This document shows positions 1 through 64,000 of a stretch of DNA of 64,000 bases, one piece after another. The stretch is from NCBI RefSeq assembly GCF_001894985.1, contig NZ_BCXG01000023.1, forward strand, positions 1-64,000. The letters are read 5' to 3'. Position 1 is the first letter of the stretch. Each line of letters starts with the position of its first letter. This DNA is from Rhodococcus tukisamuensis NBRC 100609. Lineage in GTDB: Bacteria > Actinomycetota > Actinomycetes > Mycobacteriales > Mycobacteriaceae. The notes under the pieces were generated by a model. That model was not told where the DNA came from. It searched no databases and saw only the letters and a list, made by a program, of their open reading frames with translations. The translations under genes were made by a program, and so were the position numbers.

Positions 1-6
1 CGAGGG

Positions 7-264
7 CTACATCAGTCGACCGGGTACCGGATAGCTGCGGGGTGAATCGGTCTCGAGCACGCCCTTGCGAGCCGCCTCCTCGATCGAGTCCCGCAACGAC
101 GGGCAGGTCCGAACCCAGTTGCTGTGCACGCCTTCCGCGGCCTGCCGAGCGAAGTCCGGACAGGACTTCTCCGCGTCCGTCAGCCACTGGACACTGGTGT
201 GGGTCGGGCTGTACTTCTCCACCAGCACCCGGTTACCGCAACTGGTGCAGCTCAGTTCCTGCAT
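7..264 (-). CDS. Small cysteine-rich protein next to kstD, function unknown
   Basis: An 85-residue protein of unknown function. Its N-terminus has a CxxC pair (CTSC, residues 5-8) with further Cys residues near 34 and 51, so a zinc-ribbon or other small metal site is possible. The start is supported by a GAGGAAA ribosome binding site just upstream, in a gap of only 17 bp after kstD on the same strand. It is therefore probably the last gene of the isomerase-kstD transcript. A role in steroid breakdown is inferred from position only; no recognised domain supports it. Confidence 0.7.
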   Translation of the reverse strand: MQELSCTSCGNRVLVEKYSPTHTSVQWLTDAEKSCPDFARQAAEGVHSNWVRTCPSLRDSIEEAARKGVLETDSPRSYPVPGRLM

Positions 265-281
265 GTCGTTTCCTCGTATCC

Positions 282-1961
282 CTAGTCGTCCGCAGACTTT
301 TCGGACGCGGCGCAATGCCGGGCCCCGACGTAGCCGAACACCATCGCGGGGCCGATGGTGGCGCCGGCGCCCGCGTAGTCGTTGCCCATCACGGCGGCGG
401 AGGTGTTGCCGGTCGCGTAGAGCCCGCCGATCACCGACCCGTCCGCGCGCAGCACCTGAGCGTGCTCGTTGTAGACCAGTCCGCCCTTGGTACCCAGGTC
501 GCCCGCCTGCATCCGGACCGCGTAGTAGGGCGCCTGGTCGAGCACGTCCATCGCCGGGGCCGGCAGGGTCGGGTCGCCGTAGTAGTTGTCGTACGCGCTC
601 TCGCCGCGACCGAAGTCCTCGTCCTTGCCGCCCAGCGCAAAACCGTTGAACCGCTGGACAGTCTCGGCCAGCTGCGCCGACGGCAGGCCGATCGCCGAGG
701 CGAGTTCGGCGAGGGTGTCGGCCTGGTGCATCAGCCCCGTCGCGAACCACGACTTCGGGAACTTCTGGCCGGGCATGACGCCGCCGAACTGGTAGCGGTT
801 CTTGGCCTTGCCGTCGAAGATGAACCAGATCGGCTCGTGCCGCCCGGCGATCTGCTCGTGCACGAACGTCACGTACGGCGCGGCCTCGTTGGTGAACCGG
901 CGGCCCGACTGGTCGACGATGATCGACCGCGGTATGGACCGCTCCGAGACCAGCACGTGCATGATGCCGTCGGGCCGCTGGAACGACGGCATCCACCAGG
1001 CGTCGTCCATCAGATCCAGTGCGGCACCGACCTGTTCGCCCGCGACGATGCCGTCACCGGTGTTGTCCACCGAGCCCGCGCTGTAGTTCTCCTTGCCGCC
1101 CTCGCGCAGGTACTGCTTGCGCATCTGCTCGCCCTGCTCGAACCCGCCGCTGGCCAGCAGCACGCCCTTGCGGGTACGGATCCGGACTTCGGCGCCGCCG
1201 CGCTCGGCCACCACGCCGACCACCGCGCCGGAGTCGTCGGTGACCAGGGACTGCATCGGGGTGCCCAGCCACAGCGGGACGCCGGCCTCCTTGACCGCCA
1301 GCCGCAGCCGGCCGATCAGCGCCTGCCCGAGGGTCTCCATGTGCCGACGCAGGATCAGGCTCTTGACCGCGCGCCAGCCGGTACCGAGCGCCGCACGCCG
1401 GCCGGCCCAGGTGCGCATCACCATGTTGAGCTTCGCGAACTCCTTGGAGGTGATGTACAGCCCCGCCGGTGTCGCCAGCGCACCCGGACGCAGCAGCTTC
1501 TCGTCCTCGCCGAGCTCCTTGAGGTCGAACGGCAGCGGCTCGATCGTGCGGCCGGCGGCGCGGCCGCCGGGCTGCTCCGGGTGGTAGTCCGAGTACCCGG
1601 TGCACCACTGGAACCGCAGGTGCCTGCTGGTGTTCTCGAGAAACTCCATGGTCTGCGGGCCGTTGTCGATGAACGCGTCGAGGTTCGCCGAGGGCACGGT
1701 GTCGCAGACCACGGCGTCGAGGTACCGGCGCACGTCCTCGCGGGAGTCGGCCAGCCCCTCCCGGGTGAGCGTCGGGTTGTTCGGGATCCAGATGTTGCCG
1801 CCGGACAGGGCGGTGGTGCCGCCGTAGACGGTGGCCTTCTCGATGATCAACGTGTCGAGTCCGCGATCGGCGCCGGCCAGGGCGCCGGTGAGACCGCCAC
1901 AACCGCTGCCGACGACGAGGAAGTCGACCTCGTGGTCCCAGTTCTGTTCGCTTGCAGTCAT
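282..1961 (-). CDS. kstD: 3-ketosteroid delta1-dehydrogenase (KstD)
   Basis: A 559-residue flavoprotein, the usual size for 3-ketosteroid delta1-dehydrogenases, which introduce the C1-C2 double bond into ring A of 3-ketosteroids using FAD. The N-terminal dinucleotide fold is visible as VVGSGCGGLTGALAGADRG (about residues 13-31). Near the C-terminus is GNDYAGAGATIGPAM, the family motif that carries the active-site Tyr and Gly. With the 9-alpha-hydroxylase kshA this activity opens ring B. A GGGAGAG sequence precedes the ATG. It follows an isomerase gene by 17 bp on the same strand. A related fumarate-reductase-type dehydrogenase is the main alternative, but the motif and neighbours favour KstD. 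Confidence 0.9.
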   Translation of the reverse strand: MTASEQNWDHEVDFLVVGSGCGGLTGALAGADRGLDTLIIEKATVYGGTTALSGGNIWIPNNPTLTREGLADSREDVRRYLDAVVCDTVPSANLDAFIDNGPQTMEFLENTSRHLRFQWCTGYSDYHPEQPGGRAAGRTIEPLPFDLKELGEDEKLLRPGALATPAGLYITSKEFAKLNMVMRTWAGRRAALGTGWRAVKSLILRRHMETLGQALIGRLRLAVKEAGVPLWLGTPMQSLVTDDSGAVVGVVAERGGAEVRIRTRKGVLLASGGFEQGEQMRKQYLREGGKENYSAGSVDNTGDGIVAGEQVGAALDLMDDAWWMPSFQRPDGIMHVLVSERSIPRSIIVDQSGRRFTNEAAPYVTFVHEQIAGRHEPIWFIFDGKAKNRYQFGGVMPGQKFPKSWFATGLMHQADTLAELASAIGLPSAQLAETVQRFNGFALGGKDEDFGRGESAYDNYYGDPTLPAPAMDVLDQAPYYAVRMQAGDLGTKGGLVYNEHAQVLRADGSVIGGLYATGNTSAAVMGNDYAGAGATIGPAMVFGYVGARHCAASEKSADD

Positions 1962-1978
1962 GTTCGTTCTCTCCCGGG

Positions 1979-2350
1979 TCAGACGATCGTCATGTCGTCC
2001 GGCGACCAGATCGCGCGCATGCTTGTGATGCGGGCCTGGTCGTCGAACGTCATGACGTCGATCGGTTCGATCGTGATGGTCTGCTCCCCGGCGACGGTGA
2101 CCACCCGGAAGTGGAACGCCGCGGTGTTGCCCGAGACCCGGACGGTGAGCAGCTCGGTGGTGTTCTGCACCGCGTCGAGCGCGGCGTAGAACTTCTCGAT
2201 GGCCTCGCGGCCGACCTTGGGCTCGGTGCCCACGGGGTCCTCGAGCGTCGCGTCGTCCGCGTACAGGGCGGCGACATCGGCGGAGGTGCCGCCGCCCACC
2301 GCATCGAGGTACTTCGACACAGTGGCGCGAATGTCGTCTGCTGAGGCCAT
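1979..2350 (-). CDS. Ketosteroid delta5-isomerase-like NTF2-fold protein
   Basis: A 123-residue NTF2-fold protein with the complete ketosteroid isomerase triad: Tyr14, Asp38 (in LEDPVGTEP) and Asp98 (in PIDVMTF). These match the classic Tyr14/Asp38/Asp99 of the Comamonas enzyme. Such enzymes shift the steroid double bond from C5-C6 to C4-C5 and so supply substrate for KstD and KshA. It lies directly upstream of kstD and is divergent from the acyl-CoA ligase gene. A second, similar copy closes the cluster at 12187-12561. SnoaL-like proteins share the fold, but the intact triad favours a true isomerase. Confidence 0.82.
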   Translation of the reverse strand: MASADDIRATVSKYLDAVGGGTSADVAALYADDATLEDPVGTEPKVGREAIEKFYAALDAVQNTTELLTVRVSGNTAAFHFRVVTVAGEQTITIEPIDVMTFDDQARITSMRAIWSPDDMTIV

Positions 2351-2421
2351 GATCTCTCCCGGGCTGTGTGGCTGTGATGAACTGTGACGGTAGACACGCA
2401 GGCCCCTGCGCGGTGCCCCCG

Positions 2422-2439
2422 CTTCCCGCCCAGCGGGAG
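2422..2439. promoter_or_regulatory. 18-bp palindromic operator candidate, copy A
   Basis: CTTCCCGCCCAGCGGGAG is a near-palindrome in the divergent region between the isomerase (start 2350) and the acyl-CoA ligase (start 2490). Closely similar elements occur twice between kshA and the hotdog gene (11379-11396 and 11433-11450). Recurrence at cluster promoters suggests a shared regulator, possibly the local IclR or PadR protein. Which protein binds is inference. Confidence 0.5.
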
Positions 2440-2489
2440 CAATCCGAGGGGGTGCCGCGGATCTCCGAACTCGGGTACCTTCCAGATTC

Positions 2490-4112
2490 ATGGAGGTCGG
2501 CGAGCTCACAACGGGCTCCGTGTGGACGGTGCTGGTGCAGGCCGCACGACGGCATGCCGACCGCGAGGCCGTCGTGGACGGACGAGAGCGGCTGACCTAC
2601 GAGGGCCTCACGGCGGCCGCATTCCAGGTCGGCACGGCAATGACCGCCGCGGGCGTCCGGCGCGGCGACCGGGTGGCGCTGTGGGCGCCGAACTCCGTCC
2701 GCTGGGGCGTCGTCGCGCTGGGTGCGCACTCGATCGGCGCGGTGGTGGTGCCGATCAACACCCGGGCCCGCGGCGGCGAGGCCGCCCGACTGCTCCGCCG
2801 CACCGACGCCCGGCTGCTGTTCGTCGCGGACGACTTCCTCGGCACCGGGTACTCGGCGATGCTCCGGGCGGCGGCCGGCGGCACCGGCACCGACGGCCCG
2901 GTGCGCGACCTCCCCGGGCTGCGCCAGATCGTCGACTTCTTCAACGAACCCGACGCCCACCTGACCAGTTGGGCGCAGTTCCTCGCGGCAGCCGCGGCGC
3001 CGCGGCGGGTGGACCTGAGGCCCGGCGTCGGCGGTACACCCGGCCCTGACGACATCGCCTACGTCATGTCCACCTCCGGGTCCACCGGGGACGCCAAGGG
3101 CGTGGTGGTGCGGCACGGGCAGTTGCTGCGGGTCTACCACGACCTCGCGCGGCGCCTCGGCATCGGCAGCGGCGACCGGATCCTCGGTGTCACCCCGCTC
3201 TCGCACTCGATGGGCCTGAACGCGGGACTGCTGGCCACGCTGCTCTCCGGCGGCTGCTACGTCGCGGTTGACGTCTTCGACCCGGCGACCACGCTGAACC
3301 GGATCGGCCAGGAGTCGATCACCGTGCTCTCCGGGCCGCCGACCCTGTTCACCGACCTGATGGGCGCGCTACGGAGCGGCGGCGCCGGCGCCTACCGGCC
3401 GCCGCGGCTCGCGGTCACCGGTGCCACCACGGTCACCGCGGCACTGCTGGACCGGATCCGCGACGTGCTCGGGATCGAGCTGATCGTGACGGGCTACGGG
3501 TTGACGGAGACCACCGGCACCGTCACCGCGCGGTACCCGTCGAGCGACACCAGCGCCGCCGCGCTCGGCGCGCCGCCGCTGCCCGGCGTCGAGCTGCGGG
3601 TGGTCGACGCCAGCGGCCGGCCCGTGGACACGGGCACGGCGGGGGAGGTGCTGGTGCGCGGGTTCAACGTGACCAGCGGCTACTACGAGGACCCGGCCGC
3701 CACCGCGGCGGCGATCGACCCCGACGGCTGGCTGCACACCGGCGACGTCGGGGTGCTGGGCGCGACGGGGGAGCTGCGGATCGTCGACCGCCTGGGCGAC
3801 ACCTTCATCGTCGGCGGCTTCAACGTCTACCCCTCGGAGGTCGAGCAGGTGCTGAGCCGGGCGCCCGCGGTCGCGGAGGTCGCGGTGGTGGGGGTGCCGG
3901 ACGAACGGCTGGGCGAACGCGGCGTCGCCTACGTGGTGCCGGTGCCCGGGCAGACCGTGTCCGTACGGGACCTGCTGGACCGCTGCCGGGCCGAGCTGGC
4001 CGGCTACAAGGTGCCCGCGGCGGTGATCACGCTGGCGGAGCTGCCGCGGCTGGCGTCGGGCAAGCCGTCGCGCCGGGCGCTGCGGGAACTGGCGGGCAGA
4101 CGCGCCCGCTGA
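2490..4112 (+). CDS. Acyl-CoA ligase, ANL superfamily (FadD-like)
   Basis: A 540-residue AMP-forming ligase that would activate a carboxylate to its CoA thioester through an acyl-adenylate. Visible signatures are the P-loop STSGSTGDAKGV (about residues 193-204), the adenine-binding GYGLTETTG (about 332-340), the hinge-region LHTGDVG and a C-terminal Lys in SGKPSRR. In this setting a steroid side-chain or ring-derived acid is a likely substrate, but the sequence does not show which. No Shine-Dalgarno is visible. A TACCTT box ends 8 nt before the ATG, so the mRNA may be leaderless. It is divergent from the isomerase-kstD genes. Confidence 0.85.
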   Translation: MEVGELTTGSVWTVLVQAARRHADREAVVDGRERLTYEGLTAAAFQVGTAMTAAGVRRGDRVALWAPNSVRWGVVALGAHSIGAVVVPINTRARGGEAARLLRRTDARLLFVADDFLGTGYSAMLRAAAGGTGTDGPVRDLPGLRQIVDFFNEPDAHLTSWAQFLAAAAAPRRVDLRPGVGGTPGPDDIAYVMSTSGSTGDAKGVVVRHGQLLRVYHDLARRLGIGSGDRILGVTPLSHSMGLNAGLLATLLSGGCYVAVDVFDPATTLNRIGQESITVLSGPPTLFTDLMGALRSGGAGAYRPPRLAVTGATTVTAALLDRIRDVLGIELIVTGYGLTETTGTVTARYPSSDTSAAALGAPPLPGVELRVVDASGRPVDTGTAGEVLVRGFNVTSGYYEDPAATAAAIDPDGWLHTGDVGVLGATGELRIVDRLGDTFIVGGFNVYPSEVEQVLSRAPAVAEVAVVGVPDERLGERGVAYVVPVPGQTVSVRDLLDRCRAELAGYKVPAAVITLAELPRLASGKPSRRALRELAGRRAR

Positions 4113-4115
4113 CGC

Positions 4116-4496
4116 CTACTTGGTGCGCGGAAACCGTGCCCGGTACGCCATCACGTCGGCGAGCCGGAAGCGCCGGTGGGTCCCGCGGAGTTCGATCGGC
4201 AGTTCCTTCGCGTCGGCGAGCCGCCGCACGTAGGTGTCGGAGACGCCGAGGACCTCGGCGGCCTGCGAGGTGGTGAGCAGGTCGGCGACCGGGCCGAGGC
4301 CGACGCCCTCGCCGGCACCCAGGTGCGTCAGCAGCTGCAGGACGGCGTCGCGCACGGGGGCGGGGACCGGGACGGCGACGCCGTCGACGACCACCTCCGA
4401 CTCCGCGGGCGCCGCGTCGGGCAGTGCCTCGAGGGCCGCCCGGATCCGGGCCGCAGCGGCGGCATCGAGCGCGGGCACGATGTGGTCGATGCTCAT
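4116..4496 (-). CDS. Helix-turn-helix protein of the excisionase/antitoxin type
   Basis: A 126-residue protein with a C-terminal excisionase/MerR-like helix-turn-helix (about residues 74-122: LTTSQAAEVLGVSDTYVRRL followed by a wing). The N-terminal half has no recognised fold. In actinobacteria this architecture is common in antitoxins paired with a PIN-domain RNase, but no PIN gene is present on either side. It lies convergent to the acyl-CoA ligase with only 3 bp between the stop codons. It is either an orphan antitoxin or a local regulator; its target is unknown. Confidence 0.75.
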   Translation of the reverse strand: MSIDHIVPALDAAAAARIRAALEALPDAAPAESEVVVDGVAVPVPAPVRDAVLQLLTHLGAGEGVGLGPVADLLTTSQAAEVLGVSDTYVRRLADAKELPIELRGTHRRFRLADVMAYRARFPRTK

Positions 4497-4591
4497 TCGA
4501 ACGTCCCTGTCGTCAGTGGTGGAGACCGGAAGGCGGGACGACCGGCGGCCGCCCCGCCTGACACGATCTCACGCAGGCACGATCCGGCGGA

Positions 4592-5107
4592 TCAGACCGC
4601 GAAGCCGCCGAAACCGCCCTTGAAGAACAACAGGGGGCTGCCGTCGGCGTCCGCGGTGAGGCTGGTGATCCGCGCCAGCACGATGGTGTGGTCACCCGCG
4701 TCGTGCTCGAGCTCGACGGTCGCCTCGATCCGGGCCAGCGCGCCGGCCAGCGCCGGGGCGCCGTTGCCGGCGTGGGACCAGTCGACCTGGGCGAACTTGT
4801 CGCCGCCGCTGACCGCGAAGGTCGAGCACACGTCCTTCTGGTCGGCGGCGAGGATGTTGATGCACAGCTCGCCGGCCTCGCGCAGCAGCGGCCAGCTGGT
4901 CGACGTCTTGGCGGGGCAGAACGAGATGTACGGCGGCTCCAGGGACACCGACACCACCGACTGGCAGGCGAAGCCGAGCGGCCGGTCGCCGTCGTGGGCC
5001 GCGATGACCGCGACGCCCGTGCAGAAGTGCCCCATCACCTTCTTCAGAGTGGCGGCATCGGGGGCCGAAAGGGCGGTCTCGTCGACGACGGTGATCTCTG
5101 CGCTCAT
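4592..5107 (-). CDS. hsaB: Flavin reductase, HsaB-like monooxygenase reductase component
   Basis: A 171-residue flavin:NAD(P)H reductase. It shows the flavin-reductase fold, with a GHFCTGVAVIAA segment near residue 28 and the CQSVVSVSLEPP flavin-contact region. HsaB supplies reduced flavin to the oxygenase HsaA, which hydroxylates the phenolic seco-steroid to a catechol. A matching hsaA-like gene lies 4 kb away in this cluster, which supports the assignment, although the two are not adjacent here. It is transcribed divergently from the PadR gene, so that regulator may control it. A generic reductase serving another oxygenase is possible. Confidence 0.78.
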   Translation of the reverse strand: MSAEITVVDETALSAPDAATLKKVMGHFCTGVAVIAAHDGDRPLGFACQSVVSVSLEPPYISFCPAKTSTSWPLLREAGELCINILAADQKDVCSTFAVSGGDKFAQVDWSHAGNGAPALAGALARIEATVELEHDAGDHTIVLARITSLTADADGSPLLFFKGGFGGFAV

Positions 5108-5234
5108 GGGTGTCTCCTCCTGACAGAATGTGCACGACCAGAATCGGGTGCAGCGGCGCAACGCACCATCCGGTGTCCCGGTCAGTGGTCTCACGACCTG
5201 CTGCGACGCGAATACCGATTGATAGCATTGGCCG

Positions 5235-5924
5235 GTGTCAGCGACCGAATCGGCCCCCGAGTCGGATCTACCCAACCTCCCCGCGACGAGCTGGGCCGTA
5301 CTCGGCATGCTCGCGTTCGACGAGGAACTCTCCGGCTACGACCTGAAGAAGTGGGCCGACTGGTCCATCAAGTTCTTCTACTGGAGCCCGTCCTTCAGCC
5401 AGGTGTACACCGAGCTGAAGAAGCTCGAGACGCACGGGTTCGTCACCTCCCGGGTCCAGCACGACAACGGCGTGCGCGGTCGGCGGCTGTACAAGATCAC
5501 CGAGTCGGGCACCGAGGCGGTGCGCCGGTGGTCCAACGAGGCACCGATCGACCCGCCGATCCTCAAACACGGTGTGATGCTCCGCATCTGGCTCGGTCAC
5601 CTCAACGAACCGGCCCGGCTCAAGGAAATCCTGCGCGAGCACATCGAGTACGTGAAGAAGATGGAACGCCGCGCGGCCGCCGACGCCCTGGGCGCGGACA
5701 AGGAACCCGCGTGGGCGTACTCGCAGATCGTGCTGCGGTGGTCGGAGCGCTACTACGCCGCGGAACGGGAGCTGGCCGAGCAGCTGATCGCCGACATCGA
5801 CAAGGCCGACGCCGTCCTCGCCCAGGTGAAGGACGGGGACGACGCCGGCTTCCCGAAGCCGACCCCCGGCGTCTGGCGGCAGGTCGCCCAGGAGACCGAG
5901 GACGAGAACCCCGACCTGGACTGA
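5235..5924 (+). CDS. PadR-family transcriptional regulator
   Basis: A 229-residue PadR regulator. The winged helix spans about residues 18-95 (SWAVLGMLAFDEELSGYDLK, then the recognition region with VYTELKKLE), followed by a C-terminal helical dimerisation domain of the Vir type. PadR proteins usually repress a neighbouring gene and are released by an aromatic or hydrophobic ligand. It is divergent from hsaB, the likely target. The GTG start has no ribosome binding site but lies 6 nt after a TAGCAT box, so the transcript is probably leaderless. A degenerate copy of the cluster's 18-bp palindrome lies at about 5174-5191. Confidence 0.85.
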   Translation: MSATESAPESDLPNLPATSWAVLGMLAFDEELSGYDLKKWADWSIKFFYWSPSFSQVYTELKKLETHGFVTSRVQHDNGVRGRRLYKITESGTEAVRRWSNEAPIDPPILKHGVMLRIWLGHLNEPARLKEILREHIEYVKKMERRAAADALGADKEPAWAYSQIVLRWSERYYAAERELAEQLIADIDKADAVLAQVKDGDDAGFPKPTPGVWRQVAQETEDENPDLD

Positions 5925-5949
5925 CGGCGACCGGCCGACCGGACCGCCG

Positions 5950-6885
5950 TCAGCGTTCGGCGCCGCCGAGCAGCTCGGACAGGTCCGCCCACAGCTGCTT
6001 CTGCGCGCGCCGGGCGATGGTGAGCGCCCCGATCGTGGCGAACCCGTGGATGGCCCCGTCGTAGCGCCGATGGGTCACCGGCACACCTTCCGCGGCAAGG
6101 GCTTCCGCATAGGCGTCGCCCTCCGAGCAGAGCGGGTCGAAGCCCGCGGTCAGCACCACGGCCGGCGCCAGACCGGCCAGCTGTGCCCGGATCGGCGAGG
6201 CGTACGGGTGCTCCCGGTCGGCCACCGGCACGTACTGGTCCCAGTACCACTGCATCGCCGCGCGGGTGTTGAAGTAACCCTCGCCGTAGGCCCGGTACGA
6301 CTCGGTGTCGAAGTCCGCGGCGATCACCGGGTACAGCAGCGCCTGCGCCGCCAGCGCCGGGCCGCCGCGGTCACGGGTGAGCAGCGCGGTCACCGCGGCG
6401 AGGTTGCCGCCCGCGCTGTCCCCGGCCACCGCGATCCGGTCGGGATCGACGCCCAGCGCCGCGGCCCCGCGGTGCACCCAGCCGAGCACCGCGTAGACGT
6501 CCTCGGCCGCCGCGGGCCACGGGGACTCCGGCGCCAGCCGGTAGTCCACCGAGACCACCACCGCGCCGGTGCCGTTGGACATCGCACGGCAGAAGCCGTC
6601 GTGGGTGTCGAGGTCGCAGAACACGAACCCGCCACCGTGCGCGAACACCACCACCGGAAGCGCCACGTCGGAAGTGCTTGCGGGACGGTAGATCCGGACC
6701 GGGATCTCGCCGGCGGGCCCGGGCACGGCCGCCTCGACGAGACCGCCGACGGGCTCCGGTTCGGCGGGCAACTGGAGTCGCGCCCGGACGGTGGCCCGGG
6801 CCTGTGCCCCGGTCATGGTCTCGACCTTCGGGAATCCGGTGTTCAGCGCGCCGAGCAGCGCCGCCACCTCCGCATCGAGACTCAT
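5950..6885 (-). CDS. Alpha/beta hydrolase of the hormone-sensitive lipase family
   Basis: A 311-residue esterase. The HSL signature HGGG (oxyanion hole, about residue 84) and GDSAGG nucleophile elbow (Ser about 155) are both present, with an acid residue in the FDPLCSEGD region and a late His in DGAIHGFA. This points to hydrolysis of short or steroid esters. It is not the C-C hydrolase HsaD, which lacks HGGG. Its ATG overlaps the stop codon of the IclR gene by 4 nt, so the two are translationally coupled. The natural substrate is unknown. Confidence 0.87.
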   Translation of the reverse strand: MSLDAEVAALLGALNTGFPKVETMTGAQARATVRARLQLPAEPEPVGGLVEAAVPGPAGEIPVRIYRPASTSDVALPVVVFAHGGGFVFCDLDTHDGFCRAMSNGTGAVVVSVDYRLAPESPWPAAAEDVYAVLGWVHRGAAALGVDPDRIAVAGDSAGGNLAAVTALLTRDRGGPALAAQALLYPVIAADFDTESYRAYGEGYFNTRAAMQWYWDQYVPVADREHPYASPIRAQLAGLAPAVVLTAGFDPLCSEGDAYAEALAAEGVPVTHRRYDGAIHGFATIGALTIARRAQKQLWADLSELLGGAER

Positions 6886-7751
6886 GCGTACTGCAGGTCC
6901 TGCGTCGGCGCGATCGCGGCGGGCCGGGTGCGGACGGCGGACGGGCCGCCGAGCAGCGGCCGGGACTGCTGCTGCAGGGTGGGCTGCACCCGCACCGGGC
7001 CGCCCTCGATGTTGCGCCAGATCCCCATCGCGGCCATCCGCACGGGGGCGGCGAGCCGGTGGTCGAGCCGCATCGCGGTGACGGGTCCGCAGATCGAAAC
7101 CGCCGCGATGGCCTCGCCGATGTTGCCGATCGGCGCCGCCACACAGCTGAAGCCGGGCACCGACTCCTCCCGCTCGTAGGCGATGCCGTGGGCGCGCACC
7201 TTCTCGAGTTCGGTGCGCAGCTGGGCACCGGTGGAGATGGAGTACTTGGTCTTGCGGGCCAGCAGGTCGGCGTCCACCGCGGCCAGCTCGGCATCGGTGG
7301 CGAACCCGAGCAGCGCCTTGCCGACGGCGGTGCAGTGCGCGGGGTAGCGACCGCCGACCCGGGTCGGGATGGCCGCCGCCATCCGGCCGCCGATCTTCTC
7401 GAGGTAGACCACGTCGGACCCGTCGAGGATGGCCAGGTGCACCACCTGACCGGTCACCCGGTGCAGCTCGTGCAGGAAGGGCAGCGCCGCGCGGTGCATC
7501 CGGTCCTGGTGCACGGCCAGCGAACCCAACTCCACCAGCCGCATGCCCAGCTCGTAGTCACGGCCCTGACGACGCAGCCACCGCATCTGCACCAGGCGCT
7601 CGAGCATCCGGTGGGCGGAGGACCGCGGCAGCCCGGTGCGGCGGACGATCTGCGCGAGCGTCAGCCGGCCCGGACCGTCGAAGGCGTCCAGCACCAGCGA
7701 GACGCGATCAAGGACGGCGCTCGGGGTACTGGTCTCGACCTGTGTGGTCAT
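6882..7751 (-). CDS. IclR-family transcriptional regulator
   Basis: A 289-residue IclR regulator. The N-terminal winged helix (about residues 15-75, including the LPRSSAHRMLERL recognition helix) is followed by the effector-binding domain with the usual GR-PAHCTAVGKALL segment. The start at 7751 is chosen because GGAGG lies just upstream; a longer reading lacks this. It is coupled by a 4-nt overlap to the esterase gene. IclR proteins commonly govern catabolic genes for aromatic compounds, so control of the hsa/ksh genes is plausible but not shown. Confidence 0.87.
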   Translation of the reverse strand: MTTQVETSTPSAVLDRVSLVLDAFDGPGRLTLAQIVRRTGLPRSSAHRMLERLVQMRWLRRQGRDYELGMRLVELGSLAVHQDRMHRAALPFLHELHRVTGQVVHLAILDGSDVVYLEKIGGRMAAAIPTRVGGRYPAHCTAVGKALLGFATDAELAAVDADLLARKTKYSISTGAQLRTELEKVRAHGIAYEREESVPGFSCVAAPIGNIGEAIAAVSICGPVTAMRLDHRLAAPVRMAAMGIWRNIEGGPVRVQPTLQQQSRPLLGGPSAVRTRPAAIAPTQDLQYA

Positions 7752-7808
7752 GTGGGTCCTCCAGGTTCGCACGGTGATCGGCAGGGGGTCCGACCATGGT
7801 GTTTCGAT

Positions 7809-7822
7809 TAGGAATATACCTA
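7809..7822. promoter_or_regulatory. AT-rich imperfect palindrome upstream of the iclR gene
   Basis: TAGGAATATACCTA matches its reverse complement at 12 of 14 positions. It lies 58 bp upstream of the IclR start, in an AT pocket that stands out from the surrounding DNA. It could be the promoter and autoregulatory operator. The rest of the 7752-7950 gap holds only the hsaC terminator. Confidence 0.4.
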
Positions 7823-7891
7823 TTGATACCACGGGAGGTGTCGGCTGTCACACCCCAATTTTCGGAACCGGACGAATCGCACACGCGAAAA

Positions 7892-7922
7892 GGCCCCGGG
7901 TCGAATGACTCGACCCGGGGCC
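7892..7922 (-). terminator. Intrinsic terminator of the kshA-hsaA-hsaC operon
   Basis: A perfect 13-bp stem (GGCCCCGGGTCGA and its complement) with a 5-nt loop, followed on the minus strand by TTTT. It lies 28 bp after the hsaC stop codon, as expected for a Rho-independent terminator. Confidence 0.85.
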
Positions 7923-7950
7923 CCTGACGGTGCTACCTGTGCGTTGTGAC

Positions 7951-8856
7951 CTACATCGCCGCGAGCGGCTCGCTGCCGGACCAGTCGTGGCCCCAGTAGC
8001 TGTCCGCGGTGATCTCCTCCGCGGAGTAGTACTTCTCGTCGACCTTCATGCCCTCGGTGCCGAACTCGACGTCCCAGCCACCGGGGGCGCGGACGTAGAA
8101 CGAGACCATCTTGTCGTTGGTGTGCCGGCCCAGCGTCGAGGACACCGAGAAGCCGTCCTTGACCACCCGGTCCAACGCCTGTCCGACCGCGTCCAGGGTG
8201 TCGACCTCGACCATCACGTGCACCAGGCCGGGCGCTCCGCCGTGGGGCGCGGGGCACAGCGCCAGGCTGTGGTGGCGCTCGTTGACGCCCATGAAGCGCA
8301 CCCGCATCGGCCCGAACTCCGGCGGTGCCGGGATCCGGAACGCGCCGCGGGGCAGGAAGCCGAGCACGTCGGTATAGAAGTCGAAGGCGCCGTTCGGGTC
8401 CATCGTCGGGAGCACCACGTGGCCGAGACCCTGTGCGCCGGTGACGAACTTGGCGCCGAACGGGGTCACCACGGGGCTGTGGTCGAGCACGGCGCCGTGG
8501 AAGATCTCCAGCGTCGCGCCGGCCGGGTCCTGGAAGGTGACGACCTCCTCGACCCGGCGGGCGTCGGCCTCCTCGACCGAGAGCGGCTTGACCGCGATGC
8601 CCGCCCGCTCGACGGCCTCGGTGACCCGGACCAGGGCGGCATGGTCGCGGACCTCCCAGCCGATGGTGACGATCTCGTCGGACTCGCCCGGGACCACGAC
8701 GATGCGGGCGGCCCGCTCGTCCATCCGCAGGTAGAGCGCGTCGGCGTCGGGGCCGGAGCCCTTGGCGAAGCCGAGCACGTCGAAGGCGAACGTGCGCCAG
8801 CGCTCCATGTCGTTGGTCTGGACCTTGATGTAGCCCAGTCCCTTGATGTCGGTCAT
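7951..8856 (-). CDS. hsaC: Extradiol ring-cleavage dioxygenase, HsaC/BphC type
   Basis: A 301-residue type I extradiol dioxygenase built from two vicinal-oxygen-chelate modules. The iron ligands are visible: His in GLGHVVLP (about 145), His in VHVMVEVD (about 210) and Glu in WDVEFGTEG (about 262). HsaC opens the catechol ring produced by HsaA/HsaB during steroid degradation. An AAGGGC sequence precedes the ATG. It is the last gene of the apparent kshA-hsaA-hsaC operon, 47 bp after hsaA, and is followed by a strong terminator. BphC-type enzymes for other catechols are very similar; the steroid role rests on the neighbours. Confidence 0.88.
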   Translation of the reverse strand: MTDIKGLGYIKVQTNDMERWRTFAFDVLGFAKGSGPDADALYLRMDERAARIVVVPGESDEIVTIGWEVRDHAALVRVTEAVERAGIAVKPLSVEEADARRVEEVVTFQDPAGATLEIFHGAVLDHSPVVTPFGAKFVTGAQGLGHVVLPTMDPNGAFDFYTDVLGFLPRGAFRIPAPPEFGPMRVRFMGVNERHHSLALCPAPHGGAPGLVHVMVEVDTLDAVGQALDRVVKDGFSVSSTLGRHTNDKMVSFYVRAPGGWDVEFGTEGMKVDEKYYSAEEITADSYWGHDWSGSEPLAAM

Positions 8857-8903
8857 TTCTGCTGCCCTTCTTGGTATTTGGAGTTCGATGCCGAGAGAGA
8901 CGG

Positions 8904-10085
8904 TCAGATCATCGACTTGAGGTTGTCCGCGGGATCGATGCCGAGCGAGGTCAGCGCCGACGCGTGGTACACGGTGCTGGGCACGTGGATCGCGTGCGCC
9001 AGGCCGGCGTGCGCGTCGCGCCAGTACCGCTGCAGGGGCTTGTCCATGCGCAGCGCGTTGCCGCCGGAGCGCGCGAAGATCTGGTCGACGGCACCGACCG
9101 CGCGCCACGCGGCCCGCACCTGGGTGCGGCGACCGGCGGCCCGCTCCTCGAAGGTGACCTCGCGACCGGACTCGACGATGTCCCACATCCGGTCCACGTT
9201 GGCCAGCAGTTCCTGCCGCGCCGCGTTGATGTCCGCGGCCGCCTCGCCGATGGCGAAGAGCACGTACGGGTCGTCCTTGACGGCGGTGCCCTGCGCCCCG
9301 ACGCGGTCGCGCTGGTAGTCCAGGTGCGCGGCCAGCGCGCCCTCCGCGATACCGACGACGGCGGAGGAGATCCCGAGCGGGAACATGTTGGACCACGGCA
9401 TCTTGTACAGGGTCTCGGTCATGCCGGCGTTCTTCTGCGCCGTCCCGTTGATCACCTCGTCGCCGTCCATCACCCGGTAGGACGGGACGAAGGCGTCGCG
9501 CACGATGATGTCCTTGGAGCCGGTGCCCCGCAGGCCCACCACGTTCCAGGAGTCCTCGACGATCTCGTAGTCCTTGCGCGGCAGGATCATGTGCAGCATC
9601 CGCGGCGGCAGCGCCATGTTGCCGTCCTTGTCGCCTTCCATGGCGCCGAGGAAGATCCAGTCACAGTGGTCGGTGCCGGAGGAGAACTGCCAGCGACCGT
9701 TGAAGATGTAGCCGCCGTCGACCGGCTTGGCGATCCCGGTGGGCGCGTAGGGGGAGGCCATCCAGATGTCGTTGTCCGGGCCCCACACCTCCTCCTGCAC
9801 CTTCGGGTCCGCGAACGCCAGCTGCCACGGGTGGACACCGACGATGCCGCACACCCAGCCGGTGGCCGGGTCCAGCGAGGCGGCCTTCATCACCGTCTCC
9901 GAGAACTCCCGCGGGTGGGCCTCGAATCCGCCGTACTTCTTGGGCTGCAACAGCTTCATCGGTCCGGCGGCCTTGAGCTTCTTGGCGGTCTCGTCAGGGA
10001 GCTGACCGAGACGCTCGGCCTCGGTGGCCTGGTCGCGGAGCTGGTCGGCGATGGCCGCGATGTTGTCGAGTGGCCTGTTGCTCAT
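8904..10085 (-). CDS. hsaA: Flavin-dependent monooxygenase oxygenase component, HsaA type
   Basis: A 393-residue protein of the acyl-CoA dehydrogenase-like, flavin-dependent monooxygenase group. It resembles mycobacterial HsaA across its length, including WVCGIVGVHPWQLAFADP, FSSGTDHCDWIFLG and the C-terminal YWRDAHAGLAHA. HsaA with HsaB hydroxylates the phenolic ring of 3-HSA to the catechol cleaved by HsaC. It lies between kshA and hsaC on one strand with gaps of 52 and 47 bp, so one operon is likely. Its reductase partner is probably the separate hsaB at 4592-5107. Confidence 0.85.
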   Translation of the reverse strand: MSNRPLDNIAAIADQLRDQATEAERLGQLPDETAKKLKAAGPMKLLQPKKYGGFEAHPREFSETVMKAASLDPATGWVCGIVGVHPWQLAFADPKVQEEVWGPDNDIWMASPYAPTGIAKPVDGGYIFNGRWQFSSGTDHCDWIFLGAMEGDKDGNMALPPRMLHMILPRKDYEIVEDSWNVVGLRGTGSKDIIVRDAFVPSYRVMDGDEVINGTAQKNAGMTETLYKMPWSNMFPLGISSAVVGIAEGALAAHLDYQRDRVGAQGTAVKDDPYVLFAIGEAAADINAARQELLANVDRMWDIVESGREVTFEERAAGRRTQVRAAWRAVGAVDQIFARSGGNALRMDKPLQRYWRDAHAGLAHAIHVPSTVYHASALTSLGIDPADNLKSMI

Positions 10086-10137
10086 CTTCGGTGTCCTTGT
10101 CTTCTCTTGCGGTGTGTGGCTGGGGACGCGGTCTGCG

Positions 10138-11298
10138 TCAGGCGTCGGCGGACGCCGGCGCGCCCTTGGCGAGGTTCTCGGCGATCTCCTGGTCCCAGCT
10201 CTGCAGGGCCCGGGTGGTGTCGATCTCGAACTCGAACCGCGCGGTCATGTCCTCGGTGACGTCCTCGACGTCCACGTAGAACTGCTTGTACCAGCGGCGA
10301 AGCTGGTAGACGGGGCCGTCCTCCTCGGAGAGCAGCGGGTTGTCGATGGGCGACTTGTTCTTCCAGATCTCGATGTCCTGCTCGAAACCGATCTCCAGCC
10401 CGGTGATGAACTGCGACCCGATGCCGTTGTTCTCCTCCTCGGACAGGCCCGGGAGCTTGCGCACCATCGCGCCGTACTGCAGCAGGAAGGAGTTGTCGGA
10501 GACCGGGTAGTGGGAGTTGATCAGGATGGTCTCGATCGTCATCCCGTTCACCTCGTTGAGGATCCGGTCGATCATGTACGACGGGCCGTGGTACGACGCA
10601 TCGGAACTCAGGTGCGAGTTCGGGTCGTCGTAGTTGGTGCCGTTGTCGATGTCCGCCCGCGGCTTGGAGATCATGAACTGGGTGGCGGTGTGGCCCTCGA
10701 AGACGTTCTTGAAGTAGGTCGGCATCGAGTAGTGCACGTAGAAGAAGTGCGCCATGTCCACGACGTTGTCGATGATCTCGCGGCAGTGCGAGCCCTCGAT
10801 CAGCATGGAATTCCAGCTCCAGTCGGTCCACTCGTCGGTGCCGTAGCCCTCGATCTCGGGGATGGTCACCTCGTCGGTGGGCTTGCTGCCCTGCGGGTCG
10901 TGCCAGACGAACAGCTGACCGTTGCGCTCGAGGGTCGGCCAGGACCGGGTCTTCGCCAGCGGCGGCACCCGGCGCGCGTACGGGATGCCGCTGCACTTGC
11001 CGTTGCCGGCCCAGCGCCAGTCGTGGAACGGGCAGGCGATCGAGTCGCCCTTGACGGTGCCCTGGGCGAGGTTGCCGCCCATGTGCCGGCAGAACCCGTC
11101 GAGGACGTTGATCTTGCCGTCGGACTCGGACGCGAAGACCACCAGCGAGGTCCCGAATGCCTTGACCTCGTGAGGCTTTCCGTCCTGGAAGGACTTCAGC
11201 AGACCGAGGCAGTGCCAGCCACGGGCGAACCGGGTCGGGGCCGCCGCCGCCTCGATGACCCGGACCTGGTCGGCGTCGGACTTGGATTGCAGCGACAT
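10138..11298 (-). CDS. kshA: 3-ketosteroid 9-alpha-hydroxylase oxygenase subunit (KshA)
   Basis: A 386-residue Rieske non-haem iron oxygenase. The Rieske ligands are CRHMGG and CPFHDW (about residues 68-90). The mononuclear iron site is DNVVDMAHFFYVH (about 175-187). Overall it matches KshA, which hydroxylates C9 of 3-ketosteroids and, with KstD, opens ring B. The start at 11298 is preferred because GAAGAGG lies 5 nt upstream and the N-terminus then aligns with known KshA proteins. The reductase KshB is not encoded nearby. It heads the kshA-hsaA-hsaC operon and faces the hotdog gene across a 219-bp regulatory gap. Confidence 0.9.
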   Translation of the reverse strand: MSLQSKSDADQVRVIEAAAAPTRFARGWHCLGLLKSFQDGKPHEVKAFGTSLVVFASESDGKINVLDGFCRHMGGNLAQGTVKGDSIACPFHDWRWAGNGKCSGIPYARRVPPLAKTRSWPTLERNGQLFVWHDPQGSKPTDEVTIPEIEGYGTDEWTDWSWNSMLIEGSHCREIIDNVVDMAHFFYVHYSMPTYFKNVFEGHTATQFMISKPRADIDNGTNYDDPNSHLSSDASYHGPSYMIDRILNEVNGMTIETILINSHYPVSDNSFLLQYGAMVRKLPGLSEEENNGIGSQFITGLEIGFEQDIEIWKNKSPIDNPLLSEEDGPVYQLRRWYKQFYVDVEDVTEDMTARFEFEIDTTRALQSWDQEIAENLAKGAPASADA

Positions 11299-11378
11299 CG
11301 CTACCTCTTCTCTCACGCTCATGTCTGGCCTGTGATGCGTTTCATACTCCGCAGTCACGTCACGTGAGTTCAGTAGTG

Positions 11379-11396
11379 CTTCCCGCTGACCGGGAG
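11379..11396. promoter_or_regulatory. 18-bp palindromic operator candidate, copy B
   Basis: CTTCCCGCTGACCGGGAG lies between the divergent kshA and hotdog genes. The inverted copy C follows with centres 54 bp apart, and copy A lies at 2422-2439. Two copies in one divergent promoter suggest cooperative binding of a shared regulator. Confidence 0.55.
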
Positions 11397-11432
11397 CCTT
11401 TCGTCCCCGCCCAGCACGCCGGTCGTCCGCAC

Positions 11433-11450
11433 CTCCCGATCAGCGGGAAG
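11433..11450. promoter_or_regulatory. 18-bp palindromic operator candidate, copy C
   Basis: CTCCCGATCAGCGGGAAG is the reverse complement of copy B with a single mismatch. It lies 68 bp upstream of the hotdog gene start. Apart from copies B and C, I see no feature in the 11299-11517 gap. Confidence 0.55.
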
Positions 11451-11517
11451 TCGTGTCCGGGGTGGCGCCCGGCGGACCTACGGTCGCCACAGAAGAAGTG
11501 ATCGAGGAGGTTCGGCG

Positions 11518-12135
11518 ATGTCAGTTTCGACCGCAGGCGAGGTTTACGCGCCCGAAGCCGCAGGCGAGCGCTACGTGCTGGACATCGAGCGGGGGCGGAT
11601 CCGCGAGTTCGCGGACGCCACGCACGCCACCCATCGCGCCTACCGCGACGACGAGCGGCCGGTGGTGCCGCCGGTCTACCTGTGCTTCGAGGGAATCGCC
11701 GCCGGCGATGCCGTGGACAGCGCGGTGCCGGCCGAGCAGGACTGCCGGTTCTTCGGGCCGCCGCCGCGCGCGGGCGACCGGCTGACCGCGGTGACGCGGG
11801 GAGCGGGCGGCGACCGGGTGACCGAGTTCCGGGATCCGGAGGGCCGCCTGGTGGCTGACTCGTGGACGCACGGCCCGCACGGCGACGCCGACGCGATCGC
11901 GACCGGCCAGCTGGCGAACTACGCGACCGACTGGCTGGGCCCGGACCGAGTGCGACGCTTCCGCACCCGGTTCACCGGACCGGTGCCGGTCGGGGAGCCG
12001 CTGCACTGCACCGGCGAGGTGGTGGCCGAGTACGTGGCGGACGGTGAGCCGCGGGTGGATGTCGCGCTGACCGCGACCCGTAACGGCGGCGCGGTCGCGG
12101 CCCGCGCCTGGGCGACGTTCGCCGTCGCCGGCTGA
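11518..12135 (+). CDS. MaoC/FAS1-like hotdog-fold protein
   Basis: A 205-residue protein with the look of an FAS1-type dehydratase or MaoC-like hotdog domain. The N-terminus (about residues 15-60) has the IERGRIREFADA helix followed by a PPVYLCFEG-like segment, and a second half may form another hotdog unit. Family members hydrate enoyl-CoA thioesters. The hot helix is atypical, so the activity is uncertain. A GAGGAGG ribosome binding site precedes the start. It is divergent from kshA and shares the two palindromes, which suggests co-regulation with the steroid genes. Confidence 0.7.
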   Translation: MSVSTAGEVYAPEAAGERYVLDIERGRIREFADATHATHRAYRDDERPVVPPVYLCFEGIAAGDAVDSAVPAEQDCRFFGPPPRAGDRLTAVTRGAGGDRVTEFRDPEGRLVADSWTHGPHGDADAIATGQLANYATDWLGPDRVRRFRTRFTGPVPVGEPLHCTGEVVAEYVADGEPRVDVALTATRNGGAVAARAWATFAVAG

Positions 12136-12151
12136 GAGCGCCGCCGGACGC

Positions 12152-12177
12152 CGAGTGTGCACCTGGGCGCACACTCG
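12152..12177. terminator. Hairpin between convergent genes
   Basis: A 9-bp perfect stem (CGAGTGTGC with its complement) and an 8-nt loop, located between the convergent stop codons of the hotdog gene and the second isomerase gene. It probably serves both transcripts. There is no strong U-tract, as is common in high-GC actinobacteria. Confidence 0.6.
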
Positions 12178-12186
12178 ACGATGGGG

Positions 12187-12561
12187 TCAGCGGGCGACCA
12201 TGTCCTCCTGGCCCCAGTAGGCCTTCATGCTGGTGATCTTCGCGTCGTCGTCGAAGGTCATCACGTCGATGACGGAGATCTCGACGCTGTTCTCGCCCAT
12301 CGTGGTGGTGAGCACGAAGTTGAACGCCGCCTCGTTGCCCGCGATCTTGACGATGCCCAGCTCACCGGTCTGCTCGAGCGGTTCGATGATGCCGTAGAAC
12401 TCGCGCAGGGCGGCCTCGGTGGTGCGCGGCTCGGTGCCCACCGGGTCCTCGACGGTGGCGCCGGGCGCGTAGAGCGCGAGCACGTCGTCGACGGTGCCGC
12501 CGGCCACCGACTTCACGTAGCCCTCGATGGTGTTCAGAATGTCTTCGCGTGATGCCGCCAT
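12187..12561 (-). CDS. Second ketosteroid isomerase-like NTF2-fold protein
   Basis: A 124-residue paralogue of the isomerase at 1979-2350, again with an intact catalytic triad: Tyr15, Asp39 (VEDPVGTEP) and Asp99 (VIDVMTF). The two copies bracket the steroid cluster. They differ in about half of their residues, so they may act on different delta5-steroids or at different steps. A KstR-type operator lies 20 bp upstream of its start, directly tying this copy to steroid regulation. Confidence 0.82.
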   Translation of the reverse strand: MAASREDILNTIEGYVKSVAGGTVDDVLALYAPGATVEDPVGTEPRTTEAALREFYGIIEPLEQTGELGIVKIAGNEAAFNFVLTTTMGENSVEISVIDVMTFDDDAKITSMKAYWGQEDMVAR

Positions 12562-12580
12562 GCCGGTACCCCTTCGTTGT

Positions 12581-12594
12581 TAGAACTTGTTCTA
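12581..12594. promoter_or_regulatory. KstR-type operator
   Basis: TAGAACTTGTTCTA is a perfect palindrome and fits the published KstR consensus TNNAACNNGTTNNA, the operator of the TetR-family cholesterol repressor. It lies 20-33 bp upstream of the second isomerase start. The rest of the gap to the lipase (to 12774) shows nothing further. Confidence 0.8.
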
Positions 12595-12774
12595 GTATCG
12601 AGAGGGTACCGGCGATGTCGACGCGATTCCATGGAACCGGGCCGGGCGCCCGTCGCCGCGCCGTGACCGGTTCGGCCGGTTCGTCCGGTATCAAGCGACC
12701 AGTGCTCGCGACACGCTGGCCATGGCCGCGAAAATCGGCTCGGGACAGGAATTTCCGGTGCTACTGTGCCGCGC

Positions 12775-14247
12775 ATGCCTATCCAGCACGGGGGTTTCTG
12801 GGTACGAATGTGCGTCGCCGCCCTAGCGGTGACAGTCGGGGTCGGGGGTGGCGCGTCGGTCGGTACGGCCTTCGCCCAATCCACCGGCAGTGCCGGCGGT
12901 GAGGGGTCGGTCGGCACCGGGTCGTTGACGGACGGCACCGCCTCGGACGGCTCACCCTTGAACGGGACGACGATGATCACCGGATCGCTGGGGACCGGGT
13001 CGGCGGCCGGGTCGCCGCTGGGGTCCGCGATCCCGAGCGTGGTCGGCTCGGTGATCCCGGGTCCGGACCTCGATCCCCCGCCGCCGCTCGAGACGCTGTA
13101 CGCCAAGATGCTGCCCAAACCGGTCGGTGACCCGTTCTTCGACGAGTACCCGCCCGGCCTGCCCGGTATGACCAACGGCCAGGTCATCGAGACCCGCGAT
13201 GTGACGACGGCCGCCCGGGCACTCCTGCGCGGGCCGGTCCGGGAGGTCCGCCAGATCAAGGTGAAGAGCACCGACTCGGCCGGCGCTCCGTCGTTCGCCA
13301 CTGCGACTCTCGTCGTGCCCGCCACGCCCTGGCCCGGTCCGGGCCCGCGCCCGGTCCTGGTGAACAACGTGCCGATCAACGGCCTCGGCCGGTCCTGCAC
13401 CCCGGGACACACCCTCGGGAACGGAATCACGCAGTCGGAGAACTTCTTCGACTTTCTCCGGCCCGACACCACGAAGGCCGAGGAACGCGGCTACGCGGTC
13501 CTCATCCCCGACCACGAGGGTCCCCGGATGGCGTACGCCGAACCCTTCGTTGCCGGGCACGCGATCCTCGACTCCATCCGCGGCGTGCGCACCGTGTTCC
13601 CGGCCGAGTTCGGCAGCAGCAAACTCGCCATGATGGGCTACTCCGGAGGCGCGATCGCGACGCACGGCGCGGTCAAGCTGATCGACACCTACGCCCCCGA
13701 GCTGGCCGGCGACATCGTCGGCGCAGCGATGGGCGGGGTACCGGCGGACTTCGAGATGCTCGGACGCACCATGAACGGCAACCTCGCCGGGGGACTGTTC
13801 CTCGCGGCGGTGTTCGGGATCGCGAGGGAGAACACCGAGATACTGCCGCTGATCAACAGTCTCGGACAGCAGATGGGCATCACGTCGATCAAGGACCAGT
13901 GCGCGAACACCCTCGCCCTCGCCGGCATCCCCGGGATACCCGCCGAGGCGCTCGCAAACATCCGGCGCGCGCTGGATTCACCTGTCGCACATGACATCTA
14001 CACGAAGATGAAGATGGCGGATCGCAAGTCCGGAACCCCGCTGTACATCTACAGCGGCGGTCAGGAGTTCTGGGTCCCGGCGCTCGGCTCACGCAACCTC
14101 TACGACGAGCAGTGCGGCTACGGCGTGCGTGCGGTGTACCGGCAGGTACCCGGCGAACACCTCATCGCCGCACTGACCGGGAACCCCGGGGCATTCGACT
14201 GGGTCGACGCCCGGCTGCGCGGGGAAGCCGCACCCAACGAGTGCTGA
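12775..14247 (+). CDS. Secreted lipase (LIP family)
   Basis: A 490-residue secreted alpha/beta hydrolase. A signal peptide runs to about residue 35 (cleavage near TAFAQS), followed by a Gly/Ser/Thr-rich linker to about 85. The LIP-family catalytic region includes the nucleophile elbow GYSGGA and the late GEHLIA, which supplies the His. At the usual acid position I see GGQEFWVP, where a Glu stands in for the expected Asp. Such enzymes hydrolyse triacylglycerols or esters outside the cell. A GTG at 12766 or a later ATG at 12808 are alternative starts. Confidence 0.82.
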   Translation: MPIQHGGFWVRMCVAALAVTVGVGGGASVGTAFAQSTGSAGGEGSVGTGSLTDGTASDGSPLNGTTMITGSLGTGSAAGSPLGSAIPSVVGSVIPGPDLDPPPPLETLYAKMLPKPVGDPFFDEYPPGLPGMTNGQVIETRDVTTAARALLRGPVREVRQIKVKSTDSAGAPSFATATLVVPATPWPGPGPRPVLVNNVPINGLGRSCTPGHTLGNGITQSENFFDFLRPDTTKAEERGYAVLIPDHEGPRMAYAEPFVAGHAILDSIRGVRTVFPAEFGSSKLAMMGYSGGAIATHGAVKLIDTYAPELAGDIVGAAMGGVPADFEMLGRTMNGNLAGGLFLAAVFGIARENTEILPLINSLGQQMGITSIKDQCANTLALAGIPGIPAEALANIRRALDSPVAHDIYTKMKMADRKSGTPLYIYSGGQEFWVPALGSRNLYDEQCGYGVRAVYRQVPGEHLIAALTGNPGAFDWVDARLRGEAAPNEC

Positions 14248-14252
14248 AAACG

Positions 14253-14292
14253 CCCGTGGCCCCGGCGATCACACGATCGCCGGGGCCACGGG
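14253..14292. terminator. Bidirectional terminator between lipase and leuS
   Basis: An 18-bp perfect stem closed by a 4-nt ACAC loop lies between the convergent stops at 14247 and 14302. It is preceded on the plus strand by AAAA, giving a U-tract for the leuS transcript. Confidence 0.85.
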
Positions 14293-14301
14293 GACGTCGT
14301 C

Positions 14302-17160
14302 CTACTTGACGATGTTGACCATCTTGCCGGGCACCACGATCACCTTGCGGGGCTCGGCGCCCTCCAGGAACGCGACGATCTTCTCGTCGGCCAGCGCGGC
14401 CGCCTCGATCGTCTTCGGGTCCGCGTCCGCGGCGACGGTGATGCGGCTGCGCACCTTGCCGTTGACCTGGATCGGGTACTCGACCGAGTCCTCGACCAGC
14501 CACTTCTCGTCCGCGGCCGGGAAGGGACCGTGCGCGAGCGAGGTCTCGTGCCCGAGCCGCGACCACAGTTCCTCGGCCACGTGCGGCGCGACCGGGGCGA
14601 GCATGAGCACCAACGGCTCGACTGCCCCCCGCGGCGCCCCGTCCGGGTACGCCTTCGTCAGGTGGTTGGTGAGCTCGATCAGCTTCGCGACCGCCGTGTT
14701 GTCACGCAGCGCCGTGTAGTCGGCGTTCACGCCGTCGATCGCCTTGTTCAGCGCCCGCAGGGTGTCCTCGGTCGGCTCCGCGTCCGTGACCCGCACCGCG
14801 CCGGTCTCCTCGTCCACCACGGTGCGCCACGCCCGCTGCAGGAACCGCTGCGCGCCGACGACGTCCTTGGTCGCCCACGGCCGCGAGGTGTCCAGCGGAC
14901 CCATCGACATCTCGTACACGCGCAGCGTGTCCGCGCCGTACTCCTCGCAGATCTCGTCGGGCGCCACGGCGTTCTTCAGGGACTTGCCCATCTTGCCGTA
15001 CTCGCGGTTGACCTCCGCGCCCTCGTAGAAGAACTTCCCGCCGGACTCGACGACATCGGCGGCCGGCACGTACACGCCGCGGCTGTCGGTGTAGGCGTAC
15101 GCCTGGATGTAGCCCTGGTTGAACAGCCGACGGTACGGCTCCGAGGAACTGACGTGTCCGAGGTCGAAGAGCACCTTGTGCCAGAACCGCGAGTACAGCA
15201 GGTGCAGCACCGCGTGCTCGACGCCGCCGACGTACAGGTCCAGTCCACCCGGGTCGTTGGGCCCGTGCAGCTCCGGCCGCGGTCCCATCCAGTACTGCTC
15301 GTTCTCCTTGGCGCAGAACGTGTCCTGGTTGGTGGGGTCGATGTAGCGCAGCTGGTACCAGGAGCTGCCCGCCCACTGCGGCATCACGTTGGTGTCGCGG
15401 TGGTAGTTCTGCATCCCGTCGCCGAGGTCGAGCTCGACGTTCACCCAGTCCGACGCCTTCGCCAGCGGCGGCGACGGCTCGGAGTTCGCGTCGTCGGAAT
15501 CGAACGACACCGGCGCGTAGTCCTCGACCTCCGGAAGTTCCACCGGCAGAGCGGATTCCGGCAGCGCGTGCGCGAGACCCTGCTCGTCGTACACGACCGG
15601 GAACGGCTCGCCCCAGTACCGCTGCCGGGCGAACAGCCAGTCCCGCAGCTTGTACTGGATGGTGCCCACCCCGCGGCCGTCGGCCTCGAGGCGCGCGATG
15701 ACGGCCTTCTTGGCCTCGTCCACCGACATTCCGTCGAGGAAGCCCGAGTTCACCAGCGGACCGTCGCCGGTGTAGGCGCCCTCGGTGATGTCGCCACCCG
15801 AGATGACCTCGAGGATCGGCAGCCCCAGTTCGGTGGCGAACTCCCAGTCGCGGTGGTCGTGGCCGGGCACCGCCATCACGGCGCCGGTACCGTAACCGGT
15901 GAGCACGTAGTCGGCGATGAATACCGGAACCTTGTGTCCGTTAACCGGATTGACGGCGTAGGAGCCGAGGAAGACACCGGTCTTCTCCTTGCTCTCCTGC
16001 CGTTCGAGGTCCGACTTCGCGGCGATCGCGGCACGGTACGCGGCGACGGCCGCGGTGGGCGTTGCGGCGCCGCCGGTCCAGCGCGGGTCCGTGCCGTCCG
16101 GGTAGACGTCGGCGACCAGCCGGTCGACCAGCTCGTGCTCGGGGGCGAGCGCGACGTAGGTCGCGCCGAACAACGTGTCCGCGCGAGTGGTGAACACCTC
16201 GATGTCGTAGTCCGGAGTCGCGGCACCGTGCTCGCGGTGGGCGGCGAACTTGACCCGCGCACCGTGGCTGCGGCCGATCCAGTTGCGCTGCATGGACTTG
16301 ACCTTCTCCGGCCAGTCCAGGAACTCGAGGTCGTCCGTGAGCCGATCGGAGTACGCGGTAATCCGCATCATCCACTGCCGCAGGTGCTTGCGGAACACCG
16401 GGAAGTTGCCGCGCTCGGAGCGCCCGTCGGCCGTGACCTCCTCGTTGGCGAGCACGGTGCCCAGACCCGGGCACCAGTTGACCATCGAATCGGACTGGTA
16501 GACAAGGCGGTACGAGTCGATCTCGGCGTGCTTCTCGGCGTCCGACAGGTCCGACCACGCGCGCCCGTCGGCGGGGACGCGGGTGCCGGCGTCGAACTCG
16601 CCCTCCAGCTCGGCGACGGGCCGGGCCCGGTTCAGCTCGGTGTCGTACCAGGCGTTGTAGATCTGCAGGAAGATCCACTGCGTCCAGTGGTAGAAGTCCA
16701 CGTCGGTGGTGGCGACGCTGCGGCGCTCGTCGTGGCCGAGACCGAGTCGGCGCAGCTGCCGCTTCATGTTCGCGATGTTCGCCTCGGTGGTGGTCCGCGG
16801 GTGGGTACCCGTCTGCACCGCGTACTGCTCGGCGGGCAGACCGAAGGCGTCGTAGCCGAGCGTGTGCAGCACGTTGTGGCCGTGCATCCGGTGGAACCGG
16901 GCGAAGACGTCGGTGGCGATGTAACCGAGGGGGTGCCCGACGTGCAGGCCCGCGCCCGACGGGTACGGGAACATGTCCTGGACGAACAGCTTGTCCGCCG
17001 GGAGGTCGCCGGCGAGGTCGCCGACCGGGTTCGGCGCGTTGAAGGTGCCGCGCTCGCGCCACAGCTCCTGCCACCGCTGCTCGACCCGGCCCGCGAGTTC
17101 CGCGGTGTATCGGTGCTGGGGGGTGGCGTCGTCCGCTGACTGCTGCACTGGGCTGCTCAC
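14302..17160 (-). CDS. leuS: Leucyl-tRNA synthetase
   Basis: A 952-residue class I leucyl-tRNA synthetase that charges tRNA-Leu. The HIGH motif appears as HVGHPLGY (about residue 66), the editing (CP1) domain follows, and the KMSKS loop is KMGKSLKN (about 718). The C-terminus holds the anticodon-binding and final small domains. Length agrees with mycobacterial LeuS. The GTG at 17160 is the most likely start; the upstream AGAGAAG is a weak ribosome binding site. It is divergent from the SdpI-like gene. Nothing else is visible in the 157-bp gap. Confidence 0.95.
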
Positions 17161-17317
17161 GTGATTCGCTGTCTTCTCTGCGCTCGGCTTCGGGTGGTGC
17201 GCCGGATACGGGTGGAACTGGGGGAGTCCGGCGATTTCAGGTAGAGATCTCCGACCACCAGGGTAAACGGTTCGGCCCAGCGGCCCCCGCCCGCGGTCAC
17301 CCACGTACCATGGGGCC

Positions 17318-17797
17318 GTGCTGATCCTTGCAACCGTGCTGTTCGTAGTCGCCGTCGTCGTCGGCGGAGTGGCGGTCGCCGGACTCGCCGGCAAGCTGCC
17401 GCGCAACCGCTGGGCCGGGGTCCGCACCGCGGACACCCTCGCCACCGAGGAGTCCTTCGTCCTCGCCAACCGGATCGCCGGGCCCACGCTGCTCGCCGCG
17501 GCGTTGCTGCTGGTCATGGGCGGTGTCGGCGCCCTCGTCCTCGGCGGGGTCACCGGGACCGCGGTGGCCGTCGTCGCCATGGTCGCGGCCCTGGTCACCG
17601 CCGGCTTCGGCGGATCGCTCGGCTCCCGCGCCGCCGCCGCCATGCCCGCCGCGGCGTCCGGCTGCGGCAACGACTGCAACTGCGGCAGCGCCCCCGAGCC
17701 GGCCGCGGAGACGCCCGCCGACGTCGCGGCCGCGGCCGACTGCGGGATGGACTCCTGCGGGTCCTGCGCCCTCAAGGGCGCCTGCCTGCCGTCTTGA
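17318..17797 (+). CDS. SdpI-family membrane protein with Cys-rich tail
   Basis: A 159-residue membrane protein. An SdpI-like domain covers about residues 1-100, with helices at 2-25, 50-70 and 74-95 and the conserved [11 protein letters not shown] segment between the first two. SdpI proteins in Bacillus give immunity to a killing peptide and act as signal receptors; the role here is unknown. The C-terminal tail (about 108-159) carries seven Cys residues in CxxxCxC and CxxxxCxxC spacings, not typical for the family, and could bind a metal. The GTG start lies 6 nt after a TACCAT box, suggesting a leaderless mRNA. Confidence 0.75.
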
Positions 17798-17856
17798 CAC
17801 CCGCCCCGGCGCACCGCCGGGGTGAGCTCCCTCACGCGGCTGGTTGAATCGCCGCC

Positions 17857-18873
17857 ATGAGCAAATCCGCGGCCGCCCGGCCCGTGCCGCCCGCCCCGGC
17901 GCAGCCCCGCACGGTGGACCCGGCCGGCGCCCTGTTCGGGATCGCGCTCCCAGTCCTCGCCGCCGCCGCTGGCCTGCTGCTGACCTGGCTCTGGTCGTCG
18001 CGGCTGCCCGCGCCGATCGCCACCCACTGGTCCGGTCAGACGCCCGACGGCTTCGGCTCCGCCTGGTCCACGGCCGCCACGATGGCGATCGTGCTGATGC
18101 TGGTCGGCGGCGGCTGCAGCGCGTTCGCGGCGCTCGCCGGCGCCCAGCTGATGATGCGGCGCACCATGCTGCTGATCGGACTCGGCGTGGTCGGCCTGCT
18201 GACCGCCGCCTGGGTCGCGCTGCTGTGGGCGCAACTGGACATCGCGGACGCGGCGGACGCACGGATGCCGATGTCCGCACTCGCGGTGGGCCTGGTCATC
18301 GGCCTCGCCGTCGGGGTCCTGGGCGCCGCCCTGCTGCGCGAGCACCGCGAGCGCGCCGCGGCAGACGCGCCGCCCGACCCGGGCCTGCCCCGCGGACCGG
18401 TGGAGCTGCCGATCGTCGACCAGCTGGGCCTGAGCACCGTCGCCGCCGCCTGCTGGGTGCTCGGCGGCGGCGCGATCACCGTCGGGCTGTGCCTGCTGGC
18501 CGGCTCCTGGTGGCTGTTCCCGGTGTTCGGCGCGGTGGGACTGCTGACCCTCTCGCTGCTGCGGTATCGGGTCACCGTCGACGAGACCGGCCTGCGCGTG
18601 CGCAACATGGGGATGGACACCGTGCACTACGGCGTCGAGGAGCTGATCGGCGCCAAGGTGGACGAGGTCCAGCCGTTCCGCGACTTCGGCGGGTGGGGCC
18701 TGCGGGTGAAGGGCCGCGGCAACTACGCGGTGGCCACCCGGTCCGGCCCGGCGGTGGTGTTCACCGCGGCGAACGGCCAGCGGCTGACCGTCACCACGGC
18801 GCGCGCGGAGGAGATGGCGGGCGCGCTGAACACTTTGGCGGACAGAAGATTTCACAACCAGCACAGCACCTGA
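17857..18873 (+). CDS. DUF1648-domain membrane protein
   Basis: A 338-residue integral membrane protein. The DUF1648 signature is at about residues 45-65 ([15 protein letters not shown]). Helices are visible near 28-48, 67-90, 102-125, 140-165 and 205-240, followed by a cytoplasmic-looking PH-like C-terminal domain. DUF1648 and SdpI domains frequently occur together, and this gene follows the SdpI-like gene by 59 bp on the same strand. A joint membrane function is likely but its nature is unknown. A 17-bp palindrome (18873-18889) overlaps the stop codon. Confidence 0.78.
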
Positions 18874-18930
18874 TCCCGGTCACCGGGATTCGGACATCGG
18901 GCGGTCTGGGCCAGTCCTAGCGTTCGCCTC

Positions 18931-20361
18931 GTGGACCCGAACAGCAGCGCGGCGACGCGCCTCACCGACCTTCTCGACCTCCAACGCCGCGCCCACCTGG
19001 CCGAAGGCCAGAGCAACGCCGAGCAACGGCGCCACCGCATCCAGCGGGTCATCGATCTGCTCGTGGCCCGCGCCGACGACATCGCCAAGGCCCTGGACGC
19101 CGACTTCGGCGGACGCCCCGAGGGTTACTCGCTGATGAACGACGTGGTCGGCTCCATCACCGCCCTCAAGCACGCGCGCGACAACCTCGACACCTGGATG
19201 GCCCCGGACGAGCGGCCCGTCTTCGCGCCCTACGACCAGCTCGGCGCCCGCGCGCGGGTGCTGCACCAGCCGAAGGGCACGGTCGGGATCATCGGCACCT
19301 GGAACGCCCCGGTGTACACCCTGATGAGCCCGCTCGCCGGGGTGCTCGCCGCCGGCAACCGGGCCGTCCTCAAGCCGTCGGAGGTGGTGCCGCGCACCGC
19401 GGAGGTGCTGGCCGACGCGGTGGCCACCCTGCTCGACCCCGCCGAGGTCGCCATCGTCACCGGTGGCCCCGACGTCGCCGACGCGCTCACGTCGCTGCCG
19501 CTCGACCACCTCGTCTTCACCGGCAGCAGCGCGGTCGGCAAGCTCGTGATGGCCAACGCGGCGCAGAACCTGGTGCCGGTGACCCTCGAACTCGGCGGCA
19601 AGTCCCCGACCGTGATCGGACGCGGCGCCGACCTCGCCGACGCCGCCCACCGCATCGCCGTCGGCAAGGCCACCAACGGCGGCCAGATCTGCGTCAGCCC
19701 CGACACCGTGCACGTGCCCCGCGAACGCATCGACGAGTTCGTCACCGCGCTGCGCGAGGCATACACCGCGCTGCTGCCGACGATCGACGGCAACGCAGAC
19801 GCTGTCGCGATCGTCAGTGACCGGCACGCCGCCCGGATCGACGGCTACGTCGCCGACGCCGCCGACCGCGGGGCCCGCGTCGAGTCCGCGCCGGACGTCC
19901 CGCTGCCCGCCACCGGCCGCCGCCGGCCGCTGCGGATGGTGATCGAGCCGCCCGCCGATGCCGTCATCCGGCAGGAGGAGATCTTCGGCCCCGCCGTCGT
20001 GCTGCTCGGATACGACGCGATCGACGAGGTGGTCGACGCAATCAACGCGGGACCGAAGCCGTTGGCACTGTACTACTTCGGCACCGACACCGCGGAGCAG
20101 GAGGCCGTCGTCGGCCGTACCTCCTCCGGCGGCGTGACGATCAACGAGGTGATGATGCACCCCGGCCTGCAGGACGCCCCGTTCGGCGGCGTCGGCGCGT
20201 CCGGCATGGGCCACTACAACGGCCGCGAGGGCTTCCTCGAGTTCAGCCACGCCCGCGCCGTCTACGAGTCCGCGGGACCGGACCTGCGCGGCGAGTGGGG
20301 CATGCTGCCGCCGTACACCGACCAGTTCCGCGCCATGATGGCCGCCCAGGTCACCCCGTAA
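18931..20361 (+). CDS. Coniferyl-type aldehyde dehydrogenase (ALDH class 3)
   Basis: A 476-residue NAD(P)-dependent aldehyde dehydrogenase. The general base Glu is in LELGGKSP (about 216) and the catalytic Cys is in GQICVSPD (about 250). The sequence resembles the coniferyl aldehyde dehydrogenase subfamily, which oxidises aromatic and long-chain aldehydes to acids. It lies 39 bp upstream of an alcohol dehydrogenase on the same strand, so the pair would convert an alcohol to the acid. The GTG start lies 7 nt after a TAGCGT box, suggesting a leaderless transcript. Confidence 0.9.
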   Translation: MDPNSSAATRLTDLLDLQRRAHLAEGQSNAEQRRHRIQRVIDLLVARADDIAKALDADFGGRPEGYSLMNDVVGSITALKHARDNLDTWMAPDERPVFAPYDQLGARARVLHQPKGTVGIIGTWNAPVYTLMSPLAGVLAAGNRAVLKPSEVVPRTAEVLADAVATLLDPAEVAIVTGGPDVADALTSLPLDHLVFTGSSAVGKLVMANAAQNLVPVTLELGGKSPTVIGRGADLADAAHRIAVGKATNGGQICVSPDTVHVPRERIDEFVTALREAYTALLPTIDGNADAVAIVSDRHAARIDGYVADAADRGARVESAPDVPLPATGRRRPLRMVIEPPADAVIRQEEIFGPAVVLLGYDAIDEVVDAINAGPKPLALYYFGTDTAEQEAVVGRTSSGGVTINEVMMHPGLQDAPFGGVGASGMGHYNGREGFLEFSHARAVYESAGPDLRGEWGMLPPYTDQFRAMMAAQVTP

Positions 20362-20400
20362 CACCCTGTTCCGCATCATCTTTCAACGAGGAGACATTCA

Positions 20401-21519
20401 GTGAAGACCCGCGGCGCGATCATCCGCAGCACCCCCGGCACCTACGAGGTGGTCGAGATGGACCTCGACGCGCCCCGGCGGGGCGAGATCACCGTCAAGA
20501 TGGTGGCGTCGGGCCTGTGCCACTCCGACGACCACGTGGCCCTCGGCGACCACGCCGTGGGCGTCTACCCGATCTGCGGTGGGCACGAGGGCGCCGGCGT
20601 CGTCGTCGAGGTGGGACCGGAGACAACGGGTTTCGCCGAGGGCGACCATGTGCTGTTCTCCTTCGTCGCGGGCTGCGGACGCTGCCGCTGGTGCGCGAAG
20701 GGGCTGCAGAACCTGTGCGACCGCGGCGCCGCGATCATGACCGGCAGCCGCCCGGACGACCCGACCAGCTTCCGGCTGAGCCTGGACGGGCAGCCGGTGG
20801 CCCAGACCTGCGGGCTGTCCACGTTCAGCGAGTACACCACCGTCAGCACCGACTCCGCGGTCAGGGTCCAGGACAAGAGCCTGCCGCTCGAGGTGCTGTG
20901 CCTGCTGGGCTGCGGTGTCGGCACCGGCTGGGGTGCGGCGGTGAACTCCGCGCAGGTGTACCCGGGTCAGACGGTGATCGTGATGGGCGTCGGGGGCATC
21001 GGCATCAACGCGGTGCAGGGCGCCGCTCACGCCGGCGCCGCGCACATCCTGGCCGTGGACCCGGTGGCGTTCAAGCGCGAGAGTGCACTGAAGTTCGGTG
21101 CCACCCAAGCCTTCTCGAACATGGAGGAGGCCACCGAGGTGGCCCGTTCGCTGACCAACGGGCAGGGCGCCGACGCGGCCATCGTCACCGTCGGGGTGAC
21201 CACGGGCGAACACATCGCGCAGGCCTTCTCGGCGATCCGCAAGGCCGGGGTGTGCGTGGTGACCGGCCTCGGCATGATGACCGACGTCGGCATCCCGATC
21301 AGCCCGATGGAGCTGACGCTCTACCAGAAGCGGCTGCAGGGCTCGCTCTTCGGTGCGTCGGCGCCCAGCGCGGACATCCCGTGGCTCATCGACCTCTACA
21401 CCGCCGGCAAGCTCGAGCTCGACGGCCTGGTCACTCGCACCTACACCCTCGACGAGGTGGCCCGCGGGTTCGAGGACATGCACGCCGGGCAGAACCTGCG
21501 CGGCGTGATCGTCTTCTGA
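20401..21519 (+). CDS. NDMA-dependent (mycofactocin-type) alcohol dehydrogenase
   Basis: A 372-residue zinc-dependent medium-chain dehydrogenase of the NDMA-dependent family. Catalytic zinc ligands appear in SGLCHSDDH and GGHEGAG, and the structural zinc Cys cluster in CGRCRWCAKGLQNLC. GVGGIG is the NAD site. In this family the nicotinamide stays bound and is reoxidised by the peptide cofactor mycofactocin. That implies a mycofactocin operon elsewhere in this genome. A GAGGAG site precedes the GTG start. It forms an alcohol-to-acid pathway with the upstream aldehyde dehydrogenase. Confidence 0.9.
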   Translation: MKTRGAIIRSTPGTYEVVEMDLDAPRRGEITVKMVASGLCHSDDHVALGDHAVGVYPICGGHEGAGVVVEVGPETTGFAEGDHVLFSFVAGCGRCRWCAKGLQNLCDRGAAIMTGSRPDDPTSFRLSLDGQPVAQTCGLSTFSEYTTVSTDSAVRVQDKSLPLEVLCLLGCGVGTGWGAAVNSAQVYPGQTVIVMGVGGIGINAVQGAAHAGAAHILAVDPVAFKRESALKFGATQAFSNMEEATEVARSLTNGQGADAAIVTVGVTTGEHIAQAFSAIRKAGVCVVTGLGMMTDVGIPISPMELTLYQKRLQGSLFGASAPSADIPWLIDLYTAGKLELDGLVTRTYTLDEVARGFEDMHAGQNLRGVIVF

Positions 21520-21588
21520 TCCCGCTCGTGCGGACGCTCCGCCACCGTCGGGCCGAACAGGGCCCTACGGTGCGCGGGCGTCGACCCG

Positions 21589-21632
21589 GGGCGTGTCTCC
21601 CAATCCCGCAACGGGGATCGGGAGACATGCCC
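21589..21632. terminator. Bidirectional terminator after the alcohol dehydrogenase
   Basis: A 19-bp stem with two G-U type positions and a 6-nt loop. It lies between the alcohol dehydrogenase and the convergent small secreted protein gene, touching the latter's stop codon. Confidence 0.75.
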
Positions 21633-21982
21633 TAACTGGAAATGCCGGGAAGGGTCTTCAGCCAGACGCGCACTACCACCCCCAGTTCGTCGGGGAGGAC
21701 GCGGAAAGGACCAACACAGCCGGGGGCCTCTCCTGCCGAGAACCCCGGGCAGGGATCGCTGCTGCCCACAGCAGCGCTGCCCGCCTCAAGGCTGCCCGCA
21801 GCGCTGCCCGCCTCCTGGGCCGGTGGGGCAAAAATGGCTCCGGCGAGATCGGAGAGCGAACCGCCAGAGGCGGGGCCAGGCTCCTCGGCTGACGCGGTGC
21901 CCCCACCGAGGGCCAGGCCACCGCCGAGCAGTGCCGCCGCGACCAGGACGGACGCGCCACGGCGCGCCAGATTTCGAGACAT
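21632..21982 (-). CDS. Small secreted protein, function unknown
   Basis: A 116-residue protein. It has a clear signal peptide (residues 1-32: Arg-rich start, a Leu/Ala/Gly core, cleavage at TASA-EE), then an Ala/Gly/Ser-rich segment and two Cys residues (in PCPGF and GCVGPF) that could form a disulphide. I recognise no family. GAAGGAAG precedes the ATG. It is alone on its strand. The 21983-22194 gap upstream holds only the LysR terminator. Confidence 0.65.
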   Translation of the reverse strand: MSRNLARRGASVLVAAALLGGGLALGGGTASAEEPGPASGGSLSDLAGAIFAPPAQEAGSAAGSLEAGSAAVGSSDPCPGFSAGEAPGCVGPFRVLPDELGVVVRVWLKTLPGISS

Positions 21983-22125
21983 GCAACTTCCTTCGTTCGA
22001 ATTTGTAGAACCGGGGCGACCACCCCCGACGCGGCGCCCCCCGACCGAGCCAGAATAGGGCGAATCGGCCAGCCCGGCAGCCGAATAGGATTCGAGTTTC
22101 CGCAGGCCACAGCGTTAAACACGAC

Positions 22126-22165
22126 CGGCGGCAGGATCCCCCACCGCGCGGTGGTCCTGCCGCCG
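22126..22165 (-). terminator. Terminator downstream of the LysR gene
   Basis: An interrupted stem: 11 bp (CGGCGGCAGGA and complement), a small bulge, then CCACC paired with GGTGG around a GCGC loop. On the minus strand it is followed by a GTTTAA stretch. It lies 30 bp after the LysR stop. Confidence 0.6.
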
Positions 22166-22194
22166 TGGATCCCGCTCACTTGGGTGATTCGGAC

Positions 22195-23055
22195 CTAGCT
22201 GCGCCGCAGACGCCGCTCGTTGGCGAGGATGGCCGCGGTCAGCGCCGCCTCGGGTCCGGTGGCGGGCCGGGGCCGGCGCATCAGCACGAAGTCGGCGTCG
22301 CCCGGGTCCGGGAGCACGTGCCCGGGCAGCGGCGCCAGGCCGCCGGGCAGCAGCGACTCCGCGTGCACGACGTACCCGAGCCCGGCGAGCACCGCCGCCC
22401 GCAACCCCAGCAGGCTGTCGGTGACGCAGGTGGTCCGCCAGACCAGGCCGGCCCGCTCCATCGCCTCCATCGCGGCCCGCCGGGTGATGCTGGGCGGGGG
22501 ATAGGTGACCAGCGGGACGGGTCCCTGCGACAGGTCGGGCGCGTCCGCGCCGCGCGGTCCCGCCCACACCAGGGCGTCGCGCCAGACCAGTTCACCGTGC
22601 CGTTCGCCGGGCCGGCGCATGCCGAACGCGAGGTCCAGCTCGCCGGCCGACACCTTGGCACCGAGCGTCTCGCTGAGCCCGACGGTGAGCTCCAGGTCGA
22701 TCCGGGGGTGGCTGCGGCGGAAGTCGAGCAGCACCTCCGGCAGTTCCGCGGCGACGAGGTCGTCCGACGCCCCGAACCGCAGCCGCCCGGACAGCTCGGC
22801 CTCGGCGAAGTACGCCTGCGCCTGCTGCGAGACGTCGAGCACGGTGCGGGCGAAGCCGAGCATGGCGGCGCCGTCCGCGGTGAGTTCGAGGTTGCGGGTG
22901 TCTCGGCGGAACAGTTCCCGGCCGACGGACTTCTCGAGCCGCGCGACGTGCCCGCTCACCGTCGACTGGCGCAGGCCGAGCTGCCTGCCCGCGGCCGTGA
23001 ACCCGCCGGCGCGCTCGACGGCGACGAAGCTGCGCAGCAGCACCGGATCCAGCAT
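22195..23055 (-). CDS. LysR-family transcriptional regulator
   Basis: A 286-residue LysR regulator. The N-terminal winged helix (about residues 3-62) contains AGRQLGLRQSTVSGHVARLE, and the substrate-binding domain follows from about 88. It is transcribed divergently from the BASS transporter gene, the standard LysR arrangement with its target. A T-N11-A type inverted repeat lies between the two genes at 23072-23086. The ligand is unknown. Confidence 0.88.
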   Translation of the reverse strand: MLDPVLLRSFVAVERAGGFTAAGRQLGLRQSTVSGHVARLEKSVGRELFRRDTRNLELTADGAAMLGFARTVLDVSQQAQAYFAEAELSGRLRFGASDDLVAAELPEVLLDFRRSHPRIDLELTVGLSETLGAKVSAGELDLAFGMRRPGERHGELVWRDALVWAGPRGADAPDLSQGPVPLVTYPPPSITRRAAMEAMERAGLVWRTTCVTDSLLGLRAAVLAGLGYVVHAESLLPGGLAPLPGHVLPDPGDADFVLMRRPRPATGPEAALTAAILANERRLRRS

Positions 23056-23071
23056 TCGCCATATTTATCAT

Positions 23072-23086
23072 GTTCCGCGATGGAAC
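23072..23086. promoter_or_regulatory. LysR-type box between the LysR and transporter genes
   Basis: GTTCCGCGATGGAAC contains 5-bp inverted arms around a 5-bp centre and fits the T-N11-A pattern. It lies 17 bp upstream of the LysR start in a local AT-rich pocket, so it is a candidate autoregulatory and activation site. Confidence 0.5.
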
Positions 23087-23140
23087 TAAACGATCTGATC
23101 GACTTCTCCGATACGCCGCCGCCGAACTACCGTGGTCGTC

Positions 23141-24139
23141 GTGAAGTTTCTCTCCAGGTTCTACATCGACGGGTTCATCCTGTCGATCATCGCCGTCGCG
23201 GTACTGGCCAGCATCTTCCCGGCCCAGGGGACCGCGGCGGAGGTACTCGGGTGGGCCACCAAGGTCGCCATCTTCCTGCTGTTCCTGCTCTACGGCGCCC
23301 GGCTGCACCCCCGCGAGGCGCTCGCCGGCCTGACCCACTGGCGGCTGCACTCGGTGGTGTTCGCGGCGACGTTCGTGCTGTTCCCACTGCTGGGGCTGGC
23401 ATTGAAGGTGCTCGAGCCGACCCTGCTGAGCGGCGGGCTGTACACCGGCGTGCTGTACCTGTGCCTGGTGCCCTCGACGGTGCAGTCGTCGATCGCCTTC
23501 ACCTCCATCGCCCGCGGCAACGTGCCGGGGGCCATGGTCAGCGCCACCCTGTCCAACATGGCCGGGGTGTTCCTGACCCCGGCGCTGGTGATCCTCCTGA
23601 TGAACACCACCGGCGAGGCGCACGTGGACGCCTCCTCGGTGCTCGACATCGTCGTGCAGCTGCTGCTGCCGTTCGTGCTGGGCCAGCTGTTGCGGCCGCT
23701 GATCGCGGACTGGCTGCAGCGCAACGCCGCCCCCACCAAGCTCGTCGACCGCGGCTCGATCCTGCTGGTGGTCTACGCGGCCTTCAGCGCAGGCATGGTC
23801 GAAAACGCGTGGGCCGGGCTCTCCCCGTGGCAGGTCGTCGGGCTGGTCGCGGTGATGTGCGGGCTGCTGGCCGTGGTGCTGGCCGTCACCTGGTTCGCGG
23901 GCCGGCGGCTGGGCTTCCCGGTGGCGGACCAGATCGTCATCGTCTTCTGCGGTTCCAAGAAGTCCCTCGCCACCGGCCTGCCGATGGCGACGGTGCTGTT
24001 CGCCGGGCAGCCGATCGGCCTGATCGTGCTGCCGCTGATGATCTTCCACCAGATCCAGCTGATCGTGTGCGCGGCCTTGGCCCAGCGGTACGCGCGGCGG
24101 GCGGACCCGCAGCCGGAGCAGGCGGTCGCCGGCCACTGA
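23141..24139 (+). CDS. Bile acid:sodium symporter (BASS) family transporter
   Basis: A 332-residue membrane protein with about ten hydrophobic segments, of the YfeH-like BASS group (PF13593 type). The start reads MKFLSRFYIDGF, and conserved parts include GARLHPREAL near residue 60 and FCGSKKSLATGLPMA near 268. BASS proteins import organic anions, including bile acids, with sodium; this subgroup's substrate is not established. The GTG at 23141 is chosen because it lies 7 nt after a TACCGT box (leaderless pattern); a GTG at 23132 is possible. It is divergent from the LysR gene. A link to the steroid cluster is only a guess. Confidence 0.82.
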   Translation: MKFLSRFYIDGFILSIIAVAVLASIFPAQGTAAEVLGWATKVAIFLLFLLYGARLHPREALAGLTHWRLHSVVFAATFVLFPLLGLALKVLEPTLLSGGLYTGVLYLCLVPSTVQSSIAFTSIARGNVPGAMVSATLSNMAGVFLTPALVILLMNTTGEAHVDASSVLDIVVQLLLPFVLGQLLRPLIADWLQRNAAPTKLVDRGSILLVVYAAFSAGMVENAWAGLSPWQVVGLVAVMCGLLAVVLAVTWFAGRRLGFPVADQIVIVFCGSKKSLATGLPMATVLFAGQPIGLIVLPLMIFHQIQLIVCAALAQRYARRADPQPEQAVAGH

Positions 24140-24224
24140 GGTCCTCGTCGCGACTGAGGTCCTCGTCGCGACTGAGGTCCTCGTCGCGACTGAGGTCCAT
24201 GTCACGACTGAGGTCCATGTCACG
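24135..24224. repeat. Five tandem copies of an 18-bp repeat
   Basis: Three identical units of ACTGAGGTCCTCGTCGCG are followed by two units of ACTGAGGTCCATGTCACG, without gaps. The first unit contains the stop codon of the BASS gene. Because 18 is a multiple of 3, the array is open in several frames, but no protein start or ribosome binding site supports translation. Confidence 0.9.
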
Positions 24225-24235
24225 GAAATCGGATC

Positions 24236-24266
24236 GGGCACCAGGGGATTCGTCCCCCTGGTGCCC
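24236..24266 (+). terminator. Terminator downstream of the transporter gene
   Basis: A 12-bp perfect stem (GGGCACCAGGGG and complement) with a 7-nt loop. It lies after the 18-bp repeat array and before the nuclease gene. No U-tract follows. Confidence 0.65.
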
Positions 24267-24313
24267 GGATGACCATAATCGGGTGGTCCGATCCGTGAAA
24301 AGGAGTACTCCTG

Positions 24314-25051
24314 TTGAGTTTTCGTACCGTCAGCGGCCGCCGTAGCACCCTCGTCGCCCTGTGTGCGGCCGCCCTGGTGGCGACCGGTTGCAGCACCCTC
24401 CCGGCCGACGCCGCACCGACCGAGGGCGGTTCCTTCCCCGGCGCCAGCGCCGTGCGCTCGACGCTCGACACCCTGCCGGTCAAGGGCCGCGCCCCCAAGA
24501 CCGGCTACAGCCGTGACGAGTTCGGGCCGTCGTGGACGGACGACGTCCGCGTGGACGGCGGGCACAACGGCTGCGACACCCGCAACGACATCCTCGAACG
24601 GGACCTGACCAACGAGACCTACAAGCCGGGGACGCGGGACTGCGTCGTGGCCACCGGCACCCTGGCCGACCCCTACACCGGCAAGACCATCGACTTCGTC
24701 CGCGGCCAGGACACCTCGAGCGCCGTGCAGATCGACCACGTCGTGGCGCTGTCCGACTCCTGGCAGAAGGGCGCGCAGCAGCTCGATCCGCAGACCCGCA
24801 AGGACTTCGCCAACGACCCCCGCAACCTGCTCGCCTCCGACGGGCCGGCGAACCAGCAGAAGTCCGACAGCGACGCCGCGTCCTGGCTGCCGCCCAACAA
24901 GGCCTACCGCTGCACCTACGTGGCCAAGCAGGTGGAGGTGAAGGCGGCCTACCGGCTCTGGGTCACCCAGGCCGAGAAGGACGCCATCTCCCGCGTGCTG
25001 GACACCTGCGCGGACGCGCCGTCCGGCGCCGGGTCCGGTTCCGCCAACTAG
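24314..25051 (+). CDS. Secreted HNH-family nuclease (DUF1524-like), probable lipoprotein
   Basis: A 245-residue exported protein. The signal sequence ends in the lipobox-like LVATGC (Cys about 25), so it is likely lipid-anchored. The nuclease core carries QIDHVVAL (about 138-145), with a DPRNLLAS segment and NQQKSDSDAASWLPP further on, the pattern of GmrSD/DUF1524-type HNH enzymes. It would cut DNA at or outside the cell surface. The TTG start is supported by AAAAGGAG 8 nt upstream. It converges on the KAS III gene with 21 bp between stops. Confidence 0.82.
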   Translation: MSFRTVSGRRSTLVALCAAALVATGCSTLPADAAPTEGGSFPGASAVRSTLDTLPVKGRAPKTGYSRDEFGPSWTDDVRVDGGHNGCDTRNDILERDLTNETYKPGTRDCVVATGTLADPYTGKTIDFVRGQDTSSAVQIDHVVALSDSWQKGAQQLDPQTRKDFANDPRNLLASDGPANQQKSDSDAASWLPPNKAYRCTYVAKQVEVKAAYRLWVTQAEKDAISRVLDTCADAPSGAGSGSAN

Positions 25052-25072
25052 CCCTCGTCCCGGCAACCCTCC

Positions 25073-26134
25073 TCAGCCGTCCGACGGGGCGCGGCCGTCC
25101 GGTGCCGCGCCCCACCGGACGGCCGCCGACCCGGCGAAGTCGCCGGCGTGCGCGAACGCGGACATCAGCACCAGCGAGCCGTTGGGGATGCGGCCGGCCC
25201 GGTTCTCGGTGTCCAGGGTGACCGGGATGCCGGCCCCGAACAGGTTGCCGCACTCGTCGAAGGTGTCGGGATGACGGTCAGACGAAAGTTCCAGTGCCTC
25301 ACGCCAATTGCGCAGGAACAGGCGATTCGGCTGGTTGGTGACGAAGGTGTCGACGGTCCGCGGGTCGATGCCGAGGCGGTCGCACAGGGCGCGCGAGACC
25401 TCGGGGACCAGCCGGTTGCCGCGGGCGAACACCTTCGCGATCTTGCTGTCGCTGAAGGCGATCCGGAACTGCCCCGGGCCCGGCTCCCAGTACTTGCGCG
25501 GCGGGTCCACCTCGCCGGTCATGTCGCCGTGGAACTCTCCGTAGGACCGGCATTCGACCCCGAGTACCGGCGCCTCGTCCGCCACCGCCAGCAGCCCCAC
25601 ACCGCAGCCGTCCCCGGGTACCGGCGCCTGCGCCAGCCCGCGCACCTCGGTCTGGGTGAACACCTGCCCGGCGCTGTTCTGGGTGGCGGCGATCAGCGCG
25701 GTCCGGCCGCCGCCGGACTGCAGGATCTGGCGGGCGATCTTCATCATGTAGACGAACGACGCGCAGCCGCTGTTGTGCAGGTCGATCACCCATTCCGGGT
25801 GCGCGCCGAGGCGATGTGCCACCTCGCCCGCGCAGCCGAGCACCGGCAGGTCGGGGAGTTGGGTGTGCGTGATCAGCACGTCGACGTCGGCGATCGCGGC
25901 GGCCCCGTGCCGGTCGATCAGCGGCTCGGCGGCCCGCAGCACCATGTCCGCCGCGCGCTCGCCGTCGGCGACGTGGTGCCGGTACCGCGGCGCCCGGAAC
26001 ATCGGCCCCTTCGGCGCCCGCCGGTTCTTGGCGAACTCCAGGAAGTACTCGGCGGGGACGCGCGTGACGGGCAGGTAGCTGGCGACGTCGACGAGGCTCA
26101 CCGGGGGAGGCGGGGTGGCGGTCACGGCGGTCAC
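25073..26134 (-). CDS. Ketoacyl-ACP synthase III-like enzyme
   Basis: A 353-residue thiolase-fold protein of the KAS III class. The active-site Cys is in NSGCASFVY (about 119-127). The usual His of the HQxN motif is replaced by Asn (TNQPN, near residue 265), while the later Asn (ECGNLFGAGIPV) is kept. Known KAS III relatives with altered triads act as acyltransferases on small molecules. The chosen GTG start overlaps the preceding stop by 4 nt; an ATG 15 nt upstream is possible. It is the last gene of a coupled three-gene operon with an SRPBCC-like and a ThDP enzyme gene. Confidence 0.8.
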   Translation of the reverse strand: MTAVTATPPPPVSLVDVASYLPVTRVPAEYFLEFAKNRRAPKGPMFRAPRYRHHVADGERAADMVLRAAEPLIDRHGAAAIADVDVLITHTQLPDLPVLGCAGEVAHRLGAHPEWVIDLHNSGCASFVYMMKIARQILQSGGGRTALIAATQNSAGQVFTQTEVRGLAQAPVPGDGCGVGLLAVADEAPVLGVECRSYGEFHGDMTGEVDPPRKYWEPGPGQFRIAFSDSKIAKVFARGNRLVPEVSRALCDRLGIDPRTVDTFVTNQPNRLFLRNWREALELSSDRHPDTFDECGNLFGAGIPVTLDTENRAGRIPNGSLVLMSAFAHAGDFAGSAAVRWGAAPDGRAPSDG

Positions 26135-26784
26135 GCTCCCCGCACCCATTCCGGCGTCACCGGGAGCCCGTGGGAGTGCCGGTACTCGGCAATGGCCTTG
26201 AGGTTGTGCATCTCGAGCAGGTGCCCCGGGTAGAAGATGTCCCAGTAGTCACCCACCCATCCGTCGCGGGCCGCCGGGGCGGCGGCGGGAAACGGGTTGC
26301 GGTCGTAGAACGGGTGGCGGCAATTGGTCCACAGCACAACCGATCCCGGCCTGTCGAGCACCGCCTGCGCGTCGACCACCCGCATCAGGTAGATCATCCA
26401 CAGGTGCGCGCCCTGGTCCCATGCGCAGTGGTAGTCCACGGTCATCGCGTCGGGGTTCGCCTCGACCCTGGCGTATACCTCGGTGTCCGCGCCGAGCCGG
26501 TCGTACCCCTGCCACAGTCCGGGTGTGTCGGTCACGGTGAGGCCGCGCAGGCTGTAGGTCCACTCCTCCAGGGAACGGATGTGCGCGAGGTAGTCGTACA
26601 GCTGCCGCGGCGGACAGTCCACGTAGCCGTGGAGCGTGCAGTACTCGCCGTAGACCTGCTCGTGCGGGTACACCGAGTGCAGCATCTCCGCGACCATCGG
26701 CTCGGCCGTCTCGATGTCGGTGGACTCGATGCGATGGACCTGCGGGATCGCCTCCGGGGCAATGTCGTCGAGCGCTGCGGTCAC
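26131..26784 (-). CDS. SRPBCC-like protein in the ThDP/KAS III operon
   Basis: A 217-residue protein with features of the SRPBCC (START/cyclase) fold. These include the GYVDCPPRQLYDYLAHIRSL segment (about 53-72), typical of its ligand-cavity start, and a later HLWMIYLMRV strand. The C-terminus is rich in aromatic and His residues (YWDIFYPGHLLEMHNLK). SRPBCC members bind hydrophobic ligands or act as cyclases and aromatases in polyketide pathways. The GTG start overlaps the ThDP gene's stop by 4 nt, and its stop overlaps the KAS III start, so all three are translationally coupled. The exact activity is unknown. Confidence 0.65.
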   Translation of the reverse strand: MTAALDDIAPEAIPQVHRIESTDIETAEPMVAEMLHSVYPHEQVYGEYCTLHGYVDCPPRQLYDYLAHIRSLEEWTYSLRGLTVTDTPGLWQGYDRLGADTEVYARVEANPDAMTVDYHCAWDQGAHLWMIYLMRVVDAQAVLDRPGSVVLWTNCRHPFYDRNPFPAAAPAARDGWVGDYWDIFYPGHLLEMHNLKAIAEYRHSHGLPVTPEWVRGA

Positions 26785-28481
26785 GAGCGTTCTCCCCTGC
26801 TGGCGGTGGCGGCGGACAGGAAGGGCAGGAACGGGGGCACCTCGTCGGGGTCACAGGTGACGGAGACGAACGCCGGACCCGGGACGTGCGCGGCGTCGGC
26901 GAGGGCGCGACCGAGTTCCGGCGCGGTGGCGGCCTCGCGGGCGAACAGCGTCGGGAACATCGCGGCCAGGCCCGCACCGGGGAACGCGGGCTGAAACCTG
27001 TTGAAGCTGTAGTCGCCCCGGTAGAGCAACTGTTCCCGGGTGACGCACATGGCGTGCGCGTTGTTGTTGAACACCACGAAGGTGACGGGCAACTGGTGCT
27101 CGACCGCCGTGTGCACCTCCATGCCGTGCATGTAGAACGCGCCGTCCCCGGCGATGACGAAGGTGCGCCTGCGGCGCGCGAAAGCGGACCCGATCCCGGC
27201 GCCGAAGGCGTACCCCATCCCCCCCATGCCGAGCGCGACCACGAACCGGCCGCCCACGGTCGCCGGGAGGTGGTGCACCACGGCCGCCCCGGTATTCCCG
27301 GCGTCGGCGACCACGTCCGCCCCCGCCGGCAGGTGCCGGGCGACGATCGCGACCGCGTCGCGGTACCGCAACCCGGGGCCGGTCGCCGGCGGAACCGCGA
27401 GGCTGGAGAGCGCGGGCGGTTGGGTGTCGGCCCCGCCGCGCCCCGGGCCGAGCGCGTCGACCAGGTGCCGGAGGGAGTGACGCAGGTCCAGGCTGATCGT
27501 GTGCGACGACGCCAGGAAGGGCGGCGCGTGGCCGAGCGAGGCCACCCGCGCGGCGTGCAACCCGTCCTCGAGCCCGGTCCGGGCGAACACCGGCATCCGG
27601 GTCCCGACCAGCAGGCACAGGTCCGCGTACCGCAGCGCGTCCACCAGCTCCGGGTGGCCCATGCTGCCCGCCACGCCGCAGTAGCCGTGGCTGCGTGCGT
27701 CCACCACGTCCTTGGCGTCGGGGGTCACCCCCACCGAGGCGTCCAGGGCGCTCACCAGTTCGGCGAGTTCGCCGCGGGCGTCGGCCCGGGCCACCTCGTC
27801 GCCGGCGATCACCAGGATCTTGCCGCGGTCCCGGGCAAGGGAGAGCAGCCTGACCAGCCGGCCCATCCCGAGCTTGTCCTGCGCCACCGCGGGCCGCGGG
27901 TGGATCGGGGCGCAGGCACCGGGGGCGATGTGCGCCTGCTGCACGTCCTTCGGGATCAGCAGCACCGCCGGGCCGCCGCGCAGTGCGGCGGAGACCGCCC
28001 GCGTCAGGTGCAGGCCCACGCCCTCGGACCGCTCGACGCGGGCGCAGTACCGGGAGACCTCCGCGAACAACCGGGCGGCGTCGATCGAGCCCGCCCGGCC
28101 GCTCGAGTCCTGGAAGCCGCCGTGCCCCTCCAGCGCGGTCGGCGGCTGACCGACGAGGGCCAGCACCGGGACCCGGGACGCGAAGGCCTCACCGAGGCCC
28201 GGCACCAGGTTCAGCGCACCGCCGCCGGAGGTGGCGACCACCACGCCGAGACCGCCGCCGCCGCGCGCGTAGCCGTCGGCCATCGTCGCCGCCGAGAACT
28301 CGTGCTTGGCGACGATGCCGACGACGTGACGCCGCGTGCGGCCCAGCGCGTCGTAGACGTCCTCGATGTTCGCGCCGTCCACCCCGAAGACGTGCCGGAC
28401 CCCGAGGTCCGCGACCGCGTCGACCAGGTAGTCGGCGACGCGTCCCTGCGGGCGCACGTCGCGAGGGTCGGTCTGTCTCAT
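26781..28481 (-). CDS. Thiamine diphosphate-dependent enzyme, acetolactate synthase-like
   Basis: A 566-residue ThDP enzyme with the three-domain PYR-central-PP layout. The activating Glu61 is in VAKHEFSAATMADGYARG. The ThDP/metal motif starts with GDGAF and ends with NNNAH (about residues 440-470). It is not a standard IlvB: the substrate-binding residues differ and no small subunit is nearby. Such enzymes decarboxylate 2-oxo acids and may join the acyl anion to an acceptor. The start at 28481 has GGAGG upstream. It follows rslA by 42 bp on the same strand and heads a coupled operon, so SigL control is possible. Confidence 0.8.
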   Translation of the reverse strand: MRQTDPRDVRPQGRVADYLVDAVADLGVRHVFGVDGANIEDVYDALGRTRRHVVGIVAKHEFSAATMADGYARGGGGLGVVVATSGGGALNLVPGLGEAFASRVPVLALVGQPPTALEGHGGFQDSSGRAGSIDAARLFAEVSRYCARVERSEGVGLHLTRAVSAALRGGPAVLLIPKDVQQAHIAPGACAPIHPRPAVAQDKLGMGRLVRLLSLARDRGKILVIAGDEVARADARGELAELVSALDASVGVTPDAKDVVDARSHGYCGVAGSMGHPELVDALRYADLCLLVGTRMPVFARTGLEDGLHAARVASLGHAPPFLASSHTISLDLRHSLRHLVDALGPGRGGADTQPPALSSLAVPPATGPGLRYRDAVAIVARHLPAGADVVADAGNTGAAVVHHLPATVGGRFVVALGMGGMGYAFGAGIGSAFARRRRTFVIAGDGAFYMHGMEVHTAVEHQLPVTFVVFNNNAHAMCVTREQLLYRGDYSFNRFQPAFPGAGLAAMFPTLFAREAATAPELGRALADAAHVPGPAFVSVTCDPDEVPPFLPFLSAATASRGERS

Positions 28482-28523
28482 CGGTACACCTCCGTCTCCT
28501 CGGTACAACTCCGGGCCGCGGCG

Positions 28524-29261
28524 TCAGAAGGTACTCGAGAGGAGCACCTGATCCGTTGCGACGGAACGGATGTCGATGCTGGCGATCCACGGCATCGGGA
28601 CGCTGGTGGTGGCCGACGGTGTCACCGTCTGACCGGCCCCGGCGGTCCAGGTGGCGAGCTGGGTGACGGCACCGGTCTTGTCGGTGACCACCAGCGCGTA
28701 CTCCCGGCTGCCGTAGCCGTAGCCGCCGTCGGGGGCGGCCGGGTACCGGCACGTCACGTCGACGCGGGTGCCCCACTCCTGGGCCACGAGCGAGACCTCC
28801 GCGGTCAACGGGCTCGGCGTCACCGCGTCCATCGGGCGCGCCGTGACCGGGGCGGACGGGCCGGGCGGGACATCCGGGGCAGGCCCCTCCGAGGCGGCGG
28901 GCAGCACCACCGCGACACCGACTGCGGCGGCCGCCGCGGCCGTTGCGACCCCGCCGACCAGGACCAGCCTGCGGCGACGACGGTGCGGGCGGGCGCGGGT
29001 CATCAGCCTCGGCAGCAGGTCGGCGGGCGGCTCGGCGGGTTCGACGGCGCCGCCGCCGACCGGGTCGTCACCGAACTCGAGGGCGGTCGACGCCGGCACC
29101 TTGCCGAGCAGGCCCGGCATGCCGGCGACCTCCGCGACCGCCACGGCGCAGGTGTCGCAGGCGGTCAGGTGCCGCTCGAACTCGAGGCGCTCGTCGGATG
29201 TGAGCGCACCGAGCACGTAGGCGGCGTCCCAGCGGGCGTACGGGTCCAGTTCGATGCTCAT
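28524..29261 (-). CDS. rslA: Anti-sigma factor RslA
   Basis: A 245-residue single-pass membrane anti-sigma factor. The cytoplasmic N-terminus has the zinc anti-sigma motif HLTACDTC (about 31-38). A transmembrane helix lies near 98-120 and an extracytoplasmic domain follows, similar to RskA-type proteins. It would hold SigL inactive until an envelope or redox signal. Its ATG overlaps the sigL stop by 4 nt, the standard sigma/anti-sigma coupling. In Mycobacterium tuberculosis the orthologous pair is sigL-rslA. Confidence 0.88.
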   Translation of the reverse strand: MSIELDPYARWDAAYVLGALTSDERLEFERHLTACDTCAVAVAEVAGMPGLLGKVPASTALEFGDDPVGGGAVEPAEPPADLLPRLMTRARPHRRRRRLVLVGGVATAAAAAAVGVAVVLPAASEGPAPDVPPGPSAPVTARPMDAVTPSPLTAEVSLVAQEWGTRVDVTCRYPAAPDGGYGYGSREYALVVTDKTGAVTQLATWTAGAGQTVTPSATTSVPMPWIASIDIRSVATDQVLLSSTF

Positions 29262-29764
29262 TGCGTCACCCCCATTTCCTGAAGAATCAGTCGTAATGCC
29301 CTCAGCGCGTAGTGCATCCGCGACTTCACCGTCCCGTCGGGGATCTCCAGCTCCTCGGCGATCTGGTGGGTGGACATCCCGCGGTAGTAGGCCCGGACCA
29401 GCACCCCGCGGTGCTCGGGGGTCAGCCCGGCGAGGGCGTCCGCGACCAGCCAGGCGTCCAGCGCGGCGTCGGTGCCGTCCGGGCTCGCCTGCTCCGGCGG
29501 CGAGTCGGTGCCGAACTCGCGTTTCGAGCGGGCGCTGCGGTACTGGTCGAACACGAGGTTCCGGGCCACGGTGAACAGCCACGCCCGCGCCGAGTTCTCG
29601 CTCTGGTCCAGCACCCGTGGGTGCTGCCAGGCGCGCAGCAACGTCTCCTGCACCACGTCCTCGGCCCGGGCCCGGTCGCCGGTCAGCCGCATCGCGTACC
29701 GCCACAACGCGGCCGCGTGCTCGCCGTACAGAACGCGCATGAGTTCGGCCTGGTCCTGCGGCAT
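29258..29764 (-). CDS. sigL: ECF sigma factor SigL
   Basis: A 168-residue ECF sigma factor with region 2 (about 8-75, including RAEDVVQETLLRAWQHP) and region 4 (about 110-160, STHQIAEELEIPDGTVKSR). It is very similar to mycobacterial SigL, down to the final ALRLILQEMGVTQ. SigL directs envelope-modification and polyketide-type lipid genes in mycobacteria. The start at 29764 has GGAGG 7 nt upstream. A SigL-type promoter lies directly before it, so it is autoregulated. Confidence 0.92.
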   Translation of the reverse strand: MPQDQAELMRVLYGEHAAALWRYAMRLTGDRARAEDVVQETLLRAWQHPRVLDQSENSARAWLFTVARNLVFDQYRSARSKREFGTDSPPEQASPDGTDAALDAWLVADALAGLTPEHRGVLVRAYYRGMSTHQIAEELEIPDGTVKSRMHYALRALRLILQEMGVTQ

Positions 29765-29782
29765 CGGGCACCTCCAGTGGTA

Positions 29783-29810
29783 CACACGCCGCCGGCGCTC
29801 GGGTGGTTCA
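29783..29810 (-). promoter_or_regulatory. SigL-type autoregulatory promoter
   Basis: On the minus strand TGAACC (29805-29810) is followed after 16 bp by CGTGTG (29783-29788). This fits the SigL consensus described in mycobacteria (TGAACC, about 16-18 bp, CGTGTC). It lies 19 bp upstream of the sigL start. Nothing else is visible in the gap to yqgE. Confidence 0.75.
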
Positions 29811-29860
29811 CGCCGACCGGACGGTTCCGCCCTTCACGAGGTCGGTCGAGCGGGGGCGGC

Positions 29861-30466
29861 TCAGTTCCGCTCGACGTCTATCGGGTGGGTGGCGCGCAGC
29901 GCCAGCGGCAGCGGCTGACGCCGGAGCACCTGCGCCCACAGGTCCGTGCGCGGCGGCCCGATCACGTCGGACGGCAGCGCCGACAGGACGGTCCAGTCGG
30001 CGCGCTCGAGCTCGCCGTCCAGCTGGCCCATCGTCCAGCCCGAGTAGCCGGCGAACACCCGCGCGCCCTCGACCAACGGACCGACCTGGTCCGGGTCGCA
30101 GTCGAGGTCCACCATCACCACCCGGCCGTGCACCCGCCGCAGCCCCTCCACACCTTCGATGACGGCCCCGGTGCGCAGGGTGGCCAGGCACAGGGCGGCG
30201 TCACGTTTGACGGGTCCGCCGACGAACAGCGCCCGCGGGCGGGCGCACAGGTCGGCCCACTGCGGCAGCACGGTGTGCACCGCGGTGGCGCTGGCACGGT
30301 TGAGGACCACGCCGAGACTGCCCGCGTCGTTGTGCTCGATGACGTAGACCACGGTGCGCCGGAACGCCGGTTCGGTGAGGTCGGTGGCGGAGACCAGCAG
30401 GCTGCCGGGACGCACGACCGGTTCAGTCGAGGCCATTCGGTCGTCGGGCTCGTCTGCGTACTCCAC
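29861..30466 (-). CDS. YqgE/AlgH family protein
   Basis: A 201-residue YqgE/AlgH protein. The conserved core includes PGSLLVSATDL near residue 20, VIEHNDAGSLGVVLNR (about 42-57), FVGGPVKRDA (about 81-90) and FAGYSGWTMGQLDGEL (about 138-153). The family is widespread and structurally known, but its molecular role is not settled. The M. tuberculosis orthologue (Rv0038) sits in the same leuS neighbourhood. The GTG start at 30466 is the earliest; an internal ATG 30 nt later is possible. Confidence 0.88.
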   Translation of the reverse strand: MEYADEPDDRMASTEPVVRPGSLLVSATDLTEPAFRRTVVYVIEHNDAGSLGVVLNRASATAVHTVLPQWADLCARPRALFVGGPVKRDAALCLATLRTGAVIEGVEGLRRVHGRVVMVDLDCDPDQVGPLVEGARVFAGYSGWTMGQLDGELERADWTVLSALPSDVIGPPRTDLWAQVLRRQPLPLALRATHPIDVERN

Positions 30467-30520
30467 CGGACAATCATCGCACCGCGGACCGGCCGGACAC
30501 AGCCCGGCGCGGCGCGACGG

Positions 30521-31219
30521 TCACCCAAGCAGGCCGACCGTCTCGGCGAGCACCGACAGGTGGTGATCGAAGAGCGACCGCGGGTCGGTGAAGGTGTCGG
30601 GGCCGTACTGCCCGAAGACCTCGAAGTTGACGGCACCGAAGAGCGACGACCACACCAGCACCCCGCGCAGGAGCACCTCGTCGGGCAGGTCGAGGCCCAG
30701 CTCGGCGCGGATCGCGACGAGGTTCTCGCGCAGCGGCGGCGCCGCGGCGGGGGCGGACACCGGCCGCAGCAGGCCGGCGCGGTGCGCGTCGTCGATGAGG
30801 CTCACCAGGGCGTTGACCACCCGGGTGCCCGGCCCCGTGGTGCGCTCGGCGGGCGCCCGGTAGCCGGGCACCGGGCTGCCGAAAAGCAGTCCGTAGCAAG
30901 CCTTCTCCCGCAACGCCCAGTCCCGGACGGCATGACCCAGGGCATGGAAGCGGGCACGCGGACTGTCGGCGGGTGCGGCGCCGAGCGCTGCCGCCGCGGC
31001 GTCGCCGAGCTCGGTGTAGCCCTCGACCACCAGCAGGGTGAGCAGCTCGTCGCGACTCTTGACGTACCGGTACACGGCGGACGAGACGACGCCGAGGTCG
31101 CGGGCCACGGCGCGCAGCGACAGCGCCGCCGCCCCGTCGCGGGCCAGGTGCTCGCGGCCGATCCGGGTGATGTCGGCCAGGGTCTGTTCGCGGGCACGGG
31201 CGCGGGGGGTACCGGTCAC
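30521..31219 (-). CDS. TetR-family regulator
   Basis: A 232-residue TetR regulator. The DNA-binding helices are at about residues 12-57 (ALSLRAVARDLGVVSSAVYRY), followed by a TetR_C-type ligand domain. It is divergent from an NAD(P)-binding epimerase-like gene, and the gap carries two copies of a 15-bp palindrome (31262-31276 and 31310-31324). It very probably represses itself and the epimerase gene. The ligand is unknown. Confidence 0.88.
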   Translation of the reverse strand: MTGTPRARAREQTLADITRIGREHLARDGAAALSLRAVARDLGVVSSAVYRYVKSRDELLTLLVVEGYTELGDAAAAALGAAPADSPRARFHALGHAVRDWALREKACYGLLFGSPVPGYRAPAERTTGPGTRVVNALVSLIDDAHRAGLLRPVSAPAAAPPLRENLVAIRAELGLDLPDEVLLRGVLVWSSLFGAVNFEVFGQYGPDTFTDPRSLFDHHLSVLAETVGLLG

Positions 31220-31261
31220 GCCGTCCAGGGTGAACCCCGTTCGTGAGCACTGTCAACTTTA

Positions 31262-31276
31262 GAGAGCACTGCTCTT
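31262..31276. promoter_or_regulatory. TetR operator 1
   Basis: GAGAGCACTGCTCTT centres on the palindrome AGAGCA-C-TGCTCT. It abuts a TTGACA -35 box at 31275-31280 pointing to the epimerase gene, so bound repressor would block that promoter. Confidence 0.72.
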
Positions 31277-31309
31277 GACAAGGGGGCGTCCGTGGCGCAC
31301 TGTTGATTC

Positions 31310-31324
31310 GAGAGCAGTGCTCTC
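31310..31324. promoter_or_regulatory. TetR operator 2
   Basis: GAGAGCAGTGCTCTC is a perfect odd-length palindrome and differs from operator 1 mainly at the centre. The centres are 48 bp apart. It lies 32 bp upstream of the epimerase start. Confidence 0.75.
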
Positions 31325-31355
31325 AATGAACCCAGACGGACAGGATGTGATCACG

Positions 31356-32303
31356 ATGTCGGCAGTACAGGTGGTGACCGGGGCAGGCCCGGTCGGGTGG
31401 ACGGTCGCGCAGCAACTCGCCGACCGGGGCCACACCGTGCGGGTGCTCACCCGCTCCGGGTCCGGGCCGGAGCACCCCGGCGTGCGGCGGATGCGGGTGG
31501 ACGTCTCCCGACCCGGGGCACTCGACGACGCGCTCGACGGCGCCGCGGCTGTGTTCCACTGCACCCACGGCTCCGCATACTCGGCGGCTGCCTGGCGGCG
31601 CGAGTTGCCGAGCACCGAACGCGAGGTACTGGCGGCCGCCGGCCGGGCCGGAGCGGTGGCGGTGTTCCCCGAGAGCCTCTACTCCTACGGCCGGGTCGAC
31701 GGGCCGATCACCGAGGACACCCCCCGCGACGCCGCCACCGGCAAGCTCGGGGTCCGCACCGAGCTGCTGCGCCAGCGCGCGGACTCCGCAACCCCGACGG
31801 TGAGCGTCGCCGCCTCGGACTTCTTCGGGCCACGCGCACTGATGGCGCACGCGGGGGAGCGAATGGTCCCGAAGATCTTGGCGGGCAAGACGGTTCGAGT
31901 ACTGGCCGCGCTGGACGTCCCGCACTCCTTCACCTACGTGCCGGACCTCGCGGCCGCGATGATCGCCGCCGCCGCGGATCCGGCGCGGTGGAACACCGTG
32001 CTGCACGCGCCGACCGGGCCTGCGCTCACCCAGCGGGAGATGGTGCATGCCTTCGCCGCCGCGGCCGGTGTCGACGACCCCCGCGTGGGGGTGCTGCCGG
32101 CCTGGTTGATCCGCGCCGCCGGCCGGGTGCACGGCGAGACCCGCGAGCTCGCCGAGACGCTGTACCAGTTCGAGCGGCCGTTCGTCCTGGACTCCGCGCG
32201 CAGCGAACGCCTGCTCGGCCTGGCGCCGACGCCGCTGCCCGAGGCGGCCGCCGCCACCGTCGCCTGGTGGCGGGCGCGGGACCGGGTGACCGCCGCGCGA
32301 TAA
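31356..32303 (+). CDS. NAD(P)-binding epimerase/dehydratase-like protein
   Basis: A 315-residue short-chain dehydrogenase of the extended (NAD-dependent epimerase) type. The cofactor site is TGAGPVGWTV (about 7-16). The active-site Tyr is probably in ESLYSYGRV, though the YxxxK pattern is not clean. The start at 31356 is chosen for its AGGA site 10 nt upstream and the fold's usual onset; an ATG at 31326 is possible. Two TetR operators precede it, so the divergent regulator likely controls it. The substrate is unknown. Confidence 0.82.
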   Translation: MSAVQVVTGAGPVGWTVAQQLADRGHTVRVLTRSGSGPEHPGVRRMRVDVSRPGALDDALDGAAAVFHCTHGSAYSAAAWRRELPSTEREVLAAAGRAGAVAVFPESLYSYGRVDGPITEDTPRDAATGKLGVRTELLRQRADSATPTVSVAASDFFGPRALMAHAGERMVPKILAGKTVRVLAALDVPHSFTYVPDLAAAMIAAAADPARWNTVLHAPTGPALTQREMVHAFAAAAGVDDPRVGVLPAWLIRAAGRVHGETRELAETLYQFERPFVLDSARSERLLGLAPTPLPEAAAATVAWWRARDRVTAAR

Positions 32304-32312
32304 GGTCGCGCG

Positions 32313-33602
32313 GTGGTGGACTCGACGGCCGGACTCCTGCGCGCGGCACTGCGCGGCTCGCCCGGCCTCGGCCGCCTCGCCACCGTCCGGTTCGCCGGAC
32401 AGTTCGGCGACGGACTGTTCCAGGCCGCGCTCGGCGGCGCGATCCTGTTCAACCCGGAACGCGAGACCGAACCCCTCGCCATCGCCGCCGGGTTCGCGGT
32501 GCTGCTACTGCCCTACTCCCTGCTCGGCCCCTTCGCCGGCGCCCTGCTGGACCGCTGGGACCGCCGCGCCGTGCTGATGTGGGCGAACGTGCTGCGCGGC
32601 GTGCTGATCCTGTGCACCGCCGGCCTGCTGCTCACCGGGGCACCCGAGACCCCGCTGCTGCTGTTCGCCCTCGCCGCGGTCGGCGTCAGCCGGTTCGTCG
32701 GCGCCGGGGTGTCCGCAGCGCTGCCCCACGTGGTGCGCCAGTCATGGCTGGTACCAACAAATTCCGTGCTCGCCACCGCGGGGTCCGGCGTCGCCGCAGC
32801 CGGCGCGGCGGCGGCTGTCGCGGTGATCGGCCTGGTGGGGGCGGGCGACCGCGGCTCCGGGGTCGCCGTCGCGGTGGCAGCCGTCGGCTCCGCGGTGGGC
32901 GCCGTCGCCGCGGCCCGGTTCGCCCCGCGCGGTCTCGGCCCCGGCGATGCCGACCGACCCACGGCCGCACCCACCCGGAGGGCCGCCGTGCGCGCCGTCG
33001 CGGCCGGCCTGCGCACCGGCGCGACGGCGGTGTGGCTGGCGCCCGGGGTCACCACCGCGATGTGCGGCATCGGGGCGCACCGGATCGTGTTCGGCATCGA
33101 CACCCTGGTGATGGTGCTGGTGTTGCGGGACCCCGCCGCCCAGGGCTCGCTGCCGGGTGGCCTGGCCGGCTTTGGCGTCGCGGTCGGCGCCACCGCGACC
33201 GGGATGCTGCTGGCCGCGGCCCTCGCCCCGTTCCTGATACCCCGGCTCGGCCGGCCCCGCACGGTCGCGCTGGCGCTGGTGGCCGCCATCGTCGTGCAGC
33301 TGACCCTCATCTCCGCGCTCACCCAGCCGATGCTGTTGGCGGGCGCATTCCTGCTCGGCCTGGCCGGCCAGACCATCAAGCTCACCGGCGACGCCGCCAT
33401 GCAGATCGACATCGACGACGCCCGCCGGGGACAGGTGTTCGCGTTGCAGGACACCGTGTTCAACGTCGCGTTCATCGCCGCGATCGCCGCGGCGGCGACG
33501 GTGATCGCGCCCGACGGCCGGTCGCCGGGGCTGGTGCTCGCCGGTGCCGGGGTGTACGCGCTGGGACTGGTCGCCGTCGCCGCGAACTCCCTGCGGCGTT
33601 AA
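32313..33602 (+). CDS. MFS transporter
   Basis: A 429-residue major facilitator with about twelve hydrophobic helices. The loop after helix 2 has LLDRWDRRAVLMW (about 76-88), matching the MFS Asp-Arg motif. It corresponds in position to Rv0037c of M. tuberculosis, which also neighbours the yqgE-leuS block. The substrate is unknown; a drug-efflux-like role is common in this group. The GTG start lies 6 nt after TAAGGT, whose TAA also belongs to the preceding gene's stop, so a leaderless mRNA is likely. Confidence 0.85.
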   Translation: MVDSTAGLLRAALRGSPGLGRLATVRFAGQFGDGLFQAALGGAILFNPERETEPLAIAAGFAVLLLPYSLLGPFAGALLDRWDRRAVLMWANVLRGVLILCTAGLLLTGAPETPLLLFALAAVGVSRFVGAGVSAALPHVVRQSWLVPTNSVLATAGSGVAAAGAAAAVAVIGLVGAGDRGSGVAVAVAAVGSAVGAVAAARFAPRGLGPGDADRPTAAPTRRAAVRAVAAGLRTGATAVWLAPGVTTAMCGIGAHRIVFGIDTLVMVLVLRDPAAQGSLPGGLAGFGVAVGATATGMLLAAALAPFLIPRLGRPRTVALALVAAIVVQLTLISALTQPMLLAGAFLLGLAGQTIKLTGDAAMQIDIDDARRGQVFALQDTVFNVAFIAAIAAAATVIAPDGRSPGLVLAGAGVYALGLVAVAANSLRR

Positions 33603-33614
33603 CGCCTCGGCTGG

Positions 33615-34052
33615 TCAGTCGCCGGGCCGCGACGGATGTCGCCGGACGGCGTCGAGGCGGCCGTCGCCGTCGGTGTCCGACACGGCCACCTCCGGTGTCC
33701 CGTCGCCGTCCTCGTCCACCAGCACCGAGTGCGGGTCCGGGCCCCAGGACCACCCCGCCGGTTCCGTTTCCTGCTCGTGTGCCGGTCCGGGCACCTCGTG
33801 GTCCCAGGTCCCCAGGCCGCTCGGATCGGTGAAGTATCGAGTGCCGGGGCCGTCCACGTCGAGCACCGACCGGTCGGCGCGGCCGTCCCCGTCGCTGTCC
33901 CACATGGCGTCGTCGAGCAGGCCGTCGCCGTCGAAGTCCAGGCGGACCGCGTCGGTCGCGTCGTCGGCACCGATGCCCAAGTCCGCCACCGACTCCCAGA
34001 CGGACTGGTCGCCGTCGCCGGTCCCGAACGCGTACTCCACCACGAAGCCCAT
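33615..34052 (-). CDS. Asp/Gly-repeat protein (DUF6802-like)
   Basis: A 145-residue acidic protein made of repeated DxDGDG-type loops: DFDGDGLLDDAMWDSDGDGR (about 48-67) and DEDGDGTPEVAVSDTDGDGR (about 113-132). Such loops resemble EF-hand or dockerin calcium sites and occur in the actinobacterial DUF6802 proteins. No signal peptide is seen. The start at 34052 is preferred; a longer reading only adds Arg/Pro-rich sequence. A broken copy of its central part lies at 35951-36037. Confidence 0.75.
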   Translation of the reverse strand: MGFVVEYAFGTGDGDQSVWESVADLGIGADDATDAVRLDFDGDGLLDDAMWDSDGDGRADRSVLDVDGPGTRYFTDPSGLGTWDHEVPGPAHEQETEPAGWSWGPDPHSVLVDEDGDGTPEVAVSDTDGDGRLDAVRRHPSRPGD

Positions 34053-34087
34053 ACGTGTTGGACGCGGGAGGGTGCCCTGCGGTTCCG

Positions 34088-35296
34088 CTACCGCGCACGC
34101 CAGGGCGGGATCGCGGCGAGGGTGGCGGCGCGCAGCACCCACTCCGCGGGGCCGTAACGGTGCCGGCGCAGCCACCGTCGACTCATCTCCGCCTGGCACA
34201 GGAAGACCGCCGGCACGACGGCCAGGACCACCGGTGGCGACAGCCGGTCCACCAGCCCGAGGCCGTAGCCGGTGAACAGCACGCCAAGCACCACCGACTG
34301 GAGCAGGTAGTTGGTCAGCGCGATCCGGCCCATCGGGGCCAGCGCCCGCTCGATCCGTCCGCCCCGGACGGTCTGGAACAGCATGAGGGCGGCCACGACG
34401 TACGACGCGGTGAGCCCCGGGGCCGTCAGCTGGCCGAGGCCGAACGCGAACGTCTCGAGGCCTCCACCCGGCGCGTAGGCCGCGGCCAGCGCGTACGCGA
34501 CCGCTCCCGTCAACCCGACCGGCAACCCCAGCAACAGGATTCGGCGCATCAGCGGCCGGTACCCGTCCGGGTCCGCGAACACCCGCAGCCGCCCCGCGGC
34601 GAACCCGAACAGGAACATCGCCATCGCACTCGGCGCCTGCAGTGCCGCTACCGCCGCGAGCGTCGAGGGAAGGTGCCCGGAGTGGAACCCGAGCGTCGCT
34701 GCCGCATCGCCACCGAATCCGACCAGCTTGGCCGTCACGTCCGACGAGGGGGTGCCGCCGGCGTCACCCTCGGCGAGTTGCGCCAGCCCCAGCAGCATCC
34801 AGACGACGCCGACCGCAAGCACCAGACCGATGCCGACCTTGATCGCCCGGGCGGGGGGCATCCCCCGGCAGGCGAGCAGGGCCAGCCCCAGAACCGCGTA
34901 GGTGGAGAGGATCTCCCCGTAGTAGAGCACCGCGCCGTGCACCAGTCCGATGACGAGCAGCGCGCCCTGGCGACGCAGCATCCGGGGTACGAAGGCGGTC
35001 CCGGCGCGCTCCGCGGCCGCCATCTGCAGGGTGAAGCTGTACCCGAACAGGAACGAGAACAGCAGGTAGAACTTCGTCTCGAACAGCAGCGCAACCACGA
35101 AGCGCAGCGCGTGGTCCAACCCGGAGTCGAATGTCGGGTTCGACGACGGCGATGCGTAGTAGGGGTCCGCGAACGCCCAGATGTTGACCGCGAGGATGCC
35201 GAACAGGGCGAACCCACGAAGCGCATCCACGTTGAGGAGCCGAGGCGGCGGTGCGGACTCACCCGACACTGCAACGTTTTCGGTGCGGTCGCTCAC
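34088..35296 (-). CDS. DUF418-family membrane protein
   Basis: A 402-residue membrane protein with about ten helices. The N-terminus reads NVDALRGFALFGILAVNIWA, the classic DUF418 opening, and the C-terminal DUF418 core includes ALAPMGRIALTNYLLQS (about 322-338). The family resembles acyltransferase-3-like membrane proteins and its function is not established. The GTG start overlaps the stop of the TetR gene by 4 nt, so the pair forms an operon in which the regulator probably controls both. Confidence 0.87.
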   Translation of the reverse strand: MSDRTENVAVSGESAPPPRLLNVDALRGFALFGILAVNIWAFADPYYASPSSNPTFDSGLDHALRFVVALLFETKFYLLFSFLFGYSFTLQMAAAERAGTAFVPRMLRRQGALLVIGLVHGAVLYYGEILSTYAVLGLALLACRGMPPARAIKVGIGLVLAVGVVWMLLGLAQLAEGDAGGTPSSDVTAKLVGFGGDAAATLGFHSGHLPSTLAAVAALQAPSAMAMFLFGFAAGRLRVFADPDGYRPLMRRILLLGLPVGLTGAVAYALAAAYAPGGGLETFAFGLGQLTAPGLTASYVVAALMLFQTVRGGRIERALAPMGRIALTNYLLQSVVLGVLFTGYGLGLVDRLSPPVVLAVVPAVFLCQAEMSRRWLRRHRYGPAEWVLRAATLAAIPPWRAR

Positions 35297-35895
35297 GCGA
35301 CGACGCCTCCGAGGAGCTGCGCGACGACGCGCCGGAGCACGGCGGCCTGTGCGGGTGCGTCGAACTCGGGATCGGCCGCGACCCGCGCGAACATGCCGTC
35401 GACGAGTGCGGCCAGCCAGGTGGCGGCGTGCTCCGCCGACAACGTGGTGCTCAGCTGACCTGCGGCATCCGCTCTGCGCACCAGCGCAGCGAGGCCACCC
35501 CGGAACGCGATGTCATTGGCCTTGAAACGCGCCGCGACCTCCTCGTCGCGATGCGCCACCGCCGAGATCTCCAACGCCAGACCGGAATACAACGGATCCC
35601 CGGCGAGTCGGCAGATCTCGTCGAGCAGGACGAGCAGGGCCCCGAAGGGGTCGTCCGCCTGGGCCAGCTCCGCCATCGACGCGTTCGTCTCGGCACCGTC
35701 ACGCTCGACGAGAGCCAACAGCACAGCATGCTTGGTGGGGAAGTAGTGGAACAGGTTGCCCGAACTCATTCCCGCGAGCGCACAGATGTCCGCCGTCCGG
35801 GTGGCGGCAAACCCACGTTCCGCGAAGCACCGTGCCGCGGCGTCGAGGATCGCCGTTGCCTTCGCCGCTCGGGCGTCAACGTCAACCGTGCGCAT
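35293..35895 (-). CDS. TetR-family regulator of the DUF418 gene
   Basis: A 200-residue TetR regulator. The HTH is near residues 10-55 (FAATRTADICALAGMSSGNL, then FHYFPTK), with a BetI-like C-terminal domain. The start at 35895 has GAGGAG 6 nt upstream. It is the first gene of a pair with the DUF418 membrane protein. A TATTATT -10-like box and a TTGAG-N6-CTTAA inverted repeat lie just upstream, so autoregulation is likely. Confidence 0.87.
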   Translation of the reverse strand: MRTVDVDARAAKATAILDAAARCFAERGFAATRTADICALAGMSSGNLFHYFPTKHAVLLALVERDGAETNASMAELAQADDPFGALLVLLDEICRLAGDPLYSGLALEISAVAHRDEEVAARFKANDIAFRGGLAALVRRADAAGQLSTTLSAEHAATWLAALVDGMFARVAADPEFDAPAQAAVLRRVVAQLLGGVVA

Positions 35896-35931
35896 TTCGG
35901 CACTCCTCTCGCCTCCGGGAGGAATAATACA

Positions 35932-35947
35932 TTGAGCAGTCACTTAA
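35932..35947 (-). promoter_or_regulatory. Putative operator and promoter of the TetR-DUF418 operon
   Basis: TTGAGCAGTCACTTAA has 5-bp arms with one mismatch around a 6-bp centre. It lies just upstream of a TATTATT box (35923-35929, minus strand), close to the -35 position, so it probably binds the TetR protein. Confidence 0.45.
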
Positions 35948-35950
35948 TCA

Positions 35951-36037
35951 ATAGCGCCGTGCCGTCCGTCCAGGTGGAGCGCCGCCCGGCCGGCGGCCGT
36001 CCCGTCGCGCTGCCACACGGCGTCGTCAAGCAGGCCG
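35951..36037 (-). pseudogene. Remnant of the DUF6802-like gene
   Basis: About 85 bp here align with the central part of the gene at 33615-34052 (around 33850-33935), at roughly 80 percent by eye. The minus-strand reading is GLLDDAVWQRDG against GLLDDAMWDSDG in the intact gene. Short deletions break the frame and there is no start. It looks like a decayed partial duplicate, 2 kb from its parent. Confidence 0.55.
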
Positions 36038-36064
36038 CGCACGGGGTGTCATGCGTTCATTCAA

Positions 36065-36086
36065 ATCCTGGACGATCGTCCAGGAT
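36065..36086. promoter_or_regulatory. Perfect 22-bp palindrome upstream of the whiB gene
   Basis: Two 11-bp halves (ATCCTGGACGA and TCGTCCAGGAT) meet without a spacer. The centre is about 133 bp upstream of the WhiB start. With no loop it looks like a protein-binding site rather than a terminator. An AT-rich TTACGTTTAACT stretch follows and may hold the promoter. Confidence 0.6.
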
Positions 36087-36207
36087 GCGTCATCTGACGG
36101 CAGTCTTACGTTTAACTCTTCCCCCTACCGTTCTCCCTGTCGTGGTCACGCGAATTCGACACCCTCAGCACCGCACCGGATACTCCGCACGAACAAGGAC
36201 AGGCGCA

Positions 36208-36576
36208 ATGAGCATCACCAAGAACGGCGGACCCACGGCAACACAATCGCCCGAGATCCCCGCCACCTGGCGAGCGTTCGCACGATGCATCGACAACCCG
36301 GACCGGATGTTCGTGCGGGGGGCCGCCCAGCACGACGCGGTCACGATCTGTCGCCACTGCCCCGTGGTCGCGCCGTGCGGCGCGGACGCCCTCGACAGTC
36401 GCACCGAGTTCGGGGTCTGGGGCGGAATGACCGAACGCCGGCGCAGGGCACTGCTGAAGGACCATCCCGACATCGAATCGTGGGCCAACTTCTTTGCCTC
36501 GCACCGACCGGAGTCGACGACGACACGACTTGCGTCGACGCCATGCCAGAACACGAGAGATCATCCGCACCACTAG
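36208..36576 (+). CDS. WhiB-family iron-sulfur transcription factor
   Basis: A 122-residue WhiB-like protein. The four cluster ligands are Cys27 (FARCIDNP) and CRHCPVVAPC (about 48-57), and the GVWGG turn follows near residue 70, then a basic tail RRRRALLKD. WhiB proteins bind a 4Fe-4S cluster and modulate sigma factor activity in response to redox or NO. AGGACAGG precedes the ATG. Which WhiB subgroup it belongs to is not clear. It is followed after 190 bp by a tiny peptide gene on the same strand. Confidence 0.88.
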   Translation: MSITKNGGPTATQSPEIPATWRAFARCIDNPDRMFVRGAAQHDAVTICRHCPVVAPCGADALDSRTEFGVWGGMTERRRRALLKDHPDIESWANFFASHRPESTTTRLASTPCQNTRDHPHH

Positions 36577-36630
36577 AAGAGATCTGCCCCCCGGCGGTCC
36601 GGTTCCGATCCGGACGCCACCGTGCCGCAG

Positions 36631-36658
36631 TTGGACATTCGGAATTTCGCTTTGCAAT
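36631..36658 (+). promoter_or_regulatory. Possible promoter of the 29-residue peptide gene
   Basis: TTGGAC (36631-36636) and TGCAAT (36653-36658) are 16 bp apart in an AT-rich pocket, about 110 bp upstream of the peptide start. The match is moderate. Confidence 0.35.
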
Positions 36659-36766
36659 TGCACGGGTTCGTCAGATCCCGGCGTGCTTGCCGGAAGATTC
36701 CGCCGAACTCACCGCGGCCGGAACGGACGGCACTGCCACTCACCACTCAGTACGAAGGAGGAGTAC

Positions 36767-36856
36767 ATGTCATCGTCAGACCTCTCTGATCTGCTCGGAG
36801 CGTTCAAGACCATCCTCGACGTGGTCGACAAGTTGTCGACAGGACTTGGCAGCTGA
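36767..36856 (+). CDS. 29-residue amphipathic peptide
   Basis: A 29-residue open reading frame, MSSSDLSDLLGAFKTILDVV and nine further residues, with a very strong ribosome binding site AAGGAGGAG 4 nt before the ATG. The sequence forms an amphipathic helix with leucine, isoleucine and valine on one face. It has no signal peptide. Size and character recall the small PorA/PorH-type pore peptides of corynebacteria or a toxin-like peptide, but no homology is claimed. A strong terminator at 37064-37094 lies downstream. It would be missed by standard gene finders. Confidence 0.6.
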   Translation: MSSSDLSDLLGAFKTILDVVDKLSTGLGS

Positions 36857-37063
36857 GCCCGACGCTGCCCGTCGGCACGGAGATCGCCGCCCGACTGGTT
36901 TGTCCTTCGACCGGCTCGCGACATAGCTCCACCTGGGTGATCGCCGGGATTCGGTGACGAATCTGCCGATCGGCAAGCCCGCTCCCGGCTTCGTGGGCGC
37001 GACCTCCGCCCTGATGGAACGGGCATGCCACCAACTCTCCCTCACGTTGGGACTCAGACGGGT

Positions 37064-37094
37064 CCGTCCGCCACCGCCACGCGGTGGCGGACGG
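37064..37094 (+). terminator. Terminator downstream of the peptide gene
   Basis: A perfect 14-bp stem (CCGTCCGCCACCGC and complement) with a 3-nt loop, followed by ATTTC. It closes the whiB-peptide region. Between 36857 and 37063 I see no gene. Confidence 0.8.
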
Positions 37095-37309
37095 ATTTCG
37101 CACGACGGGAAACACGCTCGGCTTCCGTACGTCGGAACCCGTACTCACCTGGCACGACAACGGTTTCGGTGTAATCGGCCGCGCGGCGATGCCGCCCGCC
37201 GACGAGCCCATGACCCCGCTCCATGCCGCGAACCTCTGCTACTTTCTCCACACACCTCGGGGTCGGCGTACCGCAGCGCCGAGTGATCGTGGAATGGACA
37301 GGGGGCGTT

Positions 37310-38884
37310 GTGATTCGTCGTATCGGGGCACCGCTGTGCGCGCTGACACTTGCGGTCACGGGATCACTGCTGACCGGCTCACCGGCCACGGCCGCGCCGA
37401 CCGCGGCGCCGACGAACGCCTGCGGCGAGACCGGCTTCGACCCGTCGGCCGCGGACAGCGGGCAGACCACGGGGCCGCCGAGCCTGGACCTCAAGTACCC
37501 GTGGCCGGAGATCGTCCCGGTGCCCGTCCCCGATCCGCCCCAGGACCTCACCCGGGTGCCGCAGGCACCGCTGCCCGTCGACCCGTGCGCGGACCCGTGT
37601 CCGGACCTCACCGACCCAGCACCGGAGCAGCCGGACGCCGGCTCGTCCGAGTCGTCCGAGTCGTCCGGGTCGGGCTCCGCGAGTTCGTCGGGGTCGAGTT
37701 CCTCGGGCTCGTCCGGGTCCTCGGCGGGCTCGTCCGGGTCGGGTTCCGGCTCGTTGGGCCTGCAGGTGCCGCGGATCTCCATCGGCCCCGACCCCGAGCC
37801 GATCCCCATCCCGATCCCCGGCCCCGCCCAGCCCCTGCCGCCGGCACCGACGCCGCAGTCGCCGCCCACCGAACCCGGCCCGGCCGCTCCGGTCGCGCCC
37901 GCGGCCGAGGTCGGCGAGGTCTCCCTGGTCGCCCAGCTCACCGGGCAGGGGTCGATCAACCGCACCGACAAGCGCTGGCAGGTCAACAGCACCGACCTCG
38001 GCATCACCTGGGAGTCCGGCCCCGGCGAGGTGTCCGTGGTGTTCGGCGACACCTTCGGCAAGGGCTGGACTCCGCCCGGCGCCAACGGCTCCGACTGGCG
38101 GTCGAATGTGTTGGGCCACAGCACTGATCGCGACCTGTCCGACGGCATGACGATCGACTCGATGGTGCAGGACAGCCGCTGCCACGCCGTGGAGGTGCTC
38201 GGCAGCCGCAAGGTCAAGAACTGGGAGACCACCACCATCCCCACGTCCGGGTTCGCGATCGGCGACCGGCAGTACATGAGCTACATGTCGGTGCGACGCT
38301 GGAGCATGGTCCCCGGCATGTGGTACACCAACCGCGGCGGCATCGCCTACTCCGACGACCGGGGCCAGACCTGGACGAAGGACCCGTACGCCAACTGGGA
38401 GAACCTGTTCGGGCGCAACCACTTCCAGGTGGCCAGCATGGTTCCGGCCGGCGACCACGTGTACATGTTCGGCACCCCGAACGGTCGGCTCGGCACCGTC
38501 GCGCTGGCCCGGGCGCCCAAGGACCAGGTGCTGAACAAGTCCGCGTACCAGTACTGGGTGGACGGCACCTGGAGCCCCGTCGGGGAGGCGTCACCCACCC
38601 CGGTGATGTCCGGTACCGCGGCCGAACTGTCGGTGCGCTACGACGCCGAACGCGACCTCTGGCAGATGAGCTACCTGGACACCGTGGCCGGCGCAATCGT
38701 GTTGCGGCAGGCCGACAGTCCGCAGGGCGAATGGACCGCCGGGGTGCCGATGGTGCGCGCCGCGGACTACCCCAAGATGTACGGCGGCTTCATCCACCCG
38801 TGGTCCACCGAGGACGACCTGTACTTCACGATGTCGGAGTGGGACAGCTACAACGTCTACCTGATGCACGCGAAGCTGAACTGA
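37310..38884 (+). CDS. Secreted DUF4185 protein with Ser-rich linker
   Basis: A 524-residue exported protein. The signal peptide covers about residues 1-28 (cleavage near ATAAP). A Ser/Gly/Glu-rich spacer lies at about 105-150 and a Pro-rich stretch at 155-200. The DUF4185 domain then spans about 205-520, with repeated strand motifs such as GEVSVVFGDTFG and RGGIAYSDDRGQTWTKD, like a beta-propeller glycan-binding or hydrolase fold. The GTG at 37310 has AGGGGG upstream. It likely acts on the cell surface, substrate unknown. Confidence 0.82.
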   Translation: MIRRIGAPLCALTLAVTGSLLTGSPATAAPTAAPTNACGETGFDPSAADSGQTTGPPSLDLKYPWPEIVPVPVPDPPQDLTRVPQAPLPVDPCADPCPDLTDPAPEQPDAGSSESSESSGSGSASSSGSSSSGSSGSSAGSSGSGSGSLGLQVPRISIGPDPEPIPIPIPGPAQPLPPAPTPQSPPTEPGPAAPVAPAAEVGEVSLVAQLTGQGSINRTDKRWQVNSTDLGITWESGPGEVSVVFGDTFGKGWTPPGANGSDWRSNVLGHSTDRDLSDGMTIDSMVQDSRCHAVEVLGSRKVKNWETTTIPTSGFAIGDRQYMSYMSVRRWSMVPGMWYTNRGGIAYSDDRGQTWTKDPYANWENLFGRNHFQVASMVPAGDHVYMFGTPNGRLGTVALARAPKDQVLNKSAYQYWVDGTWSPVGEASPTPVMSGTAAELSVRYDAERDLWQMSYLDTVAGAIVLRQADSPQGEWTAGVPMVRAADYPKMYGGFIHPWSTEDDLYFTMSEWDSYNVYLMHAKLN

Positions 38885-38900
38885 CGCAGCAGCTTTCGGC

Positions 38901-39767
38901 TCAACCGAGCAGCTGCTCGACGAGTTCCGCGAGGCGCTCGGGGACCTCCAGCGAGGGCCAGTGCCCGACGTCGGGGAGCATCGTCACCCGCGTCTGCGGG
39001 CGCAGGTCGAGCAGGTGCGCCGGCATGTCCTTCGTCGCGATGGGGTCCAGCGCGCCCCAGACCAGGCCCAGCGGGCCGGCGTACTCCACCAGCGCCGCGG
39101 TCCACCGCGGTTGGTGCTGACGCCGCTCGAGGAGGTAGCGGTTCTGGCGCGGCAGCAGTCGGCCGCCGGAGTTGCGCTCGATCGCCTGCACCAGCGCGTC
39201 GATCGCGCCCGGCGGCGCCGGCGCAGCGGGGGAGAAGCTGCGCTCGAGGGAACGCGCGAGCAGGCGTCGCGGGGGCGAGATGGGCAGCGCCCGCCCCGGC
39301 AACCGGAGCATCCCCCGCTGGGCGGGCGTCAGCTGCGCGAGGTCGATGAAGATCGAGCCGTTGGTCAACACCACCTGCTCCACCACGAACCCGAGTCCGC
39401 CGTGGTTGTGGCGGTGCATCAGCTCCGCGACGACGGTGTCGCCCATGTCGTGGCCGAGGAGGATGCACCGACCGATGTCCAACCGCGCCAACACCGTCTC
39501 GACCAGGTCCGCCTGCTCGAAGAGCGAGTAGCGCGCGACCGCAGGCTTGTCGGAGAGCCCGAAGCCCAGCAGGTCCAGCAGGACCACCCGGCGACCGGCG
39601 CCGAGCAGTTCCGCGACCCGCGCGAAGTCGTGCGACGAACCGGGGAACCCGTGCACGATCACCACCGGCGAGCCGGCCCCCCCGCCCACCTCGACGACGA
39701 AAATGCGGTCCGCGCCGACGGTGAGGTACCGCCCGCGCGCCTGCCAGGCCTGCAGATCCGTCGTCAT
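38901..39767 (-). CDS. Alpha/beta hydrolase with Asp nucleophile (epoxide hydrolase/dehalogenase-like)
   Basis: A 288-residue alpha/beta hydrolase. The oxyanion motif is HGFPGS (about 40-45). The nucleophile elbow reads GHDMGD (about 102-107), with Asp in place of Ser. The late His is in DVGHWPSLE. An Asp nucleophile indicates an epoxide hydrolase or haloalkane dehalogenase type of chemistry rather than ester hydrolysis. It converges on the DUF4185 gene with 16 bp between stops and precedes pcnA on the same strand. The substrate is unknown. Confidence 0.83.
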   Translation of the reverse strand: MTTDLQAWQARGRYLTVGADRIFVVEVGGGAGSPVVIVHGFPGSSHDFARVAELLGAGRRVVLLDLLGFGLSDKPAVARYSLFEQADLVETVLARLDIGRCILLGHDMGDTVVAELMHRHNHGGLGFVVEQVVLTNGSIFIDLAQLTPAQRGMLRLPGRALPISPPRRLLARSLERSFSPAAPAPPGAIDALVQAIERNSGGRLLPRQNRYLLERRQHQPRWTAALVEYAGPLGLVWGALDPIATKDMPAHLLDLRPQTRVTMLPDVGHWPSLEVPERLAELVEQLLG

Positions 39768-39811
39768 GAGCGGACTCCTCCGGTGGGCGAACCGGGCGCC
39801 CGGGAACCAGC

Positions 39812-41260
39812 CTACGTCTGCTGCTGCCACCACTTCAGCAGCTCGGCCTCGGCCTCGTCGCGGCTGAGCGGGCCGCGGTCCAGGCGCAGCTCCTTGAGGA
39901 AGTTCCAGGCCTTCCCGACCTCCGGGCCGGCGGGGATGCCGAGCAGCTCCATGATCGCGTTGCCGTCGAGGTCCGGGCGCACCCGCGCCAGGTCCTCCTG
40001 CTCGGCGAGCCGGGCGATCCGCTGCTCGAGGTCGTCGTAGGTGGCCTGCAGCTTGGCGGCGCGCCGCTTGTTGCGGGTGGTGCAGTCGGCCCGGACCAGC
40101 TTGTGCAGCCGCGGCAGCAGGTCGCCGGCATCGTTGACGTACCGGCGCACCGCCGAGTCGGTCCACTGGCCCTCGCCGTAGCCGTGGAACCTCAGGTGCA
40201 GGAACACCAGCTGGCCGACGTCGTCGATCATCTGCTTGGAGTACTTCAGCGCCCGCATCCGGCGACGGACCATCTTGGCGCCGACCACCTCGTGGTGGTG
40301 GAAGCTGACGCCGCCGCCGGGCTCGTTGCGCTTGGTGTCGGGCTTGCCGATGTCGTGCAGGATCGCCGCCCAGCGCAGCACCAGGTCCGGGTCACCGTCC
40401 TCCAGGTCGATCGCCTGCTGCAGCACGGTGAGGGAGTGCTGGTAGACGTCCTTGTGCTGGTGGTGCTCGTCGATCTCGAGTTCCATCTCCGGGATCTCGG
40501 GGAGCACGCGGGCCGCCAGGCCGGTCTCGCACATGACGTTGATGCCGTCGACCGGGTACTCGCCGAGGATCAGCTTGTCGAGCTCGGCGTGCACGCGTTC
40601 GGCGGTGATCCGGTCGATCTGGTCGGCCATCGCGACGATCGCCTCGCGGACCCGCGGGGCCAGCGCGAAACCGAGCTGCGAGACGAACCGTGCCGCGCGC
40701 AGCATCCGGAGCGGGTCGTCGTTGAACGAGATCTCCGGGGCGGCGGGGGTGTCGAGCACGCCGGCGAGCAGGGCGTCCATCCCGCCGAGCGGGTCGACGA
40801 ACTCCTGGGTGCCGTCCGCGCCGAGCCGCACGGCCATCGCGTTGACGGTGAAGTCGCGGCGCACCAGGTCCTCCTCGAGGCTGGTGCCGTAGCGGACCTC
40901 GGGGTTCCGGGTGACGCCGTCGTACGCGTCGGTGCGGAAGGTGGTGATCTCGATCTGCTGGTCGGCCTTCGCGGCGCTGATCGTGCCGAAGGCGATGCCG
41001 GTGTCCCACTGGTTGTCGGCCCAGCCCTTGAGCAGGGCCTGCACCTGCTCCGGTCGCGCGTCGGTGGTGAAGTCCAGGTCGGTGCCGAGCCGGCCGAGAA
41101 CCGCGTCCCGGACGCTGCCACCGACCAGGTACAGCTCGTGGCCCGCGGCGGCGAACCTCGCACCGAGGGGCGTCAGCACCTCGGAGAGGTCGCGCAGGGT
41201 CGCGGTGGCGGCCGAGAGCAGTCGGGCGCGTCGGTCGGCGTCTGGAGTTGGGGAAACCAC
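39812..41260 (-). CDS. cca: CCA tRNA nucleotidyltransferase
   Basis: A 482-residue class II nucleotidyltransferase. The head domain holds [20 protein letters not shown] (about 44-63), with the two catalytic Asp residues, followed by [10 protein letters not shown]. An HD-domain region (HDIGKP, about 308) follows. It adds or repairs the 3' CCA end of tRNAs. Length agrees with M. tuberculosis PcnA (Rv3907c), which has the same neighbours. The GTG at 41260 is preferred since the longer reading crosses a repeat and lacks homology. Confidence 0.9.
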
Positions 41261-41282
41261 GACTGTGCAGCTTACCGGCGCG

Positions 41283-41344
41283 AGCGGAGCCTGCGGAGCG
41301 AGCAGGGTGGGGGAGCAGCGGAGCCTGCGGAGCGAGCAGGGTGG
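41283..41344. repeat. Direct repeat of 28 bp in the cca-mutT4 gap
   Basis: Two identical 28-bp copies (41283-41310 and 41317-41344) are separated by 6 bp. The unit is rich in GGAGCG and AGCAGG steps and may be a dispersed repeat family. It fills most of the gap between the divergent cca and mutT4 genes. Confidence 0.8.
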
Positions 41345-41397
41345 CGCCGCGGTGTGGGATTCGGGGCAGGTCCCGCGGGCCAACTAGTATTGATTGG

Positions 41398-42051
41398 GTG
41401 TCTGCTGCCGAACGTGCGAATCGCAGTCGCCGCAACCCGCGGCGACGAAGCGCGCACGGCGAACGCACGAACCAGCGCATGCGTACCGTCCGTGAGACCT
41501 CGGCCGGCGGCCTGGTGGTCGACGGCCTCGACGGCCCCCGCGACGAGCAGTGCGCGGCACTGATCGGGCGCACCGACCGGCGGGGCCGGCTGCTGTGGTC
41601 GCTGCCGAAAGGACACATCGAGGCGGGGGAGACCGCCGAGCAGACGGCCATGCGTGAGGTGGCCGAGGAGACCGGCATCCAGGGCACGGTGCTGGCCGAA
41701 CTGGGCAGCATCGACTACTGGTTCGTCACCGACGGCCGGCGCGTGCACAAGACGGTGCACCACTACCTGCTCAGGTTCCAGGGCGGCGAGCTCAGCGACG
41801 AGGACGTCGAGGTCACGGAGGTGGCGTGGGTGCCGCTGCTCGAACTCGGGTCGCGGTTGGCGTACGCCGACGAACGCCGGCTTGCCGAGGTCGCGGGGGC
41901 GCTGATCGACCGGATGGCTGACTCCCCGACACCGCGCCCCCTGCCCGGCCCGATCCCGCACGACAACCGCGGGTCCCGCGAGGTGACCACCACACGCCGG
42001 GGTCCGGTGCGCGGCGGCGGGTCCCGCGAGACGACCGGAAAGCACGGATGA
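41398..42051 (+). CDS. mutT4: Nudix hydrolase MutT4
   Basis: A 217-residue Nudix hydrolase. The N-terminal 30 residues are Arg-rich. The Nudix box [20 protein letters not shown] (about 72-91) is intact. It matches mycobacterial MutT4 (Rv3908), which removes oxidised nucleotides, and keeps its position between cca and the DUF6049 gene. The GTG start lies 7 nt after a TAGTAT -10 box with no ribosome binding site, a clear leaderless pattern. Its stop overlaps the next gene's ATG by 4 nt. Confidence 0.9.
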
Positions 42052-44465
42052 GGACAGCCCTGCGTCGTTTCACCGCGACGACCCTGACCACACTGGCGCT
42101 GGCCGCCGCACCGCTCGGATTCACCGCACCGAGCATCGCCGCGCCCAGCAGCGGGAGCCCCACCCCGACCACACCGACGTCCGGCGCCCGGACCACCGGC
42201 GCGCAGGCGACGAGTACCGCGCCCGCCGCGGCCCGCGGGACCCAGCAGCAGTTCGTCTCGCTGTCCGTCGACTCGGTCGCGCCGAACGCCGTCACCACCT
42301 CCAGCGACCCGTTCGTGACGGTCGGGGGCACCGTCACCAATGTCGGCGACCGGCCGGTCGAGGACGTGCAGGTGCGCCTGCAACGGGCCCCGAAGGTCGC
42401 GGCGCCCGCGCAGTTGCGGACCGTGCTCACCTCCGACCAGGAGAACTTCGACACCGTCGGCGCGTTCGACTCGGTCGCCGAGAAGCTCGACGTCGGCAGG
42501 TCGGTCCCGTTCACCCTCACCCTGCCGCTGCGCTCGGCCACCGGGGCGTCCCTCGACATCACCGACCCGGGCGTCTACCCGCTGCTGGTGAACGTCAACG
42601 GCACCCCCGAGTACGGCGGCACGGCACGGCTCGACGACGCCCGCTTCCTGCTGCCGGTGCTCGGCCTGCCCCGCGACCCCAGCACCGAGGACCCCGACGC
42701 CGCACCGGTGCCGCCGTCGACCGCGGACCCGGTGGCCGTGACGCTGATGTGGCCGTTGGCCGACCGTCCGCGGCTGGCGGCGGGAATCCCAGGCTCCACC
42801 GACGAGCAGGTGCGGCTGGTCGACGACGGCCTGGCCGGCTCCCTCGCGGACGGCGGCCGACTCGAGCAGCTGCTCGCGGCGGCCGAGTTCGCCACCGGCG
42901 ACGGCATCGACCGGGAGCACAAGCTGGCGCAGAGCATGTGCCTGGCCGTCGACCCCGACCTGTTGATCACGGTGAGCAACATGACCCGCGGCTACCTGGT
43001 GGTGGACGACCCGGCGGACCCGACCGGCGCCGCGCACAGCGGTACCGGGCAGGCGGCGGCCGCCGCGTGGCTGGACCGGCTCAAGGCGCTGGCCTCGCGG
43101 ATGTGCACCACCGCCGTCCCGTTCGCCCAGGTCGACCTCACGGCGCTGCACCGCGTCGGCGACCCGACGCTGGTGGCGCGGGCGCTGGCCACCCCGGCGG
43201 ACATCGTCGACGGCACCCTCGGGGTGACGTCGCTGCGCGGGCTGACCTGGCCGGACTCCGGGGTGCTCGACGCCGAGGCCGCGGCGTCCCTCAACGGCCT
43301 GGGTCCGACCGTGCTGCTGGCCGCCAACGCGGTCGCGGGCAAGAGTGCCCAGGCGAAGGTGCCGCTGAGCGGCGGGAACAACGGCGGCCCGCTGTACGCC
43401 GCGCTGTTCGACGTGCCCGCGGGCACCGCGCTCGCGGCCGTCGGCGCCACCCCCCAGACGCCCACCTACACGCCGGCGAGTGCGCGGTACGACCTGACCG
43501 GCGACTCCCGGACGGCCCGGCTGCAGGACGCGCTGGGCGCAGTCACCTGGCAGTCGCTGACGGCCCGTCCCGTCGAGGACCGGATGGCCAACCCGGACCC
43601 GCGGTCGCTGCTGCTGGTGCCCCCGCAGGAATGGTCCGTCGACGGCGACGAGGCCCGCGCGATGCTGTCCACGGTCTCGACGATGTTGCGCTCGGGCCTG
43701 GCCACTTCCCGGCCGCTGGCCGACGTGCTGGACCGCAACATGCCGACGCCTCCGCTCGACCTCGCCTACCCGGAACAGGCGGTCCGCGACGGCGCACCGA
43801 CGTCGGTGCAGGACGGCGCGTCCGCGTCGGCCCCCGAGATCGAGGCGGTCACCGAAACGCTGGTCAACGACCCGCAGTCGGCCCTCACCCCGGTCCGGTT
43901 CACCGCGCCGCTGAACGAGGACCTGCTGCGGGCGATGAGCACCTCCGGACGCCGAGACCGGGACCGCGCCTCGGCGACGGTGGCGGCCGACCTGCGGATC
44001 GCCCAGGTCCGGCAGGCCCTGGACCGGATCTACGGCGCGGTGACCGTGCTGGCCCCGGGCGGCGCGTACACGCTGGCGTCGGAGCAGAGCCCGCTGCTGC
44101 TGGTGGCACGCAACGACCTGCCGGTGGGGATCACGGTCCAGCTGCACGTCTCGGCGCCACCCGAGATGACCGTCACCGACATCGGGGACCAGCAGCTGCC
44201 GGCCCGCGGGAGCCGGGCTCTGCAGGTGCCCGCGAAGGTCGAGGGGTCCGGGAAGATGATCGTGGACGTGGCCATGACCACCGTCAACGGCCGCGAGCTC
44301 GGCGAGCCGACCGCCGTTTCGATCCGCACGAATGCGTACGGCCGCGCGTTGGCCGTGATCACCGGCTGCGCGGGCGCACTACTGTTGCTTCTTGCGGGAC
44401 GACGGCTGTGGCACCGGTTCCGGGGCCAGCCGGACCGAGCAGACGAAGGGTACGAACCGCGATGA
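42048..44465 (+). CDS. Exported membrane-anchored DUF6049 protein (Rv3909-like)
   Basis: An 805-residue envelope protein. The signal peptide covers about residues 1-31, a long extracytoplasmic region follows, and a C-terminal transmembrane helix lies near 768-787 ([18 protein letters not shown]) with a short basic tail. It corresponds to Rv3909 of M. tuberculosis, always found upstream of the murJ-pseudokinase gene. The linkage suggests a part in peptidoglycan export or its control, but the function is not known. It overlaps both neighbours by 4 nt, so mutT4, this gene and murJ are coupled. Confidence 0.85.
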
Positions 44466-47400
44466 CGGGGAGCATGCAACGACCACCGGGTTCGCCGGGA
44501 GCGGAGCCGGCGGAGCGACCCCGTGGCACTGCAGCCGAGCCGGCGGAGCGACCCCGTGGCACTGCAGCGGAGCCGGCGCGACCCGGAGGTCCTGCGGCGC
44601 AGCGACCCGGGAAGGTCGCGCCCACACCGCCGGCCCCCTGGGAACGGACCCAGCCCGGACTGCCCCGGCACGAGGACGAGCCGCGGCGGCAGGCCCCCCA
44701 GCAGCACGCGCCCCGCCCCGCCCCGCCCCAGCAGTCACAGCAGTCACAGCAGTCACACGAGCCGTACCGGCCGCTCCACCAGTCCGACCAGCCGTACCGC
44801 CCGCAGCCCGCGCCACAGCGCGCCGCGCCGCAGCGCTACCAGCCCGGCGACCCCAATCTGACCGCGGCCACCCGGCCGGCCCGTCCGGTCCCGCCGGGAC
44901 CGCGGCCGACGGACCCGCGCCCCGCGGACACCACCGCCCCGCCGCCCGTCGAACCGCCCGAGCCCGAGACGGCCGAGGACGACGAGTCCGGGAACTCGAA
45001 CTCGTCACTGATGGCCGCGACCGGCTCGATCGCGGTGGCCACGATGGTCAGCCGGATCACCGGCTTCCTCAAGCAGGTGCTGCTGCTGACCACGCTGGGC
45101 GCCGTCACCGCCAGCGCGTTCACCGTCGCCAGCCAGCTGCCGAACATGATCTCCGAGCTGGTGCTCGGCGCGGTCCTGTCCGCGATCGTGGTCCCGGTGC
45201 TGGTCCGCGCCGAGAAGGAGGACGACGACGGGGGCGCCGCGTTCGTGCGCCGGCTGTTCACCATCGCCGGCCTGGTGCTCGGCGTGGCCGCGGTGGTCGC
45301 GGTGCTCAGCGCACCCCTGCTGGTGCGGCTGTTCCTGCCGTCGGACGGCAAGGTCGACCCGGTCCTGACCACCCAATTCGCCTACCTGCTGCTGCCGGCC
45401 ATCCTGTTCTACGGCCTGTCCGCGCTGCTCACGGCGATCCTCAACACCCGGGGCGTGTTCAAGCCGGGCGCCTGGGCGCCGGTGCTCAACAACTGCGTCG
45501 TGCTGGTGGTGCTCGGCGTGTTCTGGATGATGTCGCGGGGGTCCGACGAGATCACCACCGCGCAGCTGCTGGTCCTCGGGATCGGCGTCACCCTCGGCGT
45601 GGTCACCCAGGCCGCCACCCTGCTGCCCGCGATCCGACGCCAGGGCATCAGCCTGAAGCCGCTGTGGGGGCTCGACGACCGGCTCAGGCTGTTCGCCGGC
45701 ATGGGCGTCGCCATCGTGCTGTACGTGCTGATCAGCCAGGTCGGGTTCAGCATCGGCACCCGCATCGCCGCGAGCGTCGACGGGGCCGGGCCGGTCATCT
45801 ACAACCAGGCCTGGATCCTGCTGCAGCTGCCGTACGGCATCATCGGCGTCACCGTCCTGACCGCGATCATGCCGCGACTGAGCCGCAACGCCGCCGCGGA
45901 GGACACCCCGGCCGTCGTCGACGACCTGTCCGTCGCCACCCGGCTGACCATGGTCTCGCTGGTGCCGGTGGTGGTGTTCCTGACCTTCGCCGGCCCGCAG
46001 GTCGGCCAGGCGCTGTTCGGCTACGGCAACTTCGGCGCGGCCGACGCCGAGCGCCTCGGGCACGCGGTCAGCTGGTCCGCCTTCACGCTGATCCCGTACG
46101 CGCTGGTCCTGATCCACCTGCGGGTCTTCTACGCCCGCGAGCAGGCCTGGACCCCCACCTGGATCATTCTCGGCATCACCGGCGTGAAGGTGGGGCTCTC
46201 GTTGCTGGCGCCGGTGGTGGCCTCCGACGACACCCAGGTGGTGAGCCTGCTCGGCGTCGCGAACGGTCTCGGTTTCACGGCGGGCGCGATCATCGGCGCC
46301 ATCCTGCTGCGGCGGAGCCTCGGGTCGTTGCGGATGGCGAACGTCGGCAAGACCGCGTTCCTGGTCGTGGTCGCCTCGCTGGCCGGGTCGATCGCGATGC
46401 TCACCGCGGAGGAGCTGCTGGGCCTGGACGAGCTCGGCGACCGCTTCGGCGGCCCGGGCGCCTTCGTCCAGGTCGGGATCTGCGCGGTGCTCATGCTCGG
46501 CGTGACGTTCACCCTGCTGCGGTTCGCGGGCATCCCGGAGGTGGTCGCCGCCACGGTGGCGGTCACCCGTCTGGTGAACCGGGCGCGTGGCCGGTCGCCG
46601 CAACCGGTGGCCGTCGAGGACTTCACACCGATCCCCGACTACGACGCCGTCACCGTGTTGCTTCCCGCGATCGGCCGTACTCAGGTACTACTTAGGAAAG
46701 ATCAGCAGCTCCCGTACCCTGGACCAGGGCCTGCGGGGGTGCCAATCACTGCGAGGGAGGGTTCCGGCCAGATGCGTGAAGGAGTGCGGGTGAGCGACGA
46801 AGACGTTGCCGGCGGCAAGACCGGTAGTTCGACGACGCACGCGTCCGATCCCGGATCGGCAACTCGCACAACCGAACCCACCGAGGCCTCGACCGCTGTC
46901 GCGGCACCCGGCAAGACCGGTGCCGACCCCGACAAGGGCGACGCGGGCAAGGGCGAGGCCCGGTCGGTGTCCCGGCCGGCGGCCCCGGTCCGCAAGGCCC
47001 CCGAGCGCGACCTCATGGTGGACACCGGCGTCATCCCGATCGGCTCGCCGCCGCTGCCCCCGATGCGCGTCGGCGCGGCGGACACCGCTCCCCGGCAGCC
47101 GCGCGGCCCGAAGCTGATCGCCGGCGCGTCCGTCGCCGGTGGCCGCTACCGGCTGCTGGCACCGCACGGCGGGTCCCGTGGCCTCAAGTTCTGGCAGGCC
47201 CACGACATCAAGCTCGACCGCGAGGTGGCGCTGACCTTCGTCGACGCCGAGCAGCGCGCCGGCACCGGCGCAGAGGTGGCCGAGGACCCGCAGGCCGTGC
47301 TCTCGCGCACCCTCCGGCTGGGCCGGATCAACTCGCCCGGCCTCGCCCGAGTCCTCGACGTGGTCCGCGGCAGCTCCGGCGGCATCGTGGTGGCCGAGTG

Positions 47401-48640
47401 GACCCCGGGCCGCTCCCTCAAGGAGATGTCCGAGACGACACCGTCCCCGATCGGCGCCGCCCGCGCCATTCGCGCGCTGGCGTCCGCGGCGGAGGCCGCA
47501 CACCGCAGCGGCGGCGCGTTGTCGATCGACCACCCGGACCGGGTCCGGATCTCGGCGGCGGGCGACGCGGTCCTCGCGTTCCCGGCCACCCTCGCCGATG
47601 CGGACGCCCCGACCGACGTCCGCGGCCTCGGCGCCATGTTGTACGCGCTGATCACCGCGCGCTGGCCGCTCGGCGAGCCGGGTGCGCCCGCGGATGCACC
47701 CGCCGGGCCGGTCGGCGGGATGCCCCCTGCGGACCGCGGCTCCGACGGTGTGCCCGTCGAGCCTCGCGTGATCCGCCCGGAGGTGCCGTTCGAGATCTCC
47801 GCGGTGGCGATCCGCGCTCTCGAACAGGGCAGCGGCATCCGCACCGCCGCCACCGTGCAGCACGTGCTGGACCAGGCGTCGGTCGTCGACCAGAAGACGG
47901 ACCTGATGCCGGCACTGCGGCTCGGCCAGCGCCCCGCGGGCGCGTCCGGGCACGCACTGAGCGATCCCGAGCAGGCGGCGGCGGAACGGCTCAAGAGCAA
48001 CCGGATGGTGATGGCGCTGGCCGCCCTCGGCGTCCTGACCGTGATCGTGCTGGCATTCCTCGGCTGGTGGCTGGCGAATGCGCTGGCGGGCGGCGGTTCC
48101 AGCGAACCTCTCAACGAGCAGAACATCGGCCTGACCACCAGCGCCGCCGAGCCCGACGGGAACACCACCACCGCCGCCTCGGCGGCCCCGCCGGCGGCCG
48201 CGGTCCCGGTGAAACCGGCCGGTGCCACCGTCTACTCGCCGCAGGGCTCGCCGGACAACCCGAGCACCGCCGGGCTGGCGGTCGACGGCAACACGGCGAC
48301 CAAGTGGAGCACCGACACCTACTTCCAGCAGTTCCCGTCCTTCAAGACCGGTGTGGGCCTCATGGTCGACCTCGCCGAGCCCACCGCGGTGCGGGACGTG
48401 TGGATCGACTCGCCGAGCGCCGGCACCACCGTCGAGATCCGGACGGCCCCCGGCGCCAACTCGGCCCTGGACCAGACCCAGCTGATCGGCACGGCGGTGC
48501 TCGGCAAGGGCGTCACCACCATCCCGGTCACCACGGACGGCAATGTCGGCCGGATCCTGGTGTGGGTGACCAAGCTGTCCGAGGACGGCGGGAAGGTCCA
48601 GTCGTCGATCTCCGAGGTCGGCTTCAACAAGACGCCGTAG
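44462..48640 (+). CDS. murJ: MurJ lipid II flippase fused to a pseudokinase and C-terminal domain
   Basis: A 1392-residue fusion, like Rv3910 of M. tuberculosis. Residues 1-180 are Pro/Gln-rich and disordered, with two 33-bp in-frame repeats. MurJ spans about 182-710 (fourteen helices, MVSRITGFLKQVLL at its start) and flips lipid II. A linker precedes a pseudokinase at about 885-1130 that lacks the catalytic Lys/Asp pattern. A transmembrane helix lies near 1181-1209 and a discoidin-like domain at 1253-1392. In mycobacteria the pseudokinase is phosphorylated by PknB and recruits FhaA to stop MurJ. An internal ATG (46772) with GAGGGAGG could give the pseudokinase alone. Confidence 0.9.
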   Translation: MTGSMQRPPGSPGAEPAERPRGTAAEPAERPRGTAAEPARPGGPAAQRPGKVAPTPPAPWERTQPGLPRHEDEPRRQAPQQHAPRPAPPQQSQQSQQSHEPYRPLHQSDQPYRPQPAPQRAAPQRYQPGDPNLTAATRPARPVPPGPRPTDPRPADTTAPPPVEPPEPETAEDDESGNSNSSLMAATGSIAVATMVSRITGFLKQVLLLTTLGAVTASAFTVASQLPNMISELVLGAVLSAIVVPVLVRAEKEDDDGGAAFVRRLFTIAGLVLGVAAVVAVLSAPLLVRLFLPSDGKVDPVLTTQFAYLLLPAILFYGLSALLTAILNTRGVFKPGAWAPVLNNCVVLVVLGVFWMMSRGSDEITTAQLLVLGIGVTLGVVTQAATLLPAIRRQGISLKPLWGLDDRLRLFAGMGVAIVLYVLISQVGFSIGTRIAASVDGAGPVIYNQAWILLQLPYGIIGVTVLTAIMPRLSRNAAAEDTPAVVDDLSVATRLTMVSLVPVVVFLTFAGPQVGQALFGYGNFGAADAERLGHAVSWSAFTLIPYALVLIHLRVFYAREQAWTPTWIILGITGVKVGLSLLAPVVASDDTQVVSLLGVANGLGFTAGAIIGAILLRRSLGSLRMANVGKTAFLVVVASLAGSIAMLTAEELLGLDELGDRFGGPGAFVQVGICAVLMLGVTFTLLRFAGIPEVVAATVAVTRLVNRARGRSPQPVAVEDFTPIPDYDAVTVLLPAIGRTQVLLRKDQQLPYPGPGPAGVPITAREGSGQMREGVRVSDEDVAGGKTGSSTTHASDPGSATRTTEPTEASTAVAAPGKTGADPDKGDAGKGEARSVSRPAAPVRKAPERDLMVDTGVIPIGSPPLPPMRVGAADTAPRQPRGPKLIAGASVAGGRYRLLAPHGGSRGLKFWQAHDIKLDREVALTFVDAEQRAGTGAEVAEDPQAVLSRTLRLGRINSPGLARVLDVVRGSSGGIVVAEWTPGRSLKEMSETTPSPIGAARAIRALASAAEAAHRSGGALSIDHPDRVRISAAGDAVLAFPATLADADAPTDVRGLGAMLYALITARWPLGEPGAPADAPAGPVGGMPPADRGSDGVPVEPRVIRPEVPFEISAVAIRALEQGSGIRTAATVQHVLDQASVVDQKTDLMPALRLGQRPAGASGHALSDPEQAAAERLKSNRMVMALAALGVLTVIVLAFLGWWLANALAGGGSSEPLNEQNIGLTTSAAEPDGNTTTAASAAPPAAAVPVKPAGATVYSPQGSPDNPSTAGLAVDGNTATKWSTDTYFQQFPSFKTGVGLMVDLAEPTAVRDVWIDSPSAGTTVEIRTAPGANSALDQTQLIGTAVLGKGVTTIPVTTDGNVGRILVWVTKLSEDGGKVQSSISEVGFNKTP
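44504..44569. repeat. 33-bp tandem repeat inside the murJ N-terminus
   Basis: Two copies of a 33-bp unit (44504-44536, 44537-44569) differ by one base and encode the repeated EPAERPRGTAA peptide in the disordered N-terminus. A third partial copy follows. Confidence 0.85.
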
Positions 48641-48757
48641 CGCGGGGACCCACCCAGCGCGCCCTCCGGCGTCGATGTGGTCGAGTTTGAGGACTCGAGA
48701 CGCGATGGTCGGTTAACATTCCGCGTGCGAATCAACAGGGGGATCGCCGCAGCGGGC

Positions 48758-49321
48758 ATGTCTGACGCCCAGCTACTGGCAGCGCACGCGTCGGGGGACG
48801 CACGCGCATTTTCGGAACTGCTCGGCAGACACTACGACCATCTGTGGCAGACGGCCCGGCGGACGAGTTACACGCCGGAGGACGCCGCGGACGCGTTGCA
48901 GGAGGCGCTGCTCAACGCGCATCGGACGGCCGCGACCTTCCGGGCCGATGCCGCGGTGCGCAGCTGGCTGCACCGAATCGTGGTGAACGCCTGTCTGGAC
49001 CGGATCCGGCGGAACAAGGCCCGGCCGACGGTGCCGCTGCCGGAGGACGACCAGCACGAACCCAGCCACCCACGCGACGCCATGACGGACCGCGAGACGT
49101 CCATGGCCATCGAGGATGCGCTGTTCACACTGTCGCCGGAGCAGCGGGCCGCGGTGGTCGCGGTCGACCTCGAGGGGTACTCGGTGGCCGAGGCTGCGGC
49201 GTTGCTCGGGATCCCGGAGGGCACCGTGAAGAGTCGGTGCGCGCGGGCCCGGCACCGGCTCGCCCAGGAGTTGAGTTATTTGCAGGCCGGACGGAACCAG
49301 ATCGACGCCAACGAGGTCTAA
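48758..49321 (+). CDS. sigM: ECF sigma factor SigM
   Basis: A 187-residue ECF sigma factor. Region 2 is at about 6-75 (PEDAADALQEALLNAHRTAA) and region 4 at about 118-175 (SVAEAAALLGIPEGTVKSR). Position and sequence match mycobacterial SigM, which drives secreted ESX and envelope genes. The ATG at 48758 begins MSDAQLL, as in relatives. A GTG at 48725, in frame and 5 nt after a TAACAT box, could instead be a leaderless start. The anti-sigma gene follows after 112 bp. Confidence 0.88.
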   Translation: MSDAQLLAAHASGDARAFSELLGRHYDHLWQTARRTSYTPEDAADALQEALLNAHRTAATFRADAAVRSWLHRIVVNACLDRIRRNKARPTVPLPEDDQHEPSHPRDAMTDRETSMAIEDALFTLSPEQRAAVVAVDLEGYSVAEAAALLGIPEGTVKSRCARARHRLAQELSYLQAGRNQIDANEV

Positions 49322-49433
49322 TCCCAGTAGCGGCGGTCGATCGGCGCGGCGGGTCACGGGCACGGGCGTCGGCGGTTTCGCTCACGTAGTTTCGAGTTCG
49401 AGTTTCGGTTCGTTCCAACTAAAAGGAGGTGTC

Positions 49434-50183
49434 ATGGTCGCCCAGGGTGAGGATGCACTGCACCCCCCTTTCGACCCAGACCTGCTCGCCGATCTGCACG
49501 CCGGGGCGCTGCCGCCGGAGTTCGCGGATCGGCTTGGCGTGGCGTCCGCACAGGACCCGGAAGCCCAGCGCGTCCTCGCCGCGCTCGACTCCGTGCGCGG
49601 GCAGCTCGGCGCGCTGCGCAGCGCCGACGCGACGCCGCCACCCGCGCCGCCGGAGGTGGTCGCCCGGATCGAGGCCGCGCTGGCCGCCGAGGTCGCCGGC
49701 GCCGCAGCACCGGCCGCCGTCTCCGCCCTGGCCGGGCGGACCGAACGTCGACGCCGGCCCGTCCGACTGCTCGCCGCGGCCGCCGCCGTGGCGGTCGTCG
49801 CCGCCGGCGCCCTGTTCGCGCTGACCCGACCCGACGACGAGACCGGACCCGCGACGCCCGCCGTCGCCCTCGACTCGCCGACCCCGTCCGCCACGAGCGT
49901 GGACCTCGGGTCCGACCTGCAGCCCACGGTCGCGCTCGGGCTGCTCGGCCGTACCGACCTCGGCCCACTGTCGGCGCCGGGGGCCCGGGACGGATGCCTG
50001 CGAGCCAACGGCGTGGACCCGACCACCCCGCTGCTGGGTTCCGGTCCGGTCCGCCTGCGGGGTGTCCCCGGGCTGCTGATGCTCTTCCCGGGGGCACAGG
50101 TACCCCAGATCACCGCGCTGGTGGTCGGCTCGGGATGCACCGACTCCGACCCGGCGACGCTGGCCCGCGCCGACATCGGCTAG
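49434..50183 (+). CDS. SigM-associated anti-sigma factor (RsmA-like)
   Basis: A 249-residue membrane protein with a cytoplasmic N-terminus (about 1-100), one helix near 102-125 ([19 protein letters not shown]) and an extracytoplasmic tail with two Cys residues that may form a disulphide. Position matches Rv3912, the anti-SigM factor. The AAAAGGAGGTG ribosome binding site is very strong. No zinc motif is visible in the N-terminus, as in Rv3912. It ends at a large bidirectional terminator. Confidence 0.8.
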   Translation: MVAQGEDALHPPFDPDLLADLHAGALPPEFADRLGVASAQDPEAQRVLAALDSVRGQLGALRSADATPPPAPPEVVARIEAALAAEVAGAAAPAAVSALAGRTERRRRPVRLLAAAAAVAVVAAGALFALTRPDDETGPATPAVALDSPTPSATSVDLGSDLQPTVALGLLGRTDLGPLSAPGARDGCLRANGVDPTTPLLGSGPVRLRGVPGLLMLFPGAQVPQITALVVGSGCTDSDPATLARADIG

Positions 50184-50191
50184 ACGTCAAA

Positions 50192-50254
50192 CGCCGAACG
50201 GGCGGTTACCGGGGCCGGCTCTCGGCCGATGCCCCGACAACCGCCCGTTCGGCG
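50192..50254. terminator. Large bidirectional terminator
   Basis: Outer 16-bp perfect stem (50192-50207 with 50239-50254) and an inner CGGGGC/GCCCCG pair. It lies between the convergent anti-sigma and TetR genes. Confidence 0.85.
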
Positions 50255-50259
50255 GAAGT

Positions 50260-50826
50260 TCACTCCGGTCCGGCCGCCAACAGCAGGATCTCGAGCACCT
50301 TGGCCCGCATCTGCGGGGTATCCACCTCGGGCGCGATCAGCGACAGGAACATCGCGGCGCCCGCGCCCAGCGCCAGCAGCGCGCCGGCCTCGAGCTGATC
50401 CTCGGCCCCGGACCCGTCGGCGGGCGGCAGCATGGCGGCGCTGGGCCCGCTGAAGTTCCGCCACACCGCCCCGCGCAGTTCTTGGTGGTCGCGCAGCGTG
50501 GCCAGGAGCGCCGGCACCGCCGCCCGGACCGCGGGGCTGCGGAACACCTCGGAACTACCCGTCGCCACCCAGCGGATCCAGCCGGCCCGGTCCGCACCCT
50601 CGAACGGCCGCAGGTCCGGCTCCAGGCCGAGGACGGCGTCGAGGACCAGGTGCGCCTTGGACTCCCACCGCCGCGCCATGGCGGCGCGGCTGACACCCGC
50701 CCGGGCCGCGAGCGCCCGCAGGCTGAGCTGGTCGTATCCCACCTCGACGAGCATGTCGCGGGCGGCGTCGAGCACGGCGGCGTCGATGCGGGGGTCACGG
50801 GGGCGGCCCGATCCGGTGGCGGTCAT
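50260..50826 (-). CDS. TetR-family regulator
   Basis: A 188-residue TetR regulator. The HTH is at about residues 14-60 (QLSLRALAARAGVSRAAMAR), followed by a TetR_C domain. It is divergent from an old yellow enzyme gene 104 bp away, so that gene is its likely target. I see no clean palindrome in the gap. Confidence 0.86.
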   Translation of the reverse strand: MTATGSGRPRDPRIDAAVLDAARDMLVEVGYDQLSLRALAARAGVSRAAMARRWESKAHLVLDAVLGLEPDLRPFEGADRAGWIRWVATGSSEVFRSPAVRAAVPALLATLRDHQELRGAVWRNFSGPSAAMLPPADGSGAEDQLEAGALLALGAGAAMFLSLIAPEVDTPQMRAKVLEILLLAAGPE

Positions 50827-50929
50827 CGATCGAATTCTCTTCCATCGGGGGCCGTCGGGCTATACCGTGTCCTTTACGAGTCCAGTGGCATCGCAATGAT
50901 CGCCCGACAGCAACGAGGACGCCTCCACG

Positions 50930-52153
50930 ATGAACGCCGCACCCACCCCCGCCCGACGGATCTTCGAGCCCGCCCGGCTCGGCCCCCTGACCCTGCGCAA
51001 CCGCATCGTCAAGGCCGCGACCTTCGAGGGCGTGATGCGGCGCGGCGTCGTCTCCGACGAACTCGTCGAGTTCCACCGCGCGGTGGCGGCCGGCGGCGCG
51101 GCGTTGACCACCGTCGCGTACTGCGCGGTGTCCGAGTCGGGCCGGGTGCACCGCGACACCCTCGTCCTGAACGAGGCCACCAGACCGGGACTCATCCGAC
51201 TCACCGACGCCGTGCACGCGGAGGGCGCCCTGGCCGCGGCCCAGATCGGGCACGCCGGACTGGTCGCCAACACCCTCTCCAACGGCACCAAGACCCTGGC
51301 GCCGTCCACCCGGATCAGTCCTCCCGCAATGGGTTTGGTCCGCGGTGCATCGCTCGACCAGCTCGCCGAGGTGGCCACGGACTTCGAACACGCGGCGCGG
51401 GTCGCGGTCGACTCCGGGTTCGATGCGCTCGAGGTGCACCTGGGCCACAACTACCTGCTGAGCAGCTTCATGAGCCCGAACCTGAACAGGCGCCACGACC
51501 GGTACGGCGGCAGCGTGGCGGCCCGCTCCCGCTTCCCGCGCGAGGTGCTCAAGCGGGTTCGCGCCGCGGCGGGGGACTCCGTCGCGGTCACCGTCAAGTT
51601 CAACATGGCCGACGGCGTCCCCAAGGGACTCTGGCTGGACCAGAGCCTGCAGATCGCCAGGCTGATCGAGTCCGACGGGCACGTCGACGCCATGCAGCTC
51701 ACCGGCGGCAGCTCCCTGCTCAACGGCATGTACTTCTTCCGCGGCGAGGTCCCGATGGCGGAATTCATTGCGTCGCAACCAAAACTGGTGGGAGTGGGGC
51801 TGCGTTTCTACGGCCCGCACCTTTTTCCCACCTACCCCTTCGAGGAGGCCTTCTTCCGGCCGTTCGCGCGCCAGTTCCGCGAGGCGCTGTCGATGCCGCT
51901 GATCATGCTCGGCGGGATCAACCGGGTCGAGACCATCGAGACCGCACTGGGGGAGGGCTTCGAGTTCGTCGGCATGGCCCGCGCGCTGCTTCGGGATCCC
52001 AACCTGGTCAACAAGTTTCGAGACGACGAGGCTACCGAGGGCAACTGCGTGCACTGCAACAAGTGCATGCCGACCATCTACACCGGCACCCGGTGCGTGG
52101 TCCGCGAGGCCCTCGCCGCCCTCCCCGACCCAACGCTGGGCCACGCCGGCTGA
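50930..52153 (+). CDS. Old yellow enzyme-type NADH:flavin oxidoreductase
   Basis: A 407-residue FMN-dependent TIM-barrel oxidoreductase. The OYE core includes GHAGLVANTLS (about 104-114) and LEVHLGHNYLLSSFMSP (about 165-181). Near the C-terminus CVHCNKCMPTIYTGTRC carries four Cys residues, as in the 4Fe-4S site of 2,4-dienoyl-CoA reductases, but the FAD/NAD domain of those enzymes is absent. It may reduce enones, including steroid or xenobiotic ones. The divergent TetR gene probably regulates it. Confidence 0.85.
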   Translation: MNAAPTPARRIFEPARLGPLTLRNRIVKAATFEGVMRRGVVSDELVEFHRAVAAGGAALTTVAYCAVSESGRVHRDTLVLNEATRPGLIRLTDAVHAEGALAAAQIGHAGLVANTLSNGTKTLAPSTRISPPAMGLVRGASLDQLAEVATDFEHAARVAVDSGFDALEVHLGHNYLLSSFMSPNLNRRHDRYGGSVAARSRFPREVLKRVRAAAGDSVAVTVKFNMADGVPKGLWLDQSLQIARLIESDGHVDAMQLTGGSSLLNGMYFFRGEVPMAEFIASQPKLVGVGLRFYGPHLFPTYPFEEAFFRPFARQFREALSMPLIMLGGINRVETIETALGEGFEFVGMARALLRDPNLVNKFRDDEATEGNCVHCNKCMPTIYTGTRCVVREALAALPDPTLGHAG

Positions 52154-52176
52154 GTCGAGCCTCCCGGCCAATTTTC

Positions 52177-52191
52177 CCAACAACCTGTTGG
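52177..52191. promoter_or_regulatory. Palindrome upstream of the second TetR gene
   Basis: CCAACAACCTGTTGG has perfect 6-bp arms around a 3-bp centre. It lies 57 bp upstream of a short open reading frame and about 215 bp upstream of the TetR start, so it may be that regulator's operator. Confidence 0.5.
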
Positions 52192-52247
52192 CACCCTTGC
52201 CATCCCCGTCGGAGCTGACGGTGCCGCTCCCCAAGGAGTCGACATGT

Positions 52248-52367
52248 GTGATGGCGCGGTGCCGTCGCTCGGCGGTTACCACCGTGACGGTGTCCCCCGA
52301 CTACGATGTCCTCGACCGCTGCGCCCGCGTCGTCACGACGACCGACGGGCGCAGGACCGACACATGA
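52248..52367 (+). CDS. Putative 39-residue protein upstream of a TetR gene
   Basis: A 39-residue frame starting GTG-ATG (52248/52251), preceded by AAGGAG 9 nt upstream. Codon use is strongly GC-rich at third positions (ACC, GTC, GAC), unlike the in-frame extension of the TetR gene over the same DNA. The product VTTVTVSPDYDVLDRCARVV in its middle has no recognised family. It ends 38 bp before the TetR start, so it could be a leader peptide or the remnant of a longer gene. Confidence 0.4.
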   Translation: MMARCRRSAVTTVTVSPDYDVLDRCARVVTTTDGRRTDT

Positions 52368-52405
52368 GGCGTCGCCCACCCGACGCACCGGCGAGGGGAG
52401 GTGCG

Positions 52406-53017
52406 GTGCCGCGGATCAGCGCGCCCACGGTGGCGCAGCACCGCGCCGCACAGCGGCGCGCCCTCCTCGACGCCGCCCGCGAGGTGCTCACCGAGGGCGC
52501 CACCGACATCCCGGGGTTCGCCGAGGTCGCGGCCCGCGCGGGCCTGGCGCGGTCGAGCATGTACCAGTACTTCAAGTCCCGGCGGGACCTCCTCGACGCA
52601 CTGGTCGAGGACTCCTTCCCGCGCTGGTCCGATCGGGTCGAACGGGAGATGGACGCGGCCGGGGCACCGGACCGCCGGGTCCTCGCCTACGTCCGCGCGA
52701 ACCTGGACCTGGTCGCCGAGGGGGAACACGCCATCGCCTCGTCGATCGCCGCCATCGCGCCGACCGAGAAGATGACCGAGACCAGCGCGCTGCTGCACCG
52801 CAAGCTGGTGACCCCGCTGGTGACGGCGCTCACCGAGCTCGGCGCCACCGACCCGGCCGCCACCGCCGAGCTCATCAACGCCGTCGTGCACGCCGCGACC
52901 CGGCAGGTCGAGGCCGGTGGTGACCCCGTCGCGGTTCAGGCCCGGGCCGCGGAACTGATCGAGCCGTACCTCACCTTCGCCGCCACATCCAGGGCCACCG
53001 GGAACATCAACCCTTAG
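52406..53017 (+). CDS. TetR-family regulator
   Basis: A 203-residue TetR regulator. The HTH is at about residues 14-62 (IPGFAEVAARAGLARSSMYQ, then YFKSRRDLLD). The GTG start at 52406 is chosen for its GAGGGGAGG site; an upstream in-frame ATG at 52244 gives only an Arg-rich extension with poor codon use. It ends 42 bp before trxB on the same strand, with the trxB promoter overlapping its end. Confidence 0.85.
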   Translation: MPRISAPTVAQHRAAQRRALLDAAREVLTEGATDIPGFAEVAARAGLARSSMYQYFKSRRDLLDALVEDSFPRWSDRVEREMDAAGAPDRRVLAYVRANLDLVAEGEHAIASSIAAIAPTEKMTETSALLHRKLVTPLVTALTELGATDPAATAELINAVVHAATRQVEAGGDPVAVQARAAELIEPYLTFAATSRATGNINP

Positions 53018-53026
53018 TCTGTTGTT
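53001..53026 (+). promoter_or_regulatory. SigH-type promoter of trxB
   Basis: GGAACA (53001-53006) is followed after 16 bp by TGTT (53023-53026), fitting the SigH/SigR thiol-stress consensus GGAAYA-N16-YGTT. It lies 33 bp upstream of the trxB start. SigH control of trxB-trxA is known in related actinobacteria. Confidence 0.65.
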
Positions 53027-53059
53027 GAGCCAGGCAACGTTCACAACCCGGAAGGCCCC

Positions 53060-54049
53060 ATGACTAACCCGACCTCGGTACGAGACCTCATCATCGTCGG
53101 ATCCGGACCCTCCGGATACACCGCCGGCGTCTACGCCGCCCGTGCGGAGCTGGCACCCCTGCTCTTCGAGGGCACCCAGTTCGGCGGCGCCCTGATGACC
53201 ACCACCGAGGTGGAGAACTTCCCCGGCTTCCGCGAGGGCATCATGGGCCCGGACCTCATGGACGAGATGCGCGAGCAGGCCAAGCGCTTCGGCGCCGAGA
53301 TCCGCACCGAGGACGTCGAGGAGATCGACCTGTCCAGCGGCGTCAAGCGCATCGTCGCGAACGGCGAGACCTACTACGCGCACGCCGTCATCCTGGCGAT
53401 GGGCGCGGCGGCCCGCTACCTCGGCATCCCCGGCGAGGAGACCCTGCTCGGCCGCGGCGTCAGCGCCTGCGCCACCTGCGACGGCTTCTTCTTCAAGGAC
53501 CAGGACATCGCCGTGATCGGCGGCGGCGACTCCGCGATGGAGGAGGCCACCTTCCTCACCCGCTTCGCCCGCTCGGTCACGCTGGTGCACCGCCGCGAGG
53601 AGTTCCGCGCCTCGCGGATCATGCTCGAGCGCGCCAAGGCGAACGAGAAGATCCGCTTCCTGACCAACGCCGAGCCGGTCGAGGTCCTCGGCGAGACCAG
53701 CGTCACCGGCCTGGTGCTCCGCGACACCGTCACCGGCGAGCAGTCCACCCTGCCGATCACCGGCATGTTCGTCGCGATCGGCCACGACCCGCGCAGCGAG
53801 CTGGTCAAGGGCCAGGTCGACATCGACGACGAGGGCTACGTGCGGGTGCAGTCCCCGACCACGCAGACCTCCATCGAGGGTGTCTTCGCGGCCGGCGACC
53901 TGGTCGACCACACCTACCGTCAGGCCATCACCGCCGCCGGCACCGGCTGCTCCGCCGCGATCGACGCGGAGCGCTGGCTGGCCGAGAAGGGCGACATCAC
54001 CGCCAACACGCTCGCGGCGGCCGACCGCCCCGTCGGCGCCGAGGTCTGA
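53060..54049 (+). CDS. trxB: Thioredoxin reductase
   Basis: A 329-residue low-molecular-weight thioredoxin reductase. The FAD site is [18 protein letters not shown] (about 10-27), the redox dithiol is [11 protein letters not shown] (about 135-145), and the NADPH site is [10 protein letters not shown] (about 153-162). It reduces thioredoxin with NADPH. A GGAAGG site precedes the ATG. It is co-transcribed with trxA 47 bp downstream, as in mycobacteria (Rv3913-Rv3914). Confidence 0.95.
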
Positions 54050-54096
54050 CCACCACCCGCCTCGCGGACCCCACCCCGCCACCTGAGGAGACAACC

Positions 54097-54420
54097 ATGT
54101 CGAACACGATCACCATCACCGACGACTCCTTCAAGCAGGACGTCCTCGACTCCGACAAGCCCGTACTCGTCGACTTCTGGGCGACCTGGTGCGGCCCGTG
54201 CAAGATGGTCGCGCCGGTGCTCGAGGAGATCGCCGGCGAGCACGGCGACAAGCTCACCGTCGCCAAGCTCGACATCGATGCCAACCCGGCCGCCGCCCGC
54301 GACTTCCAGGTCATGTCGATCCCGACGATGATCCTGTTCCAGGGCGGCAAGCCGGTGAAGCAGATTGTCGGCGCCAAGGGCAAGGCTGCCCTGCTCAAGG
54401 ACCTTTCCGACATCCTGTAA
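54097..54420 (+). CDS. trxA: Thioredoxin
   Basis: A 107-residue thioredoxin with the canonical WCGPC active site (residues 30-34) and the cis-Pro in SIPTMILF (about 73-80). It reduces protein disulphides in the cytosol with electrons from TrxB. TGAGGAGA precedes the ATG. It ends at an intrinsic terminator. Confidence 0.95.
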   Translation: MSNTITITDDSFKQDVLDSDKPVLVDFWATWCGPCKMVAPVLEEIAGEHGDKLTVAKLDIDANPAAARDFQVMSIPTMILFQGGKPVKQIVGAKGKAALLKDLSDIL

Positions 54421-54432
54421 CCGACGCCGCAG

Positions 54433-54463
54433 CCCCCGAGATTGCCGAATCCTCGGGGGTTTC
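54433..54463 (+). terminator. Intrinsic terminator after trxA
   Basis: CCCCCGAG pairs with CTCGGGGG around an 11-nt loop and is followed by TTTCT. It lies 13 bp after the trxA stop. Confidence 0.75.
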
Positions 54464-54529
54464 TGCGACAATCGACGCGTGTGCGACGCCCCGCCGCGAC
54501 GTGCCAGGACCACGAGAGGACCGGAAAGT

Positions 54530-55729
54530 ATGCAGCGTCTCTGTCACGGCGATCACGGTCCCGCCGTAGCCGAGGTCCGCAGCACCCTTTCCAGCCTGGG
54601 GTTCCTGCACAACGGCATGTCGACGGCGCCCCGGGACGCGGTCAACGGCTCCCAGTGGGTGGCCCCGGACGCCGTGTTCGACCACCACCTCGACAGCGCC
54701 GTGCGCGCGTTCCAGCAGCAACGCGGCCTCCTGGTCGACGGCGTGGTCGGTGCGGCAACGTACCGCGGGCTCAAGGAGGCGTCGTACCGCCTCGGCGCCC
54801 GCACCCTGATCTACCAGCTGTCCGCACCGCTGTACGGCGACGACGTCGCGACGCTGCAGAACCGGCTGCAGGACCTCGGCTTCTACTCGGCGCGGGCGGA
54901 CGGCCACTTCGGGCCGAAGACCCACGAGGGCCTGTCCTCGTTCCAGCGTGAGATCGGCATCGCCTCCGACGGCATCTGCGGACCCCAGACGCTGCGCTCG
55001 CTCGAACTGCTCGGCACCCGCGTCACCGGCGGCTCGCCGCACGCGATCACCGAGGAGGAGTCGGTCCGTCGGTCCGGCCCGCAGCTCAGCGGCAAGCGGA
55101 TCGTGATCGACCCGGACCTCGGCGGCGAGGCGACCGGAGCGGTGCTCCAGACGCCCAACGGCCCGATCACCGAGGCGGAGATCCTGTGGGACCTCGCCAG
55201 TCGGCTCGAGGGCCGGATGGCCGCGACGGGCATGGAGACGTTCCTGTCCCGGCCGCACAACGCGAACCCGTCGGTCACGTCCCGGGCCGAGATCTCCAAC
55301 ACGTTCGACGCGGACCTGATGATCTCGCTGCGCTGCGCCAGCAGCGCGAGCCCCCACGCGAACGGCGTCGCCAGCTTCCACTTCGGGAACTCGCACGGTG
55401 CCACCTCGCGGATCGGGCAGGTGCTGTCCAGCTTCATCCAGCGCGAAATCGTCGCTCGCGCACCACTTCAGGACTGCCGCACGCACGGGCGGTCGTGGGA
55501 TCTGTTGCGGCTGACCAACATGCCGACCGTTCAGGTCGACATCGGTTATCTCACAAACGAATCCGACGTCAATGTGCTCGTGAACCCCCGAAACCGGGAC
55601 ATCATCGCCGAGGCGATCCTGATCGCGGTCAAGCGGCTGTACCTGCTCGGACAGGACGACCAGCCGACCGGGACGTTCACGTTCGCGGAGCTGCTCGCCG
55701 AGGAACTGGCGAAGTCCGACCCGGCCTAG
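54530..55729 (+). CDS. cwlM: CwlM-like protein, catalytically degenerate amidase
   Basis: A 399-residue protein with two peptidoglycan-binding repeats (about 10-80 and 95-160) and an amidase_3-like domain (about 185-365). The zinc-binding His of DPGHGG is lost (here DPDLGG), and the second His is also replaced (SLRCASS). It is therefore unlikely to cut peptidoglycan. M. tuberculosis CwlM is an essential cytoplasmic regulator of MurA, controlled by PknB, and keeps this position next to trxA. No signal peptide is seen, which agrees. Confidence 0.88.
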   Translation: MQRLCHGDHGPAVAEVRSTLSSLGFLHNGMSTAPRDAVNGSQWVAPDAVFDHHLDSAVRAFQQQRGLLVDGVVGAATYRGLKEASYRLGARTLIYQLSAPLYGDDVATLQNRLQDLGFYSARADGHFGPKTHEGLSSFQREIGIASDGICGPQTLRSLELLGTRVTGGSPHAITEEESVRRSGPQLSGKRIVIDPDLGGEATGAVLQTPNGPITEAEILWDLASRLEGRMAATGMETFLSRPHNANPSVTSRAEISNTFDADLMISLRCASSASPHANGVASFHFGNSHGATSRIGQVLSSFIQREIVARAPLQDCRTHGRSWDLLRLTNMPTVQVDIGYLTNESDVNVLVNPRNRDIIAEAILIAVKRLYLLGQDDQPTGTFTFAELLAEELAKSDPA

Positions 55730-55759
55730 TCCGAGCCCGTCGGCGACGGGCGGCGGGTC

Positions 55760-56440
55760 TCAGTGCGCGCCGACCGTCGACTTCTGTTCGATGTCGACGA
55801 CCGCCAGCGAGGCCGTCATCAGCAGCCGCTCGAGCGCCGACTCCACGTCCGCCTTCCAGCCGTGGTCGCGATTGAGCTCGAGCCGCAACCGCGGGTAACG
55901 ATGGTGCGCCGCAACCACTTCGAAGCCCATGTCGATCAGGAAACTGGCGTCGATCATGCAGTCGGCGGGCGCACAGTCAGGCCCCGGACGTCGGCCGACG
56001 CGGGCCTCGTCCTCGTCCCGGACGATCCCGAATGCCTCGAGCGCCCGCACCCCGCGGTGCACCAGATCGCCCACGACGGCCTGCATCAGGCTCGGGCCCA
56101 CCCCGTCCAGCTCCGCGGCCGGTTCGAGCCGCAGCGTGGTCAGCAGGACCGCGTCCGCACTGACGGGGGAGGTGGGGAAGAGCTTCGCCCGTGGCACGTC
56201 GCCGGGCGGGGAGTAGAGCGCGCAGCCGGCGGGCCGTCCGTCGAGGGTGGCGACCTGACCGCAGGACCCCCACTCCAGCATCACCATCGAGAGCCAGGCT
56301 TCCTTCTCGAACTCGGGGTCCGAGAAGCTCCGGGAGCTCTGCACCGCAGCCGGGTCCATTTCCCAGAAGACACAACGGCGGGAGTGCCGGGGAAGCTGGT
56401 CGAGTCCGTCGAGCGTGAGCGGGCTGATGCGCATCGACAC
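55760..56440 (-). CDS. GNAT-like protein (Rv3916c-type)
   Basis: A 226-residue protein related to Rv3916c, which sits between cwlM and parB in mycobacteria. It has GNAT-like features: ADAVLLTTLRLEP and GVGPSLMQAVVGDLV (about 115-130). The N-terminal RRCVFWEMDP segment is typical of the family. The GTG at 56440 has GGAGG 11 nt upstream; an ATG two codons later is equally possible. The acetyl acceptor is unknown. Confidence 0.78.
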   Translation of the reverse strand: MSMRISPLTLDGLDQLPRHSRRCVFWEMDPAAVQSSRSFSDPEFEKEAWLSMVMLEWGSCGQVATLDGRPAGCALYSPPGDVPRAKLFPTSPVSADAVLLTTLRLEPAAELDGVGPSLMQAVVGDLVHRGVRALEAFGIVRDEDEARVGRRPGPDCAPADCMIDASFLIDMGFEVVAAHHRYPRLRLELNRDHGWKADVESALERLLMTASLAVVDIEQKSTVGAH

Positions 56441-56554
56441 CGGTGAACCAGCCTCCAACACCCGACAGCGGGCATCGGACGCCCGCGGGACACATTATTC
56501 TTCCTCCAGAATAGGCGATCGGCGGGCCGACGGCCGGACCAGATCGGACAGCCC

Positions 56555-56585
56555 TCGAATCATCTTGGTGGGAAAGATGATTCGA
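56555..56585. repeat. 12-bp inverted repeat with 7-nt loop
   Basis: TCGAATCATCTT and its exact complement flank GGTGGGA. The arms are AT-rich for this genome. It lies between the GNAT and parB genes on the minus strand, after the larger hairpin at 56606-56648. It may be a second terminator or an operator for the GNAT gene. Confidence 0.6.
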
Positions 56586-56605
56586 TCACCCAACCCCGCG
56601 GACGA

Positions 56606-56648
56606 CTCGGCCGACCCGTCGTGGTGTCACAGTGACGGATCGGCCGAG
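56606..56648 (-). terminator. Hairpin downstream of parB
   Basis: A 15-bp stem with one mismatch (CTCGGCCGACCCGTC and its partner) and a 13-nt loop. It lies 26 bp after the parB stop on the minus strand. No U-tract is present. Confidence 0.6.
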
Positions 56649-56674
56649 GGTGGTCGGGTGCCGGGAACCCGGCG

Positions 56675-57787
56675 CTACGAGCCGCCCTGGTGTTCCATCA
56701 TCTCGACGATCCGCTGCAGGTCGTCCACCGAGCCGAACTCGACGACGATCTTGCCCTTGCGCTTGCCGAGGCTCACCGTGACGCGGGTGTCGAACGCCCC
56801 GGACAGCCGGTCCGCGACGTCCTGGAGGCCCGGCATCTGAATCGGCTTGCGCTTCACCGGGGGAGTGAGCGTGGCGGCATCCTCACGGTTGGCCAGCGTC
56901 ACCGCCTCCTCGGTGGCACGCACCGACATGCCCTCGGCGACGATCCGCGCGGCCAGCAGTTCCTGTGCCTCGGCGCCCGCCTCGAGCGAGAGCAGGGCCC
57001 GGGCGTGGCCGGCGGAGAGCACGCCCGCCGCGACCCGCCGCTGCACCGGGATCGGCAGCCGGAGGAGCCGGATCATGTTGGTCACCACGGGCCGCGAACG
57101 CCCGATCCGGGCGGCCAGCTCCTCGTGGGTGACGTTGAACTCCTCGAGCAGCTGCTGGTACGCCGCCGCCTCCTCGAGCGGGTTCAGCTGCACCCGGTGG
57201 ATGTTCTCGAGCAGTGCGTCGCGCAACATCGAGCCGTCGTTCGTCTCGCGGACGATCGCCGGGATGGTCTCGAGCCCGGCCTGCTGGCTGGCCCGCCACC
57301 GTCGCTCACCCATCACCAGCTGGTAGCGGTCGTCTGCGACGCGGCGCACGACGATCGGCTGCATCAGGCCGAACTCGCGGATCGAGAAGACCAGTTCGGC
57401 GAGCGCCTCCTCGTCGAACACCTGGCGCGGCTGCTTCGGGTTCGGCTCGATCTGCGCGGCCGGGATCTCCCGGTAGATGGCGCCGACGGGGGAGAGGTCG
57501 GGTGCCGACTCCCCGTCGGACGCCGGGGCGGCCTTCGCCGTCTTCGTGGTCTTCGCCGCCGCCGTCTTGGCGGTGGCAGCCTTGGTCGCCGGGGCCTTCG
57601 GCGCCGCACCGTCGACCGGAGCGGGTGCCGGTGCCTTGCCGGTCTTGGTCGCCGCGTCCGCCGGGGCGGGCGCGTTGCCGATGATCACGTCGGCGGCGGC
57701 GCTGCCGAGCCGCGGTCCGGCCTCGGGGCCGGTCGGGATCAGTGCCGCGAGGCCGCGTCCCAGGCCACCCTTGCTTCTCGTGCTCAC
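56675..57787 (-). CDS. parB: Chromosome-partition protein ParB
   Basis: A 370-residue ParB/Spo0J. The CTPase/parS-loading domain has the [12 protein letters not shown] motif (about 160-171). The HTH (about 215-250: [20 protein letters not shown]) reads parS, and a C-terminal dimerisation region ends the protein. An Ala/Lys/Pro-rich linker covers about 30-90. ParB loads at parS, spreads and forms the segregation complex. Perfect and degenerate parS sites lie within 1-6 kb. It overlaps the parA stop by 1 nt. Confidence 0.93.
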
Positions 57788-58776
57788 TACGTCTCCTGCG
57801 CGTTCATCGTGGCGGTGCGGGCTGCGAGTTCGCGGCCGGCGTCGAGGTAACTCATGGCACCGCGTGAGCCCGGGTCGTAGTCGAGGACGGTCATCCCGTA
57901 TCCGGGCGCCTCCGAGACCTTCACGCTGCGGGGGATCACGGCGCGCAGCACCCGGTCACCGAAGTGCTTGCGCACCTCCTCGGCGACCTGGTCGGCCAGC
58001 TTGGTCCGGCCGTCGTACATGGTCAGCAGGACCGTCGAGACATGCAGGTCGGGGTTGAGGTGGGACTGGACCAGCTCGATGTTGCGCAGCAGCTGCCCGA
58101 CGCCCTCGAGTGCGTAGTACTCGCACTGGATGGGGATCAGCACCTCCTGCGCGGCGACCATCGCGTTGACCGTGAGCAGACCCAGCGACGGCGGGCAGTC
58201 GATGAGGATGAAGTCGACGTCGACGCCGGCGAGGGCGGCGGGGGCGAGGGCGGTCTTGAGCCGGCCCTCACGGGCGACCATGGAAACCAGCTCGATCTCG
58301 GCGCCGGCCAGGTCGATGGTCGCGGGGATGCAGTACAGCCGGTCACTGTGCGGGCTCTGCTGGATCGCCTCGGCTGCCGTGACTTCGCCTATGAGCAGCT
58401 CGTAGCTCGAGGGGGTACCCGAGTGATGGGGGACGCCCAGCGCGGTGCTGGCGTTGCCCTGAGGGTCCAAATCGACCACCAGGACGGTCAGGCCGAGGAC
58501 CGCGAGCGAGGACGCGAGGTTCACCGCGGTGGTCGTCTTGCCGACGCCGCCCTTCTGGTTCGCGATGGTGAGGACGCGGCGGCGGTTCGGCCTGGGCATC
58601 GACACCCCGTGCGGGTGCAGGACCTGACTCGCCCGCTGCGCGGCCGCACCGATCGGTGTCTCCTCCAGCGAGATGCCCGAATACGCGGACGCCGGATAGG
58701 GGTTCACACCATCGCCGTTGGTGGGTTTCGAAGGGTCGTGTCCGGTTTCACGTGAAACCGCGGGTCCACCCGACAT
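57787..58776 (-). CDS. parA: Chromosome-partition ATPase ParA
   Basis: A 329-residue ParA/Soj ATPase. The deviant Walker A motif is [14 protein letters not shown] (about 75-88), Walker A' is VVDLDPQGN and Walker B is [10 protein letters not shown]. It forms the nucleoid-bound gradient that moves ParB-parS complexes. AAGGAG precedes the ATG. Its first 70 residues are an extra tail, and a perfect parS site lies within the codons of that tail (58744-58759). It is encoded between rsmG and parB on one strand. Confidence 0.94.
58744..58759. other. Perfect parS site inside parA
   Basis: GGTTTCACGTGAAACC is a perfect palindrome and contains the exact 14-bp parS core GTTTCACGTGAAAC. It lies in the first codons of parA. 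Confidence 0.95.
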
Positions 58777-58840
58777 GTGTTGCTCCTTCACAGATCTTGC
58801 TCGATCACCACGGCGTGAATTCATCGGTTCGACGGGTCCA

Positions 58841-59512
58841 TTATCGGCGATGACCTCGCCGGGGGACGCGTTCCGCGCGAACCACGATCGTCGGTGTCGG
58901 CAGAATCGCGGCGCCGCACTCGACGATCTCCAACTTGCCGGCCCCCAGGCGAGTCAGGGAAGCCTGATCGCGGGAGATCTCTTCCGCCGCACTCGATCCC
59001 TTCATCGCCAGCATCCGGCCGCCCTCGTGCACCAGCGGGATGGACCAGCGGGCAAGCTTCTCCAGCGGCGCGACGGCCCGGGAGGTCACGACGTCGGCGC
59101 CACCGGCCTCGTGCAGGACGCCGGGCTGTTCCGCGCGCCCGCGGACCACGCGGACATCGAGACCGACCTCTTCGATGAACTCGGCCAGGTACACCGAGCG
59201 CCGCAGCAGCGGCTCGACCAACGTGATCCGGAGGTCCGGGCGGGCGATCGCGAGCGGGATGCCGGGCAGGCCGGCCCCGCTGCCCACGTCGACGACGGAC
59301 TCGCCCTCGGCGATCAGCTCACCGATCACGGCGCAGTTGAGCAGGTGCCGGTCCCAGAGTCGGGGGACCTCACGCGGTCCGATCAGGCCCCGCTCCACAC
59401 CCGCCGTGGCGAGCGAGTCGCGGTACTTCACCGCGAGGTCGAGGCGGTCCCCAAAGACGGTCTGAGCGGCCTCGGGCATGTCGTCGGACTCGATGTGTTC
59501 CACGTGAAACAT
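58841..59512 (-). CDS. rsmG: 16S rRNA (guanine527-N7)-methyltransferase RsmG
   Basis: A 223-residue SAM-dependent methyltransferase that modifies G527 of 16S rRNA. The SAM motif is [20 protein letters not shown] (about 73-92), preceded by LWDRHLLNC. The preferred start gives MFHVEH, common in the family; an ATG 21 nt upstream is possible. Neither start has a good ribosome binding site. The first codons coincide with a parS-like sequence. It is upstream of parA by 64 bp. Confidence 0.92.
59497..59510. other. parS-like site in the rsmG start codons
   Basis: GTTCCACGTGAAAC differs from the parS core at one position. On the minus strand it encodes the FHVE part of the RsmG N-terminus. Confidence 0.85.
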
Positions 59513-59877
59513 CTTCCCGTGACGCCGATACATTCCACAAACCAGACGCGCGGAATATTCGGATCCCGATGAATCCGGACCCTGCGGGGTCCGATCAACC
59601 TGACCGAACCGCCGCGTTCCCGGCCATCACCGACCCGGGGGAGGGAGTCGCGGGCCGGGTCGGTTCGGCCGGGAGCCGGATGGCAGGGGGCGTCGGGCGG
59701 TGGGGGAGGGGAGGGGCTGGCCGACTCGCAGAGGTGTCGTCCCGTGCGAGCGGACACCGGCCGCGACCGCCGGTTCGTTGCCGGGCCTCTAGCCGACGCC
59801 GGCACCCCGGTCGACACGCAACCGCCGTTGCGGAAACCCGTGCGGCGGCGGTCGCCGGCGCGGCTCCGCCAGTGGGG

Positions 59878-59924
59878 CCTTGCGGGTGGGCCTTGCGGGT
59901 GGGCCTTGCGGGTGGGCCTTGCGT
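59878..59924. repeat. 13-bp tandem array
   Basis: Three exact copies of CCTTGCGGGTGGG and a partial fourth. Confidence 0.9.
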
Positions 59925-60206
59925 GCACGCGGGTTTCCAACGCCGAGTCGGTACGGCCGCCGGCCCACCACTGCCGCAGGCTCGGTGCTGCGCGCGCGGC
60001 CGGGATGCTGCCGCCGAAGCGCACGGCCGCCAGCCAGTCACCGATGCCGGCAGGCCCGGCCAGCCGGGGGCCGCCCACCCACGAGGCGCCGGCGCGGGAT
60101 CGGGGCGGAGGCAGGTGAGGTGCCGCACGCGGGCGCTCCCACATCGGACGCCGAGGCCCTTGGAGGAGCGCACGCCGAGCGGTGCACGACTGCGACGCCT
60201 CTCGAA

Positions 60207-60242
60207 CACGAAGTCCACAGCACGCACGAAGTCCACAGCACG
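60207..60242. repeat. Two exact 18-bp tandem units
   Basis: CACGAAGTCCACAGCACG occurs twice in tandem. Each contains AAGTCCACA, which matches a DnaA box (TTGTCCACA) at 7 of 9 positions. Confidence 0.9.
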
Positions 60243-60483
60243 AAGGCCCGCGAGGGTTCGGAGCCGCCGGAGCACAAGTGGCGTCACACGCGGGTCGAGC
60301 ATCAGTGCGGCCGCGACAACGCGAGCCACCACGTCCGCCCGCCCCCGGCCAACGCGCGGCACCCCGCCGAAATGGGATGGGCCGGACCCGCACCCACTCA
60401 TCCAATGCCGTCCGTCGTCGCGAACGGACCCGACTCGGAGGCCGGGCGCCGGCCCGAGAGACGACCCGCCCGCGGGATGGATC

Positions 60484-60517
60484 CAGTCCCGCCGATGGCA
60501 CAGTCCCGCCGATGGCG
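60484..60517. repeat. 17-bp tandem duplication
   Basis: CAGTCCCGCCGATGGCA is followed directly by a copy with one change (final G). Confidence 0.85.
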
Positions 60518-60891
60518 CAGCCGCGCCGCCCCGTCGGGGGGAGCGTCCACCCTGCCGGTTCACCGCGGCCGGGCCGGCCGCGAAGGTCGGACGACCGGTC
60601 GCCCGATCGCGGCCGGAGGAGCATCCCGCGGGCGTCGGGCACCGAACCTGAGATCCGCCTGCCCGTGCGCCACGGCGTGGACGAGCGCTGCAAGCTCGCC
60701 GGATCAGCAGCAGGCGGGACTACGCCCAGCAGTTCGTCGCTGCCGGCGGCCGGACTGAGCGAGTCCGAGCGACCCACCTCACGGATGGGTGCCTCACCGC
60801 GCCAGGGGCTTCCACCGGCGCGAGATGAAGGCGTGACGACGCCGGGCGGCGCGTGGTGCACCCGCGTGTGGGCGCGACCCCCGCGGGTCGT

Positions 60892-60905
60892 GTTTCACGT
60901 GGAAC
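60892..60905. other. parS-like site 3
   Basis: GTTTCACGTGGAAC matches the parS core at 13 of 14 positions. Confidence 0.85.
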
Positions 60906-61486
60906 CGGCCCGGCAGCATCGCCCGGCAAGGGCGGGGAACACAGTGCCGATTGGGCCGCTCCGACAGCGGTCGCCGTTGTCGACGGATCCGTACGCGCCG
61001 CGGCCTGGGCCAGGTGCTGCCCCGGGCTTCCTCGCGCCGGTCGATACCAGGGAGCCGGTGCGCGTCGATCCCGTTTTCTGAAGCCGGCGCCGACCAGGGC
61101 ACGACCCGACGGCCGCCGAGGAAGGCGCCGCGAGGACGCCCAGGCGGGTGCCGGGCGGTTCCCGCGGAGGGCCGGCTGCAGTGTGCGCGACCAACCCCCG
61201 GCTTCCCGCCCGACGCAATGCCCACGACGACAGGCGGGGTGCGGACGGCTGGCCCGGGAACCCGATGCGCCTGGCGTCGATGCCGGCGACGACCACTCCT
61301 CGCATGCGCCCCGCCGCCGCTGCCGGGCTTCGGGCTCGCCCCGATCACTCGAATGGGACTCCACCCGGACGGGCTGCCGCGGATTCGACACCTCTCCCTC
61401 GTCTGGCCGACGGGGACCCACCGGCTTCGGAGCGGCGACTGTGCCGGGACGGTCGGCAAGCTCCCTCGGCAGCGGGCGCCCGTGGT

Positions 61487-61514
61487 GGGGGAGGGGAGTG
61501 GCACGCCGGTCCGG
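61487..61514. repeat. 28-bp direct repeat, copy 1
   Basis: Begins GGGGGAGGGGAGTGG and ends CGGTCCGG. An identical copy lies at 63376-63403. A truncated relative of its first 12 bp lies near 59702. Confidence 0.9.
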
Positions 61515-61618
61515 CGGGCTCGGCTCAGCCGACGTGTCCCACGATCGGGACCGGGGAGTGCGACGAGCGCCCCATGTCGTGGGCGTCGGCCCGGCCGGTC
61601 GCGATGTCACCGCCGGCG

Positions 61619-61632
61619 CGGACACGTGAAAC
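61619..61632. other. parS half-site
   Basis: CACGTGAAAC (61623-61632) is an intact right half; the left arm is altered, giving 10 of 14 matches. Binding is doubtful. Confidence 0.4.
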
Positions 61633-61952
61633 AACACCCGTGAAGGCTCGGTGTCCCGCGCCAGGTCGACGGCACGGCCTCGGGCAGCGCCCCGAATCCG
61701 CGGGTGTCTCAGGCGGGGCCCGGACGCCGACCCCGAGCACCGAACATTTCAGGGCCCGCGTCGTGGGTCGCCCCGAGCACGTCCCTCAGATCGCGTGCAG
61801 CGGACATGCCTCGGCGTGGGCCCGCCGCACGCCCGTTGCAGCATCGGTTCCGCTCAGGTCCACCAAAGATGACCAAGCCAACCCCTGTGGCGTCGCCCGT
61901 CTGGCCGTCAGCAGCCGTAGCCCACGCACCACCCGCCAGACGTCCACCCGAC

Positions 61953-62005
61953 TGACCGAATGCGACATTCGTTCACTTGAACCGAACGAATGTCGCATTC
62001 GGTCA
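61953..62005. repeat. Perfect 22-bp inverted repeat with internal palindromes
   Basis: Two exact 22-bp arms (61953-61974, 61984-62005) flank a 9-nt loop. Each arm itself holds CGAATG-N3-CATTCG, so there are four related half-sites. It is AT-richer than its surroundings and lies 28 bp from a parS-like site. Confidence 0.92.
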
Positions 62006-62032
62006 CACGGCGGGGGCGATCCGCACGGAGCC

Positions 62033-62046
62033 GATTCACGTGAAAC
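62033..62046. other. parS-like site 5
   Basis: GATTCACGTGAAAC matches the parS core at 13 of 14 positions. Confidence 0.85.
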
Positions 62047-62184
62047 ATCACATCGACAGCCACCATGCCTCACCACAGACAGCGGTCTCGATGCATGGCA
62101 CGCGGGTGCCGGCCGACTCCCGTGGTCGCGGGTTCGACAGAGGGTCGCGAACGCTTCGACCGCCTGGTGGCACCCGAAGTAGGT

Positions 62185-62198
62185 GCTTCACGTGAAAC
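62185..62198. other. parS-like site 6
   Basis: GCTTCACGTGAAAC matches the parS core at 13 of 14 positions. It is 152 bp from site 5. Confidence 0.85.
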
Positions 62199-62584
62199 AT
62201 GCCGCAGAACCGTCCATCAATCAGGGTTCCGACCTCCTCGACCGGTCAGAGCCGAACCCCGTGGGTGCCCGGACCCGCCGACGGACCTCGACCGAATCAC
62301 GCGCGCCGGCCGCGGCAGTTCCGGCCAACCGCACGGGCCTCGAATGCAATCGGAGCGGGCCGGCACACCGTCGTGCACACCCCGGACGGCGAGGCGCATT
62401 CGAGTGCGACACCTCCGGGAGGGCGGCGCGAGGATCCGCTTGCCCTCAGGCCTCCCGACTCGTCACCGGAGAACAGGCCGCCGCCAACCCGGTGGCGTCG
62501 ATGCCATCAGCTCCGTGCACCACGAATCCGGGACACCGCGCTTGCCGCCCCGCGATGCGGGCGACCAACCCAACGACCGCGGAC

Positions 62585-62750
62585 GGCGTGCGGGGCTCGG
62601 CATTCCGAGATCGACTGGAACCCGACACCCGGCAGACGGCCGACGCCGGGGCAGTCCGCCGACGCTCGCGGAGGGCGTGCGGAGCCCGGCATCCCGAGAT
62701 CGACTGGAACCCGGCAGACGGCCGACGCCGGGGCGGCCCGCCGACGCTCA
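62585..62750. repeat. Approximately 89-bp tandem duplication
   Basis: Two adjacent copies begin GGCGTGCGG at 62585 and at 62674. They share GAGATCGACTGGAACCCG and GACGGCCGACGCCGGGGC. Copy 1 has a 7-bp insertion and a few substitutions, so the duplication is not very recent. Confidence 0.85.
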
Positions 62751-62906
62751 CCGGGCGGACGGATCGCACGGCAGACGGCGACACCCCTACGCGAACCCGG
62801 GGGAACGGCATCGCCTCACCCCCGCGCGATCCACCCCCGCGGGATCCCACCCCGGTGCGTCGTTCGGACCGGGGGTCACCGCCCCGACAGGACCGACGGC
62901 ACCCGG

Positions 62907-62920
62907 GTTCCACGTGAAAC
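62907..62920. other. parS-like site 7
   Basis: GTTCCACGTGAAAC, the same 13/14 variant as the rsmG site. Confidence 0.85.
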
Positions 62921-63375
62921 AGCTCAGCCATGAGACGGGGAGCGAACCCGGGGAGCCGGAACAAATTCGGCGCCAAAGCGGAATTTCGACGGCGGATTTC
63001 ATGCACCCCGCCACCCCCGGGAGTTTCGTCACGGTGACGGGTGACGAAATGGGGCCGACGCGAGCGAGTAGGCCCATCGGTGTCCGGAGTCCCGCCGACA
63101 GTGCGGCCGGGGTCCGCCTCCCAGCGGCGCCCGGATCCCGGAACCTACGCGGGGTACGGCGGCGGTGCCACGGCAGTCGGATCTGGGCGCACGACTCGAC
63201 CGTCACGCCGCGGGCGGCCGTGCTCGAACGCCGGGCACGACCGGGGTGGCGCGCGATGCGCGTCCGACGCAATCTGCATCCGGATGGCCGGCCACGGCGA
63301 GGTGTGTACCAATCGGCGACCGGCGCCGTGACCCGTCGGTGGGTCAGGTCGGGTCGCCGGGGTCCGGTCGACGGC

Positions 63376-63403
63376 GGGGGAGGGGAGTGGCACGCCGGTC
63401 CGG
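63376..63403. repeat. 28-bp direct repeat, copy 2
   Basis: Identical to 61487-61514. The two copies are 1.9 kb apart and enclose the inverted repeat and three parS-like sites. Confidence 0.9.
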
Positions 63404-63448
63404 TGAGCTGAGGGCGCCCAGCCGGAACGGTGGGGCGGACCTGGAAAC

Positions 63449-63484
63449 GAGAAGGCCCCCAACCGAAAGGTTGGGGGCCTTCTC
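63449..63484. terminator. Terminator of the jag operon
   Basis: A perfect 16-bp stem closed by a GAAA tetraloop, 31 bp after the jag stop. It would end the transcript that includes jag. Confidence 0.9.
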
Positions 63485-63515
63485 ACGACTCCGCACGGAA
63501 GGTGCGGCACTCGGG

Positions 63516-64000
63516 TCAGTCCTTCAGGACCACCACGCGGCGCGACGGCTCCGCGCCCTCGCTCTCGCTGGAGACGCCGTCGATCTTCGCGACCGCGTCG
63601 TGCACGATCTTGCGCTCGAACGGCGTCATCGGGGTGAGCGACTCCGGCTCGCCGGACTCGAGCACCCGCTTCGCCGCGGCCACGCCGATCTCGGTGAGCT
63701 CTGCACGCCGACCCGCGCGCCAGCCGGCCACGTCGAGCATCAGCCGACTGCGCTCGCCGGTCGCCTGCTGCACCGCCAGCCGGGTCAGTTCCTGGAGCGC
63801 GTCGAGCACCTCGCCCTTGCGGCCGACGAGCTTCGCGAGGTCCTCGCCGCCGTCGATGCTGACGACCGCGCGGTCGCCCTCGACATCGAGGTCGATGTCG
63901 CCGTCGAAGTCCAGCACGTCGAGCAACTGCTCGAGGTAGTCGCCGGCGATCTCGCCCTCTTCGATCAGCGCGTCCTCGGGATCCAAGTCGTCAGCCTCGG
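63516..64000 (-). CDS. jag: Jag family RNA-binding protein (partial, 5' end outside window)
   Basis: The C-terminal 160 or so residues of Jag/KhpB. A KH-type domain (LVGRKGEVLDALQELTRLAV) is followed by the R3H domain with MTPFERKIVHDAV. The reading stays open to the window edge, so the N-terminus is missing; an internal TTG at 63986 is not taken as the start. Jag is normally co-transcribed with yidC, rnpA and rpmH next to dnaA. It acts with KhpA in RNA-based control of cell elongation. Confidence 0.9.
   Translation of the reverse strand, partial: EADDLDPEDALIEEGEIAGDYLEQLLDVLDFDGDIDLDVEGDRAVVSIDGGEDLAKLVGRKGEVLDALQELTRLAVQQATGERSRLMLDVAGWRAGRRAELTEIGVAAAKRVLESGEPESLTPMTPFERKIVHDAVAKIDGVSSESEGAEPSRRVVVLKD

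Follow-up and report, generated by a model that had tools for sequence, protein, structure and literature searches.

The stretch of DNA beside the parAB genes of Rhodococcus tukisamuensis is probably the centromere of the chromosome, a gene-poor ParB-loading region of parS sites clustered in about 4 kb of drifting DNA, as judged from sequence comparison. This is a familiar kind of system in an unusual form and not a new machine; parS sites as such are known. ParB dimers would bind every parS and then close as CTP-dependent clamps, which would slide away into DNA crossed by no gene. The dense accumulation of ParB that results would be pulled by ParA and would load SMC. Selection would act on how many parS there are and roughly how strong they are, and possibly also on overall length, the letters of the spacer being exempt. 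The cluster lies next to parAB and within a few kb of dnaA. What we infer is that ParB binds the predicted sites, that its clamps slide there, and that it is of importance for transcription to be absent.

The features that were found in the window, i.e., the whole stretch of 64,000 nucleotides that was analysed, are as follows.

56624..56640, no strand assigned: second palindrome, parB-side copy, just downstream of parB
56675..57787, minus strand: parB (Pfam ParB_N, HTH_ParB, ParB_C)
57787..58824, minus strand: parA (Pfam)
58745..58758, no strand assigned: perfect parS GTTTCACGTGAAAC, 0 mismatches, within parA
58841..59533, minus strand: rsmG (GidB) (Pfam; longest ORF)
59497..59510, no strand assigned: parS with 1 mismatch, GTTCC arm, within the 5′ end of rsmG
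59534..63515, no strand assigned: gene-free spacer between rsmG and jag, with 4 full parS and a half-site inside
60892..60905, no strand assigned: parS GTTTCACGTGGAAC, 1 mismatch, GTTCC arm (motif scan)
61623..61632, no strand assigned: half parS CACGTGAAAC (repeat family)
62033..62046, no strand assigned: parS GATTCACGTGAAAC, 1 mismatch at position 2, the commonest spelling of the genus
62185..62198, no strand assigned: parS GCTTCACGTGAAAC, 1 mismatch at position 2 (motif scan)
62907..62920, no strand assigned: parS GTTCCACGTGAAAC, 1 mismatch, GTTCC arm (motif scan)
63024..63039, no strand assigned: second palindrome, gap copy TTTCGTCACGGTGACG, family consensus TTTCGTCACTGTGACGAAA
63449..63484, no strand assigned: terminator-like hairpin, 16-bp stem, directly after jag
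63516..64000, minus strand: jag/khpB (KH and R3H domains), continuing beyond the window end

Six sites in the 64-kb window lie within one mismatch of the 14-bp GTTTCACGTGAAAC, and none is found at two or three mismatches. At up to three mismatches 1.02 occurrences of the 14-mer are expected per window, and none of 100 shuffles attained six; with the 16-mer parS at up to three mismatches there are 6 matches against 0.04 expected, a cluster well above chance. The sites extend from 58745 to 62920. Thus the sequence-only reading, which counted five sites matching parS at 13 of 14 positions (one of them in rsmG), a half-site and the perfect parS of parA within 4.2 kb, was correct, with shuffled sequences giving next to none. 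The cluster adjoins the Pfam-identified parAB and sits near the origin, as a chromosomal ParABS centromere requires. ParB has the complete trio of N-terminal domain, helix-turn-helix (HTH) and C-terminal dimer domain expected of a chromosomal system (Pfam), and a dnaA-like ORF, recognised by eye, lies on the same contig, about 2.7 kb past the end of the window.

The rsmG-jag gap proper is 3,982 bp. The sequence-only reading had started its gene-poor region at 59497, a position that falls within rsmG as annotated by longest ORF. Across 36 blocks of 300 bp in the gap the mean GC phase spread is 0.076, vs 0.377 for the 601 blocks in the rest of the window. The gap, where codon periodicity is absent, also contains the window's longest stretch of low periodicity. 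None of ten long ORFs overlapping the gap matched a Pfam family at E≤0.001 (a match at E 0.098 is not significant), and hidden genes were dismissed on these two grounds. RNA genes were dismissed as well, since a search of 58700-64000 gave no match at E≤1 to an Rfam family of structured non-coding RNA. In BLASTN against four genus-mates the flanks align (jag at 85-88% and the rsmG-parA stretch at 77-84% identity), and the gap itself gives only two matches of 22-26 bp, to a G-rich repeat at 59697-59723, in locus L010. Periodicity, Pfam, Rfam and BLASTN therefore agree with the earlier claim that some 4 kb between rsmG and jag carry no recognisable gene. Directly after jag, stems of at least 9 bp occur at 20 of 36 loci with a jag-rsmG gap, at 23 of 59 with a rsmG-parA gap and at 13 of 32 with neither, and in 3 of 142 random windows. 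Insulation of the gap by a terminator was rejected, as the stem frequency differs only weakly between the classes of loci.

An enlarged, parS-bearing jag-parA interval was observed in 32 of 35 named Rhodococcus/Prescottella loci, in 29 of 38 named Nocardia loci and in some other genera. Loci of the window's own genus have 4 to 7 full parS in the gap, the window having four, and most of the relatives' loci compared have the parS at the beginning of rsmG. Across 127 loci, which are related and not independent, the interval length (with rsmG copies masked) correlates with parS number at rho 0.80. Intervals above 1 kb have a parS in 61 of 62 cases and two or more in 59; those of 450 bp or less lack one in 28 of 44 cases and average 0.43 sites. 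However, longer intervals leave history more room, and so the correlation need not imply that the spacer is required; 44 of the 127 loci do with at most 450 bp. Coding-like blocks lie inside the intervals of Prescottella, most of the jostii group and some Nocardia, thus “gene-free” is not universal. In Prescottella rsmG is duplicated, with the copies flanking the gap.

The sites outlast the spacer. Between the members of 12 pairs of close relatives, 30 of the 38 parS agree at all 14 bases, a count from global alignments in which exact 14-mers attract the aligner. Identity in the same pairs is 65-95% for the spacer (aligned columns) and 53-84% for fourfold sites, the spacer being the more identical of the two in 7 of the 12. 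It should be noted that unrelated gaps, i.e., the window's gap against those of L009 and L011, score 63-69% over aligned columns, that three of the 12 pairs (two at 65%, one at 68%) fall within this alignment floor, and that L081 is a member of two pairs. By the count of 30 of 38, parS are conserved by selection in the relatives; for the window's own gap, all the relatives compared are too distant to align. It is because relatives keep a parS-bearing stretch while its letters drift that the stretch looks like the centromere. Together with the recurrence in Rhodococcus, Nocardia and other genera, this supports the earlier proposal of an enlarged parS platform beside parAB.

The spacer could also be passive: it would have grown by insertion and been retained as harmless, with each parS selected singly and the absence of genes having no role. 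This is a serious possibility, given somewhat less than an even chance. The spacer shows no conservation of its letters, the interval is small in rhodnii, trifolii, Leaf247 and Aldersonia, among other lineages, and a 1.8-kb interval, at locus L142, has no parS at all. In addition, a dispersed palindrome inside the gap, at 61948-62010, recurs at no fewer than eight further places on six other contigs (40 of 274 candidates scored). Against a passive origin, intervals above 1 kb reappear on several separated branches, nearly all with parS, and in Nocardia and the ruber group, where the enlargement is located between rsmG and parA, the parS are located there too. That the gap codes for a conserved small protein or RNA as yet unrecognised is very improbable: the coding-like blocks of several relatives and a common 624 bp at 68% in loci L076 and L082 favor it, but the window's gap has neither periodicity, nor a Pfam or Rfam match, nor such similarity to genus-mates. 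Scarcely credible is a part of the replication origin or a mobile-element remnant. The dnaA-like gene is close by and the palindrome is dispersed; however, no DnaA box (TT[AG]TCCACA) occurs in the window's rsmG-jag gap, the boxes at 66493, 66504 and 68963 all being outside it, and none of the ten ORFs has a Pfam family. Without a box cluster in the gap, its role as a replication origin was dismissed.

The spelling of parS is clade-specific while the ParB helix-turn-helix is nearly invariant. In the window's own genus 19 of 29 gap sites are spelled GATTC, a house spelling to which the position-2 variants at 62033 and 62185 belong. The gap sites of Nocardia comprise 99 with one mismatch, one perfect and three with two mismatches. 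Among 77 ParB sequences three columns are fixed apart between Nocardia and the fascians and ruber groups, two at the extreme N-terminus and one (own position 267) in an ALLxLEAG stretch, past the recognition helix yet inside the Pfam HTH_ParB span, where the window's own genus has the fascians letter. A change of ParB specificity was therefore rejected as the cause of the spelling differences, none of the three columns being in the recognition helix. Copying of sites with their flanks was rejected also: flank identity within genomes is near random in the own genus (0.305 vs 0.292) and slightly over random in Nocardia (0.347 vs 0.275). Orientation of the asymmetric sites shows no bias, at 38 to 35 in Nocardia clusters and 10 to 15 in the own genus.

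It was proposed earlier that the sites are deliberately weakened and tune loading, so that the own genus and Nocardia would hold parS at one mismatch and limit ParB/SMC loading in clusters. This appears unlikely, although the nearly invariant helix-turn-helix speaks for it and Nocardia gives it some ground: exactly one mismatch is found in 73 of 76 orthologue clusters, and same-spelling pairs within a genome are in excess (0.585 vs 0.294 shuffled; 0 of 2000 shuffles). Under a crude tolerance null, giving equal weight to each observed letter, perfect sites are too few in Nocardia (1 of 74, p about 0.007), thus tuning is possible there; by the same null the 3 perfect of 28 clusters in the own genus match simple one-mismatch tolerance (p 0.62). 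Within its genomes the own genus also shows no excess of same-spelling pairs (560 of 2000 shuffles), and in the similarly clustered gaps of the fascians group 62 of 65 sites are perfect. Excerpts of the literature point the same way. In Pseudomonas aeruginosa a single-mismatch parS is bound only slightly less well, and GTTCC is the arm of its perfect parS palindromes (PMC4368675) and is in one of the two main half-sites that ParB binds there (PMC10419367). In Bacillus subtilis, as far as the excerpt goes, clustering of strong parS helps avoid Smc collisions (PMC8357415), and a tight cluster should therefore need no weakening. Since GTTCC, found in three of the window's five imperfect sites, is an ordinary arm, the other two have the house spelling, and spelling varies by clade under a near-constant helix-turn-helix, deliberate weakening is not established.

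The centromere reading can be compared with known systems, again from excerpts of the papers. Corynebacterium glutamicum likewise has many parS on one side of oriC (Nat Commun 2020, PMC7083940), 9 of 10 being intergenic, with ParB nucleation zones that load SMC. There, however, ten identical sites occupy a 35-kb region 73 kb from oriC, whereas the window's four full gap sites lie in one interval adjoining parAB and have clade-specific spellings. The mycobacterial parS pair at gidB/rsmG and in parA corresponds to the window's 59497 and 58745 (BMC Microbiol 2008, PMC2346475). M. bovis BCG and M. smegmatis have two parS, and in the window a 4-kb stretch contributes another four full sites and one half-site. 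P. aeruginosa has a parS hierarchy in which one intact arm outbinds two altered arms and the half-sites GTTCCAC and GTTTCAC are both bound, but its ten graded parS are spread over the chromosome, with eight of them inside the ori domain (PMC4368675, PMC10419367), while the window's compact main cluster is itself composed of one-mismatch sites. In B. subtilis several parS of unequal strength are known, and the strong ones tend to cluster close to the origin (eLife 2021, PMC8357415); its eight parS are distributed over about 0.75 Mb, and the excerpt does not mention a gene-free domain.

The branch offers natural experiments: sister lineages have or lack the domain, it is placed on one side of rsmG or on the other, and ParB helix-turn-helices that are almost identical face perfect, GATTC, GTTTCACATG or GTTCC sites. 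Thus it becomes testable whether transcription limits ParB spreading in nature, and how strict parS palindromy must be. The branch also bears on whether a bacterium reserves gene-free DNA for the ParB complex. A bolder and quite doubtful extension is that a transcription-free domain, whose function and position are conserved while its letters are not, is kept open for the sliding of ParB clamps and would be a bacterial analogue of fast-evolving centromeres. Its parS would keep one perfect and one altered arm so that loading stays in a band, the altered letter being lineage-specific under an unchanged ParB, and CGTCACTGTGACG, bracketing the par operon, would mark an undescribed partner factor.

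This second conserved palindrome, with one copy in the gap and one just past parB, offers a way towards a hypothetical factor that may act at the par locus throughout the family. Among the matches listed, literature searches gave only subjects unrelated by title for the palindrome, and nothing on it for Rv3916c/cwlM. A regulon was rejected, as the neighbours scanned for six of 12 other exact copies are unrelated: an alpha/beta hydrolase (twice, in orthologous places), an NRPS, a ZIP transporter, a FAD enzyme with a branched-chain ABC transporter, and one without a family. MtrA binding was considered for the palindrome: MtrA sites are described with a GTCACAgcg motif and direct repeats in regulatory DNA, and in the palindrome GTCAC and GTGAC are present as an inverted pair.

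On the minus strand, jag is followed by a 3,982-bp gap and then by rsmG, parA and parB; the window makes up the first 64,000 bp of an 83,005-bp contig in an assembly totalling 5.49 Mb. The window's genus is represented by six genomes in the analysis. A dnaA-like open reading frame (dnaA assigned by eye) starts about 2.7 kb past the window end. The features of the locus are as follows.

56624-56640, copy of a second, non-parS palindrome, just after parB
56675-57787, minus strand, parB
57787-58824, minus strand, parA
58745, perfect parS site in parA
58841-59533, minus strand, rsmG
59497, parS-like site at the 5′ end of rsmG
59534-63515, gap
59699-59735, 61484-61520 and 63373-63409, G-rich repeat in three copies about 1.8 kb apart, beginning GGTGGGGGAGGGGAG
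60892, 62033, 62185 and 62907, parS-like sites
61623, parS half-site
61948-62010, dispersed element, a near-perfect inverted repeat with 27-nt arms and 9 nt between them
63024-63039, gap copy of the second palindrome, three mismatches from its 19-bp form
63516-64000, minus strand, jag
66493, 66504 and 68963, DnaA boxes beyond the window end

With at most one mismatch to the parS core, six sites are found in the par region, plus the half-site, and shuffled sequence does not yield such a set. The gene-poor gap with a parS-like cluster described in the sequence-only reading is thus confirmed. In the rest of the assembly, only two places match parS in both directions at this threshold, contig C6 at 8057 and contig C18 at 81876; each is of the GTTCC type with one mismatch, confirmed in the surrounding stretches.

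The gap is non-coding. Its GC phase spread is 0.076 vs 0.377 in the rest of the window, ten long open reading frames overlapping it have no Pfam family, and no Rfam family is matched. The region was compared by BLASTN with the loci of seven relatives and with genome G005. The jag and rsmG-parA segments of relatives align with it; in four genus-mates (G005, Rhodococcus oryzae, R. sp. RD6.2 and R. spelaei) the gap yields just two matches of 22-26 bp. Both are from R. sp. RD6.2 and fall on the G-rich repeat at 59697-59723, the sole stretch of the gap with a match in a genus-mate. Outside the genus, two loci (L012 and L018) align over 41 bp at 62997-63037, which is the second palindrome. Words of the CCCCTCCCCC type, from the G-rich repeat, are present in 11 of 24 Rhodococcus gaps, and the inverted repeat recurs at 8 or more further positions, spread over 6 other contigs of this genome.

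The jag-parA interval is measurable in 75 of 80 loci; the sequence of the remaining five lacked rsmG or parA. Most Rhodococcus have an enlargement of 0.9-5.2 kb with 2-7 sites, placed between jag and rsmG. Nocardia and the ruber group have theirs between rsmG and parA, and it is absent from Aldersonia, trifolii, rhodnii and Leaf247. With gene ends extended and rsmG masked, 32 of 35 Rhodococcus/Prescottella and 29 of 38 Nocardia loci have a site-bearing interval of 500 bp or more. In a further sample, made up of genome G001 and sixty loci representing 28 more genera of the family, several genera have enlarged, site-bearing intervals and many others have short ones, mostly below 300 bp. Interval length and site number are correlated (rho 0.80, 127 loci): loci up to 450 bp (n=44) have a mean of 0.43 sites, 28 of them without any; those of 450-1000 bp (n=21) have 2.76; and those above 1 kb (n=62) have 3.87, with at least two sites in 59 and zero in one (L142). 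In a FastTree phylogeny of ParA plus ParB (129 loci, many weak nodes) the enlarged intervals fall on several separated branches. The comparison across relatives that the earlier reading called for thus finds a gene-poor parS domain recurring beside parAB in Rhodococcus and Nocardia, of which the gap is one example. This domain is probably a variant of the known ParABS centromeres. It should be noted that coding-like blocks count against a strictly gene-free reading. They are strong in two loci (L019 and L020) and partial in L016, in a few Nocardia and across most of the jostii group; such blocks are absent from 12 of 13 fascians-group gaps and from 4 of 5 in the window's genus, R. oryzae having 6% of blocks.

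Prescottella equi (L016, at 10559 and 13509) and P. subtropica (L019, at 10529 and 14045) carry an rsmG copy on either side of the gap, as does genome G014 (L109). The copies are 95% and 87% identical in nucleotides within L016 and L019, respectively, and pair by species in the rsmG tree, which suggests gene conversion or repeated duplication. The L020 second copy is apparently broken up, with its pieces in different frames. This arrangement is plausibly an intermediate between the two placements of the interval.

In 12 close-relative pairs, 30 of 38 parS sites are unchanged over all 14 positions, although exact 14-mers draw the aligner. Identity over aligned columns is 65-95% in the spacer and 53-84% at fourfold-degenerate sites in the adjacent genes, the spacer being lower in 5 pairs and higher in 7. 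Given this split and the aligner's attraction, the claim is restricted to sites that are well kept in a spacer that is poorly kept, and exact neutrality of the spacer rate is not claimed. Comparisons of the window's gap with R. spelaei (69%) and R. oryzae (63%) were set aside as unalignable, these scores being the alignment floor; in each, 0 of the 4 gap sites are retained at 14/14 positions.

Among gap sites with at most one mismatch, perfect parS accounts for 62/65 in the fascians group, 17/19 in the ruber group, 18/25 in jostii/opacus (7 GTTCC), 2/8 in Prescottella, 3/29 in the window's genus (19 GATTC) and 1/100 in Nocardia (45 GTTTCACATGAAAC, 29 GTTTCACGGGAAAC). G001, whose contig stops within the gap, has another 7 GATTC and 1 perfect. 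The window's gap, with two GTTCC, one GATTC and one GCTTC, is more mixed in spelling than its genus as a whole. In the information profile one arm is strong and reaches out to GTGAAACAT; in the window's genus the altered-arm flank is near random. When orthologous sites are collapsed, exactly one mismatch is found in 73/76 Nocardia and 25/33 own-genus clusters, with no orientation bias in either. Perfect clusters number 49/52 in the fascians group vs 3/28 in the window's genus (p ~2.5e-14, kinship handled by orthologue collapsing only). The ParB HTH is almost unchanged across all clades, and the fascians perfect sites occur under the same HTH as the altered sites of other clades.

The earlier suggestion that weakened sites tune ParB loading was set against a simple null that treats every one-mismatch letter seen as equal to the perfect site. 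For Nocardia the null predicts 1 in 11 perfect and 1/74 is observed (p 0.007), so that perfect sites may be disfavoured there, giving the suggestion some support. For the window's genus it predicts 1 in 9 and 3/28 is observed (p 0.62); thus tolerance of one mismatch suffices for the window's sites, and the suggestion gains little. According to PMC8357415, Smc collisions arise from distant strong parS and are avoided by clustering, a reason to doubt that clustered sites would have to be weakened. Tuning by weak sites is rather unlikely. Among the papers listed from one library for Rhodococcus/Nocardia parS, the jag-gidB region and parS variants, none describes the gap in its title or abstract opening. 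Other reports describe ten parS, mostly intergenic, in C. glutamicum (PMC7083940); two in mycobacteria, one at gidB and one in parA (PMC2346475); parS ranked by intact arms in P. aeruginosa (PMC4368675); binding of both half-sites GTTCCAC and GTTTCAC (PMC10419367); and asymmetric over-spreading of hydrolysis-defective ParB, with head-on transcription or replication as the putative limit (PMC8494293).

For the second palindrome, word counts with parS masked place GTCACTGTGA in 21 of 24 Rhodococcus gaps (average 0.0 in three simulated sets). Its 19-bp family form, TTTCGTCACTGTGACGAAA, is usually single per gap and has 61 matches across all gaps at up to five mismatches (2 in reversed controls). 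In a long gap, a core with one mismatch could by itself arise by chance, so the gap claim rests on these longer forms. Within about 150 bp past parB, the core, with one mismatch allowed, is present in 107/130 loci vs 42/2,840 random windows. Neighbours scanned at other copies of CGTCACNGTGACG point to no shared regulon; four genomes of the genus have 4, 6, 4 and 8 exact copies, those at the par locus counted (reversed control 1, 0, 1 and 0).

Another word, AGCTTGCCAG, recurs in Nocardia. Of the 34 longer jag-parA intervals there, 33 contain it, e.g., L025 and L062 (simulated sets average 0.3); it is perhaps an rsmG or parA promoter element.
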